The notes beneath the pieces were generated by a model. That model made no database searches, was not told the origin of the DNA, and saw only the letters and a list, made by a program, of their open reading frames with translations. Below, piece by piece: positions 1 through 45,771 of a stretch of 45,771 bases of DNA. The position numbers and the translations under genes are program-made. The first letter of the stretch is position 1, and the number at the start of each line of letters is the position of its first letter. This stretch comes from Streptosporangiales bacterium. Lineage in GTDB: Bacteria > Actinomycetota > Actinomycetes > Streptosporangiales > WHST01. The stretch lies in assembly GCA_009379955.1 (NCBI GenBank), contig WHST01000042.1, forward strand, positions 1 through 45,771, read 5' to 3'.

Positions 1-1
1 C

Positions 2-289
2 CGCGAACGCGCGCACAGCGTCAGCATCACCGGAAACCGGCACTACAATCCCGGCTGGCACCTCGCCATCGACCTACGCAACATGCTCCTCGTCTCGGAA
101 TGCACCACCCGCGCCGCACTCGACCGCAAAGAAAGCCGCGGTGGTCATACCCGCGATGACTACCCCATGACCGACCCCGAGTGGGGTCGCATCAACATCA
201 CCTTGAGCACCGGCAGCAATGACCAAGTCACCGTCACCCACCAGCCCGTCCCCGAAATGCCAGACGAGCTGAAGAAGCTGTTCGAGTAG
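2..289 (+). CDS. Succinate dehydrogenase/fumarate reductase flavoprotein subunit, C-terminal part (cut by window edge)
   Basis: An open frame enters from the left edge and stops at 287-289, giving the last 95 residues. The piece reads NRHYNPGWHLAIDLRNML, then SECTTRAALDRKESRGGHTR and the DPEWGRIN block. This is the C-terminal helical domain of SdhA/FrdA-type flavoproteins, including the Arg-rich substrate-shuttle region (RKESRGGHTR). These enzymes pass electrons between succinate/fumarate and quinone at the membrane. The ATG at position 83 is internal. No iron-sulfur subunit gene follows, which is unusual because sdhB normally sits next to sdhA; it may lie upstream or elsewhere. The family call is firm; succinate dehydrogenase versus fumarate reductase cannot be decided from this part. 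Confidence 0.85.
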   Translation, partial: RERAHSVSITGNRHYNPGWHLAIDLRNMLLVSECTTRAALDRKESRGGHTRDDYPMTDPEWGRINITLSTGSNDQVTVTHQPVPEMPDELKKLFE

Positions 290-501
290 CAGGATCAACT
301 GCATTGGCGACATGTCTCTTGCAGCTTCTTGACGGGCAGAGCTGTCGCTTCGCGAGCTCGGGATGTGTCAGGAACCTGACGATGGCGGCGGGTTCAGCGG
401 GCGGCCGGACCGGCGACCGGGGCGTCACCAAGGGGTCGTTGGTCTTATGGCCGGGTAGTCATTGCCGGCGGCCCTGCTCGACCCCAGGCCATGCGACAAT
501 G

Positions 502-1236
502 CTACGACTTGGTGCGCTCCCAGCCGCGGCGTGGCGCTCGGGAGGCGGGACCGGGTCGGCGAGTGCGATAGACGACGTACGGACGGAAGACGTAGCCGAG
601 AGGTGCGGTAAATGCGTGCACCAGCCTGGTGAAGGGCCAGATCGCGAAGAGCGCCAGTCCGATCAGTGTGTGGAGTTGGAACGAGAACGGCGCTTCCGTC
701 ATGGCCCCGATGTCGGGTTGCAGGATGAACAGGGACCGGAACCAGGGTGACACGGTCTCTCGGTAGTTGTGCTCCTCTCCGACCGCGCCGGCACCGAGGA
801 GGGTGGTGGCGAGGCCGGCGACGATGGCCGCGACGAGTACCACGTACATTGCTTTGTCGTTGCGGGTCGTCGCCATGAACACCGGCCCGGTCGTGCGACG
901 TCGATAGATCAGGATCGCAACGCCGGCCAGCGTCGCGAAACCCGCGATGCAGCCGAGCAACAATGCCTGCATGTGATACACCCCTTGCGAGATGCCGATG
1001 GCGTCGGTCAGGCTCTGCGGAACGACGAGACCTATGAAGTGACCGATGACCACCACCAGGATGCCGAAGTGGAACAGCGGACTTCCGATCCGAAGCAGCC
1101 GAGACTCGTACAACTGCGACGAGCGGGTGGTCCAGCCGAACTGGTCGTATCGGTAACGCCAGGCGGATCCGCCGACCAGCGCCGCGATCGTGACGTAGGG
1201 AAGGACACCCCACAGGATCAGGTGAACAGCGCTCAT
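502..1236 (-). CDS. narI: Respiratory nitrate reductase gamma subunit (cytochrome b)
   Basis: This 244-residue membrane subunit takes electrons from quinol and passes them through two b hemes to NarH. The heme ligands are at the expected places: His56 and His66 in one helix (FHFGILVVVIGH), and His188 and His206 eighteen residues apart (LHTLIGL...RLVHAF). Five hydrophobic helices are visible. The start MSAVHLILWG is chosen because its ATG overlaps the narJ stop as ATGA (1233-1236), the usual coupling; the open frame continues upstream only inside narJ. It is the last gene of narGHJI. About 210 bp without recognisable genes separate it from the flavoprotein gene fragment at the left edge. Confidence 0.96.
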   Translation of the reverse strand: MSAVHLILWGVLPYVTIAALVGGSAWRYRYDQFGWTTRSSQLYESRLLRIGSPLFHFGILVVVIGHFIGLVVPQSLTDAIGISQGVYHMQALLLGCIAGFATLAGVAILIYRRRTTGPVFMATTRNDKAMYVVLVAAIVAGLATTLLGAGAVGEEHNYRETVSPWFRSLFILQPDIGAMTEAPFSFQLHTLIGLALFAIWPFTRLVHAFTAPLGYVFRPYVVYRTRRPGPASRAPRRGWERTKS

Positions 1237-1865
1237 CGTCGGCCCACCTCGCTCGTGCCCACTGGGCCATATGGTTCGATCCCGACGGTCTCCTGCGGCG
1301 GGCCCGCCCTGGCGAGTCGCCTCGCGGCGGCACGGTCGCGCGGCGAGGGCCCGGGGAGCAACGCACATAACGCCTCGAGCACCGTCTCGTACGGGGAAGC
1401 CTCGTCGTGCAGCGCCAGCCTGAGCAGCTCGAGACCGGCTCTGTGCTCCTGCACGAGCGCCAACCCGTCGACCAGGTCACCCATCGCCGCGTACTCCAAC
1501 GCGACAGGAAGGTAGTCCGGGAGCTCCGCCGGGCCGAGCTCCAAACCGCCGCGACGATAACGTTCCTTGAGCCGCGCCAGTGACTGGCCGCGACGTCGGG
1601 TCTCACCGTCGACCCACCAGGTGAGGTAGAGACAGCACTTTCTACGGCGGTCGAAGGTGGCGACGTAGTGCTCGGCCAGGGCTCTGGGTGCGGTCTGAGC
1701 GAACTGACCGAGGAACCTCTCCAGCGCCTGCCGGGACGCGGATGCCGGCAACGCAGACACTGCCGCAGCGACGAGCGGGATCCGGCCCCGCACCGTCTCG
1801 TCGGGGTACTGCAACAGGATCGAGACCGCCTGGCACACGACCGCGGCGTCAACGGGTGCGGTCAT
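1233..1865 (-). CDS. narJ: Nitrate reductase molybdenum cofactor assembly chaperone
   Basis: This 210-residue all-helical chaperone of the TorD/NarJ family binds apo-NarG until the molybdenum cofactor and FS0 cluster are in place. It is not part of the final complex. Recognisable blocks are LLQYPDE near the N-terminus, LAEHYVATFDRRRKCCLYLTWW (residues about 64-84) with the family's YVxTFDxxRxxxLYLT signature, and LPDYLPVALEYAA (about 116-128). It overlaps the end of narH by 17 bp and the start of narI by 4 bp, so translation is probably coupled. The C-terminal tail after residue 180 is Arg/Pro rich and poorly conserved, which is normal. Confidence 0.96.
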   Translation of the reverse strand: MTAPVDAAVVCQAVSILLQYPDETVRGRIPLVAAAVSALPASASRQALERFLGQFAQTAPRALAEHYVATFDRRRKCCLYLTWWVDGETRRRGQSLARLKERYRRGGLELGPAELPDYLPVALEYAAMGDLVDGLALVQEHRAGLELLRLALHDEASPYETVLEALCALLPGPSPRDRAAARRLARAGPPQETVGIEPYGPVGTSEVGRR

Positions 1866-3546
1866 CGCCGGTCGCTCGCCTTCCAGGCGCGTCGTGGGGA
1901 GGAGGGAACAGGCCTTCTGGTGCGCCTTTCCCGTCCCAGTTGAGCAGGTTGATCCGCGCGCCTGGGCGCTCCGGGTCGACGATCCCGCCGGTGCTCTGGC
2001 GCTGCTTCAGCGCGTGGAACGTCTCGACGGACACCGGCACCGGTTTGCCCGATGCCTCGCCGAAAGGTCCGCTGCCGTACATGCCGGGTCCTTCGTCGTA
2101 GTCGAGACTGCACCCGGTCTCCTCGAGGTGGCTCGCATCGCCCTCGTACGCCGTCGGTATGACGTAACGGTCCTCGTACTTCGCGATGGCGAGCAGCCGG
2201 TAGAGGGCAGTCAGCTCACCACCCGTCACTCCTACGGCCGCAGCCACCGATTCGTCCGGGGCGTCGCCGAGGTTGACTGCCCGCATGTAGCTCCGCATCG
2301 CGGCGAGCCGCTGCAGCACTTTCCTCACTGGTTTCGGGTCGCCTGCGGTGAACAGCTCCGCCAGGTACTCGACCGGTATCCGCAGTGAGTCGATCGCGCC
2401 GAAGAGGTTGTCGGCATCCTCACCGTCGTGTCCGGTGCCGGACAGCGCGTCGACGACGGGCGACAGCGGCGGGACGTACCAGACCATCGGCATGGTGCGG
2501 AACTCAGGGTGCAGGGGAAGCGCCACCCGATGCTGCTTGGCCAGCGCGTAGACGGGCGACCGGCGGGCCGCGTCGAGCCAGTCGTCGGGAATGCCGTCCC
2601 GTCGCGCTGCGGCGACGACATCGGGATCCGACGGGTCGAGCAGAACGTCCAGCTGCGCCTCGTACAGGTCCTTCTCGTCCTCCACCGCGGCCGCCTCGCC
2701 GACGCGATCACGGTCGTAGAGGAACAGCCCGACATAACGGAGCCGTCCGACACATGTCTCGGAGCACACGGTTGGTAGGCCGACCTCGACACGCGGATAG
2801 CAGAAGTGGCACTTCTCGGCCTTGCCGGTGCGGTGGTTGAAGTAGACCTTCTTGTACGGGCACCCCGTCACGCACATCCGCCAACCGCGACATCGATCCT
2901 GGTCGACAAGCACGATGCCGTCCTCGGCCCGTTTGTACATCGCACCCGATGGACAGGAGGCGACACAGGACGGGTTCAGGCAGTGCTCGCAGATCCGTGG
3001 CAGGTAGAACATGAAGGCCTGCTCGTACTCGGCCGTCACTTTGCCTTCTGCTTCTCGTCGCATCCGTTCGACGATCGGGTCGTTGTCGACGGCTTCAGCG
3101 CCACCGCCGAGGTCGTCATCCCAGTTCGCGCTCCATTCCACCCGCATCGGCTCTCCGGTGAGCAACGACTTCGGCTCCGCGACGGGGAAGTCGTCGCCGA
3201 GTGGCGCGGAGGTGAGGTTCTCGTAGTCGTAGGTCCAGGGCTCGTAGTAGTCGCGGATGTTCGGCATCACCGGATTGGCGAAGATGGACATTAGCTTGCG
3301 CAGCCGCCCGCCGGCCTTGAGCTTCAGCCGTCCTCGCTTGGTCCGGACCCAGCCACCGCGCCACCGCTCCTGGTCCTGGTAGCGACGCGGGTAGCCTTGT
3401 CCGGGTCGTGTCTCCACATTGTTGAACCAGACGTACTCCGTGCCACTGCGGTTGGTCCACGCCTGCTTGCAGGTGACCGAGCAGGTGTGGCAACCGATGC
3501 ACTTGTCGAGGTTCATCACCATGCCGAGCTGCGCCATCACGTACAT
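1849..3546 (-). CDS. narH: Respiratory nitrate reductase beta subunit (iron-sulfur)
   Basis: This 565-residue electron-transfer subunit carries three [4Fe-4S] and one [3Fe-4S] cluster and links NarI to NarG on the cytoplasmic side. The first cluster motif is CIGCHTCSVTC at residues 16-26. CEHCLNPSCVASCPSG and CRGWRMCVTGCPYKK follow; the Trp in CRGW replaces a Cys and marks the [3Fe-4S] site, as in other NarH proteins. The start MYVMAQLGMVMNLDKC is chosen because it matches the family N-terminus and overlaps the narG stop as TGATG. A 140-codon upstream extension of the frame is only a shadow of narG. A decayed fragment of a second narH lies at 43053-43280. Confidence 0.97.
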   Translation of the reverse strand: MYVMAQLGMVMNLDKCIGCHTCSVTCKQAWTNRSGTEYVWFNNVETRPGQGYPRRYQDQERWRGGWVRTKRGRLKLKAGGRLRKLMSIFANPVMPNIRDYYEPWTYDYENLTSAPLGDDFPVAEPKSLLTGEPMRVEWSANWDDDLGGGAEAVDNDPIVERMRREAEGKVTAEYEQAFMFYLPRICEHCLNPSCVASCPSGAMYKRAEDGIVLVDQDRCRGWRMCVTGCPYKKVYFNHRTGKAEKCHFCYPRVEVGLPTVCSETCVGRLRYVGLFLYDRDRVGEAAAVEDEKDLYEAQLDVLLDPSDPDVVAAARRDGIPDDWLDAARRSPVYALAKQHRVALPLHPEFRTMPMVWYVPPLSPVVDALSGTGHDGEDADNLFGAIDSLRIPVEYLAELFTAGDPKPVRKVLQRLAAMRSYMRAVNLGDAPDESVAAAVGVTGGELTALYRLLAIAKYEDRYVIPTAYEGDASHLEETGCSLDYDEGPGMYGSGPFGEASGKPVPVSVETFHALKQRQSTGGIVDPERPGARINLLNWDGKGAPEGLFPPPHDAPGRRATGDDRTR

Positions 3547-6500
3547 CAGTACGTCACATCCTGACTGCGGCGCCGGATCACCGTGACCTCGTCGCGCTGG
3601 TTGCCCGTCGGACCGAGGTAGTTGAACGCGAACGACAGCTGGCCATACCCACCGATGAGGTGGGTCGGCTTGATGAGCACGCGAGTGAGTGAGTTGTGGA
3701 TGCCACCGCGGCGACCGCTGGCTTCGGCGATCGGGACGTCGACGACGCGTTCCTGCGCGTGGTAGACGAAGACCGTTCCCGTGGGCATGCGGTGCGAGAC
3801 GATCGCGCGCAACACCATCACCCCGTTGCGGTTCACCGCCTCGACCCAGTCGTTGTCGACGACACCGATGACTCCAGCGTCGTCCGGGCTCATCCAGACC
3901 GTCGGCCCTCCGCGGGACAGGGTCAGCATGATCAGGTTGTCCTGGTACTCGGAGTGGATCGACCACTTCGAGTGCGGTGTCAGATAGCGCACGACGACCT
4001 GCTTCGACCCGTCCGGCCCCAGCGCCGGCTCACCGAAGAGCCGGTGCATGTCGAGGGGCGGTCGGTAGACGGGCAGCGCCTCGCCGAACTCGTGCATCCA
4101 GTCATGGTCGAGGAAGAAGTGCATGCGTCCGGTGAGCGTATGCCAGGGTTTCAGCTCCTCGACGTTGGTCGTGAAGGCCGCGTAACGCCGTCCGCCGGTC
4201 TCACTGCCAGACCATTCCGGGCTGGTGATCACCGGTACGGGGCCCGCTTGGGTGTCGGCGAACGTGATCCGCTTCTCCTCGCTGCCCTCGGCGAGGTGCG
4301 CGAGCGAGCGGCCGACCCGCCCTTCGGCGCCACGGAACCCCTGGACCGCCAGCCGGCCGTTCGTCGTGCCCGACAGGGTGAGAATCGCCTCCGCCATCTT
4401 GGCGTCTGTATCCAGCGCCGGCCTGCCTTCACCGACACCACCGAGCATCACCCCGTTGCCTCTCGCCAGCTTCTCGACCTCCTCGTCCGGGTGGAAGGTC
4501 ACGCCTTTCGTGGTGAGCCCGAGTCGCTCGGTGAGCGGGCCGAGCGAGACGAGCTTGTCGGCGACCGCACCGTAGTCGCGCTCCACGAGCGTGTACGCCG
4601 GCATCGTCCGGCCCGGGACTGGGTCGACGTCGCCGGCGCGCCAGTCGCGCACGACTCCTCCGGCCTGCGCGGTCTCGCCCGGAGTGTCGTGTTGGAGGGC
4701 TGTCGCGACGACGTCGCGTCGCACACCCAAGCGCTCGCGCGCCAGCTCACTGAACCGCCGCGCGATGGCCGTGAACGCGGCGAAGTCCGACCGTGTCTCC
4801 CACGGCGGGTCGATGGCCGGTGTGAACGCGTGAACGTACGGGTGCATGTCCGTCGAGGAGAGGTCGTGCTTCTCGTACCAGGTGGCTGCCGGCAGCACGA
4901 TGTCGGCGAGCAGCGTCGAGCTGGTCATCCGGAAGTCCAGTGCGAGCAGCAGGTCGAGCTTCCCCTCGGGAGGTTCCTCGCGCCACCGGACGTCTCGCGG
5001 GCGGCTCCCCGGCGGGGTCTCCTCTGCGCGCAGGCTCGAGTGTGTGCCGAGCAGGTGCTTCAGGAAGTACTCGTTGCCCTTGCCGGAGGAGCCGAGCAGG
5101 TTGGCTCGCCACAGCGTCAGACAGCGCGGCCAGTTCTCGGGTGCGTCAGGGTCCTCGCAGGCGAAGCCCAGCTCACCGGACGCGAGCTTGCCCGCGACGT
5201 AACCGGCCACATCCTCCCCCGCGGTCTCCGCCTCGTCCGCTACGTCCAGCGGGTTGCGGTCGAACTGTGGGTACGAGGGCATCCAGCCCAGCCGCGCGGA
5301 CAGCGCGATCGTGTCGGCGGTGTGCATACCGGAGAGTCCACCGTGTGCCAGTGGCGACGCGAGGGCGTCAGCGCGGTAGCCGTCGTAGCGCCACTGGTCG
5401 GCGTGGGTGTACCAGTACGCGGTGCCGATCATCTGGCGTGGCGGGCGCTGCCAGTCCGTCGCGCCGGCCACCGTCGCCCATCCCGTCACCGGGCGGCATT
5501 TCTCCTGGCCGACGTAATGGGCCCAACCGCCGCCGTTGCGACCCATCGCACCGGTGAGCAACAGCAGCGCCAGGATCGCGCGATAGGTCGCGTCACCGTG
5601 GAACCACTGGCAGATGCCCGCACCCATGATGATCATCGTGCGGCCGTCGGAGCGTTCGGAGCTCCGCGCCATCTCGCGAGCCACCCTGATGGCCGCGGCG
5701 GCAGGTACCGAGGTCAGCGGCTCCTGCCACGCCGGCGTGTACGGCTGCGACACGTCGTCGTATCCGGTCGGCCACGTCCCCGGCAGCCCCGGCCGCGACA
5801 CCCCGTACTGCGCGAGCATGAGGTCGAACACCGTCGTCACCAGCCGGCCACCGATCCGCCGCGCCGGGACCCCGCGCCGCAGCACGTGTTGCCCGTCGTC
5901 GAACGCCGGCAGCAACAGCTCCACCGAATCCGCATCCGGGCCGAACAGGGTCAGCTGCGGCGTCACGTCGCCGAGGTCGAGATTCCAGCGGCCGATGCCG
6001 CTCTCGGTCCACCTGTCACCGAGAGTCCCTGGAGGGACGACCGGCTCACCGGTGCGCCCATCGACCAGGACCGGCTTCCACTCGGCGCCCTCGCCCCTGT
6101 CACCGAGGTCGGCTGCGCGGAGGAACTTCCCAGGAACGTGTGCGGAGACGCCGTCGTGGTCGTGCTCCTCCAGCGTGACCAGGAACGGAAGATCGGTGTA
6201 ACGCTGGACATAGTCGACGAAGAACGGTACGCGCCGCTCGACGAAGCACTCCTTGAGGATCACGTGCCCCATCGCCATCGCCAGCGCACCGTCGGTGCCC
6301 GGTTGCGCGGGCAGCCACTGGTCGGCGAACTTGGTGTTGTCCGCGTAGTCGGGAGACACCACGACGACCTTCTGACCGCGATAGCGCGCCTCGGTCATCC
6401 AATGGGCGTCCGGCGTCCGCGTCACCGGAACATTCGACCCCCACATGAGCAGATAGGCGGCGTTCCACCAGTCACCGGACTCGGGTACGTCGGTCTGGTC

Positions 6501-7232
6501 GCCGAACACCTGTGGCGACGCGACGGGGAGATCGGCATACCAGTCGTAGAACGACGTCATGCAGCCGCCGACGAGCTCGATGAAGCGCGAGCCGACCGCA
6601 TGAGAGACCATCGACATGGCGGGGATCGGTGAGAACCCGGCGATGCGGTCGGGACCCCAGGTCGCGATCGTGTGTACGTGCGCAGCCGCGACCATCTCGA
6701 CGGCCTCGTCCCACGACACTCGGACGTGACCGCCCTTGCCGCGCGCCTCGTGGTACCGACGCCGGCGTTCCGGATCACCGACGACGTCGGCCCACGCCGC
6801 GACCGGATCCCCCAGCCGCGACCTCGCCTCGCGGTACATCTCGACGAGCACACCGCGCGCGTACGGGAACCGCACCCGCGTCGGCGAGTACGTGTACCAG
6901 GAGAACGCCGCACCACGTGGGCATCCGCGTGGCTCGTACTCGGGTGAGTCGGGCCCCACCGACGGATAGTCGGTCTGCTGACTCTCCCACGTGATGATCC
7001 CGTCCTTGACGTAGACCTTCCACGAGCACGACCCGGTGCAGTTGACCCCATGCGTCGACCGGACGACCTTGTCGTGACTCCAACGGTCCCGGTAGAAGAC
7101 GTCGCCGTCCCGCCCGCCCGCGCGCATGACCGCCCGGAGGTCAGGTGAGACTTCACGCCGGTTGAAGAAGCGCCCAGCGCGCATCAGCGCGTCGGCAGCT
7201 GATCCGTCGGTACTTCCCCGCGAGCTGGTCAC
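3546..7232 (-). CDS. narG: Respiratory nitrate reductase alpha subunit (molybdenum catalytic)
   Basis: This subunit reduces nitrate to nitrite at a bis-MGD molybdenum centre, taking electrons from NarH at the cytoplasmic membrane face. From the GTG at 7232 it is 1228 residues, the usual length. The FS0 cluster motif is His61, Cys65, Cys69 (HGVNCTGSC) and Cys104 (RGCPRG). The molybdenum ligand Asp is in SFYDWYADLP at about residue 230. I prefer GTG 7232 because GGGGG lies 7 bp upstream; a TTG at 7274 would add 14 residues but has poor spacing. narGHJI is a tight operon with a DosR-type box 103 bp upstream, shared with narK. Expression under oxygen limitation is inferred. Confidence 0.97.
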   Translation of the reverse strand: MTSSRGSTDGSAADALMRAGRFFNRREVSPDLRAVMRAGGRDGDVFYRDRWSHDKVVRSTHGVNCTGSCSWKVYVKDGIITWESQQTDYPSVGPDSPEYEPRGCPRGAAFSWYTYSPTRVRFPYARGVLVEMYREARSRLGDPVAAWADVVGDPERRRRYHEARGKGGHVRVSWDEAVEMVAAAHVHTIATWGPDRIAGFSPIPAMSMVSHAVGSRFIELVGGCMTSFYDWYADLPVASPQVFGDQTDVPESGDWWNAAYLLMWGSNVPVTRTPDAHWMTEARYRGQKVVVVSPDYADNTKFADQWLPAQPGTDGALAMAMGHVILKECFVERRVPFFVDYVQRYTDLPFLVTLEEHDHDGVSAHVPGKFLRAADLGDRGEGAEWKPVLVDGRTGEPVVPPGTLGDRWTESGIGRWNLDLGDVTPQLTLFGPDADSVELLLPAFDDGQHVLRRGVPARRIGGRLVTTVFDLMLAQYGVSRPGLPGTWPTGYDDVSQPYTPAWQEPLTSVPAAAAIRVAREMARSSERSDGRTMIIMGAGICQWFHGDATYRAILALLLLTGAMGRNGGGWAHYVGQEKCRPVTGWATVAGATDWQRPPRQMIGTAYWYTHADQWRYDGYRADALASPLAHGGLSGMHTADTIALSARLGWMPSYPQFDRNPLDVADEAETAGEDVAGYVAGKLASGELGFACEDPDAPENWPRCLTLWRANLLGSSGKGNEYFLKHLLGTHSSLRAEETPPGSRPRDVRWREEPPEGKLDLLLALDFRMTSSTLLADIVLPAATWYEKHDLSSTDMHPYVHAFTPAIDPPWETRSDFAAFTAIARRFSELARERLGVRRDVVATALQHDTPGETAQAGGVVRDWRAGDVDPVPGRTMPAYTLVERDYGAVADKLVSLGPLTERLGLTTKGVTFHPDEEVEKLARGNGVMLGGVGEGRPALDTDAKMAEAILTLSGTTNGRLAVQGFRGAEGRVGRSLAHLAEGSEEKRITFADTQAGPVPVITSPEWSGSETGGRRYAAFTTNVEELKPWHTLTGRMHFFLDHDWMHEFGEALPVYRPPLDMHRLFGEPALGPDGSKQVVVRYLTPHSKWSIHSEYQDNLIMLTLSRGGPTVWMSPDDAGVIGVVDNDWVEAVNRNGVMVLRAIVSHRMPTGTVFVYHAQERVVDVPIAEASGRRGGIHNSLTRVLIKPTHLIGGYGQLSFAFNYLGPTGNQRDEVTVIRRRSQDVTY

Positions 7233-7334
7233 GCGCGTACCCCCGACCAATGCATAGACGCCCTGGCCCGGCAATCCACCATCTCGCAGTCAGCCGGTTC
7301 GCACAAGATGCCTGCCGGCGCCCATCATGGTCAA

Positions 7335-7369
7335 GGGACCAAGGTCCTCACAGGCGAGCCGTCCGACCG
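7335..7369. promoter_or_regulatory. DosR/DevR-type box pair between narG and narK
   Basis: The core GGGACC-AA-GGTCCT at 7335-7348 fits the mycobacterial DosR palindrome GGGACT-WW-AGTCCC with T/A exchanged for C/G. A weaker copy, GAGCCG-TC-CGACCG, starts 21 bp later (7356-7369). The pair sits midway between the divergent narG (start 7232) and narK (start 7461), so one site could serve both. The pattern is seen directly; binding by the DevR at 23932 is inferred. Confidence 0.7.
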
Positions 7370-7460
7370 TGGCGACTCCCGTAGAACACGGCGAGGATAC
7401 GGCGGTCGACAGCGTTCGAGCTGTTCCATACTGGGCATTGCATCGAGTTGTGAGGACACG

Positions 7461-8684
7461 GTGAGCGACGCAAACGAGACGGCCGTCAACAGGGCCGATG
7501 AGCGATCGGGGGCCACGGGCCACCGCCCTGCCGTGATGCTGTCGCTCGCCACGCTCGGGTTCGCGGTCACATTCTGGGCCTGGGCGTTGCTGGCGCCGCT
7601 GGGTGCTGCCCTACGGCAGGAGCTGGGACTGACGTCCCTCCAACAGTCGCTGGCCGTCGCAGTGCCGGTCATCGTCGGATCGCTCGGCCGCATGCCCGTC
7701 GGTGCGCTCACTGACCGGATCGGCGCTCGGCGGATGTTCCCCTTGATCGCCGTGCTCACGACTCTCCCGGTGCTCTATCTCGGGCACCTGGCCGACTCTT
7801 ACACCGAGATCCTCGGGGGCGGCTTCTTCCTCGGCCTCGGCGGTACGACCTTCGCGATCGGTGTGCCGTTCGTCAACGCCTGGTATCCGCCGCGGCGACG
7901 CGGGCTTGCCATCGGCATCTTCGGCGCCGGCATGGGCGGCACCGCGATCTCGGCCTTCACCACGGTCCAGCTCACCGAGCGCTTCGGCAGAAGTGTCCCC
8001 TTCGACCTCGTCGCGGTGGTGCTCGTCGGTTACGCGGTCGTCGCGGCGATCATGCTGCGCGATCGACGTACCCCTACGAGGCAGACCGGCTCGGTGCTTG
8101 CGCGGATCCTGACGATCGCGCGGACGCCGGTCACGTTGCAGCTGTCGTTCCTCTACGCGGTCGCCTTCGGTGGGTTCGTCGCGTTCAGCGTGTACCTGCC
8201 GACGTACCTGACGACGGCCTACGGCCTCGCTCGCTCGGACGCCGCCCTGCGCACGGCGGGCTTCGTACTTCTCGCGGTCGCCATGCGCCCTGTTGGCGGC
8301 TGGATGTCCGACCGGCTCCACCCCGGGCCAGTGCTCATCGCCTGCTACGGCAGCGTCGCCGCCCTCGCCGTCCTCGCGTCCGTCGAGCTCGCGCTCGTCC
8401 CGTTCGGGACCATCGCGTTCCTCGGCATGGCGGCCGCTCTGGGCGGCGGAGCCGGTGCGGTGTTCGCCCTGCTCGCACGGCTCATCCCCGTCGAGCAGGT
8501 CGGATCGGTCACCGGCCTCGTGGGTGCCGCGGGCGGTCTGGGCGGCTTCTTCCCACCACTGGTCATGGGCGGCGTCTACAGCGCGGCTTCCGACTACACC
8601 TGGGGATTCGTCCTCCTGGCAGTCACCGCGGTGTTCGCCGCTCTCTTCACGAGAATCGTCGTGCGGAGACGACCCCAGCCTTGA
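7461..8684 (+). CDS. narK: Nitrate/nitrite antiporter, MFS family
   Basis: This is a 407-residue major facilitator protein of the NarK/NNP group with about twelve hydrophobic helices. Typical blocks are GRMPVGALTDRIGARRMFP after helix 2 (the MFS loop), FFLGLGGTTFAIGVPFVNAWYPPRRRGLAIGIFGAGMGGTA (the NNP nitrate signature) and a second Gly-rich stretch, GLVGAAGGLGGFFPPLVMG. It would import nitrate and export the nitrite made by NarGHI in the cytoplasm. The GTG at 7461 is chosen because GAGGA lies 4 bp upstream and the N-terminus then has normal length; codons upstream look non-coding. It is divergent from narG and shares a DosR-type box. Confidence 0.93.
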   Translation: MSDANETAVNRADERSGATGHRPAVMLSLATLGFAVTFWAWALLAPLGAALRQELGLTSLQQSLAVAVPVIVGSLGRMPVGALTDRIGARRMFPLIAVLTTLPVLYLGHLADSYTEILGGGFFLGLGGTTFAIGVPFVNAWYPPRRRGLAIGIFGAGMGGTAISAFTTVQLTERFGRSVPFDLVAVVLVGYAVVAAIMLRDRRTPTRQTGSVLARILTIARTPVTLQLSFLYAVAFGGFVAFSVYLPTYLTTAYGLARSDAALRTAGFVLLAVAMRPVGGWMSDRLHPGPVLIACYGSVAALAVLASVELALVPFGTIAFLGMAAALGGGAGAVFALLARLIPVEQVGSVTGLVGAAGGLGGFFPPLVMGGVYSAASDYTWGFVLLAVTAVFAALFTRIVVRRRPQP

Positions 8685-8713
8685 AGGCTTCTACCGGACC
8701 GTGGAGGTGCAGC

Positions 8714-9049
8714 GTGTCCACGTCACGCGTCGTCCGTATGGGTCTGCTCGTTGCCATCGTGCTGGTGCTGGCGTCCTGCGCGGCGGGACCGAACGACGCC
8801 ACAGCGGGAGGGTCGTCAGATCTCGCGGGGTTCTGGCTGGGCTTGTGGCACGGCGTGATAAGCCCGGTTACCTTCGTGATCTCGTTGTTCACCAGCGATG
8901 TCAGCATCTACGAGGTGCACAACAACGGCAACTGGTACGACTTCGGCTTCATTCTCGGCGTCGCCGCGGCTTTCTCTGGTGCCGCGGGATCTGGCTCGGC
9001 CGCACGGCGGAACCGACAGTCACCATCGGGCAAGACGTCTAAGAAGTGA
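8714..9049 (+). CDS. Small putative lipoprotein with VHNNGNWYDFGF motif
   Basis: A 111-residue protein. The start GTG 8714 has an ideal GGAGG seven bases upstream; a TTG at 8681 would overlap the narK end. The N-terminus is a lipoprotein signal: hydrophobic MGLLVAIVLVLASC with the lipobox Cys about residue 22. Two further hydrophobic segments follow (LAGFWLGLWHGVISPVTFVISLF, and FGFILGVAAAFSGAAG) around the invariant-looking IYEVHNNGNWYDFGF. The tail is short and basic. I do not know its function. The position directly behind narK, and a decayed copy fused to a narH fragment at 42948-43040, suggest a link with nitrate respiration or the hypoxia set. Confidence 0.8.
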   Translation: MSTSRVVRMGLLVAIVLVLASCAAGPNDATAGGSSDLAGFWLGLWHGVISPVTFVISLFTSDVSIYEVHNNGNWYDFGFILGVAAAFSGAAGSGSAARRNRQSPSGKTSKK

Positions 9050-9086
9050 GCTGCCACCGATTCGGGACGTGACCGCCGCGGCGGCG

Positions 9087-9299
9087 TCAGTGGTGCAGCT
9101 TCACGCCGTGCAGCGGGTGCCTCTCGACGCGGGCGTTGGGGCCGGGGAAGACGAGGGTCACGTGGCCGTCGTCGAGCCAGTGGACGCGGTACGGCGGCGT
9201 GCCGTCAGCGTTCCTGACCTCGGTGATCTGTCCCGTCCGACGATGCTTCTCCGCCGTCTCGCTCTCGATGACCAGCCAGTCACCCGGTCGTGCCTTCAT
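9087..9299 (-). CDS. DUF1918 domain protein
   Basis: A 70-residue protein beginning MKARPGDWLVIES, a typical DUF1918 start. It continues as an SH3-like small beta barrel (GQITEVRNADGTPPYRVHWLDDGHVTLVFPGPN). The family is found in actinobacteria, often next to stress genes; its biochemical role is unknown. It lies 27 bp downstream of the two-domain USP gene on the same strand, so it is probably the second gene of that transcription unit. AGAGGAGATC sits just upstream of the ATG. Confidence 0.88.
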   Translation of the reverse strand: MKARPGDWLVIESETAEKHRRTGQITEVRNADGTPPYRVHWLDDGHVTLVFPGPNARVERHPLHGVKLHH

Positions 9300-9326
9300 G
9301 ATCTCCTCTTACCGTCGAGGCAGCGC

Positions 9327-10220
9327 TCAGGAGTAGTTGCGGACGATCTCGACCGGGCACTGCGCATGGTGCAGCACGGCCTGGCTCACCGAGCCGAGCA
9401 GGAGCCCGCGGAACCCGCCCCGACCCCGTGATCCGACGACGACCAGGCAGGCGCCACGCGACTCCTCGACAAGGAGCTTGCCCGGCTTCGTGTACCTGAC
9501 GCGTCGCTCGACGTCGACATCCGGGTACTTCTCGCACCAGCCGGCGAGGAGCTCGGCGAGCATGCGCGACTCCTCCTGACCGACCAGCTCGGGGTCGAAG
9601 ACCAGGGGCAGCATCGCACCCGTTCCCAGCGACGCCGGGGTCGTCCAGCCGTGGACCGCGGTCAGCCCGACACCACGTCTGGACGCATCCTCGAATGCCA
9701 CGCTGATCGCCAGGTGTGACTCCGGTGACCCGTCCACGCCGACCACCACGCGTCCTGCCGACGGCCCTGCCCCGGTACCGGGGCGGACGACGACCACGGG
9801 ACACGATGCGTGTGCCGCGATGTTGACACCGACCGAGCCGACGAGCAGGCCGCTGAACCCGCCGAGCCCCCGGTTCCCCACGACGACCGTGTCCGCATGG
9901 CGGGACTCGGCGATGAGCATCGGCGCGGCCGCGCCGGTCACGACCTCCCCCCACGCCCCCACCCCAGGAGAGGCAGTCCGCGCATGGGTGAGTGCCGCGT
10001 CGACGAAGCCGTCAGCGGCGTGCGCCAGGCCGCCGTCGGGCGGCCCGTAAGGCGATGGCCCGAGCTGCACGTCCATGAGCGGCCAGACGAACGCGTGCAC
10101 GATGCGCAGGGGCCGCCCACGCAGGTACGCGAGCTCGGCCGCCCAGGCGACCGCGTCGAGGCTGTCGTCCGATCCGTCGACTCCGACGACGATCGGCGCG
10201 TCGGCTCTTCTGGTCATCAT
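9327..10220 (-). CDS. Universal stress protein, tandem two-domain
   Basis: A 297-residue cytoplasmic protein with two Usp domains (about residues 9-150 and 160-297). Each starts with the VVGVDGS strand-loop and ends with the ATP-binding G-2X-G-9X-G(S/T) motif: [15 protein letters not shown] in domain 1 and [15 protein letters not shown] in domain 2. Such proteins bind ATP and act in stress survival; several belong to the mycobacterial DosR regulon. The ATG at 10220 is followed by another at 10217, so the first residue may be off by one. A DosR-like box lies about 100 bp upstream (10322-10335). DUF1918 follows in the same direction. Confidence 0.93.
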
Positions 10221-10321
10221 GTCTTCCGCTCACTTCCCTGATGCCTACTACGGCCGCACGGCTCTGCGTCTTCATCGGACCTCGCGACAGTCGTCGGCAG
10301 CCAGAGCCCAGTGCGACGGCT

Positions 10322-10335
10322 GGGACCGGGTTCCG
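10322..10335. promoter_or_regulatory. DosR-like box upstream of two-domain USP
   Basis: GGGACC-GG-GTTCCG has a perfect left half-site and 4 of 6 matching bases in the right half, with the standard 2-bp spacer. It lies in the 143-bp gap between two minus-strand USP genes, 102 bp before the ATG at 10220. No convincing second copy is seen 22 bp away, so this is one of the weaker calls. Confidence 0.45.
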
Positions 10336-10363
10336 CCCAACGCGGCGCTGAAAGCACCAGCTA

Positions 10364-10801
10364 TCAGTCCTTCGTGCGCATGACGACGACGGGACAGGTG
10401 GCGTGGTGCGTGCACCGGTCGCTCACCGAGCCGAGCAACGCGCCGGCGAAGGCTCCGTGACCGCGACTGCCGACGACGAGCAGCTCCGCGTTGCGGGCGG
10501 CGTCGACCAGTACCTGGGCGGCATTGCCCCTGCGCAGGTCGCCCGTGACCTTCACGTCGGGGTGATCGGCCGTTGCCTCACGCACGCACTTGTCGAGGGT
10601 CGCGCGATCTCTGTTCGCGTACTCGTCGATGTCGATCTCGGGAACCCAGCCGTAGTACGTCATGGGGAACTCCCAGGCCATGATCGCCTCGACCTCACCG
10701 TCGACCAGAGCCGCCTGACGGACGGCCCAGGCGAGTGCCTCCTTCGACTCCTCAGAGCCGTCCACGCCGACGACGATTCGCCGGTCACCTGTCTCGGTCA
10801 T
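10364..10801 (-). CDS. Universal stress protein, single domain
   Basis: A 145-residue Usp domain: VVGVDGSEESKEALAWA at the start and the ATP motif GSRGHGAFAGALLGS before the closing strand CPVVVM. It probably binds ATP as a homodimer in the cytoplasm. The start MTETGDRR at 10801 is chosen because AGAGGAGGGC precedes it by a few bases; a longer in-frame extension lacks such a site. It diverges from the alcohol dehydrogenase gene, and the shared 199-bp interval holds DosR-like boxes (10876-10939). Confidence 0.93.
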   Translation of the reverse strand: MTETGDRRIVVGVDGSEESKEALAWAVRQAALVDGEVEAIMAWEFPMTYYGWVPEIDIDEYANRDRATLDKCVREATADHPDVKVTGDLRRGNAAQVLVDAARNAELLVVGSRGHGAFAGALLGSVSDRCTHHATCPVVVMRTKD

Positions 10802-10875
10802 GTGCCCTCCTCTGTCCTTCCAGATCGTGTCGGCGTCACGGCCAGACATGCAGGGGCGTGCGGTACCGAGGGCGT

Positions 10876-10939
10876 GGGACCTTCGACCCGACATTCCGCA
10901 GCCGGGCGGTTTGGATACGCGTGCGAGGACGTTCGTCCC
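10876..10939. promoter_or_regulatory. DosR-type boxes between USP and alcohol dehydrogenase
   Basis: Two good cores lie in this divergent interval. GGGACC-TT-CGACCC is at 10876-10889, nearer the USP (start 10801). AGGACG-TT-CGTCCC is at 10926-10939, nearer adh (start 11001), and is almost a perfect palindrome. A weak copy GGGCGG-TT-TGGATA at 10904 is exactly 22 bp before the second core. The proximal core ends 61 bp before the adh ATG. Confidence 0.65.
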
Positions 10940-11000
10940 TGGGGGCGGACGTCGCCCGAGGCGACGATCGCGGCAACAGACCTACGAAGAAGGAGTCGTC

Positions 11001-12050
11001 ATGCGCGCCGTCGTCTATCACGGGCCGGGATCGAAGAGCTGGGACGAGGTACCCGATCCGGTACTTCAGGAAGACACCGACGCGATCGTCCGTGTCGACA
11101 CCGTGACCATCTGCGGCACCGATCTGCACATCCTCGGAGGCGACGTGCCCGAGGTCACCGAGGGCAGGATCCTCGGTCACGAGGCTGTCGGCACGATCAC
11201 CGAGATTGGTGCCGCGGTCAAGAACGTACGCGTCGGTGACCGTGTTCTCGTGTCCTGTATCACCGCCTGCGGGCGTTGCCGCTTCTGTCGCGAGGGCCGC
11301 TACGGTCAGTGCCGCGGTGGTGGTGGTTGGATCCTCGGTCACCTGATCGACGGCACGCAGGCCGAGTACGTACGCGTCCCGTTCGCCGACGACTCCGTCT
11401 ACGCGGTGCCGGAGGGAGTGAGCAACGAGGAGGTTCTGATGCTCGCCGACATCCTCCCGACGTCCTACGAGGTGGGAGTGATCAACGGTGCCGTCCGTCC
11501 CGGCGACACCGTCGCGGTCGTCGGGGCGGGACCGATCGGACTCGCCGCCATTGCCACGGCGAAGCTGCTCACGCCCGGCCACGTGGTCGCGATCGACCTG
11601 GCCACGAGCAGGCTGGAGGCCGCCAAGCAGTTCGGTGCCGACGTGGTGATCGACAACGGCACCGAGGACGCTGTCCAGCGCATCACCGAGCTCACCGGCG
11701 GACTCGGCGCGGACGTCGTCATCGAAGCGGTAGGCGTGCCGGAGACGTTCGAGCTCTGCACCCGTCTCGTCCGACCGGGCGGTCACGTCGCCAACGTCGG
11801 AGTACACGGCAAGCCGGCCACCCTCCACCTGGAGGACCTCTGGATCAAGGACGTCACCATCACCACGGGGCTGGTCGACACCTACTCCACCCCGACCCTC
11901 CTCACCCTGGTCGCGACCCGGCAGATCGACTCGACGCGCTTCGTCACCCACCGGTTCGCGCTGGACCAGGTGATGGACGCCTACGACGTCTTCTCCCGCC
12001 CCGCCGACACCGGCGCGCTCAAGGTGGCCATGAGCAGGAGTACTGCCTAG
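11001..12050 (+). CDS. Zinc-dependent alcohol dehydrogenase (MDR family)
   Basis: This 349-residue medium-chain dehydrogenase would oxidise an alcohol, or reduce an aldehyde, with NAD(H). Catalytic zinc ligands are Cys38 (ICGTDLH) and the GHE motif at residues 59-61. The structural zinc loop has Cys90, Cys93, Cys96 and Cys104. The Rossmann motif GAGPIG is at 175-180, followed by an acidic residue in VVAIDLATS, pointing to NAD. AAGGAG precedes the ATG. The substrate is not evident. It resembles dehydrogenases linked to fermentative NADH re-oxidation, and similar ones occur in Streptomyces hypoxia clusters. DosR-like boxes lie upstream and a strong hairpin downstream. Confidence 0.93.
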   Translation: MRAVVYHGPGSKSWDEVPDPVLQEDTDAIVRVDTVTICGTDLHILGGDVPEVTEGRILGHEAVGTITEIGAAVKNVRVGDRVLVSCITACGRCRFCREGRYGQCRGGGGWILGHLIDGTQAEYVRVPFADDSVYAVPEGVSNEEVLMLADILPTSYEVGVINGAVRPGDTVAVVGAGPIGLAAIATAKLLTPGHVVAIDLATSRLEAAKQFGADVVIDNGTEDAVQRITELTGGLGADVVIEAVGVPETFELCTRLVRPGGHVANVGVHGKPATLHLEDLWIKDVTITTGLVDTYSTPTLLTLVATRQIDSTRFVTHRFALDQVMDAYDVFSRPADTGALKVAMSRSTA

Positions 12051-12079
12051 AGCTCGTCATCGCACCTGACGCGACCTGA

Positions 12080-12103
12080 GGGACCTCGGAAACCCGAGGT
12101 CCC
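12080..12103. terminator. Intrinsic-type hairpin between convergent genes
   Basis: A 10-bp perfect stem, GGGACCTCGG and CCGAGGTCCC, around the loop AAAC; three more pairs (CTG/CAG) follow after one mismatch. It lies 30 bp after the alcohol dehydrogenase stop and 63 bp before the end of the convergent XRE/PPOX gene. No U-run is seen, as is common in actinobacteria. It probably ends transcription in both directions. Confidence 0.75.
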
Positions 12104-12165
12104 CCAGTCCTTCTCTTACTGTTTGCGAAGGCCGTGACCCTTGGGTCGAGACGCGATCTCCGGGC

Positions 12166-12819
12166 TCAGCCGAGCTGGCCTTGCGTGCTGATTCGTCTCC
12201 CGGTGATCCGGGTGGGACGGATACGAACGTGGTACGACCGCTCACCGTCCGCCCAGGGACGCACGCGGATCCGCGCACGCTCGTCGGCGTCGCTCACCGG
12301 CTCCGCACGGCCCGCCACGAGCACGCTCCATCCCTGGGCCAAGGGCTCGTCGAGGCGATCCACCTCGAACGCGACGTCCTGTCCGACCTGACGCGCGAGC
12401 ACCCCTTCTGCCGACGTGCGGAAGACGACGGTTCCCTCGTCCAGCACGAAGTTCACGGGCAACGCCTCGGGTCCCTCCTCGGTGACGAAGACGACCCGCC
12501 CCACTCCCCCGCGTGCGAGCAGGTCGAGGCACTCGCGAGGCTCGAGATCGGCGAACACCGGCCCGTCACGTCTGCCGCGCTCACCGCCGGGAGGCCGTTC
12601 CACCGCGGCTCCGAGTAGGACATCCACCGTCGTCTCGAGTGCGATCGCCAGGCGCAGCAGCGCCTCGATACTTTTCTGGGTGTGGCTCTGCTCCAGGTAC
12701 TCGACGTACCCGGGCGCCATGCCGGTGCGCGCTGCGACCTGCTCACGAGTCAATCCGAGGGTGCGGCGACGGAACGCCACTCGCCGACCGAGATCGCCCG
12801 GCTGGCTGTTCGACGGCAT
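12166..12819 (-). CDS. XRE-type HTH fused to pyridoxamine 5'-phosphate oxidase-like domain
   Basis: A 217-residue two-domain protein. Residues about 10-65 form a Cro/C1-type helix-turn-helix (RRRTLGLTREQVAARTGMAP, then YVEYLEQ). Residues about 80-210 form a PPOX split-barrel flavin-binding domain (ECLDLLARGGVGRVVFV, LPVNFVLDEGTVVFRTSA, GWSVLVAGRAEPV). It may be a flavin- or F420-sensing transcription factor; this is inference, and no target is known. ATG 12819 has GGGAGG upstream; a GTG at 12834 overlaps the CBS-BON stop. It is the second gene behind CBS-BON, effectively coupled to it. A stand-alone relative of the C-terminal domain is at 19674. Confidence 0.88.
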   Translation of the reverse strand: MPSNSQPGDLGRRVAFRRRTLGLTREQVAARTGMAPGYVEYLEQSHTQKSIEALLRLAIALETTVDVLLGAAVERPPGGERGRRDGPVFADLEPRECLDLLARGGVGRVVFVTEEGPEALPVNFVLDEGTVVFRTSAEGVLARQVGQDVAFEVDRLDEPLAQGWSVLVAGRAEPVSDADERARIRVRPWADGERSYHVRIRPTRITGRRISTQGQLG

Positions 12820-12830
12820 CGTGTCCTCCC

Positions 12831-13517
12831 TCACCAGTACGTCGGTGGCGTGGGCACAAGCCTGTCGTCCACCTCGTACGACAGCTGCGCGTCGACGGCG
12901 ATCACACCTTCGACCTGTTCGAGTGCCTTGATCACTCCACCGACGAGTGACCGGCGTTCCACCTGGCCGCGTATCCTGACGACGCCGTCGTGCACCTGAA
13001 CGCCGAAGCGCCGTGGATCGGTGGCGAGCGTCCTTCGCAGGACCTCTCCCTCGATCTCGGCAGTGATCTCCTCGTCCGCTCGAAGGTACTGACGCAGCAG
13101 GTCGGTTCGACTCACCATGCCGACGAGGCGCCCGGTCATCGGCTCGGTCACCGGTAGCCGCCGGATGCGGCGTGTGCGCATGAGCGCGGCAGCCTCGTCG
13201 ACGGTTCGCCTGGGCGAGACGGAGACCGCCGGCGTCGACATGAGCTCGGCGGCTCTGGTCCCGCGCGACTTCCGGCGCTCACGCCGGCGCTTGGGCGTGT
13301 CGAACACATGGACCTCCGAGCCGGCCTCCAGCTCAGCTTCCTTCAACGCCAGGTCGGCGTCCGACACGACGCCCATCACCCGACCGCTCCTGTCGACGAC
13401 GGGGACTCCACTGATCCGGTTGCGGAGCAGCACGTCGACGATCTCCTTGAACGGCGTGTCCGGCGACACGATCACCGGCCGTGGTGTCATGACCATTTCC
13501 ACCAGGGTGCGCTTCAT
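12831..13517 (-). CDS. CBS-CBS-BON domain protein
   Basis: A 228-residue protein with two CBS domains (about 8-65: MTPRPVIVSPDTPFKEIVDVL, ISGVPVVDRSGRVMGVVSDADL; about 90-150: MSTPAVSVSPRRTVDEAA, RLPVTEPMTGRLVGMVSRTDLL). A C-terminal BON domain follows (about 155-215: VQVHDGVVRIRGQVERRS). CBS pairs bind adenine nucleotides and report energy state; BON domains are often linked to membranes or phospholipid. A basic Arg/Lys linker separates the CBS units. GGAGG precedes the ATG. It diverges from hsp20 with a tandem DosR box between them and is followed by the XRE/PPOX gene. It is one of three CBS-BON proteins in the window, with those at 14872 and 18846. Confidence 0.92.
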   Translation of the reverse strand: MKRTLVEMVMTPRPVIVSPDTPFKEIVDVLLRNRISGVPVVDRSGRVMGVVSDADLALKEAELEAGSEVHVFDTPKRRRERRKSRGTRAAELMSTPAVSVSPRRTVDEAAALMRTRRIRRLPVTEPMTGRLVGMVSRTDLLRQYLRADEEITAEIEGEVLRRTLATDPRRFGVQVHDGVVRIRGQVERRSLVGGVIKALEQVEGVIAVDAQLSYEVDDRLVPTPPTYW

Positions 13518-13609
13518 GTCGGACCTCCTCCCCTATCGTCGTGGAACCTTCCTCTCCAAGGCTCTCGCCGCCGGCGAGTCGACGACAGGGCTGCCGGTCG
13601 GCCGGCGAA

Positions 13610-13645
13610 GGGACGATGGTCCTCCGCATGTGCGCACTAGGCCCC
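13610..13645. promoter_or_regulatory. Tandem DosR-type boxes between CBS-BON and hsp20
   Basis: GGGACG-AT-GGTCCT at 13610-13623 is a strong core. A second, GCGCAC-TA-GGCCCC, starts exactly 22 bp later at 13632. The pair lies in the 190-bp divergent interval. The proximal box ends 62 bp before the hsp20 ATG and the distal one begins 92 bp before the CBS-BON ATG. Confidence 0.7.
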
Positions 13646-13707
13646 TGCCCGGCCATACGCGGACGCGATGCACTGGAGATGGAAGAAGCGAGGGATGGGA
13701 GGTCGAG

Positions 13708-14121
13708 ATGACCACTTTGGAGCGCCGGTCGACGCACGGGATTCTCCCCGACCTGGCGGACTGGCTGGAAGCGCCGTTCGGCATGTTCCGGTCTCCGTCG
13801 CACATGATCAGGGTCGAGGACTACCTGGACGACGGTAAGTACGTGATCCGCGCCGAGCTGCCGGGAGTCGACCCGGAGAAGGACGTCGACATCACCATCA
13901 GTGGCAATGTCCTGCAGATCCAGGCTGAGCGCGAGGAGACACGCAAGGAGCACAACAGGTCCGAGTTCCACTACGGCTCCTTCGTCCGCTCGATGCCGCT
14001 GCCGGCGGGCGCGAACGTCAAGCACGTGTCGGCGAAGTTCGACAACGGGATCCTGGAGATCACCGTCGACATGCCGGACCGGGAGACCACGACACAACGC
14101 GTGGCCGTCCAGACGAAGTAG
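13708..14121 (+). CDS. Hsp20/alpha-crystallin small heat shock protein
   Basis: This 137-residue ATP-independent holdase keeps unfolding proteins soluble. The alpha-crystallin domain spans about residues 32-130: IRVEDYLDDGKYVIRAELPG, then DVDITISGNVLQIQAER, and the closing LPAGANVKHVSAKFDNGILEI with the G-I-L signature. GGGAGG lies before the ATG at 13708. It resembles mycobacterial HspX/Acr in size and in its apparent place under DosR control. It opens a plus-strand gene run reaching the GH65 gene at 18730. Confidence 0.95.
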   Translation: MTTLERRSTHGILPDLADWLEAPFGMFRSPSHMIRVEDYLDDGKYVIRAELPGVDPEKDVDITISGNVLQIQAEREETRKEHNRSEFHYGSFVRSMPLPAGANVKHVSAKFDNGILEITVDMPDRETTTQRVAVQTK

Positions 14122-14183
14122 GCGGGGCCCCGGGGACGTGATCAGCTCGGGTTCCCGGGTGCCGCAAGTGAGGAGGCCCGACG

Positions 14184-14426
14184 ATGAGCAGGCAGATCGG
14201 CTCAGGGTTCCAAGATCCGACGGTCGCCGAGCTCGAGCACCGCATCTCTCGACTGGAGGCCGGTCTCGCCGACCTCGAGGTGATCGTCGACGAGATGCGC
14301 AACCAGACGCTGGACGACCGACGCTCGGTCACGGCGGCACCGGACTTCTCACGTCCTGGTCGTCGCCGCACCGCGAAGGCCCGCGCCGAAAGGAACAACC
14401 GTCATGCGCACCATCCGTCCCCGTAG
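14184..14426 (+). CDS. Small hypothetical protein with short coiled coil
   Basis: An 80-residue frame with an excellent AGGAGG seven bases before its ATG. Residues about 14-42 (VAELEHRISRLEAGLADLEV) have heptad leucines and look like a short coiled coil. The rest is basic and disordered. It overlaps the next gene by 23 bp. No family is recognised. It lies between hsp20 and a USP gene in an apparent operon. The strong ribosome-binding site and the helix favour a real gene, but the short length leaves doubt. Confidence 0.55.
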   Translation: MSRQIGSGFQDPTVAELEHRISRLEAGLADLEVIVDEMRNQTLDDRRSVTAAPDFSRPGRRRTAKARAERNNRHAHHPSP

Positions 14427-14856
14427 CGTCCTGGTAGGGGTCGACGGGACACCCAACTCGATCGCCGCACTCCGCCGCGCCGCGGTGGAGGCACGCCACC
14501 GGCGTGCCGTGCTCGAAGCGGTGTACGTCGTCGAGCCCGGCTGGCAGACGGGTACCAGCACCGGCACCGGCGCGGTCGTGTCATCGGCACGAGCGACACT
14601 CCGGCACACGGTGGAAACCGTCGTTGGTGCGCGACCCGACTTCTCCGTCAAGCTCCGCGTGGTGATCGGCGACCCGGGCGAAATCCTTCCCCGGCTCGCC
14701 GACCGTGCCGAGCTGCTGGTCATCGGCGCGCGTAGCGATCCCGAATGCCTCCACCCCCTGGGCGGAGCCACCGTCCCGGCCGTGCTCGGCTCCAGCCCGT
14801 GCGAGGTCGTCGTGTGCGCCGACCACGGACGCACACGCGCAGTATCCACGGCCTGA
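14404..14856 (+). CDS. Universal stress protein-like, divergent ATP motif
   Basis: A 150-residue Usp-fold protein. The first strand is VLVGVDGTPNSIAALRRA, and VIGDPGEILPRLADRAELLVIGARS leads to the usual ATP-loop region. That loop reads GARSDPECLHPLGGATVPAVL and lacks the clean G-2X-G-9X-GS pattern, so ATP binding may be lost or altered. It sits between the small coiled-coil gene and the CBS-BON gene; the next start is 15 bp after its stop. Member of the hsp20-GH65 run. Confidence 0.85.
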   Translation: MRTIRPRSVLVGVDGTPNSIAALRRAAVEARHRRAVLEAVYVVEPGWQTGTSTGTGAVVSSARATLRHTVETVVGARPDFSVKLRVVIGDPGEILPRLADRAELLVIGARSDPECLHPLGGATVPAVLGSSPCEVVVCADHGRTRAVSTA

Positions 14857-14871
14857 TTGCGAGGAGCACCG

Positions 14872-15579
14872 ATGAGACGCACTCGCGTCGTCGACGTGAT
14901 GACCACCGATGTCGCGACCGTTCCCGCGGACGCCGGCTTCCGTCAGATCGTCCAGATGCTTGCCGAGCGCAACGTGAGTGGACTCCCGGTTGTCGATGCG
15001 GGACTCCACGTCATCGGTGTGGTCTCGGAGGCGGACCTACTGCCCAAGGAGGCCTACAAGGACGAGGTCAGACGAACGCGCTCCGTCCGGGCGTTCCTGC
15101 GCCCTCGGCGGTGGTGGCGCGACCGAGCCGATCGCCGTCGGGCTGCTGGGGACACCGCTCGCGTGCTCATGAGCACGCCCGCCATCACCATCGAGCCTGA
15201 CCGCACGATCGCCGAGGCAGCGCGCCTGCTCGCCGGTCACAGGATCAAACGACTCCCGGTTGTCGACTCCCGAAACATCCTTGTCGGCATCGTCAGTCGA
15301 GCAGATCTCGTGGGCGTGTTCCTGCGTTCGGACGACGACATCCGACAAGAGATCCTCGACGAGGTGGTCGTCAAGGCTCTCTGGGAGAGCCCGAGCACCG
15401 TCGAGGTGGACGTCCACGACGGCGTGGTGACGCTACGAGGGCGCGTCGAGATCGACACTCTCGTCCCGATCGCCGCACATCTGGCCGCCGCTGTGGACGG
15501 AGTAGTCGATGTCGCGAACGAGCTCGACTACGCCCACACCACGCCGAAGCCGCGACCCGTTCCGCCGACACCATGGTGA
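14872..15579 (+). CDS. CBS-CBS-BON domain protein
   Basis: A 235-residue paralogue of the proteins at 12831 and 18846. CBS1 covers about residues 6-62 (MTTDVATVPADAGFRQIVQML ... GLPVVDAGLHVIGVVSEADLL). A basic, Trp-containing linker follows. CBS2 covers about 100-158 (MSTPAITIEPDRTIAEAA ... RLPVVDSRNILVGIVSRADLV), and BON about 165-225 (VEVDVHDGVVTLRGRVEIDT). It probably senses adenine nucleotides. GAGGAG precedes the ATG at 14872. It overlaps the HAD gene by 7 bp, which suggests coupled translation with the sugar-phosphate genes behind it. Confidence 0.92.
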   Translation: MRRTRVVDVMTTDVATVPADAGFRQIVQMLAERNVSGLPVVDAGLHVIGVVSEADLLPKEAYKDEVRRTRSVRAFLRPRRWWRDRADRRRAAGDTARVLMSTPAITIEPDRTIAEAARLLAGHRIKRLPVVDSRNILVGIVSRADLVGVFLRSDDDIRQEILDEVVVKALWESPSTVEVDVHDGVVTLRGRVEIDTLVPIAAHLAAAVDGVVDVANELDYAHTTPKPRPVPPTPW

Positions 15580-16373
15580 CCGGTCACAAGGGCGACCAGT
15601 CGGTTCCGGCTCACCCGGCGGCTGTCGACCTGAACGGGGTCGAGGCGATCGTGTTCGACACCGACGGTGTCATCACGGACACCGCGAGGACGCATGCACA
15701 GGCGTGGAAGCGCGCGTTCGATGCGTTCCTACGAGAGCGAGCCGCCCGAACCGGCGACCAGTTCCAGTCGTTCGACGTCGCCCGTGACTACCTGTCGTTC
15801 GTCGACGGCAAGCAACGACTCGACGGCGCCATCGGCTTCCTGGAATCTCGGGGCATCCCGGTGAAAGGACAGGTGGTCGCCGTCCGCGAGCTCTGTGACC
15901 GCAAGGACGAGTACTTCCTCTCGATGGTACGACGGGACGGAGCGGCCGCGTTCCCCGACGCGATCGCGTTCATCCGCCAGGTCCGCCGACGCGGTGCACG
16001 GACAGCGGCGGTGTCCGCGAGCCGGAACTGCGAGGAGGTGCTCCGCGCGGCAGGTGTCGCCGACATGTTCGACATCCGAGTCGACGGCAGAGAGGCCGCC
16101 CGTCTCGGCCTGCCGGGAAAGCCGCATCCCGCTCTCTTCCTCGAGGCTTCCACACGCCTCGGCACCACGCCCGCAAAGACCGCCGTCGTGGAGGACTCTC
16201 TCGCGGGTGTCGAAGCCGGTCGGCGTGGCCGATTCGGCCTCGTGGTGGGCGTCGACCACGGCAGCCGCGGGACCGACCTGTGCGCGCACGGCGCGGATGT
16301 CGTCGTCACCGACCTGAGGGATCTGCGGATCGTCGGCCGACGGCAGGTGGCGGAGATCCGTCGGTCGCCATGA
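15573..16373 (+). CDS. HAD-superfamily hydrolase, beta-phosphoglucomutase-like
   Basis: A 266-residue HAD subfamily IA protein with a beta-phosphoglucomutase cap. The nucleophile motif is FDTDGVITD with Asp29 and Asp31. The cap helix region reads HAQAWKRAFDAFL. Motif II (TAAVSASRN) and motifs III/IV (GKPHPALFLEAS, then VVEDSLAGVEAG) are intact. Next to a GH65 phosphorylase, the usual task is converting beta-glucose 1-phosphate to glucose 6-phosphate. The ATG overlaps the CBS-BON stop, and its own stop overlaps the GH65 start as ATGA. A decayed copy lacking the cap is at 43496-43815. Confidence 0.92.
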   Translation: MVTGHKGDQSVPAHPAAVDLNGVEAIVFDTDGVITDTARTHAQAWKRAFDAFLRERAARTGDQFQSFDVARDYLSFVDGKQRLDGAIGFLESRGIPVKGQVVAVRELCDRKDEYFLSMVRRDGAAAFPDAIAFIRQVRRRGARTAAVSASRNCEEVLRAAGVADMFDIRVDGREAARLGLPGKPHPALFLEASTRLGTTPAKTAVVEDSLAGVEAGRRGRFGLVVGVDHGSRGTDLCAHGADVVVTDLRDLRIVGRRQVAEIRRSP

Positions 16374-18730
16374 ATCCGTGGGAACTCTCCTACACCGGCT
16401 ACGACCCCGCCTCCGAGCGCACGCGCGAGGCGTTGTGCACGCTGGGCAACGGCTACTTCGCGACCCGAGGCGCGGCGCCGGAGAGCAGGGCGGGCTCGAC
16501 ACACTACCCCGGCACCTACATCGCCGGGTGCTATGACCGGCAGGTCTCGTCGGTGGCGGGCGGCGGCTCGGTGGAGAACGAAGACCTCGTCAACGTCCCC
16601 AACTGCCTCTGCCTGACCTTCCGCATCGACGGGGGCGACTGGTTCGACCTCGATCGCTGGGTGGTCCTCGACACGCGCCAGGTCCTCCAGCTGCGTGGAG
16701 GCGTGCTTCGCCGCATGGTCCGGGTGGACGACGGCTCCGGTCGCGTGACCCGGGTCGAGCAACGTCGCCTGGTCTCGATGCACGACCGCCATCTCGCGGC
16801 GCTGGAGTCGATGATCATCCCCGAGAACTGGTCAGGAACACTGGAGGTGCGGTCGTCACTCGACGGTCGCATCGTGAACTCCGGTGTCGAGCGCTACCTA
16901 GCACTGCAACGAGGCCATCTGGAAGTCGCCGAGACCTTCTCCGGCGACGACATCGCCGCATTGCGAACCAGGACGCTGGCTTCGCGCACCGAGATCGTCC
17001 TTGCCGCGCGCACGCGGGTGAACGGCACCCGCGTCAACGATGCGACCTTCCACACGGACTCGGGACTGGTCGACCATTTCCTGACGATGGACGCAACCCA
17101 GGGACGGGCACTGGTCGTCGAGAAGGTCGCCGCGGTCTTCACCTCCCGCGATCCGGCCGTCGCGGAACCGTTGTCCGCGGCCAGGGACCTGGCACGTAGC
17201 GCATCGGGCTTCGGCATCTTGCTGAACGAACACGTCGAAGCCTGGGGCCGACTGTGGCGGCGACACCGCATCGAGGTCGACGACACCGAGGTGCAGCGCA
17301 CCCTCAACCTGTATACGTTCCACCTGCTCCAGACCCTGTCTCCCCACACCACCGACCTCGACGTCGGAGTGCCGGCCCGTGGGCTGCACGGGGAGGCGTA
17401 CCGCGGGCACGTCTTCTGGGACGAGCTCTTCGTCCTGCCGCTGCTCAGCCTGCGCTCTCCCGAGATCAGCCGCGCACTCCTGATCTACCGATGGCGACGC
17501 CTGCCGCAGGCGCGCATCGCTGCCGCACGCTGCGGAAAGCGTGGCGCAATGTTCCCGTGGCAGAGCGGCAGTGACGGACGTGAGGAGAGCCAGTCGTTCC
17601 ACCTCAACCCTCTGTCGGGGCGCTGGCTACCCGATCACTCCCGGCTGCAGCGCCATGTCGGTCTCGCGATCGCCTACAACGTCTGGCAGTACTACGACGC
17701 CACGGCGGACGACGCGTTCCTCATCGAGTACGGAGCCGAGCTCCTCCTGGACACGGCGCGCTACTTCGCCGACCTGGCGACGTACGACGAAACTCGAGAG
17801 CGATACGAGATCCACGGTGTCATGGGCCCTGACGAGTATCACGATGCCTACCCTGGCGCGAGCGAGGCCGGACTGCGTAACAACGCCTACACCAACGTCA
17901 TGACGGCGTGGCTGATGCGGAAGGCTCTGGACGTCCTCTCGATCCTGCCGATGTGGCGCCGCCGAGAGCTGTGCGAGAAGCTGGCGCTGAGCGATGCGGA
18001 GATCGAGAGGTTCGACCACGTCAGCCACCGCCTCGTCGTCCCGTTTCACGACGGCGTGGTCAGCCAGTTCGCAGGTTACGAAGACCTTGCCGAGCTCGAC
18101 TGGGATCGTTACCGCGAACGTTACGGTGACATCCGCCGGCTCGACCGCATCCTGGAGGCCGAAGGGGACTCACCCAACGCCTACAAGGCGTCAAAGCAGG
18201 CAGATGCGCTGATGCTTTTCTATCTCCTGTCCGCCGAGGAGTTCAGTGAGATCCTCGGCAGGCTCGGCTACACCTACGATGCTGATCTGATCCCCAGGAC
18301 GGTCGACTACTACCTGGCACGGACGACCCACGGGTCGAGCCTCAGCGCGGTCGTCCACGCCTGGGTGCTCTCTCGCACCGATCGCGAGTCGTCGTGGCAT
18401 CACTTCCTCGAGGTCCTGCATGGTGAGCTCGCCACCGTCGGAGGGACGACCGCCGAGGGGATCCATCTCGGCGCCATGGCAGGGGCACTCGATCTCGCGC
18501 AGCGGTGCTACGGAGGGCTGCGTCTCCACGAGAACCGGGTCCACCTGCATCCCTGTCTGCCCCGAGAGCTCGGGGAGCTGAGCTTCGGACTGCGCTTCCA
18601 TGCGCGGTGGGAGCTGCGGGTGCGATGTGACGGAGAAGGTATCGAGGTCACGGGCCAGCAGGACTCCACCGCGGTGCCCGTCGTGGTGGACGGTGCGGTA
18701 CCCCTCGACTTCCGTGTCCAGCTCACCTGA
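16370..18730 (+). CDS. Glycoside hydrolase family 65 disaccharide phosphorylase (trehalose/kojibiose/maltose type)
   Basis: A 786-residue GH65 enzyme, which splits an alpha-glucoside with inorganic phosphate to beta-glucose 1-phosphate and glucose. The N-terminal beta-sandwich starts WELSYTGYDPASERTREALCTLGNGYFATRGA. The (alpha/alpha)6 barrel carries the general acid Glu489 in VMGPDEYHDAY. The phosphate-binding parts are KQADALMLFYLL and THGSSLSAVVHAW. The ATG overlaps the HAD stop (ATGA), so phosphorylase and mutase are made together. Whether the substrate is trehalose, kojibiose, nigerose or maltose cannot be read from sequence. Trehalose is a reasonable guess, as actinobacteria store it. 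Hydrolase activity is unlikely given the conserved phosphate site. Confidence 0.92.
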   Translation: MNPWELSYTGYDPASERTREALCTLGNGYFATRGAAPESRAGSTHYPGTYIAGCYDRQVSSVAGGGSVENEDLVNVPNCLCLTFRIDGGDWFDLDRWVVLDTRQVLQLRGGVLRRMVRVDDGSGRVTRVEQRRLVSMHDRHLAALESMIIPENWSGTLEVRSSLDGRIVNSGVERYLALQRGHLEVAETFSGDDIAALRTRTLASRTEIVLAARTRVNGTRVNDATFHTDSGLVDHFLTMDATQGRALVVEKVAAVFTSRDPAVAEPLSAARDLARSASGFGILLNEHVEAWGRLWRRHRIEVDDTEVQRTLNLYTFHLLQTLSPHTTDLDVGVPARGLHGEAYRGHVFWDELFVLPLLSLRSPEISRALLIYRWRRLPQARIAAARCGKRGAMFPWQSGSDGREESQSFHLNPLSGRWLPDHSRLQRHVGLAIAYNVWQYYDATADDAFLIEYGAELLLDTARYFADLATYDETRERYEIHGVMGPDEYHDAYPGASEAGLRNNAYTNVMTAWLMRKALDVLSILPMWRRRELCEKLALSDAEIERFDHVSHRLVVPFHDGVVSQFAGYEDLAELDWDRYRERYGDIRRLDRILEAEGDSPNAYKASKQADALMLFYLLSAEEFSEILGRLGYTYDADLIPRTVDYYLARTTHGSSLSAVVHAWVLSRTDRESSWHHFLEVLHGELATVGGTTAEGIHLGAMAGALDLAQRCYGGLRLHENRVHLHPCLPRELGELSFGLRFHARWELRVRCDGEGIEVTGQQDSTAVPVVVDGAVPLDFRVQLT

Positions 18731-18762
18731 AGCAGCCACCTTCGTTGTCCCGCGGAGCCAGG

Positions 18763-18798
18763 TGGACGAAGGTCACGCGCAGTCCAGGCCTAAGCCAC
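18763..18798. promoter_or_regulatory. Weak tandem DosR-like boxes upstream of CBS-BON
   Basis: TGGACG-AA-GGTCAC at 18763-18776 and CAGGCC-TA-AGCCAC at 18785-18798 are again 22 bp apart, ending 47 bp before the ATG at 18846. Each half is degenerate. The call rests mainly on the spacing rule shared with the stronger promoters of this window. Confidence 0.4.
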
Positions 18799-18845
18799 TG
18801 ACCTCTCTTCGGAGATCGTCATAGCGTGAGGTCGGAGGGATGACA

Positions 18846-19520
18846 ATGAGACGTTTGAAGATCCGCGACTTCATGACGAAGGACGTGGCGACCGTTCCGC
18901 TCGATGCACCGTTCGCATCCATCGCGCGCCTGCTGGTCGAGCGCCGCATCAACTCCGCGCCCGTGGTCGACAGAATCGGCCACGTGTGCGGGATGGTCTC
19001 GATGAGCGACCTGCTCCACAAGGAGGGGAACCGTGACGACCCGGAGAATACGTTCGCGTTCGCCCACAGCACGCGGGTGTCCCACGCCAAGGGGGCTGCC
19101 ACGACGGCTGCGAAGTTGATGACCGCACCTGCGATCGAGGTCGGACCTGACGTCAGCGTCGTCAGTGCTGCCAAGCTGATGGCCCGCAAGCGGGTGAAGC
19201 AGCTGCCCGTGGTCGAGGGCGGCACGCTCGTGGGAATCGTCACGAGATCCGACCTCGTGCGAGCCTTCCTGCGGCCCGACGACGATATCCGTGACGACGT
19301 CGAAGCGGAGTTCATCGCCCACCGCTCTGTATGGTCTCGCCTTGACGGCATCACCGTGGAGGTGGACAACGGTGTCGTCATGCTCACGGGTGACGTCGAG
19401 CGCAGAAGTGAACTGGTCACGGCCGTCAAGCTCGCGTCCAGGATCGAGGGTGTCGTCGACGTGCGGCCCGATCTCACATATTCCTTCGACGACACGGTCC
19501 CCGTGTATCCGGGCTTCTGA
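18846..19520 (+). CDS. CBS-CBS-BON domain protein
   Basis: A 224-residue protein: CBS1 about residues 5-60 (MTKDVATVPLDAPFASIARL ... SAPVVDRIGHVCGMVSMSDLL), CBS2 about 90-148 (MTAPAIEVGPDVSVVSAAKL ... QLPVVEGGTLVGIVTRSDLV), BON about 155-215 (ITVEVDNGVVMLTGDVERRS). It is the third CBS-BON paralogue here. I place the start at ATG 18846, with GGAGGG six bases upstream; the ATG at 18840 is too close to that site. It stands alone between the GH65 gene and a strong terminator, so it probably forms its own unit. Confidence 0.92.
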   Translation: MRRLKIRDFMTKDVATVPLDAPFASIARLLVERRINSAPVVDRIGHVCGMVSMSDLLHKEGNRDDPENTFAFAHSTRVSHAKGAATTAAKLMTAPAIEVGPDVSVVSAAKLMARKRVKQLPVVEGGTLVGIVTRSDLVRAFLRPDDDIRDDVEAEFIAHRSVWSRLDGITVEVDNGVVMLTGDVERRSELVTAVKLASRIEGVVDVRPDLTYSFDDTVPVYPGF

Positions 19521-19525
19521 AGCGC

Positions 19526-19581
19526 ACCCGTGAACGGCACCCTCACCGTGCCCTGACACGGTGAGGGTGCCGTTCACGGGT
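19526..19581. terminator. Very strong hairpin with 25-bp perfect stem
   Basis: Bases 19526-19550 are the exact reverse complement of 19557-19581, with a 6-base loop CCCTGA. It starts 5 bp after the CBS-BON stop. There is no U-run. It should act as a terminator or a 3' end stabiliser; its length is well above that of the other hairpins in this window. Confidence 0.8.
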
Positions 19582-19602
19582 TGCGGCCGCGAGCACCGGT
19601 CA

Positions 19603-19638
19603 GGGTCGGTTGCCGGCAGATGGTGGGACCAACTGCCC
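19603..19638. promoter_or_regulatory. DosR-like box pair upstream of PPOX gene
   Basis: GGGACC-AA-CTGCCC at 19625-19638 has a perfect left half. A weaker GGGTCG-GT-TGCCGG starts 22 bp earlier at 19603. The proximal box ends 35 bp before the ATG at 19674, the same distance as for the ATPase, DUF7455-like and SQR genes. Confidence 0.5.
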
Positions 19639-19673
19639 TGGGTGATGCGCCCTGAGCGCGGGAGCATGGAGAG

Positions 19674-20102
19674 ATGGGGACAGATGGGATCCACACTCTG
19701 AGCCGGGCGGCATGCCTGCGACTGCTGGCGACCGTGCCGGTGGGCCGGTTCGTCTACACGACGGCCGGGCTGCCCGCCATCGTGCCGGTGAACTTCATCG
19801 TGGACTCCGATCGGATCGTCTTTCGCACCAGTGAGGGTGCCAAGCTCGTCGCGGTGCGCGAGGGAACGGTCATCGCCTTCCAGGCCGACGACATCGACTC
19901 GGTGAGCAGATCCGGTTGGTCGGTGACCGTCGTAGGCAAGGCACGGCTCCTCGAGGGTCCGGAGGCGGACAGGTTCCGCAGTGATCTCCTGCGTCCTTGG
20001 GTGGGTGACACCCGCGAAGACGTCGTGGCGATCGACATCACGCTCGTGACCGGTCGTCGAGTCGGTCATGTCGACTCGGAGAGGCTGGACCGGGCCGGCT
20101 GA
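19674..20102 (+). CDS. Pyridoxamine 5'-phosphate oxidase-family flavin/F420-binding protein
   Basis: A 142-residue split-barrel protein related to the C-terminal domain of the XRE fusion at 12166. Shared blocks are CLRLLATVPVGRFVY, IVPVNFIVDSDRIVFRTSEG and GWSVTVVGKARLL. The family includes F420- and FMN-dependent reductases and heme-handling proteins; similar small PPOX proteins belong to the mycobacterial DosR regulon. True pyridoxine-phosphate oxidase activity is unlikely because the protein is short. GGAGAG lies directly before the ATG. It is convergent with the USP at 20164. Confidence 0.9.
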   Translation: MGTDGIHTLSRAACLRLLATVPVGRFVYTTAGLPAIVPVNFIVDSDRIVFRTSEGAKLVAVREGTVIAFQADDIDSVSRSGWSVTVVGKARLLEGPEADRFRSDLLRPWVGDTREDVVAIDITLVTGRRVGHVDSERLDRAG

Positions 20103-20163
20103 GCAAGGCACGTTGCTACCTGGTAGGCCGCTCACGAGGTCCCGTGTCCGCGCACGTCCCTGG

Positions 20164-20604
20164 TCAACCGGGCACGACGACGATGGGGCACTTGGCGTGG
20201 CGGGTCACCGCGGTCACGACCGACGCGTGTCCGAGGTGTGACAGCCATCCGTTGCCACGCGATCCGACGACGACCAACTGTGCGTCCGCGGATCGCCGGA
20301 TCAGCTCCTCCACCGGCGGGGCGCCCACCGCCTCGACCTCGACGTCGATGCCACGCGTCGAGGCGCCGGCGAGTCGAACCCGGTCGAGGAGGACGATCGA
20401 CTCATCCTTGAGAGCCTGCAGGTCGACGTCGTCCATGAAATGGACCGCGGCGCCTGCACCTGAGACCTGCACGCCCACGTGCGAGGGCTCGCAACGGACG
20501 ACCCGAAGCGGTGCGTTCCTCGTGCGAGCTTCGCCGATCGCCCATTCGAGAGCGTGGCGTGAACCTTCGGAGCCGTCGACACCGACGACGACGGGAGCTG
20601 TCAT
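20164..20604 (-). CDS. Universal stress protein, single domain
   Basis: A 146-residue Usp domain: [20 protein letters not shown] at the start, the ATP loop GSRGNGWLSHLGHASVVTAV and the end strand CPIVVVPG. The loop has G-2X-G but the downstream G(S/T) is changed to HAS, so nucleotide binding may be weaker. Its ATG overlaps the stop of the GNAT/ACS gene (ATGA at 20601-20604), so the two are translationally coupled. In mycobacteria a cAMP-regulated GNAT acetylates a USP. This gene pair is consistent with a similar enzyme-substrate link, which is inference. Confidence 0.93.
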   Translation of the reverse strand: MTAPVVVGVDGSEGSRHALEWAIGEARTRNAPLRVVRCEPSHVGVQVSGAGAAVHFMDDVDLQALKDESIVLLDRVRLAGASTRGIDVEVEAVGAPPVEELIRRSADAQLVVVGSRGNGWLSHLGHASVVTAVTRHAKCPIVVVPG

Positions 20605-23354
20605 GACACACGACCTTCCTGAGGCTCGGACGGCGCGCCGGTGCCGAGCGGTGGACGGAGCCGCGGCAACGCCGGGTCGGCGAGGTCGCGGGCGGGGTGG
20701 AGTCGGATCTTCGCGTCGACGATCGCGATGCCGGTCTCGGAAGCGATGACCGGGTTGAGATCGATCTCCGCGACCTGCGGCAGATCGTCCGCGAGACGGC
20801 CCACGCGGAGCAGGAGCCTCTCGACCGCATCGACGTCCACCGGCGTGGTGCCGCGGTAGCCGAAGAGCAGCGGTGAGCCGCGCAGTCCCCGGACCGCGCG
20901 CGCCGTGTCGGCGTCTGTCAGCGGGGTCATCGAGAAGACGTGGTCGGCGAACAGCTCGGTCGAGGTTCCTCCGGTGCCGAGCATGACGAGCGGCCCGAAC
21001 AGCGGATCCTGGCTCACGCCGACGATGAGCTCCACGCCCGGCTTCACCTGCCGCTGGATCAGCACTCCCGGACGATGGAGCCCGGCGAGGACCGGTTCCA
21101 TCTCCTGGTACGCCTCGATGACGGCCGCCGCGTCGTTGATTCCGACCCGGACTCCGCCCACGTCGCTCTTGTGCACGAGTTCCGCGCTGGCGACCTTCAT
21201 CACGACCGGGTACCCGACCCAGTTCGCCGCGTCGACCGCGCTCGTCGCGCCGGACGCGCCGACCGCCTCGACGGTGCTGATCCCATAGCAGTCCAGCAGG
21301 TGGCGGGTGTCGACAGCGTCGAGACGGCAGCCGCCCGGATTCTCCAGCAGCCGCCGGGTCACGAGGTCGCGGGCTTGTTGCGTCCGGACGTTCAGGTCAG
21401 GAACCTCCCCCGGCGCACGCTCGCGCCATGCCACGTAGTCGATGACCGAGGCGAGCGCCTGTGCGGCGTCCTCGGGGAAACCGAAGACGGGAATGGCGTT
21501 GCGGGAACCGGCGATCGGCGGTCTGCCGGCACGTTCCCCGATCATGACGGCCACCACCGGTTTCGCCGCGAGGACGTCCGAGACGGACCCGGCCGCCTGG
21601 GCGAAAGCGTCGCCGTCGAGACCGGGCACGGGAGTGTGCACGGCGACGACGGCGTCGACACCGGGATCGCGTGCGACGTCCTCGAGGACGCTCGCCAGGT
21701 CGGCCGCCGACGCGCCGGAACCCAGGTCGACGGGGTTGGCTGCGCCGGCGACGTCGCGCACCGTGCCGCGGATCTTCGCCGTTGTCGACGGGTCGAGCTC
21801 CGCGAGCTCCACGCCGGCGGCCGCGAGTGCGTCGACGGCGAGGACAGCCGGGCCGCCGCCGTTGCTCACGACGGCCACCCTGCGGCCGCGGGGGAGCTCC
21901 TGGTGCGCGAACAGGCTGGTCACGTGGAGGAAGTGCTCGAGCGAGCGGGCACGAACGACGCCGCACTGCCCGAAGAGCGCGTCCACCGCGGTGTCGGAGG
22001 TCACGGCCGCGGCCGTGTGCCCCGTGGCCGCACGACGGCCGGCCCGGCTCGCGCCGCCCACCAATGCCACCACCGGCTTGTTCCGGCCCACGTGGCGGGC
22101 GAGACGGGAGAACTTCCTCGGATTGCCGAAGGACTCGAGGTACAGCGCGACGACACGGGTCCTGGCGTCGTCGTCGAAGTACATGAGCATGTCGTTGCCG
22201 CTGATGTCTGCCTTGTTGCCGGCCGACACGAATGCGGACAGGCCGATTCCCAGTTCCTCGGCCCGGCGCAGTACGGCGATGCCGACCGCGCCCGACTGGG
22301 TCATGAGCCCCACGGCGCCGGGGATGACTCCCGTGGTCGCGAACGTCGCGTCGAGCCGGACGGCAGGGTCGGTGTTCGCCACACCCAGGCAGTTGGGGCC
22401 CACCAAGCGCATGTCGCCCGCGCGGACGACACGAAGCAGCTCGTCTTGTCGCGCCTGACCCTCGGCACCGGCCTCGGCGAAGCCGGACGACAGCACCACG
22501 ACACTGCGCACTCGCTTGGCGGCGCAGTCGCGGACGACAGGGATCACGGCGTCGGCGGGCACGGCGACGATGGCGAGGTCGACGTCGCCAGGGACGTCCA
22601 GGACCGACCCGTACGACGTCACGCCGTGGATCTCCGCTGCCGAGGGATTCACCGGGTACACCGCTCCGGAGAAGTCACCGTCGACGAGGTTCGTGAACAC
22701 GGTCGCACCAGGAGACCCCGCGCGACGGCTGGCTCCGATGACTGCCACCGACCGTGGCCCGAGGAGGGAGTCGACCGAAGCGACGTCGTTGCGACGCTCG
22801 CGTTCTCCGATCGCCTCCCTGAGACGGTCGGTCAGGTGGACCGGGAACCGCACCTCGACAACCTCGTGGTCACGGGACATGTTGGCGTCGAACCCGGACA
22901 TCCTGATGACGTCGAGCATCGCGCTGTTGGTGGTCAGCTCGCTGGACACGAACTCGCGGATGCCCGAGCGTTCGGCGGCCGCGGCGAGCCGTTCGAGCAG
23001 CAACGTCGCGATCCCCAGGTCGTGCATGTCGTCGGAGACCGCGAACGCCATCTCCGCGGCGCTCTCGGAGACCCGGATCGTGCTGCCCAGCCCGACGATC
23101 TCGTCGTGAACGAGTGCCACGTAAGCCCACGCCTCGCCGGCTTCTGCGTAATGGAACAACCGGTCGACGAACTCGTCCGCGCCGTGAAGCCCGAGGCTGA
23201 AGAACCTCAGGTAACGGCTCCGCTCCGACAAGCCGTGGTGCAAGGCGACGATCGCCTCCCTGTCGATTGATCGCAGGGGCCGGAGCCTGGCGATGACACC
23301 GTTGCGGAGGAGGACGTCGTCCTCGCGCGGCAGGTCCTGCGTCGAAGGGCTCAT
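20601..23354 (-). CDS. GNAT acetyltransferase fused to ADP-forming acyl-CoA synthetase
   Basis: A 917-residue fusion. Residues about 15-175 are a GNAT domain (RLRPLRSIDREAIVALHHGLSERSRYLRFF, acceptor loop DLGIATLLLERL). Residues about 195-640 are the CoA-binding and ligase parts of NDP-forming acetyl-CoA synthetase (SVAVIGASRRAGSPG, GPNCLGVAN, MTQSGAVG). About 700-900 is an ATP-grasp domain (YPVVMKVASAELVHKSDVGGV). His446 in GHTAA matches the phospho-His site, so the ligase may be active. Related Pat proteins acetylate lysines, mainly of acyl-CoA synthetases. Here GNAT is N-terminal, opposite to Salmonella Pat. The start 23354 overlaps the upstream membrane-protein stop, and the downstream USP start overlaps its own stop. 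Confidence 0.9.
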   Translation of the reverse strand: MSPSTQDLPREDDVLLRNGVIARLRPLRSIDREAIVALHHGLSERSRYLRFFSLGLHGADEFVDRLFHYAEAGEAWAYVALVHDEIVGLGSTIRVSESAAEMAFAVSDDMHDLGIATLLLERLAAAAERSGIREFVSSELTTNSAMLDVIRMSGFDANMSRDHEVVEVRFPVHLTDRLREAIGERERRNDVASVDSLLGPRSVAVIGASRRAGSPGATVFTNLVDGDFSGAVYPVNPSAAEIHGVTSYGSVLDVPGDVDLAIVAVPADAVIPVVRDCAAKRVRSVVVLSSGFAEAGAEGQARQDELLRVVRAGDMRLVGPNCLGVANTDPAVRLDATFATTGVIPGAVGLMTQSGAVGIAVLRRAEELGIGLSAFVSAGNKADISGNDMLMYFDDDARTRVVALYLESFGNPRKFSRLARHVGRNKPVVALVGGASRAGRRAATGHTAAAVTSDTAVDALFGQCGVVRARSLEHFLHVTSLFAHQELPRGRRVAVVSNGGGPAVLAVDALAAAGVELAELDPSTTAKIRGTVRDVAGAANPVDLGSGASAADLASVLEDVARDPGVDAVVAVHTPVPGLDGDAFAQAAGSVSDVLAAKPVVAVMIGERAGRPPIAGSRNAIPVFGFPEDAAQALASVIDYVAWRERAPGEVPDLNVRTQQARDLVTRRLLENPGGCRLDAVDTRHLLDCYGISTVEAVGASGATSAVDAANWVGYPVVMKVASAELVHKSDVGGVRVGINDAAAVIEAYQEMEPVLAGLHRPGVLIQRQVKPGVELIVGVSQDPLFGPLVMLGTGGTSTELFADHVFSMTPLTDADTARAVRGLRGSPLLFGYRGTTPVDVDAVERLLLRVGRLADDLPQVAEIDLNPVIASETGIAIVDAKIRLHPARDLADPALPRLRPPLGTGAPSEPQEGRVS

Positions 23355-23791
23355 GCGGCCTTCCCCGTTTCCTGGGTTCGAATTCCGTCGAACAGCACGC
23401 CGAGAAGAACAAGGGCCGGGACACACCACAGCCAGAAGCCCCACCCGAACAACATGAGCGCCAGGTGGAAGGCGATCATCAGAGCCGTGCCCACCAGCCG
23501 GTGGCGCCGCCGACCGAACAGGACGAGGAGTCCTGCCGCGAGCTCGAACGCCGCGAGAGCCAGCATCGGCAGCGTGGCATGCGTGCCGACGACCGTCGAC
23601 CACGCGGATCGGACGAAGGTGAGCAGCGCAGCATCCGCGAACGTCGCGTAGACATGGGGAGCGACGCTGGCGAGGTACACGTGGATGCCTGCGCCGAGGG
23701 CGAACATCCCGCCGAAGAGCACCCTCAGGAACGGCACGCGATGCACCGCCCGGGTGTGCGCTGGACGTGGTCGGTGGTTGGTCGTGGTCAT
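23351..23791 (-). CDS. DoxX-like small integral membrane protein
   Basis: A 146-residue protein with four hydrophobic helices: LRVLFGGMFALGAGIHVYLA, the region around FADAALLTFVRSAW, LALAAFELAAGLLVLFGRRRH and LMIAFHLALMLFGWGFWLWCVPALVLLGVLF. The arrangement resembles DoxX/SURF4-type proteins; function unknown. ATG 23791 has GGAGG seven bases upstream. It is the first gene of the operon with GNAT/ACS and USP (4-bp overlap) and diverges from devR, with a shared DosR box pair. Confidence 0.82.
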   Translation of the reverse strand: MTTTNHRPRPAHTRAVHRVPFLRVLFGGMFALGAGIHVYLASVAPHVYATFADAALLTFVRSAWSTVVGTHATLPMLALAAFELAAGLLVLFGRRRHRLVGTALMIAFHLALMLFGWGFWLWCVPALVLLGVLFDGIRTQETGKAA

Positions 23792-23849
23792 GGATCGTCC
23801 TCCGGTCGTGATGCCCACAACCGTCGCGTGTGCTGAGCCCCGACACCCA

Positions 23850-23885
23850 GTGCCGTTGGTTGGCCTAGACCGGGCCAGAGGTCCC
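23850..23885. promoter_or_regulatory. Tandem DosR-type boxes between devR and DoxX-like operon
   Basis: GGGCCA-GA-GGTCCC at 23872-23885 is strong. GTGCCG-TT-GGTTGG at 23850-23863, exactly 22 bp upstream, is weaker. The proximal box ends 46 bp before the devR ATG and the pair is about 60 bp from the divergent operon start. It implies autoregulation of devR. Confidence 0.68.
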
Positions 23886-23931
23886 TTAACCCTCGACGGG
23901 CGGCGCGCGTACCGTGGCCGGTGTGGAAAAG

Positions 23932-24585
23932 ATGATCACCGTCTTCCTGCTCGACGACCATGAAGTTGTCCGGCAGGGACTCCGTACCGTGCTCGAGCAC
24001 GAGCCCGACATCGAGGTCGTCGGAGAGGCGGAGAACGCGTCGCAGGCACTCGGCCGGGTCCCCGCCCTGCGTCCCGACATCGCGGTCCTCGATGTCCGCC
24101 TCCCGGACGGCGACGGCATCACCGTGTGCCGCGAGCTCCGCGACAGAGTGCCGGGCTTGGCCTGCATCATGCTGACGTCGTTCCCCGACGACGACGCGAT
24201 GATGCAGGCCGTCATGGCCGGTGCATCGGGCTACCTGCTGAAGGAGGTCAGGGGCTCGAAGATCGTCGACGCCGTCCGCGCTGTCGCGCAGGGGAACTCG
24301 CTGCTCGACCCCGTCGCCACCGCGCGGCTGCTCGACAAGCTCCGCGCCGACGCGCACCGCAAGGACCCGCTGGCAGCCCTCACCGCGCAGGAACGCGAGG
24401 TGCTCGCGCTCATCGGCGAAGGCCTCACCAACAGGCAGATCGGCGAACGGCTCTTCCTGGCGGAGAAGACCGTCAAGAACTACATCTCCAACGTCTTCAC
24501 CAAGCTCGGCATACAGCGACGCACCCAGGCCGCCATCTTGGCGACCAAGCTGCAGATGGATCAGGACGAGCACAGCAGAGAGTGA
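23932..24585 (+). CDS. devR: DosR/DevR-type response regulator (NarL/FixJ family)
   Basis: A 217-residue regulator, the same length as mycobacterial DosR and close to it throughout. The receiver begins MITVFLLDDHEVVRQGL, the phospho-acceptor is Asp54 (VLDVRLPDGDG), then LTSF and GASGYLLKEV. The LuxR-type HTH is at about 145-210 (LTAQEREVLALIGEGLTNRQI, recognition helix LAEKTVKNYISNVFTKLG). It likely binds the GGGACC palindromes found across this window under hypoxia. The ATG at 23932 is preferred by family length; GTG codons at 23914 and 23923 are alternatives, and no start has a strong ribosome site. Its presumed kinase is at 27782, not adjacent. Confidence 0.93.
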   Translation: MITVFLLDDHEVVRQGLRTVLEHEPDIEVVGEAENASQALGRVPALRPDIAVLDVRLPDGDGITVCRELRDRVPGLACIMLTSFPDDDAMMQAVMAGASGYLLKEVRGSKIVDAVRAVAQGNSLLDPVATARLLDKLRADAHRKDPLAALTAQEREVLALIGEGLTNRQIGERLFLAEKTVKNYISNVFTKLGIQRRTQAAILATKLQMDQDEHSRE

Positions 24586-24593
24586 CCGTGGCC

Positions 24594-24628
24594 GGTCCCT
24601 TCGACCGGCTTCGCGGGACCTAGGCCCC
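24594..24628. promoter_or_regulatory. DosR-type boxes upstream of the P-type ATPase
   Basis: GGGACC-TA-GGCCCC at 24615-24628 is strong; GGTCCC-TT-CGACCG at 24594-24607, 21 bp earlier, is a fair second copy. The proximal box ends 36 bp before the ATPase ATG. That leaves room for only a short leader, which agrees with the lack of a clear ribosome-binding site. Confidence 0.68.
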
Positions 24629-24664
24629 TGCACCGAAACGGGTGCTCGCCGCGATCGTCGGTGC

Positions 24665-27250
24665 ATGGCGACGAACGTGTCGGACATCCCGACGACCGAC
24701 CTCACCCAGGGGCTTACTCAACAGCAGGCTGCCGCAAGGCTGCACGAGTACGGACCCAACGCCGTCCCCGAGCCTCGGCCGCCCCACCTCGGCAGGCGTA
24801 TCGTCGCCCAGCTACGTGATCCACTCGTTATGGTCCTCCTGGCCGCGGTGGTCGTGACCGTGGCACTTCGCGACTACTCCGACGCGATCGTGATCATCCT
24901 GGTAGTCGTCCTCAACACCACCGTCGGTCTCGTCCAGGAGGTGCGTGCCGACCATGCCGTCGCCGCACTTCGCCGGCTCACCGCGCCGACCGCGCAGGTG
25001 ATGCGTGACGGTCGTCGCTCGACGGTGGATGTCGGGACACTCGTTCCGGGTGACGTGGTACTCCTCGCAGCCGGTGACATCGTCCCGGCGGACGTGCGAC
25101 TTGTCGAGGTCGCGTCCCTGCGGGTGGACGAGGCGGCATTGACCGGCGAGAGCATGCCGGTGGACAAGTACCTATCCGACGGTGACCAGGGTGAGGTCCT
25201 CGCCGGAACGGTGGTGACCGGGGGTCGTGGGCGAGGCGTCGTTACGAGGACGGGCCTCGACAGCGCTCTGGGCAAGATCGTCGCACTGGTCGCCGGGCAA
25301 CCGCGACAAGCCACTCCCCTGCAGCGACGCCTCGCCGGACTCGGCCGGACGCTGGGAGTAGCGGCGGTGGCACTCTCCGGACTCGTGCTGGTCGCCGGCC
25401 TGGTACGCGGACTCCCGTTGGCCGACATGATCCTCACCGCTGTCAGCCTGGTCGTCGCGGCCGTGCCCGAGTCTCTGCCCGCCGTCGTGACCGTGACCCT
25501 CGCCCTCGGTGCACACCGGATGGCACGCCGGGCTGCCATCGTCCGACGCCTTCCAGCGGTCGAGACGCTCGGTTCCGTAACCGTCATCGCGGCGGACAAG
25601 ACCGGCACCCTGACCGAGGGCTCCATGCGATGCGAGCTGGTCGCCGCGGGTGATGACCTCGTCGACGTGACGTCCACGCACCGTGCGCTCCGTGCCAGCG
25701 AGGCGGTACGTGCCGTGGCGCGTGACTTCGCCCTGTGCAACGACGCCTCCTGGTCCGGCCAGGACGGGGCATCGTCCACGGACGACCCGGTCGAGGTGGC
25801 GCTGGTCGCAGCCGCTCAGGACCTCGGCGTAGGTCCGGACGTGCGAGAGCGGCACCCACGGGTGCTCGAGATCCCCTTCGACGCCGACCGGCGACGAATG
25901 ACCACGGTCCACCGCGCCCCTGACGGTTCCTATCTCGCCATGAGCAAGGGCGCTCCCGAAGTTCTGCTCGCTGACGAGACCGCCAGCCCGTCGTTGACCC
26001 GGACGGCCGAACGACTCACCCGCGCCGGATACCGGGTTCTCGCCATCGCAGAGGCACGGTGGGAGACCCGGCCTCCGGACGACGAGTTGGAGACCGGGCT
26101 GACGCCCGTGGGCCTGGTCGCGCTGACCGATCCGGTGCGCACAACCGCTCCGGAGGTCGTGCGCCGCTTTCGGCGCGCCGGCATCCGGATGGTGCTGATC
26201 ACCGGTGACCACCCGGCCACCGCCGCAGCCGTCGCAGAACGCGTAGGCTTCGCGCGTCCGGCGGAGATCGCGACCGGTGCAGACCTCGCCGCCGGCACCG
26301 TGCGCGCAGAGGATGTCACCGTGTTCGCGCGCACGCGCCCCGAGCAGAAGATGGACATCGTCCATGCGTTGAAGCGACATGGCGAGGTCGTGGCCATGAC
26401 CGGCGACGGGGTGAACGACGCGCCCGCCCTGCGCGCCGCGAACATCGGCGTCGCAATGGGCCGCGGAGGCACAGAGGTCGCCCGGCAGTCCGCTGACCTG
26501 GTGCTCGCCGACGACGAGCTCGCCACCGTCGGTGTCGCGATCGAGGAAGGGCGCCGGATCTACGCCAACATCCGTCGGTTCCTCGTGTACGCGATGTCCG
26601 GTGGCGCCGCGGAGATCCTGGTGATGCTCGTCGGCCCGTTCCTCGGCATGACCGTCCCGCTCCTGCCTGCGCAGATCCTCTGGGTCAACATGCTCACCCA
26701 CGGGCTCCCCGGCGTCGCCCTCGGGGCCGAGCCTGCCGAGCGTGGCCTCCTCGACGTCCCTCCGCAGCGTCCCGGCAAGGCCGTGCTCGACCGGCGCCTG
26801 GCCGGTCGTGTGATGGCGATCGCGGTCCTCATCACAGCTGCGTGCCTAGGCACGGCTGCCTGGGCAGCGTCGACGGGACGGCCGTGGCAGACGATGCTCT
26901 TCGTCGTCCTCGGAGTCGCCCAGCTCGGAGTCGCGCTGTCCGTCCGCGCACGCCCCGCGGCCGGCACGAGGAGGAACCGCTCGCTCTTGATCGCGGTCAC
27001 CTCCTCGTTCGTGCTGCAGCTGGCCGCCGTGACGATCGGACCGCTTCGCGACCTCCTCGGCACCGGTCCCCTCTCACCACGAGATTTCGGGATATGCCTG
27101 GCGGTGGCGGTCGTCCCGGGACTCGTGCTGGCGACGATCCGGGCACTCACCGCCGGAAGACCCCACCGGCGGGGCCCTACGCCCCTGCCGACCCGACACG
27201 CGACCGGACCACAGTGGGATCAGAGCGCACGGAAGAAGGGGCACTCATGA
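24665..27250 (+). CDS. Cation-transporting P-type ATPase (CtpF/P2A-like)
   Basis: An 861-residue pump. It has the N-terminal cation ATPase domain ([21 protein letters not shown]), actuator motif TGES ([14 protein letters not shown]), the M4 motif [16 protein letters not shown], phosphorylated Asp311 in DKTGTLTEG, hinge [15 protein letters not shown], and C-terminal helices. The VPESLP sequence and overall order match P2-type Ca2+/Na+ or K+-type pumps and mycobacterial CtpF, a DosR-regulon member. The ion is not certain. The stop overlaps the flavodoxin start (ATGA). A truncated C-terminal piece of another P-type ATPase lies at 45132. Confidence 0.92.
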
Positions 27251-27765
27251 GGATTCTGGTCACGGTCGCGACAAGGCACGGGGCGACGGCCGGACTCGGC
27301 GAGGAACTGGGCACCAGGCTCTACGAAGGTCTGCACGAGCACGGGATCGAGGCGTACGTAGACGTCATCGAACCGGGCCACGTCGAGTCGGTCGACCGTT
27401 ACGACGCCGTCGTACTCGGCAGCGCGGTCTACATGGGACGCTGGCTCGAGCCCGCGCGCCGATTCGCCAAGAAGCACGCCGACGCACTGGCAGCGCGCCC
27501 GACATGGCTGTTCTCCAGCGGGCCCATCGGCGAGCCGCCACGACCGGCCGACGAGCCGGCGGACGCGTCCAACCTAGTCAGGGCCATCAACGCCCGCGGG
27601 CATCGCGTCTTCCCCGGCCGGATCGACCGCGGCGCACTGGGACTCGGCGAACGCGCGGTCGTGCGGTCGCTGCACGTCCCCGACGGTGACTTCCGCGACT
27701 TCGACGCGGTCCAGGCATGGGCACTCGACATCGCGGCAGCAATCGCCGTCGAACCCGTCGCCTGA
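27247..27765 (+). CDS. Flavodoxin-domain protein (HemG/menaquinone-dependent protoporphyrinogen oxidase-like)
   Basis: A 172-residue flavodoxin fold. The FMN phosphate loop is near the start ([21 protein letters not shown]). YDAVVLGSAVYMGRWLEPARRFAKKH is the second FMN-contact strand and helix, and TWLFSSGPIGEPP follows. The pattern resembles HemG-type flavodoxins and relatives rather than classical electron-carrier flavodoxins. The substrate is unknown. Its ATG overlaps the ATPase stop, so it is co-expressed with the pump, probably under DevR. It ends 16 bp from the convergent devS. Confidence 0.88.
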   Translation: MRILVTVATRHGATAGLGEELGTRLYEGLHEHGIEAYVDVIEPGHVESVDRYDAVVLGSAVYMGRWLEPARRFAKKHADALAARPTWLFSSGPIGEPPRPADEPADASNLVRAINARGHRVFPGRIDRGALGLGERAVVRSLHVPDGDFRDFDAVQAWALDIAAAIAVEPVA

Positions 27766-27781
27766 CCACTCCCGTTGCCGG

Positions 27782-29623
<1,842 letters not shown>

Positions 29624-29686
29624 TCATAGCTGAGGCTCACTCCCCCGTGTGGCATGACCGCCAGTCGGCTTCCGGTGGGCCCAAGT

Positions 29687-31051
29687 TCATACCGAATTGC
29701 CGGACGCGGCAACCCCAACCAGAGATGTCGCGCGTGCGTCTCCTCCGGCGAGCACGTCGAGCTCCCGTTGTAGCGCGGCCGCCAGCACGTCCAGGTCCGG
29801 GCAGGTCGCCTCGTCGGCGACGACGGTCATGGTGAGGCGACCCGCGTAGGACAGCACGGCGAAGTTCACCGTCACGTTGCCAGTCAGTGTCGACACGGCG
29901 ACCACCTCGTCCACACGCACTCCGAGGAAGGACAACGACCCGACCGGTCCATGCAGGTTGGTGACGGACGTGTCGATGAACCGCTGCCTCCGCACGAACC
30001 AGTCGAAAAGCCCCAACCGGTCCAGCGCCCGGAACACCGGTCCCAGCAGGGCGACCGACGCCCCGGGTCGTGTGGTCCGGTGCGATCTCGTGGTCCTGGT
30101 GACGGACGCCAGTCGGCGCGCCGGCTGACCACCCGTGGGGATCGGAACGGTGATCACGCCGACCTTGTTGGTCGGCCGGCTGTCGACCTGCGGACGTCTG
30201 CCGGAGACCGGGACCGACACGAGGACGGCGTCGGTCGACTCCCCGCGGCTCCGCAGCAGATCACCGAGCGCACCACCGACTGCCGCCAACAGGACGTCGT
30301 TGACCGTGCCACCGTATCGGTGCGCCGCCGCTCGGACCGCCGCGAGCTCGGCACGTACGACCGCAAGAGCGCGCTCCGAACCACACGGGCGACGCAACGA
30401 GGTGGGAGCCGTCGTGGCGACACCGTCGGCGACGAGTTCCCTGAGTCCGTCCCTGACATCTCGCACCTGCGCAGGCAAGTGCCACACCCGGCGACAACGT
30501 GTCCTCAACGTGTCGACGAACAGCTCGAAGTTCGTAGGTCGGGAAGCGGAGCGAGCGACGGGCACGACCGTGCCTCCGTCGAGCAATGCCTCCAACACGC
30601 CCATTCCGCCGGTGCCGTCCGTCATGACGTGATGGGTCACACCGATCAACGCCGCACGACCGTCCGCGAGACCCGTCACCATCGTGAGCGACCACAATGG
30701 ATGGCGCCGGTCGAGTGGCGCCGCCATCGCGTCCGCGGCGAGCCTGAGGAGGGCGTGCTCGTCCCCGGGGGCGGGGCACGTCACCTGTCGTCGAAGGTGG
30801 TGCTCGATGTCGAACTCGGGATCGTCCACCCAGATCGGTCGGCCGCATCCCCACGGCGTCGACACCAGACACTGGCGCAGCCGTGGCACGGACCGTGCAC
30901 GTCCGGTGACCATGTGACGTATCAAGGGCCAAGCCTGCAGGGGGGTGGTGTCGAGGACCAGGATCGCAGCGATGTTCCTGGGGTGACTCGTACTGTCCCC
31001 TGCGAGCTGCATGAGATCAGCCGAGGTCGCTCGATCGATCAGCGCACGCAT
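29687..31051 (-). CDS. WS/DGAT wax ester synthase/diacylglycerol acyltransferase
   Basis: A 454-residue acyltransferase that esterifies diacylglycerol or long-chain alcohols with acyl-CoA for lipid storage. The catalytic HHxxxDG motif is His140-His141 to Gly146 (THHVMTDGTGG). N-terminal SADLMQL and FDIEHHLRR, and C-terminal NKVGVITVPIPTG and SVTNLHGPVG, are family blocks. It corresponds in type to mycobacterial tgs1, which DosR induces. ATG 31051 follows GGAGGAG; an upstream GTG at 31066 overlaps that site. devS follows on the same strand after 186 bp. Regularly spaced DosR-like cores lie upstream. Triacylglycerol versus wax ester product is undecided. Confidence 0.92.
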   Translation of the reverse strand: MRALIDRATSADLMQLAGDSTSHPRNIAAILVLDTTPLQAWPLIRHMVTGRARSVPRLRQCLVSTPWGCGRPIWVDDPEFDIEHHLRRQVTCPAPGDEHALLRLAADAMAAPLDRRHPLWSLTMVTGLADGRAALIGVTHHVMTDGTGGMGVLEALLDGGTVVPVARSASRPTNFELFVDTLRTRCRRVWHLPAQVRDVRDGLRELVADGVATTAPTSLRRPCGSERALAVVRAELAAVRAAAHRYGGTVNDVLLAAVGGALGDLLRSRGESTDAVLVSVPVSGRRPQVDSRPTNKVGVITVPIPTGGQPARRLASVTRTTRSHRTTRPGASVALLGPVFRALDRLGLFDWFVRRQRFIDTSVTNLHGPVGSLSFLGVRVDEVVAVSTLTGNVTVNFAVLSYAGRLTMTVVADEATCPDLDVLAAALQRELDVLAGGDARATSLVGVAASGNSV

Positions 31052-31105
31052 CGCCGCTCCTCCCACTGTTGCGTCCAGCGGAACACGGGGTGTGTCGGCG
31101 CTCCA

Positions 31106-31163
31106 GGGCAGATGGTCCTCGTGGCACCGGCTTCTGTCCCTTCCCGGTAGGGACCATGCAGTC
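31106..31163. promoter_or_regulatory. DosR-like cores upstream of WS/DGAT gene
   Basis: GGGCAG-AT-GGTCCT at 31106-31119 is fair to good; GGGACC-AT-GCAGTC at 31150-31163 has a perfect left half. They are 44 bp apart, two units of the 22-bp period, and a degenerate CCGGCT-TC-TGTCCC at 31127 sits in the middle. The proximal core lies 54 bp before the ATG at 31051. Confidence 0.5.
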
Positions 31164-31478
31164 GACGGCGGTCACCCTGAGCGGGCGGCGACGGAGCCAG
31201 TGCTCCGCCGCGGCGCACTTCCTTGCCTTGAGCGCCGCGTCGGCGAGGCAGGCGATGCCAGGGGGACACCGCGCGGCAGGGTGGGCGACCGGCGGCAGTC
31301 CGACGAATAGGGGCGGCAATCTCGACCGCCACCGGAAGAGCCGGTTTGCCGGTCGGCCGGCCGGGAGCCGGGCAGGGACGCGTGACCCGTACGCCGGGTC
31401 CCACGGCCCGGAAGCCCCCTGGACGAAATGCTCCGCTCCCGACGAGAGTCTCGTCAGCTGCCTGCGACCCGTCGGACC

Positions 31479-31514
31479 GGGCCCTTGGTCCGGACAGCGC
31501 GGGAGCTTGGCCCC
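31479..31514. promoter_or_regulatory. Tandem DosR-type boxes upstream of DUF7455-like gene
   Basis: GGGCCC-TT-GGTCCG at 31479-31492 and GGGAGC-TT-GGCCCC at 31501-31514 are exactly 22 bp apart. The proximal one ends 36 bp before the ATG at 31551. This is among the clearest pairs in the window. Confidence 0.68.
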
Positions 31515-31550
31515 TGCGCACAGGTGCCTCCGGTTCACCACGCTGACACC

Positions 31551-31859
31551 ATGCGTTGGAGACGTCCGAACCCGAACGACGGGCATCAGCCTGACACAGT
31601 CGAGTCCGCGGCAGACCCGGCGGTGCCGCCGGACTGGCCGGAACGGGCCTGCTGCTGCCCGGCTATGCCCGTGGTCAAGGCGGTCTTGGCATCCCGCCAG
31701 GACCGACGCCATCCGGTGGACCTGTTCCTCTGCGGTCACCATCACCGAGCCTCCCGTGAGGCCCTCCTCGCGGCCGACGCGACGATCGTCGACGCTCGCG
31801 GACGGGTCGATCCGCTCCCCGCGTTGGCGGACCTGGGGAGCGCGAGACCGCACGGGTAG
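31551..31859 (+). CDS. DUF7455-like small Cys/His protein
   Basis: A 102-residue protein. The C-terminal half reads CCCPAMPVVKAVLAS, then DLFLCGHHHRASREALLAADATIVD. Cysteines plus a CGHH motif resemble the small DUF7455 actinobacterial proteins (CxxC ... LCGHH), presumably zinc-binding. The N-terminal 40 residues are low-complexity. No function is known. The ATG at 31551 lacks a strong ribosome site and sits 36 bp behind a tandem DosR box, so the leader is short. The USP gene follows 50 bp downstream in the same direction. Confidence 0.72.
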   Translation: MRWRRPNPNDGHQPDTVESAADPAVPPDWPERACCCPAMPVVKAVLASRQDRRHPVDLFLCGHHHRASREALLAADATIVDARGRVDPLPALADLGSARPHG

Positions 31860-31909
31860 CCCGGGTGGCGGCGAGACCAGCTCGTCACATCCGACGAGAG
31901 GAGGCACTG

Positions 31910-32800
31910 GTGCCGGCGTCGACAGCCAGTGAGGTAGTGGTCGGCCATGACGGGTCCAGGCCCAGCGAGGCCGGTCTTTCCTGGGCGATCGCGGAGGCCC
32001 GGTTGCGGCGCCTGCCGTTGGTCGTGTGCCATGCCTGGCAGTGGCCGTATCCGGGTCACGCTTCCACGCCCTCGGTCGAGGCGGCGGCACGAGAGGCCGC
32101 GCGCAGGGTCCTGGACGCGGCTGTCGCCCGGGTGTCCAGGATCGCCGGCGTGCCTGCGGTCCTCGGGCGATTCGTCGAAGGATCCCCCGCGGCGGCGTTG
32201 GTCATGATGTCGAGCAGTGCCACGCTCATCGTCCTCGGCGCACGAGGCGGTGGCGGGTTCGACGATCTGCGGGTCGGGTCGGCCGCCGTCCAGGTCCCTG
32301 CGCACGCGTCCTGCCCTGTGGTCGTCGTCAAGGACTCCGTCGCGGTACCGGTCGTCCCCTTCCGCGTGGTCGTCGGCGTGGACGGGTCACCGGCCAGCGA
32401 GGCCGCGCTCGCGTTCGCCTTCGAGGAAGCCGCGATTCGCCATGGGGAGCTACAGATCGTCTGCAGCTGGTGGGACGCAGGCGCCGCCCAGGGCACTCCG
32501 GCGATCCCCTTCACCCAGGTCGACGGCCTCGAGCAGGTCGCGGCGGCCCGTTTCCAGCGCACCGTCGCACCGTGGTTGGAGAGGTACCCGCATGTGGAGG
32601 CCTCGACGGCGTTCGTGATGGAACCGCCCAGGGAAGCACTCCGTGAGGCGTCCGTTGGCGCGAGCCTGCTCGTGGTCGGCAACCGCGGCATCGGGACCGC
32701 GTCGGCCACCCTGCTCGGCGCCGTCAGCCGCACCACCCTGCACGATGCGCCCTGTCCGGTCGCCATCGTCCATGCGACGCGGGACATCCCCCACGGCTGA
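31910..32800 (+). CDS. Universal stress protein, tandem two-domain
   Basis: A 296-residue protein with two Usp domains. Domain 1 begins EVVVGHDGSRPSEAGLSWAI and has the loop GARGGGGFDDLRVGS. Domain 2 begins [20 protein letters not shown] and has GNRGIGTASATLLGAVS, where the final G(S/T) is GA. The usual Asp after VVG is kept although the first motif reads GHDGS. GTG 31910 is chosen because AGGAGG lies six bases upstream. Probably co-transcribed with the DUF7455-like gene. Confidence 0.92.
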   Translation: MPASTASEVVVGHDGSRPSEAGLSWAIAEARLRRLPLVVCHAWQWPYPGHASTPSVEAAAREAARRVLDAAVARVSRIAGVPAVLGRFVEGSPAAALVMMSSSATLIVLGARGGGGFDDLRVGSAAVQVPAHASCPVVVVKDSVAVPVVPFRVVVGVDGSPASEAALAFAFEEAAIRHGELQIVCSWWDAGAAQGTPAIPFTQVDGLEQVAAARFQRTVAPWLERYPHVEASTAFVMEPPREALREASVGASLLVVGNRGIGTASATLLGAVSRTTLHDAPCPVAIVHATRDIPHG

Positions 32801-32939
32801 TCTCGACGACCAGAGACGGAATCCATGACCTTCGCCCTCACCCGGAGGACAGGAGTCCCTGCCCGTCAGGCGCCTCGGGACGTTGACTCGTCGTCGTGGA
32901 CTGGACAGCTGCCGGCGACAGGTCTTGAGGAGGTGCAGC

Positions 32940-33683
32940 ATGGCGCGAATTCACGCCACCCGACGCAAGACCCATCTGCCTGCCGGGAGGACGGAGCCGA
33001 GATCCACAACCGGCCGATCCGCTCAGGTCGCGGGGGCGCTCCTGAGCCTTGCCGGCATGGGGATTCTGATGGGCATCGTCACCGGTGAAGCTCTCTATCC
33101 CGGCAGCTACAGCACTCACCGCAATACGGTCAGCGACCTCGCGGCCACCCGCCCACTCGATATCGTGCTGCAGCCCTCGGCCACGATCTTCAATGTCACC
33201 ATAATCGTCACCGGCGCCGCGATCCTCGCGGCGGCCGGGTTCGCCGGGCGCGCCACGAGCAACCGAACCCTTACCGTGCTCATCGCGCTCCTCGGTGTCG
33301 GCGTCGCCGGCGTCGGCTTCTTCCCCGGCGATCACGGTGCGATCCACGCGATCCTCACCCAGATCGCCTTCATCGCGGGAGGGCTCGCGGCCATCGTCGC
33401 CTCCTGGGCGAGCAAACCACCGTTTCGCTTCCTCTCCTTGGTCCTCGGCGTGACGAGCCTCGGATTCCTCACTCTCTACACCGTCGTAGGGCCAGGTGGC
33501 GTCTTCGTGGGCTCCCTCGGCGAGGGCGGGACCGAGCGGTGGATCGCCTACCCCGTCGTCCTGTGGCTGGTGGGCTACGGCTCATACCTGACCGCATCCG
33601 GAGCGAGAACGCCTCGACCCGGACCTCCATCGAACTCATCCCCGAAGGGACCTGACGATGCCGTCACACGCGATGACCCATGA
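32940..33683 (+). CDS. DUF998 family membrane protein
   Basis: A 247-residue protein with about six transmembrane helices (AGALLSLAGMGILMGIVTGEALYP; IIVTGAAILAAAGFAGRA; LTVLIALLGVGVAGVGFFPG; AILTQIAFIAGGLAAIVASWA; LSLVLGVTSLGFLTLYTVVG; WIAYPVVLWLVGYGSYLTA). The early loop YPGSYSTHRNTVSDLAATRP, and FFPGDHGAIHAILTQIAF, are typical DUF998 features. Function unknown. GAGGAGG precedes the ATG. The C-terminus overlaps the nitroreductase gene by 26 bp, so the two are probably one operon. Confidence 0.88.
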   Translation: MARIHATRRKTHLPAGRTEPRSTTGRSAQVAGALLSLAGMGILMGIVTGEALYPGSYSTHRNTVSDLAATRPLDIVLQPSATIFNVTIIVTGAAILAAAGFAGRATSNRTLTVLIALLGVGVAGVGFFPGDHGAIHAILTQIAFIAGGLAAIVASWASKPPFRFLSLVLGVTSLGFLTLYTVVGPGGVFVGSLGEGGTERWIAYPVVLWLVGYGSYLTASGARTPRPGPPSNSSPKGPDDAVTRDDP

Positions 33684-34701
33684 CGAGGAGATCCGGGGCC
33701 CGTGGTCCGTGGATCTCGCCGACTTCCCGCCCGACGCCGGTACCCACGAGGTGTTGGCGTTCGCCGCTCGTTTCGGCTTGCTGGCACCGAGTCCACACAA
33801 CACCCAGCCCTGGCTCTTCCATCTGCATGACGCCCACCTGGACGTCATCGGTGACACCAGCCGTGGTCTCGCGGTCTCGGATCCGTACGACCGGGAGCTC
33901 GTCATCTCCTGCGGATCCGTGATCACGAATATCACCTTGGCACTGTCGCGTCTGGGCTACCGGTCCGACGTCGTGGTGATGCCCGATCCCCGTGATCCGG
34001 AGCTCTACGCGCGAATCGGTCTCGCCGGATCCGCCGAGCCTTCGTCCGACGACGTCGAGCTCTTCGAGCAGATCACCCGGCGCAGGACGAGCCGTGTCGC
34101 GTTCGACGAGAGACGGCTCCCCGACGAGCTCGTGACCCGCCTGGCACGAGACGTCATGGACGCGGGCGCGACACTGCATGTCGTCGACGACCGCAGGCCG
34201 ACCGTGTGCGACCTGATCACCGAGGCGGACCGCCTCCAGATGGCCGATCCGCACTTCAGGCGGGAGTTGGCAGCCTGGCTCGCCGGCCGCGGCGATCGCG
34301 CAGACGGCATCCCGGAGTTCAGCGTGGAGATAGGGCACCTGCGCCTCCCCCCATTCGTCACTCCCCTCGTCGTCAGGACGTTCGACATCGGCGACGGCAA
34401 GGCGGCGTACGACACCGAGCTCGTCGAGCACTCCGGTCTGCTCGCCGTGATCGCGACACCACGAGACGACGTTACGAGCCGGCTGAGCGCGGGCAGGGCA
34501 CTGCAGAAGGTCCTGCTCAGGGCGTGCGCACACGACGTGAGGTCGTCGTTCCTGAACCAACCCATCGAGATCGACTCGTTGCGTGGACGGCTGGCGACAG
34601 CAGTCGGTGCGGCCAACCCGCAGCTTGTTCTTCGACTGGGATACGGGCCGAGTCCCTCGCCCTCGAGGCGACGCGACCCCGCAGAGTTCTTCGTCTCCTG
34701 A
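33658..34701 (+). CDS. Acg-type nitroreductase-family protein
   Basis: A 347-residue protein of the Acg family (duplicated FMN nitroreductase fold). Typical blocks are FAARFGLLAPSPHNTQPWLF near the N-terminus, DPYDRELVISCGSVITNITLALSRLGY, RRTSRVAFDERRLPDE in the middle and FLNQPIEI with PQLVLRLGYGP at the end. Acg and relatives (Rv2032, Rv3131) belong to the mycobacterial DosR regulon and are thought to bind or sequester flavin rather than reduce nitro compounds. That role is family knowledge, not shown here. It overlaps the DUF998 gene; AAGGGA precedes the ATG. Confidence 0.93.
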   Translation: MPSHAMTHDEEIRGPWSVDLADFPPDAGTHEVLAFAARFGLLAPSPHNTQPWLFHLHDAHLDVIGDTSRGLAVSDPYDRELVISCGSVITNITLALSRLGYRSDVVVMPDPRDPELYARIGLAGSAEPSSDDVELFEQITRRRTSRVAFDERRLPDELVTRLARDVMDAGATLHVVDDRRPTVCDLITEADRLQMADPHFRRELAAWLAGRGDRADGIPEFSVEIGHLRLPPFVTPLVVRTFDIGDGKAAYDTELVEHSGLLAVIATPRDDVTSRLSAGRALQKVLLRACAHDVRSSFLNQPIEIDSLRGRLATAVGAANPQLVLRLGYGPSPSPSRRRDPAEFFVS

Positions 34702-34705
34702 ACGA

Positions 34706-34741
34706 CCAGCCAACGTCCCTCGCGGGTGGGACCTTCGCCGG
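34706..34741. promoter_or_regulatory. Tandem DosR-like boxes upstream of DoxX gene
   Basis: GGGACC-TT-CGCCGG at 34728-34741 has a perfect left half-site. CCAGCC-AA-CGTCCC, with a good right half, starts exactly 22 bp earlier at 34706. The proximal copy ends 64 bp before the ATG at 34806. Confidence 0.55.
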
Positions 34742-34805
34742 TTCTCGCACAGGCCGATGCGGACGACGATCGTTTCGACAACGGTGAATCGAAAGGAACG
34801 AAACG

Positions 34806-35414
34806 ATGAGTACCGAACAGAAGCAGGGAAGCGCGGCGGCTCCCGGCCACCAGGTCACTCCGCAGCACGAGAACCGCATCCCGCGGATCGAGTCCCGCGG
34901 ACGTTCAGCTGTGGCGCTTGCCGTCACGCGCATCGCGGTCGGCTTCGTGTTCCTCTGGGCCTTCCTCGACAAGACGTTCGGATTCGGCTACGCGACTCCG
35001 AGCGAGCGCGCTTGGATCAACGGCGGCTCACCCACGGAAGGCTTCCTGAGCAACCTGCAGGCCGGACCGCTTCGCGGCATGTTCCAGGCGTGGGCAGGCG
35101 AACCATGGGCCGACTGGCTGTTCATGCTCGGTCTCGCCGGCATCGGCATCGCCGTCATCCTCGGTATCGGCCTGCGCATCTCGGCAGTCGCCGCGAGCCT
35201 GATGATGCTGATGATGTGGGCGGCTGAGTGGCCGCTGGCACGCTTCGGCTACTCGGGCGAACCGACCATGTCGACCAACCCCTTCATGGACTACCACCTC
35301 ATCTACGCGCTCGTCCTCATCGTGTGCGCCGCCGCCTACGCCGGCCACACCTGGGGACTCGGACGCTTCTGGGAGAAGACCGCACTCGTCGGTCGCAACC
35401 GCTGGCTGCTGTGA
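34806..35414 (+). CDS. DoxX-family membrane protein (thiosulfate:quinone oxidoreductase DoxD-like)
   Basis: A 202-residue protein with four hydrophobic helices starting at VALAVTRIAVGFVFLWAFLDK; then WADWLFMLGLAGIGIAVILGIGLRI, AVAASLMMLMMWAAEWPLA and HLIYALVLIVCAAAYAGHTWG. The conserved WAFLDKTFGFGYATPSERAWINGGSPTEGFL loop is characteristic of the DoxD/DoxX group. Some relatives oxidise thiosulfate to tetrathionate at the quinone pool; others act in redox defence. A link to the sulfur cassette at 40366-42810 is possible but not shown. AAAGGAACGAAACG precedes the ATG. A hairpin terminator follows. Confidence 0.88.
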   Translation: MSTEQKQGSAAAPGHQVTPQHENRIPRIESRGRSAVALAVTRIAVGFVFLWAFLDKTFGFGYATPSERAWINGGSPTEGFLSNLQAGPLRGMFQAWAGEPWADWLFMLGLAGIGIAVILGIGLRISAVAASLMMLMMWAAEWPLARFGYSGEPTMSTNPFMDYHLIYALVLIVCAAAYAGHTWGLGRFWEKTALVGRNRWLL

Positions 35415-35449
35415 CGCCCGTACGGCAACGGGGGCGTGCGTCACAGCCT

Positions 35450-35485
35450 GGGGAGCGGGAACCCGCGGGGCAGGGTTCCCGCCCC
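35450..35485. terminator. GC-rich hairpin after DoxX gene
   Basis: GGGGAGCGGGAACCC (35450-35464) pairs with GGGTTCCCGCCCC (35473-35485) over an 8-base loop, with one or two bulged bases. It begins 36 bp after the DoxX stop and 43 bp before the next start. No U-run. Confidence 0.65.
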
Positions 35486-35527
35486 ACCTGGACGAAGGAT
35501 CGACTACCACGCGTAAGGCAGATCGAG

Positions 35528-36130
35528 ATGGCACACCACAGCAACCGTCGCGGCTCAGCCGTCCTTCGGAAGCTCGGACTCGACGAGAATCCCTTGAGAC
35601 GCGGTAGCGACAGGATCCAGTCGTTCTCCTTGCTGGTAATCGGGCTCTTCATCGTGCTCGGCTGTGTGCTCGGAGTCCGCACCGGCCTATCCGTGTACGA
35701 GCATGAGCGGCAGGTCGAGATCGTCGACGCGCGTGACGGCTACCAGGTCATGGCGCGGGTTCTCGAGGTCTCCACCTCGGTCCCGACCGGCCGTGAAGGT
35801 GCTACGACGGCGCACATCACGCGTGTCACCTGGCAGGACGAACAGGGACGTGAACATATGGACACGATCACGGTACGCAAGGCCGACCGCCCGCACGGCG
35901 ACATCCGGCTCTGGATCGATGCCCGCGGAACCGCATCCGCCTCCCCACGATCCGCTGGGCGCACCTTGGGCCTGGCGTTCATGCAAGGACTCGGTGTGAC
36001 GTCATGGACAGCCATCGCCGCTGCGGTGGCGTACGTCGCAATCTGTGCCCTGCTGAACCTTCGCCGACGCCGTCAGTGGGACGACGAGTGGGTACTCGTC
36101 GAACCGCAATGGCGCCGCCAGGTGTTGTGA
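35528..36130 (+). CDS. Rv1733c-like membrane protein
   Basis: A 200-residue protein with two hydrophobic segments, about residues 34-56 (SLLVIGLFIVLGCVLGVRTGL) and 160-180 (WTAIAAAVAYVAICALLNL). An extracytoplasmic stretch lies between them with YQVMARVLEVS, ITRVTWQDEQGREHMDTITV and IRLWIDARG. The entry motif NPLRRGSDRIQSF matches the start of the M. tuberculosis DosR-regulon protein Rv1733c (NPLVRGTDRLE), and the topology is the same. The function of that family is unknown. Only a weak ribosome site precedes the ATG at 35528. GAPDH follows after 35 bp. Confidence 0.82.
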   Translation: MAHHSNRRGSAVLRKLGLDENPLRRGSDRIQSFSLLVIGLFIVLGCVLGVRTGLSVYEHERQVEIVDARDGYQVMARVLEVSTSVPTGREGATTAHITRVTWQDEQGREHMDTITVRKADRPHGDIRLWIDARGTASASPRSAGRTLGLAFMQGLGVTSWTAIAAAVAYVAICALLNLRRRRQWDDEWVLVEPQWRRQVL

Positions 36131-36165
36131 ACGATCCACATCTAGCGTCACGCAAGGAGCATGAG

Positions 36166-37167
36166 ATGACCACACGTGTGGCAGTCAACGGATTCGGTCG
36201 CGTCGGTAGGAGCTTCCTCCGTGCGGCGCGAGGCAGAGGGCTGGAGGTCGTCGCCGTCAACGACATCACTGACGGCGCCACGCTCGCCCACCTCCTCGCA
36301 TCCGACTCGACTCTCGGCGCCTACCCCGATCGAGTGGTCGCCGACGAGGGCGCTCTCCTGGTCGGTGACGCCAAGATCACCCTGCTGAACGAGTCGGATC
36401 CGAACCTCCTCGACTGGGAGTCCCTCGGCGTCGACATCGTCATCGAGGCGACGGGCCGGATGCGCACCGCGGACACCGCGAGCACCCACATCGCCCGCGG
36501 CGCTCGCAAGGTCCTGGTCTCGGCTCCCGGAAAGAACCTCGACTTCACCGCCGTCTACGGGATCAACCACACGGAGTACGACCCCGAACGACACCACCTG
36601 GTCTCGGCGGCTTCGTGCACGACGAACTGCGTGGTCCCGATGGTGACCGTTCTCCACCGTGCCTACGGGCTCGAAGCCGGCCTCATGACGACCGTCCATG
36701 CGTACACCAGCGACCAGTCCCTGCTCGACGGACCGCACAAGGACCCGCGCCGCGCCCGTGCCGCCGCGGTGAACATCATCCCCACGAGTACAGGCGCGGC
36801 GCGCACGGCTGGAGTGGTACTCCCCGAGCTCGCAGGACGGCTCGACGGCGTCGCCGTCCGCGTCCCGGTCGAGGACGGTTCGCTCACCGACCTGACACTG
36901 ATGCTCGACTCGTCCACCGACGCGGACGCAGTCAACGCCGAGTTCCAGCACGCCGCTGACGACGGCCTCGCAGGCATCCTCCGCTACAGCGAGGCGCCCC
37001 TGGTGTCCCGCGACATCATCGGCGACCCGGCGTCGTGTGTCTTCGACGCCTCCCTGACCCAGGCAATGGGGCGCCTCGTCAAGGTCTTCGGCTGGTACGA
37101 CAACGAGTACGGCTACTCGAGCCGACTCGTCGACATGGCGACCTACATGGGCCGCTTCCTTTCTTGA
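36166..37167 (+). CDS. gap: Glyceraldehyde-3-phosphate dehydrogenase (phosphorylating), type I
   Basis: A 333-residue glycolytic enzyme. The NAD-binding motif is NGFGRVGR at 8-15, with Asp33 in VNDITD indicating NAD. The catalytic Cys151 sits in SAASCTTNC, followed by MTTVHAYTSDQ, and the C-terminal WYDNEYGYSSR is intact. AAGGAG lies seven bases before ATG 36166. There is no pgk or tpiA neighbour, so this is probably not the housekeeping copy. Placement between an Rv1733c-like gene and a USP in the hypoxia island suggests an isoform for anaerobic glycolysis, which is inference. Confidence 0.96.
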   Translation: MTTRVAVNGFGRVGRSFLRAARGRGLEVVAVNDITDGATLAHLLASDSTLGAYPDRVVADEGALLVGDAKITLLNESDPNLLDWESLGVDIVIEATGRMRTADTASTHIARGARKVLVSAPGKNLDFTAVYGINHTEYDPERHHLVSAASCTTNCVVPMVTVLHRAYGLEAGLMTTVHAYTSDQSLLDGPHKDPRRARAAAVNIIPTSTGAARTAGVVLPELAGRLDGVAVRVPVEDGSLTDLTLMLDSSTDADAVNAEFQHAADDGLAGILRYSEAPLVSRDIIGDPASCVFDASLTQAMGRLVKVFGWYDNEYGYSSRLVDMATYMGRFLS

Positions 37168-37184
37168 GCACAGATGGAGCAGTC

Positions 37185-38054
37185 ATGACCGACGGAGACC
37201 GCCGACCCGTGGTGGTCGGCATCGACGAGACGACTGAGAGCCAGGCCGCCCTCGGCTGGGCGGTGGAGAAGGCGCGATCGGCCGGCGTTCCGCTGAGAGT
37301 CGTCACGGTCGACCCGGCAGCGCCCCCGCCGCTCGAGTTGGCCGACTCGGATGCCGTTGCATCGTCGGCCGCGTTACGGCAACGACACGACGCCGCCGTC
37401 GAGTACGCCCAAGGACAGCTCGGCCGGGAGAACGTCTCGGCCCGCCTCACGACCGGTCGACCGGCCAAGGTACTGGTCGCCGAAGCGCGACAGGCAGAGT
37501 TGCTGGTGGTCGGTTCGCGTGTCCGGTCGGCCACTTCCGCGATCGTCATGGGCTCGGTGGGAGCCGCGACCGTGGCTCATGCGGCATGTCCCGTGGTCGT
37601 GGTCAGGATCTCGACCGAGATTGCGCCGGCGGACCGGATCGTCGTCGGCATCGACGGTTCACACCAGTCCGATGCCGCCGTGCGGTTCGCCTTCGAGCAG
37701 GCAACCGAGCGTGGCGTCCCGGTCGCGGTGGTGCATTGCTGGCAGCCGTATGGGTACGTCGACCCCATCCGGTGGGAACACGGCGTCCTCGAAGCCGAAC
37801 AACAGCGGCGTCAAGACTGGATCAGACAGAACATCGCGCCACTGGCCAAGGAGTTCCCCGACGTGGAGCACACCGCGGAGCTTGTCGAGGGCCACACCTC
37901 TACCGAGCTCACCGAACGCTCCCGTAGGGCGTCGCTCGTCGTCGTCGGGTCTCGGGGTCACGGCGGCTTCGCGGGCCTCCTCCTCGGCTCGGTCAGCCAG
38001 AACCTCCTGCACCACGCGCGGTGCACCGTCGCGGTCGTGAAGGCACGGCCGTAG
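37185..38054 (+). CDS. Universal stress protein, tandem two-domain
   Basis: A 289-residue protein with two Usp domains: PVVVGIDETTESQAALGWAV with loop GSRVRSATSAIVMGSVG, and RIVVGIDGSHQSDAAVRFAFE with the canonical loop GSRGHGGFAGLLLGS. The first motif has E-T instead of GS and a less regular loop, so the second domain is the better ATP binder. It starts 17 bp after gap and ends 29 bp before the cNMP-binding gene, so the three look co-transcribed. Confidence 0.93.
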   Translation: MTDGDRRPVVVGIDETTESQAALGWAVEKARSAGVPLRVVTVDPAAPPPLELADSDAVASSAALRQRHDAAVEYAQGQLGRENVSARLTTGRPAKVLVAEARQAELLVVGSRVRSATSAIVMGSVGAATVAHAACPVVVVRISTEIAPADRIVVGIDGSHQSDAAVRFAFEQATERGVPVAVVHCWQPYGYVDPIRWEHGVLEAEQQRRQDWIRQNIAPLAKEFPDVEHTAELVEGHTSTELTERSRRASLVVVGSRGHGGFAGLLLGSVSQNLLHHARCTVAVVKARP

Positions 38055-38083
38055 TCAGCAGCCAGATCGGTGAGGAGACAGCG

Positions 38084-38578
38084 ATGACCGAGAACCCGGC
38101 CACCAGCCATGTCCCAGGCAGTGCGCTGACGCGCCACGCATTCTTCAGGGCGATGGCCCCGGAGCACGTCGAACGTCTTGCCGAGGTGACAAGAAGGACC
38201 CGCCTTCCCGCAAGGACCCGCATTTTCGACGAGGGCGGAGTCGCGGACCGTTTCTGGCTGATCGAAGCCGGTGCCGTGGCACTCGACCTCGTCATCCCCG
38301 GCCGAGGACACGCCGTGATCGACACTCTGGTCATGGGTGACGTCCTCGGCTGGTCGTGGCTCTTCACGCCGTACCGGTGGCGGTTCGGCGCCGTCACCAA
38401 AGGGCCGTTCCAGGCGCTGGAACTGGACGGGAGGGCGGTGCGGGCGATGTGCGCGGACGACGCCTCGCTCGGATACGACCTGACCCAGCGTTTCCTCGCC
38501 ATCGCCCTGCATCGCCTGCAGAGCACGCGGATCAGGCTCATCGAGCTCTACGCCACGCCATCGGAGTACCACGACTGA
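38084..38578 (+). CDS. Stand-alone cyclic nucleotide-binding domain protein
   Basis: A 164-residue protein that is almost only a CRP-type cNMP-binding beta-roll: FFRAMAPEHVERLAEVTRRTRL, then TRIFDEGGVADRFWLIEAGAVALDL and GDVLGWSWLFTPYRWRFGAVT. A C-terminal helix (RFLAIALHRLQSTRIRLIELY) follows where CRP has its dimer helix. No helix-turn-helix is present, so it cannot act as an ordinary CRP. The phosphate-binding cassette reads GDVLGWSWLFTPYRW rather than GE(L/I)AL...RxA, so cAMP binding is uncertain. GAGGAG precedes ATG 38084. It sits between two USP genes. Confidence 0.88.
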   Translation: MTENPATSHVPGSALTRHAFFRAMAPEHVERLAEVTRRTRLPARTRIFDEGGVADRFWLIEAGAVALDLVIPGRGHAVIDTLVMGDVLGWSWLFTPYRWRFGAVTKGPFQALELDGRAVRAMCADDASLGYDLTQRFLAIALHRLQSTRIRLIELYATPSEYHD

Positions 38579-38685
38579 GGAGGCTCGACGACGTCCTGGT
38601 GTCCACCAGCGTCGTGACGTCTGCCGGTGCCCGCCGAGCAGTGACCACCGCCACGGTCGACATGTATCAACGAGACGGAGGGATC

Positions 38686-39567
38686 ATGACTGCGACGTCC
38701 GACCGGCCGCTGGTGGTCGGCATCGATGAGGCTCCCCAGAGCCAGCTCGCCCTACGGTGGGCGATCGAGGAAGCGAGATCCCGCGGATGCCCGCTGCACA
38801 TCGTGTCGGTGTACGAGCTCACGACGCGTCCACTCGAATACGAGCTGGTGAGCCAGCTCGGCGCGCAATCCACGCTGCGTGACCGCTTCGACGAGGCCGT
38901 CGCCTTCGCCTTCGAGCGCCTCGGCGCCGATCGCGTCTCCCACGCATACGTCGCCGGGCATCCGGCTCAGGTGCTGCTCAACGAAGCCGCTTCGGCGGCC
39001 GCCCTGGTGGTCGGCTCCACATCACGGTCTCCCGCGGCCGCGGTCCTGATCGGCTCGGTCAGCGGCGCGGTCGCGGCACACGCCCGCTGCCCGGTCGTCG
39101 TGGTACGCGCGGCGCCGGCGGGACCGGCGGCCGGACCGGTCGTCGTCGGCATGGACAGCTCACCTCACTCCGACCAGGCGGCACGGGTCGCGTTCGAGCA
39201 GGCACACGGCCGTGGCCTTCCCCTCAAGGTCGTCCACTGTTCGAGCCCTCTCCCCGGATACGCCGATCCCGGCAAGTCACCAGGCGGTATCCTCGCCGAC
39301 GAGCCGGACGGCCGCGAGAGGTGGATCGAGGAACGCCTGGCTCCTCTCCGTAAGGACCACCCGGACGTGCGCGTCTCCCTCCATCTCGTCGAGGGGAGGC
39401 CCGCGGACGAGCTCATCGCGTGCTCGGCGCACGCGACCATCGTTGTCGTCGGCAGCCGCGGACACGGAGGCATCGGCGGCCTCCTGCTCGGATCCGTCAG
39501 TCAGGCGCTCCTGCACCACGCCCGTTGCACGGTCATCGTCGCCAAGGACGTGCTCTCACCGAGGTGA
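38686..39567 (+). CDS. Universal stress protein, tandem two-domain
   Basis: A 293-residue paralogue of the protein at 37185: PLVVGIDEAPQSQLALRWAI with loop GSTSRSPAAAVLIGSVS, then PVVVGMDSSPHSDQAARVAFE with the canonical loop GSRGHGGIGGLLLGS. The two paralogues share the odd GIDE first motif and flank the cNMP-binding gene, so they probably arose by local duplication. ACGGAGGG lies before the ATG at 38686. Behind it begins a region of decayed genes. Confidence 0.93.
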   Translation: MTATSDRPLVVGIDEAPQSQLALRWAIEEARSRGCPLHIVSVYELTTRPLEYELVSQLGAQSTLRDRFDEAVAFAFERLGADRVSHAYVAGHPAQVLLNEAASAAALVVGSTSRSPAAAVLIGSVSGAVAAHARCPVVVVRAAPAGPAAGPVVVGMDSSPHSDQAARVAFEQAHGRGLPLKVVHCSSPLPGYADPGKSPGGILADEPDGRERWIEERLAPLRKDHPDVRVSLHLVEGRPADELIACSAHATIVVVGSRGHGGIGGLLLGSVSQALLHHARCTVIVAKDVLSPR

Positions 39568-39604
39568 GAGCCGACCTCGGGGACGTCGACATCGGAGGAC
39601 GCCC

Positions 39605-39940
39605 TCACGCACCCCGGTCGAGGTCGATCACCTCGTCCACCTGATCGAGTCTCGCGAGGCGGTGCGTTTAGGAACAGGACGGTCCGTCCCTCGGTCACGG
39701 CGAGCGGTCGTCGGTGATTGCGGTGGCGGTCGGTTCTTCCAGGTGCTCAGTGGGCTCGTCCGGGACGAGTACGGGGAAGTCGGCGAGGAGTGCGCGGGCG
39801 AGGTTGAGTCGTTGCCGTTCACCGCCTGAGAGACGGGAGCCGTGCTCGCCGACGAACGTGTCCAGGCCCCGACGGCATGTGTACGACCACCGGCAGCAAC
39901 CGCGCGCGACGCAGCGCGTCGACGAGCTCGTCCTCGGTGG
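39605..39940 (-). pseudogene. Remnant of CydC-type ABC exporter, C-terminal ATPase part
   Basis: Read on the minus strand from 39940, the translation is [19 protein letters not shown]. After a frameshift comes [20 protein letters not shown] with the ABC signature, then [23 protein letters not shown] (Walker B, with Leu replaced by Pro). Two more shifts lead to [10 protein letters not shown] and ARLDQVDEVIDLDRGA with a natural stop at 39605-39607. This is the end of the thiol/heme exporter subunit CydC that supports cytochrome bd. At least three frame changes make it non-functional. Upstream it joins directly a phosphoketolase fragment. Confidence 0.78.
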
Positions 39941-40252
39941 CGCCCGACGTGTGGATACACCTCGCTGTACGTGCCCTCCAGCCCCGCGTTCGCCGCCGCA
40001 GGGCAACCATGACCCCGCCGCACCACGTAGATCATGTCCAGGTGCCGCGCCGCAATTCAGCCGGTTCAGAAGGCGTAACAGAAGTTGAGGGCCCGTACTC
40101 GAAAGACCGAGAAGCCGTGGCTTGACGTGCTCAGGACGCAACGGCTCGCGTAGCAACTGGTTGTCCAGCAGGTAGATCTGGCCCACCGAGAGGTAGCTCG
40201 CCGCCCGCCAGCACCCGTCGATCCTGCACACGTCCTCGCTGTCCAGCCCCAT
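39941..40252 (-). pseudogene. Remnant of phosphoketolase N-terminus
   Basis: From the ATG at 40252 the minus strand reads [20 protein letters not shown] and [17 protein letters not shown]. After a shift comes RALNFCYA, and after another [16 protein letters not shown] and [12 protein letters not shown]. These are consecutive N-terminal blocks of xylulose-5-phosphate/fructose-6-phosphate phosphoketolase. About 700 residues are missing and the sequence changes to CydC within one codon at about 39940. The fragment cannot make an enzyme. Confidence 0.78.
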
Positions 40253-40365
40253 GACGACTCACCCTCGTGCAGGCAGGCAACCGAAGGCAGCGCCGAATGT
40301 TCTGGCCAGCGATCCCTCGACTCCACCACGTTCACCGCGGGTCCGGCTGCGAGATCAACGAAATG

Positions 40366-40737
40366 TCACGGGGTCGCGTCGAGCGGCTGCCGGTCGCGTT
40401 CCTCGCAGAACTCGCGCACCGCAGCGTAAGCACGGGCACCGTACACCGTCGCGGGCCCGCCGTTCATCAGGAAGGTGACACCGATGGCCTCCGCCGCCTC
40501 CAGAGGGGTGGCGCCCGCCTGAACCGCCGCGTGCGCGTGCGCGGCGATGCACCCGTCGCACTCCTTGCTCACCGCGATCGCCAGCGCGATCAGTTCCTTC
40601 GTCCCGGTGTCGAGAACGCCGGCGGCCAGCGCCGCGTCGTGCAGCTCCCGGTACCCCCGATAGACATCGGGAATCGCACGCCTGAGCTCGCTCGTGTGTG
40701 GCCGAAGCTCGTCCCTCACCGCCATGCCGTATGCCAT
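40366..40737 (-). CDS. AhpD-like carboxymuconolactone decarboxylase family protein
   Basis: A 123-residue all-helical protein. The redox motif is Cys60-x-x-Cys63 with His67 (KECDGCIAAHAHAAVQAGAT), as in AhpD-type peroxidase partners. RRAIPDVYRGYRELHDAAL and KELIALAIAVS precede it, and EAIGVTFLMNGGPATVYGARAY follows. It could reduce a thiol or disulfide partner. ATG 40737 has GGAGAG six bases upstream; ATG 40755 overlaps the dsrE stop but lacks a good site. It is the last gene of the sulfur cassette. Confidence 0.9.
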   Translation of the reverse strand: MAYGMAVRDELRPHTSELRRAIPDVYRGYRELHDAALAAGVLDTGTKELIALAIAVSKECDGCIAAHAHAAVQAGATPLEAAEAIGVTFLMNGGPATVYGARAYAAVREFCEERDRQPLDATP

Positions 40738-40754
40738 GATCTGCTCTCCGATCA

Positions 40755-41213
40755 TCAGGTGAAGACGATCTGGCCGCCGTCGGCCAGGTCGTACAACTCG
40801 CCGACGGTGATGATGCCCTTGACGTGCTCGACGAAGTCGTCCTCGCCGTAACCGAACAGGTCGACCGACGCCTTGCATGCGTATAATCCGGCACCGGTAT
40901 CCGCGATCATCTCGACGAACTCCGGCACCGGCGGGATGTCGAGAGTGTCCATCTTCCGACCCAGGTAGCGGGTCATCAGCGCGGACACCCCCGGCACCGC
41001 GCCGGCCAACGTTGGCAGGTGGAGGCCAGGGTTCCCGACAGTCGCCAGCTTGATGCGCTGTTGTCGCCCGCGGTGAATGGCGTCCAGCCCGAAGAACGTG
41101 AAGAACAGGTTCGCGTCGATGCCCTCGGCGCGCGCCCCGTTCGCCATGATCAGGCCCGGGTAGACGCCGTCGAGCGAGCCCTTGGAGATGATGATGGATA
41201 TCTTGTCGATCAT
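40755..41213 (-). CDS. DsrE2-type sulfur-carrier family protein
   Basis: A 152-residue DsrE/DsrF-fold protein. The start ISIIISKGSLDGVYPGLIMAN, then LFFTFFGLDAIHRGR, LDIPPVPEFVEMI and GLYACKASVDLFG match DsrE2-like proteins. Cys113 in LYACKAS is the likely persulfide-carrying residue. These proteins pass sulfane sulfur between carriers in the cytoplasm. It lies between the tusE/dsrC-like and AhpD-like genes: 13 bp after the first, and overlapping or 17 bp ahead of the second depending on its start. No dsrAB, hdr or tusBCD genes are present in the window. Confidence 0.9.
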   Translation of the reverse strand: MIDKISIIISKGSLDGVYPGLIMANGARAEGIDANLFFTFFGLDAIHRGRQQRIKLATVGNPGLHLPTLAGAVPGVSALMTRYLGRKMDTLDIPPVPEFVEMIADTGAGLYACKASVDLFGYGEDDFVEHVKGIITVGELYDLADGGQIVFT

Positions 41214-41226
41214 CGTTTCGCCCTTG

Positions 41227-41544
41227 TCAGATGCAGCCGCGTGGCTTGGGGATGCCGGCGATCCGCGCGGCGAGCTTCGCCGGTCCCTTTGGGAAGAGCT
41301 GGTAGAGCTCCTTGATGGTCACGCCCGAGGACCGCGCAAGCGCGCGGACGTTCGGGCCGGTGCCGTTCTGCTCGTACTGGTAGCGCATGTGCTTGACGAC
41401 CTGCCAGTGCTGCTCGGTGAGCCTTTCGATGCCGTACTCGCGGGCCAGCTCGGAAGTCATCTCCTCGCGCCACTGCCCCGGTTCGGTGAAAAATCCCTCG
41501 TCGTTCACGGTCACCGCGGTTCCCGCGTACACCTTCTCGGGCAT
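41227..41544 (-). CDS. TusE/DsrC-family sulfur relay protein
   Basis: A 105-residue protein: VTVNDEGFFTEPGQWREEMTSELAREYGIERLTEQHW, then VVKHMRYQYEQNGTGPNVRALAR and a C-terminal LYQLFPKGPAKLAARIAGIPKPRGCI. The penultimate Cys104 is the conserved sulfur-carrying residue. The second Cys of true DsrC (in KACKIAG) is replaced (KLAARIAG), so it is TusE-like and cannot form the DsrC intramolecular trisulfide. It presumably accepts persulfide from the DsrE2-like protein or the SQR-like enzyme. GGAGGAAGC precedes the ATG. Only 9 bp separate it from the flavoprotein gene. Confidence 0.93.
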   Translation of the reverse strand: MPEKVYAGTAVTVNDEGFFTEPGQWREEMTSELAREYGIERLTEQHWQVVKHMRYQYEQNGTGPNVRALARSSGVTIKELYQLFPKGPAKLAARIAGIPKPRGCI

Positions 41545-41553
41545 GCTTCCTCC

Positions 41554-42810
41554 TCACTGCCGTGATGCGCCGGTCAGCGCATCGAAGTCCTTACCCGTCC
41601 GTGGCATCGCGGCCGTGATCCCCGGGATGGAACGGCCGGGCAGCAGCGCGCGCCAGTAGAACGACTGGAACATGAGCTTGCCGAGGTGGTTGAGCCTGGA
41701 CTCACGCAGCAGCGGCAGTCCCACCCGAGACGGGAAACGACCGGGCAACGGCTCTGTGTCGTAGTTGAAGTCGATGAGCATCGCCTTGCCGAAGCCGGTC
41801 TCGACGAAACAGTTGGTGTGCCCGTCGAAGCGGGATGCCAGCGGCTCGCCCGCGAGGTGTCGCACGACGTTGTCCACCAGCACCTCGCCCTCGAAGTGCG
41901 CGACAGAGCCGGCCTTGGACGTCGGGATCGCGGCGGCGTCGCCGATGACGAAGATGTCCGGCCGGACCTTCGACTGCAGCGTCGACTCGTCCGTTGGCAC
42001 GAAGTCGAGCTCGTCGCCCAGTCCCGGCGACCTACCGACGTACTCCTCGCCGCTGTGCACCGGGACGACGACGGCTAGGTCGAACTCGACCGTTCGCTCG
42101 TCGAACGAGACCAGCCGTCCTGCCTCGCCGTCGACCTGACCGGTATTGAACTCGGTCACCAGCTCGATGCCCTTCTCCTCCAGCAGGCCGGCAAGGGTGC
42201 GTGTCGCGACGGGCTTGGTGAACGCTCCGTCGAGTGGCGTGACGTAGGTGAGCCGGACCCTGTCGCGGATTCCGCGGTCACGCAAATACCAGTCAGCGAG
42301 GAAGCAGAACTCCAGCGGTGCCACCGGACACTTGATCGGCATGTCGACGACGTTCACGACGAGGTGCCCACCGTCGAACGTCGGTAGCGCGGAAGCCAGC
42401 GCAGTCGCACCGTCGAGGTCGTAGAACGTATGGACGGTCTCGTGCCATCCCGGACCGTGGAGACCCTCGGTTTCCTCTGGAACGAGCCGTGTCCCGCTGG
42501 CGATGACGAGCACGTCGTAGCCGAGCACCGTGCCGTCGAGCAGCTGCACGTGCCGGTCGTCGACGTCGACACGGTCGACCGCTCCGCACCGGTAGTCCAC
42601 GCCGTCGCGGAGCTGCTGTTGCCGCGGCCGGACGATCTTCTCCGGCACGGCGAGCCCGAAGGGAACCAACAGCAGGCCGGGCTGGTAGACGTGACGGTCG
42701 TCCCGGTCGACCACGGTGATCCTGGCGTCGTCGCCGAGCTTCCGGCGAAGCCGGTTGGCCACCGATGTGCCGCCGGTGCCCCCGCCAAGAATCACGATGC
42801 GCCGTTCCAT
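41554..42810 (-). CDS. Sulfide:quinone oxidoreductase-like FAD-dependent oxidoreductase
   Basis: A 418-residue two-dinucleotide-fold flavoprotein. The FAD motif is RIVILGGGTGGTSVANRLRR at the N-terminus, with acidic Asp35 in VVDRDD. LGYDVLVIASGTRLVPEE is the second FAD block and KVRPDIFVIGDAAAIPTSKAGSVAHFEG the third. Redox Cys candidates are Cys161 (MPIKCPVAPLEFCFLADW) and Cys169, plus a later one in HTNCFVETG. FNYDTEPLPGRFPSRVG is typical of SQR-like enzymes. With the sulfur carriers behind it, oxidation of sulfide or a persulfide with electrons to quinone is likely. First gene of the cassette; a DosR-like box ends 36 bp upstream. Confidence 0.88.
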   Translation of the reverse strand: MERRIVILGGGTGGTSVANRLRRKLGDDARITVVDRDDRHVYQPGLLLVPFGLAVPEKIVRPRQQQLRDGVDYRCGAVDRVDVDDRHVQLLDGTVLGYDVLVIASGTRLVPEETEGLHGPGWHETVHTFYDLDGATALASALPTFDGGHLVVNVVDMPIKCPVAPLEFCFLADWYLRDRGIRDRVRLTYVTPLDGAFTKPVATRTLAGLLEEKGIELVTEFNTGQVDGEAGRLVSFDERTVEFDLAVVVPVHSGEEYVGRSPGLGDELDFVPTDESTLQSKVRPDIFVIGDAAAIPTSKAGSVAHFEGEVLVDNVVRHLAGEPLASRFDGHTNCFVETGFGKAMLIDFNYDTEPLPGRFPSRVGLPLLRESRLNHLGKLMFQSFYWRALLPGRSIPGITAAMPRTGKDFDALTGASRQ

Positions 42811-42845
42811 ACTTTCAGTCTTCGGCGCGGGTCCGGCCCCACCCA

Positions 42846-42881
42846 GAGCCGATGGTCCCGCACGATCGGGGCGAACGGCGT
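42846..42881. promoter_or_regulatory. DosR-type box upstream of SQR-like cassette
   Basis: On the plus strand GAGCCG-AT-GGTCCC (42846-42859) has a perfect GGTCCC half; GGGGCG-AA-CGGCGT starts 22 bp further from the gene at 42868. The proximal core is 35 bp from the ATG at 42810. The site lies in sequence beyond the decayed lipoprotein fragment. Confidence 0.55.
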
Positions 42882-42947
42882 AACCTCGTGGGCGCGGTTC
42901 TCCGGTCGCCCACGTCCCCGCGAGGCACCGGGGCCGCCGAGTCTTGC

Positions 42948-43040
42948 GGGCCCGGAGAAGACGACGGCGATGCCGAGGATGAAGCCGAAGTCGTACCAGT
43001 TCCCGTTGTTGTGCACCTCATAGAGGCTCACATCGGAGGC
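42948..43040 (-). pseudogene. Remnant of the VHNNGNWYDFGF lipoprotein
   Basis: The minus strand reads SDVSLYEVHNNGNWYDFGF then ILGIAVVFSGP, nearly identical to the intact lipoprotein at 8714 from its SDVSIYEV onward. The signal peptide half is missing, and the frame is continuous with a narH fragment, not with its own start. It is a fused duplicate piece. Confidence 0.8.
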
Positions 43041-43052
43041 CGCCACCGGTGG

Positions 43053-43280
43053 ACCGGCGGCCTCGGCGACCGACTCGTCCGGCGGCTCGCCGAGGTTGAC
43101 TGCGCGCATGTACGCGCATGGTGGCGAGTTTCGCAGGACGCGGCGGACGGACTCGGGATCGCCGGCGGTGCACGGCTCGCCCAGGTACTCGACCGGGATG
43201 CGCACCGCGTCGACCCCGCCGAACAGGTTGTCCGCGTTCTCACCGTCGTGCCCTGTGTCGGTGAGCGCGTCGACGAGCGT
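43053..43280 (-). pseudogene. Remnant of a second narH
   Basis: The minus strand encodes TLVDALTDTGHDGENADNLF, GGVDAVRIPVEYLGEPCTAG and MRAVNLGEPPDESVAEAAG. This is one internal segment of NarH (the intact copy at 1849 has VDALSGTGHDGEDADNLF and MRAVNLGDAPDESVAAAVG). All Fe-S cysteines are lacking. After AAG it runs in frame into the lipoprotein remnant. Confidence 0.82.
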
Positions 43281-43293
43281 GTGGAGCAACTGG

Positions 43294-43407
43294 AGCATCG
43301 CCCTGGCCAGCCTGTGGATCCCTGCTGTCGTCAACCTCATCGGTGTGCGGCAGATGGCATGGTTCCAGAACCTCACCGTCGTGCTGACGTTCGCTCCTCT
43401 GTTGTTC
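43294..43407 (+). pseudogene. Remnant of an APC-family amino acid permease
   Basis: A 38-codon stretch reads SIALASLWIPAVVNLIGVRQ, then MAWFQNLTVVLTFAPLLF. This is typical of the helix 5-6 region of APC amino acid transporters (usually NLIGVR-xAxxQNxxTVLKFxPLLF). It stands alone, beginning 14 bp from the narH remnant and on the other strand. No start, no further helices. Confidence 0.65.
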
Positions 43408-43495
43408 TGCGTTTCGTCGACAGGCTCAAGGAGATCCTCGTCAGGAACTCCGGTGTCCCACGACCATCCGCAAGATCGACGACCACCGCGGGACA

Positions 43496-43815
43496 GACGC
43501 GGTCATCGACCTCGGCGCGATCGCAGCGGTCGTCTTCGACACCGACGGAGTCGTCACCGACACAGCACGCGTGCATGGTCAGGTGTGGAAACAGGTCTTC
43601 GACCAGTTCCTGCGCACACGAGCCAGCCGGTGGGGTGAGGAGTACCGGCCATCCGACGTGCGGGCGACTACCTGGCGTTCGTCGACGACAACATGTTCGA
43701 CGTCCGCGTCGACGGTCTCGACGCGGCCTGACCGGCAAGCCCGACCGCCACCTTCCTCGAGGCCCCGCGTCGTCTCGACACGATCGGCGCGGACCTCGCC
43801 GACGTCCGCATCACC
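43496..43815 (+). pseudogene. Remnant of beta-phosphoglucomutase-like HAD
   Basis: It begins DAVIDLGAIAAVVFDTDGVV and continues TDTARVHGQVWKQVFDQFLR, matching the intact HAD at 15573 (EAIVFDTDGVITDTARTHAQAWK). A frameshift at about 43660 gives DYLAFVDD, joined directly to NMFDVRVDGLDAA and a stop. About 85 residues, most of the cap domain, are deleted. A last piece, GKPD, and degenerate C-terminal sequence follow. Not functional. Confidence 0.8.
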
Positions 43816-43874
43816 GGTCGGCGGCACAAGCCGCAAGTGCGTGGTCGATCCGGCACGACGGGTCCCCCCACCTA

Positions 43875-45044
43875 CTACCCAGGGGTATTCGGCGCAGGCA
43901 CGGGTCTGTCGATCCGTCGCAGATGACGGAGCTGGACGAGACGCTGTAGGTCGTCAACGGTGATCATTCCGATGATCATGTTCCCGGCCGCACCGTGGTC
44001 GGTGACGACAGCGATGAGTACGCCGGCGAGCGCAGTGCGGTCGAGCAGTGAGAACAGCGGAGCATCCGGCGGAACGACGTACTCGGCGGGCAGCGCGACC
44101 GCGATCGTGTCGAGCCGTTCGTCCGCGTGGTCGGCGGGTACTCGCGCCAGGAGGTCGAGGGTCACGACGCCTCGCGGTCCCCCGTCGAATCCCACCACGG
44201 GGAAGACCGTCTGCCGGGATCTGGTCGCGACCTTCTCAGCGAACGTCCGTACGGAGTCCCACGCAGGCGCCGTGTCGGGATGTGGGGTCATCACGTCGCG
44301 GGCAACGATGCCGCGGGAAGCCGCACGGATGATGCCGGTTCGCTGCTCGGCGCCGGCGGATTGAACGAGGAACCAGCCGAGGAGCACCAGCCACAGCCCG
44401 TCCAGCCGTCCCAGCGCGAGAACCTCGAGGACACCCAACCCGATCATGACGGCACCTGTCGCCTTCCCCGCGCGCGTGGCGATCCGGTCGGCGCGAGCGC
44501 GGTCGCCATGGATGCGCCACAGCACTGCGCGCAGCACCCGGCCGCCGTCCAGCGGCGCACCGGGAAGCAGGTTGAACGCACCGAGGAACGCGTTCATCAC
44601 ACCGATCCACAGCACTGCCTTCACCACTGCAGCTGGTGCGCCAACCGTGTCGAGCCCCCATGCCGCCGCGAGCAGGGCGACGCCGGCGGCGACGCTGGTG
44701 AGCGGGCCGGCTACGGCGATCTCGAGCTCTGTCCGCGGGCTCGGCGCCTCGCCCTCCAGGTGGGCGACACCACCCAGCATCCACAGCGTGATCGCCCGCA
44801 CCCGCACCCCCCGACGCCGTGCAACGAGCGCGTGCGCGAGCTCATGAGCGAGCAACGACGCGAGGAACACGACGGCGCCGGGCACGGCGACCAACCAGTA
44901 CGTCGTGGCCGATCCCCCCGGTGCCATCGTCGGCAGCACGGAGTCGCCGAGGAGCACGACGACCAGTGCCATGATCACCAGAACCGACCAGTGGACGCCG
45001 ACGGGAACGCCGGCGATTCTGCCCAGACGAAGCGTCTGTCTCAT
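43875..45044 (-). CDS. Site-2 protease family zinc metallopeptidase (M50, Rip3-like) with CBS region
   Basis: A 389-residue intramembrane protease. The zinc motif HELAH is at His67, Glu68 and His71; the third ligand Asp166 is in NLLPGAPLDGGRV. About six transmembrane helices span residues 15-245. A CBS-domain pair follows (ARDVMTPHPDTAPAWDSVRTF, FPVVGFDGGPRGVVTLDLLA, then IIGMITVDDLQRLV). Such proteins cut transmembrane substrates such as anti-sigma factors. The mycobacterial relative Rip3 (Rv2625c) is in the DosR regulon. ATG 45044 has GGGAGG upstream; a longer frame reaching 45131 is not supported. A DosR-like box is 48 bp upstream. Confidence 0.92.
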   Translation of the reverse strand: MRQTLRLGRIAGVPVGVHWSVLVIMALVVVLLGDSVLPTMAPGGSATTYWLVAVPGAVVFLASLLAHELAHALVARRRGVRVRAITLWMLGGVAHLEGEAPSPRTELEIAVAGPLTSVAAGVALLAAAWGLDTVGAPAAVVKAVLWIGVMNAFLGAFNLLPGAPLDGGRVLRAVLWRIHGDRARADRIATRAGKATGAVMIGLGVLEVLALGRLDGLWLVLLGWFLVQSAGAEQRTGIIRAASRGIVARDVMTPHPDTAPAWDSVRTFAEKVATRSRQTVFPVVGFDGGPRGVVTLDLLARVPADHADERLDTIAVALPAEYVVPPDAPLFSLLDRTALAGVLIAVVTDHGAAGNMIIGMITVDDLQRLVQLRHLRRIDRPVPAPNTPG

Positions 45045-45091
45045 GACGACCTCCCACAGTCCACACTCACCACCGCGATGGCCAAGAAGTA

Positions 45092-45127
45092 GCGGCGAAG
45101 GTCCCATCCGTGCCGGCCGTCCGGCCA
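45092..45127. promoter_or_regulatory. DosR-type box upstream of site-2 protease gene
   Basis: GCGGCG-AA-GGTCCC at 45092-45105 has a perfect GGTCCC half. In gene direction it reads GGGACC-TT-CGCCGC, nearly the same as the DoxX box (GGGACC-TT-CGCCGG). A weak copy CGGCCG-TC-CGGCCA starts 22 bp away at 45114. It lies 47 bp from the ATG at 45044. Confidence 0.55.
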
Positions 45128-45131
45128 GCAC

Positions 45132-45608
45132 TCAGGCAGCGACGCGTCGCCGCCACGCCCGGATCGCCTTGTGGGTGGCGTCGGCGAGGACGACGACGGG
45201 TATGACGCACGCCGCAACAGCCCAACCGACCAATGGTGGGAAGTCCCCGCCGAGCACGCGCGCAACCGGCGGGATTCCCACGAACCCGAGCAGGGCCGCG
45301 CACTCGACAGCCACGGCGCCGAGCAGGAGGCGATTGCCGCCCAGTCGCAGGCGTCCGATCCACCTCGACTCGCTGCGACAGGCGAACGCCGTGGCGAGCT
45401 GACCGAGCACGACCGCGGTGAACGCCGTGCCGGACGCGACGGCGAGCAGTCCAGCCGACGGTGTGATTCCCCAGGTCCAGCCGCCGGCGATCAGCACGAG
45501 CGTGAACGCCGCCATCTCGACACCCGCCTCGGCGGGCCCGAGCACTCCGAACACCCTCAGCAGCACGGCCCTGTCGACCAACCGCTTATTACGCATCCTC
45601 CCCTGCAT
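45132..45608 (-). pseudogene. Truncated P-type ATPase, C-terminal membrane domain only
   Basis: A 158-codon open frame. RLVDRAVLLRVFGVLGPAEA, GTAFTAVVLGQLATAFACRS and LGGNRLLLGAVAVECAALLG are the C-terminal helices (about M6-M10) of P2-type cation ATPases. The catalytic domains ([16 protein letters not shown]) are all missing. The frame begins near 45608 (ATG; another at 45596) right where sequence linked to a transposase starts. An insertion has probably cut the gene. It might still be translated as a small membrane protein, but pump activity is impossible. Confidence 0.75.
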
Positions 45609-45663
45609 GGTCCGGGGATTCGGGCGTTCGGCGCCTAGATGAATGATTCCGTGAAGCTGCTGG

Positions 45664-45771
45664 TCAGTGGTCGTAGGCGGTGAGTGATCGTTTGCTGGTG
45701 ACGCCGGTGGTCCAGTTGTGCCAGATCCCGGCGGCCATGGCCAGCAGGCGTTGGGCGACTCGGGTGAATAC
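45664..45771 (-). mobile_element. Transposase C-terminus (IS982-like), cut by window edge
   Basis: The last 35 codons of a minus-strand gene enter from the right edge: RVAQRLLAMAAGIWHNWTTG, then VTSKRSLTAYDH and a stop at 45664-45666. The IWHN and RSLxAYDH endings are familiar from actinobacterial IS982-type transposases; the family name is from memory and only moderately certain. The 55 bp between this stop and the ATPase fragment should contain the element's terminal repeat, which I could not delimit without the other end. Confidence 0.65.

Follow-up and report, generated by a model that had tools for sequence, protein, structure and literature searches.

A predicted trehalose-6-phosphate phosphorylase and its partner beta-phosphoglucomutase in a DosR-type stress operon of a Streptosporangiales bacterium

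The last two genes of a stress operon in a Streptosporangiales bacterium, encoding a HAD-family beta-phosphoglucomutase and a GH65 phosphorylase, appear to form a two-enzyme module for the exchange of trehalose-6-phosphate (T6P) and glucose-6-phosphate (G6P) within a DosR-type dormancy regulon, a reading to which we assign a probability of about two in three. The window analysed here is the 45,771-nucleotide stretch of contig WHST01000042.1. An earlier note, made from the sequence alone, placed a GH65 phosphorylase and a beta-phosphoglucomutase within a DosR-type stress operon, and the present analysis supports this placement. We predict T6P to be the substrate of the GH65 enzyme because its specificity fingerprint is the same as that of the T6P phosphorylase CaGP, because of its match to the T6P enzyme 9lb6, and because genes of this kind are fused or adjacent to those of OtsB and OtsA.

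The phosphorylase and the phosphoglucomutase

The GH65 protein (786 aa; 16370..18730, plus strand), the only one of its family encoded in the draft genome of 6.6 Mb, contains all three Pfam domains of the family (65N, 65m and 65C), and its catalytic acid E489 (codon 17834..17836, plus strand), located in the motif MGPDEYH, is invariant across 138 aligned sequences. Phosphorylases of this family are distinguished from hydrolases by a phosphate site that consists of Ser-Ser(Thr) and His and by the lack of the general-base Glu (PMC8626586). The window protein retains S656, S657 and H699 at the phosphate site and has V690, not Glu, at the position of the hydrolase base, as placed by the residue spacing of FjGH65A; thus, it is predicted to be a phosphorylase, and the hydrolase reading is rejected.

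At the positions equivalent to 64, 392, 394, 402, 416 and 585 of CsKP, the window protein carries D, Q, G, Q, D and E (among them, in its own numbering, D72, Q398, G400 and Q408). DQGQDE is the fingerprint of CaGP, a confirmed T6P phosphorylase, whereas the trehalose, kojibiose and maltose phosphorylases have TRIGPP, EEAPxx and KV[MF]NES, respectively (PMC8537180). The window protein has none of these three fingerprints, nor does it contain the WET motif of the kojibiose phosphorylases, its loop 3 starting with W-Q rather than W-E. The Weissella protein 9lb6, a GH65 structure entered in the PDB as a T6P enzyme, shares this fingerprint and heads both the sequence matches there (4e-132, compared to 1e-93 for kojibiose phosphorylase) and the structural ones (Z 42.9, rmsd 2.2, 749 aligned residues), although its Z-score is only 1.4 apart from that of kojibiose phosphorylase. 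The alignment for the structure prediction consisted of the window protein and selected loci, without plasmid-derived rows. The depositors label 9lb6 inconsistently, as a hydrolase and as a phosphatase. In a small tree that was built without CaGP and Lactococcus lactis TrePP, 9lb6 and the group of the window protein do not cluster apart from kojibiose phosphorylase; given the lack of a tight clade, the T6P activity is argued from the fingerprint and the context.

The window protein thus resembles the known T6P phosphorylases (EC 2.4.1.216; L. lactis TrePP and Caldithrix CaGP) in the GH65 fold, the catalytic Glu and the phosphate site and, in the case of CaGP, in an identical fingerprint. In Lactococcus, T6P arises from trehalose uptake by a PTS, whereas here it would come either from OtsA or from the reaction run backwards. 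As T6P is an intermediate of biosynthesis rather than a store, the stored disaccharide that the earlier note envisaged as the GH65 substrate does not fit the fingerprint, and the assay substrates that it proposed (trehalose, kojibiose, nigerose and maltose) leave out T6P, the very compound to which the fingerprint points.

The HAD protein (266 aa; 15573..16373, plus strand) retains the residues expected of a beta-phosphoglucomutase, namely, D8, D10, T16, H20, R49, S114, K145, E169 and D170 in L. lactis numbering; the K45 column is occupied by D in this protein and in its best PDB match, 8h5s (1e-51), alike. It falls below the curated NCBIfam cut-offs (147.9 against 153.35 bits for TIGR02009 and 96.8 against 189.4 for TIGR01990), which, judging from the match to 8h5s, a protein named beta-phosphoglucomutase, are not defining for activity. 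We take Rv3400/Rv3401 of Mycobacterium tuberculosis to be a pair of a beta-phosphoglucomutase and a GH65 protein, and 8h5s is probably Rv3400. PMC12282177 cites Rv3400 as a characterised beta-phosphoglucomutase. Rv3400/Rv3401 does not appear among the published DosR training genes (PMC2867773).

The operon and its DosR-type setting

Six genes follow each other on the plus strand in the order previously described: hsp20 (13708..14121; 137 aa, Hsp20 small heat-shock protein, PF00011 5.9e-20), a small ORF (14184..14426; 80 aa, a putative gene), a universal stress protein (USP; 14404..14856; 150 aa, PF00582 1.4e-15), a CBS-CBS-BON protein (14872..15579; 235 aa, PF00571 7e-28 and PF04972 3e-11), HAD and GH65. 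The small ORF is the only one in the operon without a family match in Pfam. Control by energy charge through the CBS-BON protein, as suggested in the earlier note, is purely hypothetical; just two of 20 relatives have a CBS-BON gene immediately ahead of HAD (gap <400 bp). The claimed overlaps of 7 bp between CBS-BON and HAD and of 4 bp (ATGA) between HAD and GH65 are present, and the small ORF overlaps the USP gene by 23 bp; HAD and GH65 are presumably co-transcribed with the rest of the operon. Neither a sigma-70-like promoter nor a same-strand terminator-like site was found between 13400 and 19000, which is weak evidence because actinobacterial promoters differ.

The tandem DosR box reported ahead of the operon survives in one of its two parts. 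The DosR-like box GAAGGGACGATGGTCCTCCG (13607..13626), with the core GGGACGATGGTCCT at 13610-13623, lies in the intergenic region 81-101 bp ahead of hsp20 and scores 14.0 out of a maximum of 18.5 when the M. tuberculosis consensus is weighted by a scheme of our own. A null sequence attains this score three times, so the box is not rare by itself. The candidate partner, at a spacing of 21 bp (13628..13647), scores only 11.0 and is unconvincing because about 0.8-0.9% of all positions score as high; the tandem arrangement was therefore dropped as strong evidence. Across the window, the enrichment of boxes exceeds chance. Six of the 10 best boxes are intergenic, compared to 14% of the sequence (binomial probability of about 0.001), and GGGACN4GNCCC has six exact matches where 1.6 are expected, a count that 100 shuffles never attained; the six matches represent five sites, as a palindromic one counts once per strand.

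Further genes of the island encode a DosR/DevR-type response regulator (23914..24585, plus strand; PDB 3c3w, DevR, 4e-76) with the recognition helix FLAEKTVKNY identical to that of M. tuberculosis DevR, and a DosS-like GAF-GAF histidine kinase (27782..29569, minus strand; Pfam GAF_2, GAF, HisKA_3 and HATPase_c). Together, these features suggest that the operon would be induced by the DosR-type regulator. Within stretches of 12-20 kb per locus, a DosR-type regulator or GAF kinase is found near the module in 15 of 39 Mycobacterium, Nocardia and Rhodococcus loci, in 5 of 20 relatives, and in none of 18 non-actinobacterial loci. When the regions upstream of all OtsB-GH65 genes, whether fused or neighbouring, were scanned for DosR boxes, the picture was mixed: 11 of 65 reached p<=0.05, the median was 0.28, and the signal came mainly from certain species of Mycobacterium and Nocardia.

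OtsB1 and the fused relatives

The DosR regulon of mycobacteria does contain an equivalent, although the earlier note knew of none. Rv2006/otsB1 is a DosR-regulon gene (PMC2867773; PMC12090744), and many Mycobacterium species have homologues of it that are HAD~OtsB~GH65 fusions. The function of OtsB1 has been termed unknown in a 2024 Chemical Reviews article, with T6P phosphatase activity reported for OtsB2 only (PMC11046441); a 2004 claim that OtsB1 is inactive came without data, according to PMC12090744. The comparison made here rests on homologues from other mycobacteria rather than on the Rv2006 sequence itself. The GH65 parts of these homologues are about 50-54% identical to the window GH65, they are located in DosR-like islands beside USP genes, and in several species a DosR-like box lies upstream. 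In contrast to these single fused proteins with an OtsB domain, HAD and GH65 of the window are two separate proteins, both intact, and their operon lacks OtsB.

Among the relatives, there are 48 HAD~OtsB~GH65 fusions and 13 pairs of HAD~OtsB with GH65, and the association of beta-phosphoglucomutase, OtsB and GH65, by fusion or as neighbours, extends over several phyla; in 21 of 111 loci, neither HAD nor OtsB was detected next to GH65. Of the 74 actinobacterial fusions, 10 have a broken OtsB motif, whereas the checked catalytic residues of GH65 are intact in all of them, and the mean identity among 30 Mycobacterium copies rises from 35% for HAD, which is capless and/or degenerate in most Mycobacterium fusions, through 58% for OtsB to 74% for GH65. 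By this pattern of conservation, OtsB1 is probably a T6P phosphorylase with GH65 as the conserved working part.

Direction of flux and implications

In the proposed module, GH65 would interconvert T6P plus phosphate with beta-glucose-1-phosphate plus G6P, and HAD would interconvert beta-glucose-1-phosphate and G6P; together, they would exchange T6P and phosphate for two G6P without nucleotides, and trehalose would be reached via OtsB. The bacterium encodes OtsA and OtsB side by side outside the operon. Our best guess is that DosR would switch on a valve near equilibrium that drains T6P when OtsA outpaces OtsB and lets T6P and trehalose form from G6P when UTP is short.

Each direction can be considered separately. 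A drain only, converting OtsA-made T6P to G6P, would spare carbon and prevent T6P build-up in non-growing cells, and we regard it as a real possibility, if one short of an even chance: OtsA co-occurs with the module in 42 of 49 genomes and adjoins it in five loci, and the fusions with a broken OtsB domain keep GH65 intact, but in most copies the fused OtsB is intact and would compete for T6P, and the in vitro use described in PMC13121652 goes towards T6P. The opposite direction, in which two G6P would yield T6P and OtsB would pull it on to trehalose, fits the association of the three enzymes in several phyla as well as that work, in which T6P was made without ATP by maltose phosphorylase, beta-phosphoglucomutase and T6P phosphorylase (Taguchi 2020, as given there). 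Nevertheless, this direction is doubtful, considering the state of HAD in most Mycobacterium fusions and the fact that the route is not a stand-alone one. As a general claim, the module as the sole route to trehalose is rejected because OtsA is present in 42 of the 49 genomes; of the seven others, most of which are MAGs of unestablished completeness, four have TreY and two a full-score TreS. A literature search for UTP-independent trehalose synthesis found none.

Two further explanations appear improbable. HAD-GH65 could be a passenger in a stress island of unrelated genes, with its own promoter and outside DosR control: the exact order from hsp20 to GH65 was not seen among the 20 relatives compared, and the CBS-BON, USP and PNPOx neighbours vary. 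However, start and stop codons overlap, the module recurs in DosR-like islands, and membership in the DosR regulon is documented for Rv2006, its equivalent in mycobacteria (PMC2867773; PMC12090744). The other is a trehalose phosphorylase splitting stored trehalose into beta-glucose-1-phosphate and glucose, an enzyme of the same family with the same partner that would also suit association with OtsB, the maker of trehalose, but is countered by the DQGQDE fingerprint, by 9lb6 as the best solved relative, and by a separate paralogue with the trehalose-phosphorylase-like motif TR..GP in related genomes.

The comparison yields a concrete prediction for a DosR-regulon protein, namely, that the conserved working part of OtsB1 is a T6P phosphorylase. 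This would tie regulation of the T6P pool to dormancy at no nucleotide cost and would account for the separate HAD-GH65 pairs in similar islands of other actinobacteria. A broader proposal, which we consider unlikely as a whole, is that actinobacterial dormancy regulons, including DosR of M. tuberculosis through OtsB1, induce a T6P phosphorylase that, with beta-phosphoglucomutase and OtsB, makes trehalose from two G6P without nucleotides. If true, this would be a trehalose route outside the usual list (OtsAB, TreYZ, TreS, TreT and TreP).

The stress island and its DosR-type regulator

Gene calling and Pfam searches bear out the coordinates and overlaps of the six co-directed genes of the earlier note (hsp20, a small ORF, USP, CBS-BON, HAD at 15573-16373, and GH65 at 16370-18730, all on the plus strand). 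The island also carries narGHI, an MFS transporter, several universal stress proteins, pyridoxamine-oxidase-like proteins, a P-type ATPase, a GAF-GAF histidine kinase, a wax-ester synthase, a nitroreductase, an alcohol dehydrogenase and an acetyltransferase/acyl-CoA-synthetase-like protein (for the dehydrogenase and the synthetase-like protein, the name was assigned from sequence alone). Three CBS-BON paralogues lie within 7 kb (12831-13517, 14872-15579 and 18840-19520); energy-charge control of the operon by the CBS-BON protein is conjectural.

The response regulator encoded at 23914-24585 matches Mycobacterium tuberculosis DevR (3c3w, 4e-76) and has an identical recognition helix, FLAEKTVKNY. 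Six of the ten best DosR-like boxes in the window are intergenic, compared with 14% of the sequence, that is, the boxes are enriched between genes; they were scored by our own weighting of the M. tuberculosis consensus (maximum, 18.5). Of the tandem box proposed upstream of hsp20, the box at 13607-13626 is good, albeit not unique, but the second is weak. A stronger pair, at 10873-10942 (scores 14.5 and 14.0, spacing 50 bp), is flanked by a USP gene and the alcohol dehydrogenase gene.

Predicted specificity of the GH65 and HAD enzymes

Six correlated positions allow GH65 specificity to be read (De Beul 2021, PMC8537180). In the window GH65, these are D72, Q398, G400, Q408, D422 and E598, and the resulting DQGQDE is the motif of CaGP, the experimentally confirmed trehalose-6-phosphate (T6P) phosphorylase of Caldithrix (PMC8537180). 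This fingerprint is at odds with trehalose as the store and substrate; the earlier note proposed a stored disaccharide, and T6P was missing from its assay substrates. In a multiple alignment of 138 sequences, the Weissella enzyme 9lb6 also shows DQGQDE, and most mycobacterial relatives show SQGQDE.

Of the solved structures, 9lb6 gives the best sequence match (445 bits; kojibiose phosphorylase scores 318) and also tops the structure comparison with the AlphaFold model (pLDDT 84.8; Z 42.9, rmsd 2.2, 749 residues), kojibiose phosphorylase being a close second (Z 41.5). Its depositors name 9lb6 both a T6P hydrolase and a phosphatase; we infer that this entry corresponds to the T6P phosphorylase structure that PMC13121652 cites as Feng 2025. 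By the criteria of PMC8626586, the aligned window GH65 keeps the catalytic Glu and, at the phosphate site, both Ser(Thr) residues and the His; at the inferred position of the hydrolase base it has no Glu. Arg 377, 590 and 593 are kept across the window clade and 9lb6 and are not common to both other characterised enzymes compared; Arg 590 and 593, close to E598, could bind the 6-phosphate.

The HAD protein best matches the beta-phosphoglucomutase 8h5s (1e-51), probably Rv3400. Of ten catalytic residues compared, it retains nine; the tenth column, K45, is D in both proteins.

The genome of the window holds a single GH65. Related genomes have a second, about 31% identical copy with a trehalose-phosphorylase-like fingerprint, TR..GP (loci L028 and L029). 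Some members of the GH65 group are plasmid-borne (L035, L039 and L043) and have phosphoketolase and metal-transport genes nearby; the fingerprint of L035 and L043 is HQGPDE.

The module in relatives and in mycobacteria

The 111 loci compared come from plasmids, named genomes and relatives of the window; since they were chosen for their resemblance to a fused Rhodococcus protein, the counts are not frequencies in nature. Of these loci, 48 encode a HAD~OtsB~GH65 fusion, 13 HAD~OtsB plus GH65, 15 HAD plus GH65 as in the window, and 21 GH65 alone, besides minor types. Pfam searches bear out the domains of the Rhodococcus fusion, as well as the HAD-OtsB fusions of two alphaproteobacteria. OtsA adjoins beta-PGM~OtsB plus GH65 in five loci from Bacteroidetes, Cloacimonadota and Epsilonproteobacteria (L094, L099, L100, L101 and L104). 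The DNA retrieved for each locus (12-20 kb) includes a DosR-type regulator or GAF kinase in 15 of 39 loci from Mycobacterium, Nocardia and Rhodococcus, in 5 of 20 from the window's relatives, and in none of 18 non-actinobacterial loci; 28 of the 39 also include USP genes.

The assertion that the mycobacterial DosR regulon has no equivalent is contradicted by Rv2006/otsB1, a member of that regulon (PMC2867773; PMC12090744), and its fused homologues. This 1327 aa protein is of unknown function, and its deletion has no obvious phenotype (PMC11046441). About half of the 148 genomes compared from the genus to which M. gastri belongs encode a full-length fused homologue. Catalytic motif residues of OtsB are lost in 10 of 74 fused proteins, all from mycobacteria (L076, L058, L067, L068, L082, L146-L149 and L175), as in M. 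gastri, with NYDST where DxDGT is expected; because several of the ten are closely related, independent losses number fewer than ten. The GH65 catalytic Glu or phosphate-site His is lost in 0 of the 74. Mean pairwise identity among 30 fused homologues is 35% for HAD, 58% for OtsB and 74% for GH65; judging from these sequences, the strongest constraint among the compared homologues of Rv2006 is on the GH65 part.

Direction of the predicted reaction

Together, GH65 and beta-phosphoglucomutase would interconvert T6P plus Pi and two molecules of glucose-6-phosphate. By hydrolysis energies, this exchange is near equilibrium, and its direction would therefore be set by the pools and by OtsB activity. 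ATP-free T6P synthesis by T6P phosphorylase works well in vitro (PMC13121652). Because OtsA is present in most genomes with the module, we propose no exclusive biosynthetic role for the module. It may drain T6P or may supply trehalose without UTP.

Follow-up and report, generated by a model that had tools for sequence, protein, structure and literature searches.

A conserved SQR-TusE-DsrE2 cassette associated with DevR in soil actinobacteria, a candidate route for sulfide disposal

Many soil actinobacteria carry a conserved cassette that encodes a sulfide:quinone oxidoreductase (SQR), a TusE/DsrC-family protein and a DsrE2-like protein; it often occurs alongside DevR/DosR, the low-oxygen dormancy switch of mycobacteria. 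Judging from the proteins it encodes, the cassette probably burns off toxic hydrogen sulfide, with the sulfur borne on dedicated proteins. The reading that we favor, with fair confidence, is that of an operon for sulfide disposal under DevR control, in which proteins carry the sulfur; menaquinone would receive the electrons, and a persulfide dioxygenase (PDO) probably the sulfane sulfur. The cassette was followed computationally from a 45,771-nt stretch of DNA from a Streptosporangiales bacterium (contig WHST01000042.1), referred to here as the window.

Gene layout and conservation

Open reading frames (ORFs) of the window place four genes on the minus strand: a type III-like SQR in its Cys form (C161, C334; positions 41554-42810, 418 aa), a TusE/DsrC-family sulfur carrier whose sole cysteine is the C-terminal C104 (41227-41544, 105 aa), a DsrE2-like sulfurtransferase with C113 (40755-41213, 152 aa), and an AhpD-like CMD-family protein with a CxxC motif (40366-40737, 123 aa), an optional fourth gene. 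ORFs and Pfam/NCBIfam matches agree on these families, and the residue numbers that an earlier note on this DNA had given for TusE Cys104 and DsrE2 Cys113 are correct. The intergenic gaps are, in order, 9, 13 and 17 nt, and third-position GC is 0.86-0.90 across all four genes. The start taken for the AhpD-like gene is the ATG at 40737, preceded by GGAGAG, with the longest ORF beginning further upstream. The SQR gene ends in TGA and is followed in frame by TusE (TGA-GGA-GGA-AGC-ATG); readthrough of this TGA as selenocysteine (Sec) into TusE was considered and rejected, the GGAGGA there being a ribosome site.

The same island carries devR (dosR; 23914-24585, plus strand), whose best PDB match is M. 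tuberculosis DevR (3c3w, 258 bits), and a gene for a devS-like GAF-GAF histidine kinase (27782-29569, minus strand) with GAF and HisKA_3 domains, whose best PDB matches include the GAF domains of DevS. Both regulators thus have relatives in this genome, and the island also contains genes typical of DevR/DosR regulons: USPs, nitroreductase, Hsp20, P-type ATPase, WS/DGAT and nar genes.

The order SQR-TusE-DsrE2 is kept in 80/80 relatives, these being the best 80 of the 157 found with TusE, with weaker relatives outside the sample; five loci (L034, L058, L082, L108, L109) contain part of one gene, and L056 and L082 come from one genome. The arrangement that the earlier note had proposed to look for in other actinobacteria is therefore not specific to this strain, and the conserved unit is the three genes, with the AhpD-like gene optional. 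An apparent DsrE2-CoADR-rhodanese fusion in L058 was discarded as an artefact because its ORF spans a stretch of N. When the search began instead from SQR in a draw across the phylum, all 25 SQRs that scored above the NF049943 cut-off and lacked a TGA adjoined TusE by coordinates. The cassette was present in 28 of 396 genomes: all three genes were seen in 24 (with a partial or damaged SQR in G347 and G134), and SQR lay beside TusE by coordinates in the other 4. Within its own genus it occurs in one of three genomes, one of the three being 77% complete.

The AhpD-like protein belongs to the AhpD core family (PF02627 CMD/AhpD core; TIGR00778 at 50 bits against a cut-off of 27.8; C60-x-x-C63). 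Relatives of it lie near the core in just 3/80 loci (L049, L056, L098), plus L165, compared with 0/60 control regions (p = 0.26). It was accordingly rejected as a core partner and kept as an optional one, and the earlier suggestion that it forms the standard exit step for sulfur is not borne out.

The SQR protein

The window SQR scores 559.8 bits against NF049943 (cut-off 525) and matches Pfam Pyr_redox_2. Its best PDB match by sequence is human SQR, with whose Cys pair C161 and C334 align. The predicted model (pLDDT 91.7) also has human SQR as its best fold match (TM 0.85-0.86, rmsd 2.1-2.4), compared with a TM of 0.62 to both 6pfz and 3ict. Sequence and predicted fold together group the flavoprotein with SQR rather than with persulfide reductases. 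C161 and C334 are present in all 81 aligned rows kept (81 of 92 after removal of internal stops and short lengths, matches below 45% identity having been excluded), and both stay invariant with SQR rows down to 53% identity. The SQR family, fold and redox cysteines support the earlier proposal that oxidation of sulfide to the quinone pool is the likely first step.

NF049943 is listed as a selenoprotein family with the motif HxxU (PMC13188914). The window protein resembles this type III SQR family in scoring above its cut-off and in sharing both redox positions, and in 5/5 Sec relatives looked at the TGA falls precisely at the C334 site. It differs from the Sec form in being a Cys member set in an SQR-TusE-DsrE2 run. 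A selenoprotein reading of the window SQR was rejected, since the second redox position, C334, where the family has Sec, is Cys and there is no in-frame TGA. Genomes with the Sec form carry dsrA above cut-off (3/3 tested), and no DsrE2 match was found near the four Sec-form loci examined.

The putative sulfur carriers

The window TusE matches PF04358 (109.5 bits) and the wider TusE/DsrC subfamily model (91.4 against a cut-off of 53.5), and falls short of the TusE equivalog model (67.2 against 191). It is the only DsrC-family gene in the genome. Compared with DsrC structures, it retains C104 and has Ala93 at the second DsrC Cys position, and so lacks the two C-terminal cysteines of dissimilatory DsrC. 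The combination of C104 and A93 occurs in 92/92 rows kept, in an alignment from which matches below 38% identity, true two-Cys DsrC among them, had been excluded beforehand. The third protein is called DsrE2-like only, because it matches Pfam DrsE_2 (PF13686, 97.7 bits) but misses the DsrE2 equivalog cut-off (NF047629, 86.9 against 210); the best structural match of its predicted model is 2qs7. C113 is found in 88/90 rows (90 of 92 after removal of internal stops and short lengths) and is invariant with DsrE2 rows down to 38% identity. In these alignments hardly any variation is seen at the two redox cysteines of SQR, at TusE Cys104 or at DsrE2 Cys113, and loss of the cysteines in orthologues, which would have spoken against the earlier proposal, is not what is seen.

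Association with DevR

A DosR/DevR-type box, GGGACCATCGGCTC, lies on the minus strand at 42846-42859, with its 5′ end 49 bp upstream of the ATG of SQR. Judged on the window sequence only, this site is weak. A 20-mer box pattern gave 36 sites, a count within the shuffle range, with the SQR box not among them; a 14-mer, tuned in that it was modeled on the window site and a handful of loci after these were known, gave 10 sites against a shuffle mean of 4.6 (range 1-9, 20 shuffles), a small excess; and the window box differs from the published OsdR consensus at 4 of 16 positions. The box is nonetheless credible because it is conserved in relatives, about 49-50 bp ahead of the SQR start. The untuned M. 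tuberculosis core, at up to 3 mismatches, occurs in 33/83 upstream regions compared with 1.7 expected, and the tuned pattern, at up to 3 mismatches, at −49 to −52 in 41/83. The relatives' boxes also match the published OsdR 16-mer in register (84 upstream regions; sets of 84 count the window site twice, as WIN and L001, and the set of 83 once). An earlier scan of upstream regions with a wrongly spaced 16-mer box showed no excess. More weight is given to the untuned core, the published 16-mer and the association with DevR than to the tuned 14-mer. The earlier note's claim of a DosR-type box upstream of the cassette thus stands by virtue of conservation across cassettes; the window site by itself would not carry it.

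Additional evidence for a hypoxia (DevR/DosR) link came from co-occurrence. Among the 75 usable loci, the box was present in 30/64 with DevR and 0/11 without. This test of all usable loci replaced an earlier one on 40 loci, 17 of them chosen mainly for the box; it draws on 79 of the 80 loci (L111 lies outside), four of which (L034, L065, L108, L109) lack an SQR start or enough upstream sequence. The box was absent from 34 of the 64 DevR loci at up to 1 mismatch and from 15 at up to 2, and 13/79 cassette loci sit in genomes without a DevR ortholog. Across genomes, DevR occurs in 23/28 with the cassette and 110/368 others, kinship of the genomes being ignored. DevR was read at E 1e-58 or 1e-50 for loci and at 1e-54 for the genome draw, where the first 7 candidates per genome were scored. 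Other ORFs of the cassette loci also bear boxes above shuffles (21/335). The proposed co-occurrence with devR, and with it the link to hypoxia, is supported by these data.

Proposed mechanism and alternatives

We infer as follows how the operon is induced, what the enzyme does, and in which direction and order the sulfur moves. DevS would sense low oxygen or another gas, and DevR would bind the box lying 49 bp ahead of SQR, thereby switching on SQR-TusE-DsrE2(-AhpD). Two electrons would travel from sulfide to menaquinone by way of the FAD and C161/C334 pair of SQR. TusE Cys104 and DsrE2 Cys113 may carry off the sulfane sulfur, replacing small thiols or working beside them; the sulfur would then most likely go to a rhodanese/persulfide dioxygenase, yielding sulfite that is perhaps exported by TauE. 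The AhpD-like protein could serve as an optional thiol reductase or peroxidase.

Known partners are absent from the window, as judged from 34 window proteins scanned with Pfam. The earlier idea of a compact, self-contained pathway is not supported because a CsoR-like/PDO/rhodanese/TauE cluster is present elsewhere in this genome and because such genes adjoin the cassette in some relatives, as in G157, where CsoR-like-rhodanese-PDO-DUF302-SQR-TusE-DsrE2 form one run. Relative to control regions (80 loci against 60 evenly spaced regions from 9 other genomes), neighbors of the cassette are enriched for CsoR-family (16 against 2), DUF302 (13 against 1) and thioredoxin genes (10 against 0), with no significant enrichment of CoA-disulfide reductase (CoADR)-rhodanese, TauE, PDO or AhpD genes. 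The p-values are optimistic, since the families were picked for recurrence, the queries came from the same 80 loci and the controls from other genomes. In all 15 clustered repressors the His that copper CsoRs have at that place is missing, and the repressors enriched near the cassette are CstR-like. The claim that the cassette occurs without dsrA held: none of the 28 cassette genomes has dsrA above cut-off (15/28 have weak matches below it), and this genome has two weak matches below.

Known SQRs hand sulfur to small acceptors, which favors plain SQR detoxification: the sulfur would go to sulfite or to a small thiol such as mycothiol or CoA, and a side role, for example in regulation or repair, would be left for TusE and DsrE2. 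PDO-like genes, found in 20/28 cassette genomes including this one, and the CsoR-like/PDO genes near some cassettes are consistent with it; their absence from 8/28 means that PDO cannot be the universal sink. The constant company of the SQR argues the other way: TusE adjoins 25/25 Cys-type SQRs above cut-off, DsrE2 is next in 80/80 loci, both retain their single cysteines, and small-thiol genes are optional neighbors. We therefore regard plain detoxification as unlikely.

It is less probable still that, in dormant cells, TusE and DsrE2 feed SQR-supplied sulfur into Fe-S repair or the thiolation of tRNA, an alternative also raised in the earlier note. E. coli TusE does work in tRNA thiolation, desulfurase-like genes lie near 7/80 cassettes compared with 0/60 controls, and TusA is encoded in 19/28 cassette genomes. 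This delivery role fits less well because a genome-wide search found no TusA here, SQR is part of all 80 loci, and the distribution is patchy even within the genus, unlike that of a core tRNA function; the missed TusE equivalog cut-off also tells against it. A reductive or redox-buffering role, in which the flavoprotein and CxxC/AhpD restrain protein persulfides or peroxides in the direction of sulfide, likewise seems improbable. While the CoADR-rhodanese genes near 8/80 cassettes and the CxxC of the AhpD-like neighbor are in its favor, neither enrichment is significant, and the model is far closer to human SQR than to 6pfz and 3ict. Disposal of sulfide through protein carriers remains the preferred reading.

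Implications

The oxidation of sulfide by bacteria and the dormancy response under DosR have mostly been handled separately, and the cassette joins them. If the proposal is true, a regulon that answers O2, NO, CO and, as reported, H2S would include its own sulfide sink. With its three genes the cassette would also provide a simple system where sulfur may exit SQR on proteins instead of small thiols, and annotations of SQR, DsrC and DsrE2 in soil actinobacteria could then mean low-oxygen stress, not sulfur lithotrophy.

Comparison with known systems

The window resembles the DosR/DevR regulon of M. tuberculosis and the OsdR regulon of Streptomyces coelicolor, as described in passages of PMC5069765, in its DevR and DevS relatives, its in-register 16-mer box and its island genes. 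The searched passages of three regulon accounts (PMC5069765, PMC10034137, PMC10703047) contain no SQR, and sulfur terms had no match in those of PMC10034137; passages of the others do list a CoA disulfide reductase in the OsdR table (PMC5069765) and the ‘sulfur relay system’ among pathways altered in a BCG dosR deletion (PMC10703047). Passages of PMC6987094 report that H2S induces the Dos regulon and that an M. tuberculosis mutant of the putative SQR Rv0331 respires under H2S like the wild type, and name no sulfide-removing member of the regulon. The reported induction would have a concrete reason in an SQR operon that is conserved and carries a Dos-type box. More tentatively, and with less than even confidence, we propose that sulfide disposal is an old DevR/DosR arm in Actinomycetota, lost by most mycobacteria, in which an SQR sink and TusE-DsrE2 relay would close a DevS-DevR-SQR feedback in dormant cells, removing a gas that induces the regulon and supplying menaquinone, with nitrate as a possible acceptor.

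CstR-controlled operons for sulfide and persulfide detoxification comprise cstR, rhodanese, PDO, TauE and SQR. The same gene types occur near some cassettes and in the separate cluster of this genome, whereas the cassette has fixed TusE and DsrE2 partners and, in many relatives, a DosR-type box before SQR. Sulfur oxidizers use DsrEFH/DsrC and rhodanese-TusA-DsrE2 relays, with which the cassette shares carriers of the DsrC/TusE and DsrE types whose cysteines are conserved. It differs from these relays in occurring in genomes without dsrA above cut-off (28/28), in its single-Cys TusE and in its direct link to SQR.

Organization of the cassette

The cassette consists of four head-to-tail genes on the minus strand (42810-40366), separated by gaps of 9, 13 and 17 nt. 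The product of the first gene (41554-42810), a flavoprotein, scores 559.8 bits against the NCBIfam model NF049943, “type III sulfide quinone reductase, selenoprotein subtype” (cut-off 525). Its alignment with human sulfide:quinone oxidoreductase (SQR) covers both redox cysteines of the human enzyme, and its predicted model (pLDDT 91.7) matches human SQR with a TM of 0.85-0.86. Pfam and NCBIfam place the remaining three products in the DsrC/TusE (41227-41544), DrsE_2 (40755-41213) and CMD/AhpD-core (40366-40737) families. Of the DsrC cysteines, the TusE-like protein retains only the last, and the predicted model of the DsrE2-like protein (pLDDT 88.1) has the Sulfolobus DsrE/DsrF-like protein 2qs7 as its best match. 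A minus-strand ORF directly upstream of SQR (42792-43376) is a likely remnant: of nitrate reductase beta it has the C-terminal domain alone (PF14711, 52.5 bits), and fuller narH and narG genes are at 1849-3966 and 3546-7274, respectively. Just downstream of the AhpD-like gene, another minus-strand ORF (39695-40252) has ABC-type ATPase motifs and appears remnant-like by eye.

Conservation and distribution

Scanning named genomes with TusE turned up 157 relatives, and the analysis kept the best 80. SQR, TusE and DsrE2 occur in one order and on one strand in 80/80 of these loci, a count that includes five in which part of one gene is missing (L034, L058, L082, L108 and L109). An AhpD-like relative lies near this core in only three of the best 80 of 157 (L049, L056 and L098), upstream of SQR; in the divergent locus L165 it takes the downstream place. 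The conserved unit is thus three genes, not four.

Among 396 genomes drawn evenly from the phylum, 50 had a DsrC-family match and 32 an SQR above the NF049943 cut-off. Seven of these 32 SQRs, all of one family (f26), contain TGA; TusE adjoins SQR, by coordinates, in 25/25 of the remainder. The cassette is found in 28/396 genomes, four of which (G001, G097, G329 and G386) were counted on SQR beside TusE by coordinates. All three genes were seen in 24 of the 28, the window's own genome among them, counting one genome with only the SQR C-terminus (G347) and one with a damaged SQR (G134). Distribution is patchy, since a DsrC-family protein is present in only 1/3 genomes of the organism's own genus. 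In seven divergent cassettes (L162-L168) the gap between SQR and TusE is longer, and in six (L162-L167) it holds a co-oriented ORF of 185-268 aa; none was listed for L168. This ORF is DUF1641 in 3/4 tested, and DUF1641 may be an SQR accessory.

Conserved cysteines

In alignments from which rows below 45% identity (SQR) or 38% (TusE) were left out beforehand, C161 and C334 of SQR are conserved in 81/81 rows kept, and C104 of TusE in 92/92, as is alanine at the second DsrC cysteine position. C113 of DsrE2 is present in 88/90 rows kept. C161, C334 and C113 were still invariant when the divergent cassettes were added. The f26 SQRs have TGA (selenocysteine) exactly at the C334 position in 5/5 inspected (L150-L153 and L155, from G137, G020, G094, G060 and G083), in agreement with an excerpt of PMC13188914 that gives NF049943 the motif HxxU. 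A natural swap of cysteine and selenocysteine at C334 would be expected of a redox-active residue. No DsrE2 match was found nearby in the selenocysteine loci examined (L169-L172), and dsrA scores over its cut-off in 3/3 such genomes tested, with a second, weaker match beside it.

A DosR-type box upstream of SQR

The window site (42846-42859, minus strand) is by itself unremarkable, and a 14-mer pattern tuned on it and a few other loci yields only a small excess. Using the untuned M. tuberculosis core, sites with ≤3 mismatches occur in 33/83 SQR upstream regions (200 bp) versus 1.7 in shuffles; the same scan gave 0/92 before TusE and 0/91 before DsrE2. Other supported ORFs of the cassette loci also exceed shuffles (21/335), because other DevR-type genes lie nearby. 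The OsdR 16-mer consensus published in PMC5069765, as excerpted, is matched with ≤4 mismatches in 17/84 upstream regions versus 2.2 expected, with the best sites clustering at 50 and 51 bp. At ≤3 mismatches to the tuned pattern, the motif stands at −49 to −52 in 41/83 SQR upstream regions. Its consensus, approximately GGGACSWWSGGCCCT, resembles the stringent DosR consensus GGGACTTNNGNCCCT, as quoted in an excerpt of PMC6448022. The P-type ATPase gene at 24665 in the window has a tuned-pattern site at exactly 50 bp. Pyruvate phosphate dikinase-like genes lie near three cassettes (L033, L046 and L097), in L046 behind a DosR-type site.

The window encodes a candidate regulator, devR (23914-24585), whose best PDB match is M. 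tuberculosis DevR, and a devS-like kinase. Positions 1849-39567 form a dense DevR-type island with nar genes, USPs, Hsp20, a P-type ATPase, WS/DGAT, nitroreductase, alcohol dehydrogenase, CBS-BON, GH65 with HAD, and acetyltransferase/CoA ligase. A second DevR-like regulator elsewhere in the genome (contig C25, 7314-7952, minus strand) is 72% identical to the window DevR.

The genomes of 66/79 loci tested from the best 80 of 157 carry a DevR ortholog (24/29 plus 42/50), as do those of 8/11 additional loci. Among 75 usable loci, in statistics that ignore relatedness of genomes, the box accompanies DevR at ≤1 mismatch to the tuned pattern (30/64 with DevR versus 0/11 without, p = 0.0024), at ≤2 mismatches (49/64 versus 2/11) and at ≤3 mismatches to the M. 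tuberculosis core (31/64 versus 1/11, p = 0.019). In the phylum draw, again ignoring relatedness, DevR is found in 23/28 cassette genomes versus 110/368 others; G175, G186, G220, G294 and G347 have the cassette without it.

Neighboring genes and sulfur context

Grouped by clustering and family scans, the ORFs flanking some cassettes include CsoR-family repressors and genes for DUF302, CoA-disulfide reductase-rhodanese, desulfurase-like, TauE, thioredoxin and MBL-rhodanese proteins. Relative to 60 evenly spaced control regions from nine cassette-bearing genomes, the best 80 of 157 loci are enriched for CsoR-like genes (16/80 versus 2/60), DUF302 (13/80 versus 1/60), thioredoxin (10/80 versus 0/60), PIG-L (8/80 versus 0/60) and desulfurase-like genes (7/80 versus 0/60). 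In the same comparison no significant enrichment was seen for CoA-disulfide reductase-rhodanese (8/80 versus 3/60), persulfide dioxygenase (PDO; 6/80 versus 2/60), TauE (4/80 versus 1/60) or AhpD (3/80 versus 0/60). In 15/15 clustered CsoR-like repressors, two cysteines are spaced 29 apart and Gly or Ser occupies the copper-CsoR His position, the signature of persulfide-sensing CstR.

One genome (G157) carries CsoR-like, rhodanese, PDO-like, DUF302, SQR, TusE and DsrE2 genes in series on a single strand. In the window's own genome, CsoR-like, PDO-like, rhodanese and TauE-like genes make up a cluster apart from the cassette (L248, contig C109, 5071-8625), likely the organism's persulfide-detoxification operon. 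PDO-like genes are present in 20/28 cassette genomes and TusA in 19/28; TusA was not found in the window's own genome. No dsrA scored over the cut-off in the 28, with weak matches below it in 15/28.

Proposed mechanism and relation to known systems

Most likely, low oxygen or H2S would turn the operon on through DevS-DevR, SQR would oxidize sulfide and pass electrons into the menaquinone pool, and TusE C104 and DsrE2 C113 would carry sulfane sulfur, which would end in PDO or rhodanese where present. Here we infer the role of the TusE and DsrE2 carriers, the order of transfer and the sulfur sink. According to excerpts of PMC6987094, H2S raises 31/48 Dos regulon genes in M. tuberculosis, and key genes are less induced by H2S in dosS/dosT mutants. 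This induction suggests a purpose for a DevS-DevR-SQR circuit. The same excerpts report no role for the putative SQR of M. tuberculosis in H2S-driven respiration.

The individual gene families are already known. Among the open-access literature matches listed, none described SQR, TusE and DsrE2 as a fixed unit accompanied by a DosR-type box. Compared with known sulfide-oxidation systems, the cassette appears to be a variant with an unexpected regulator rather than chemistry of a new kind.
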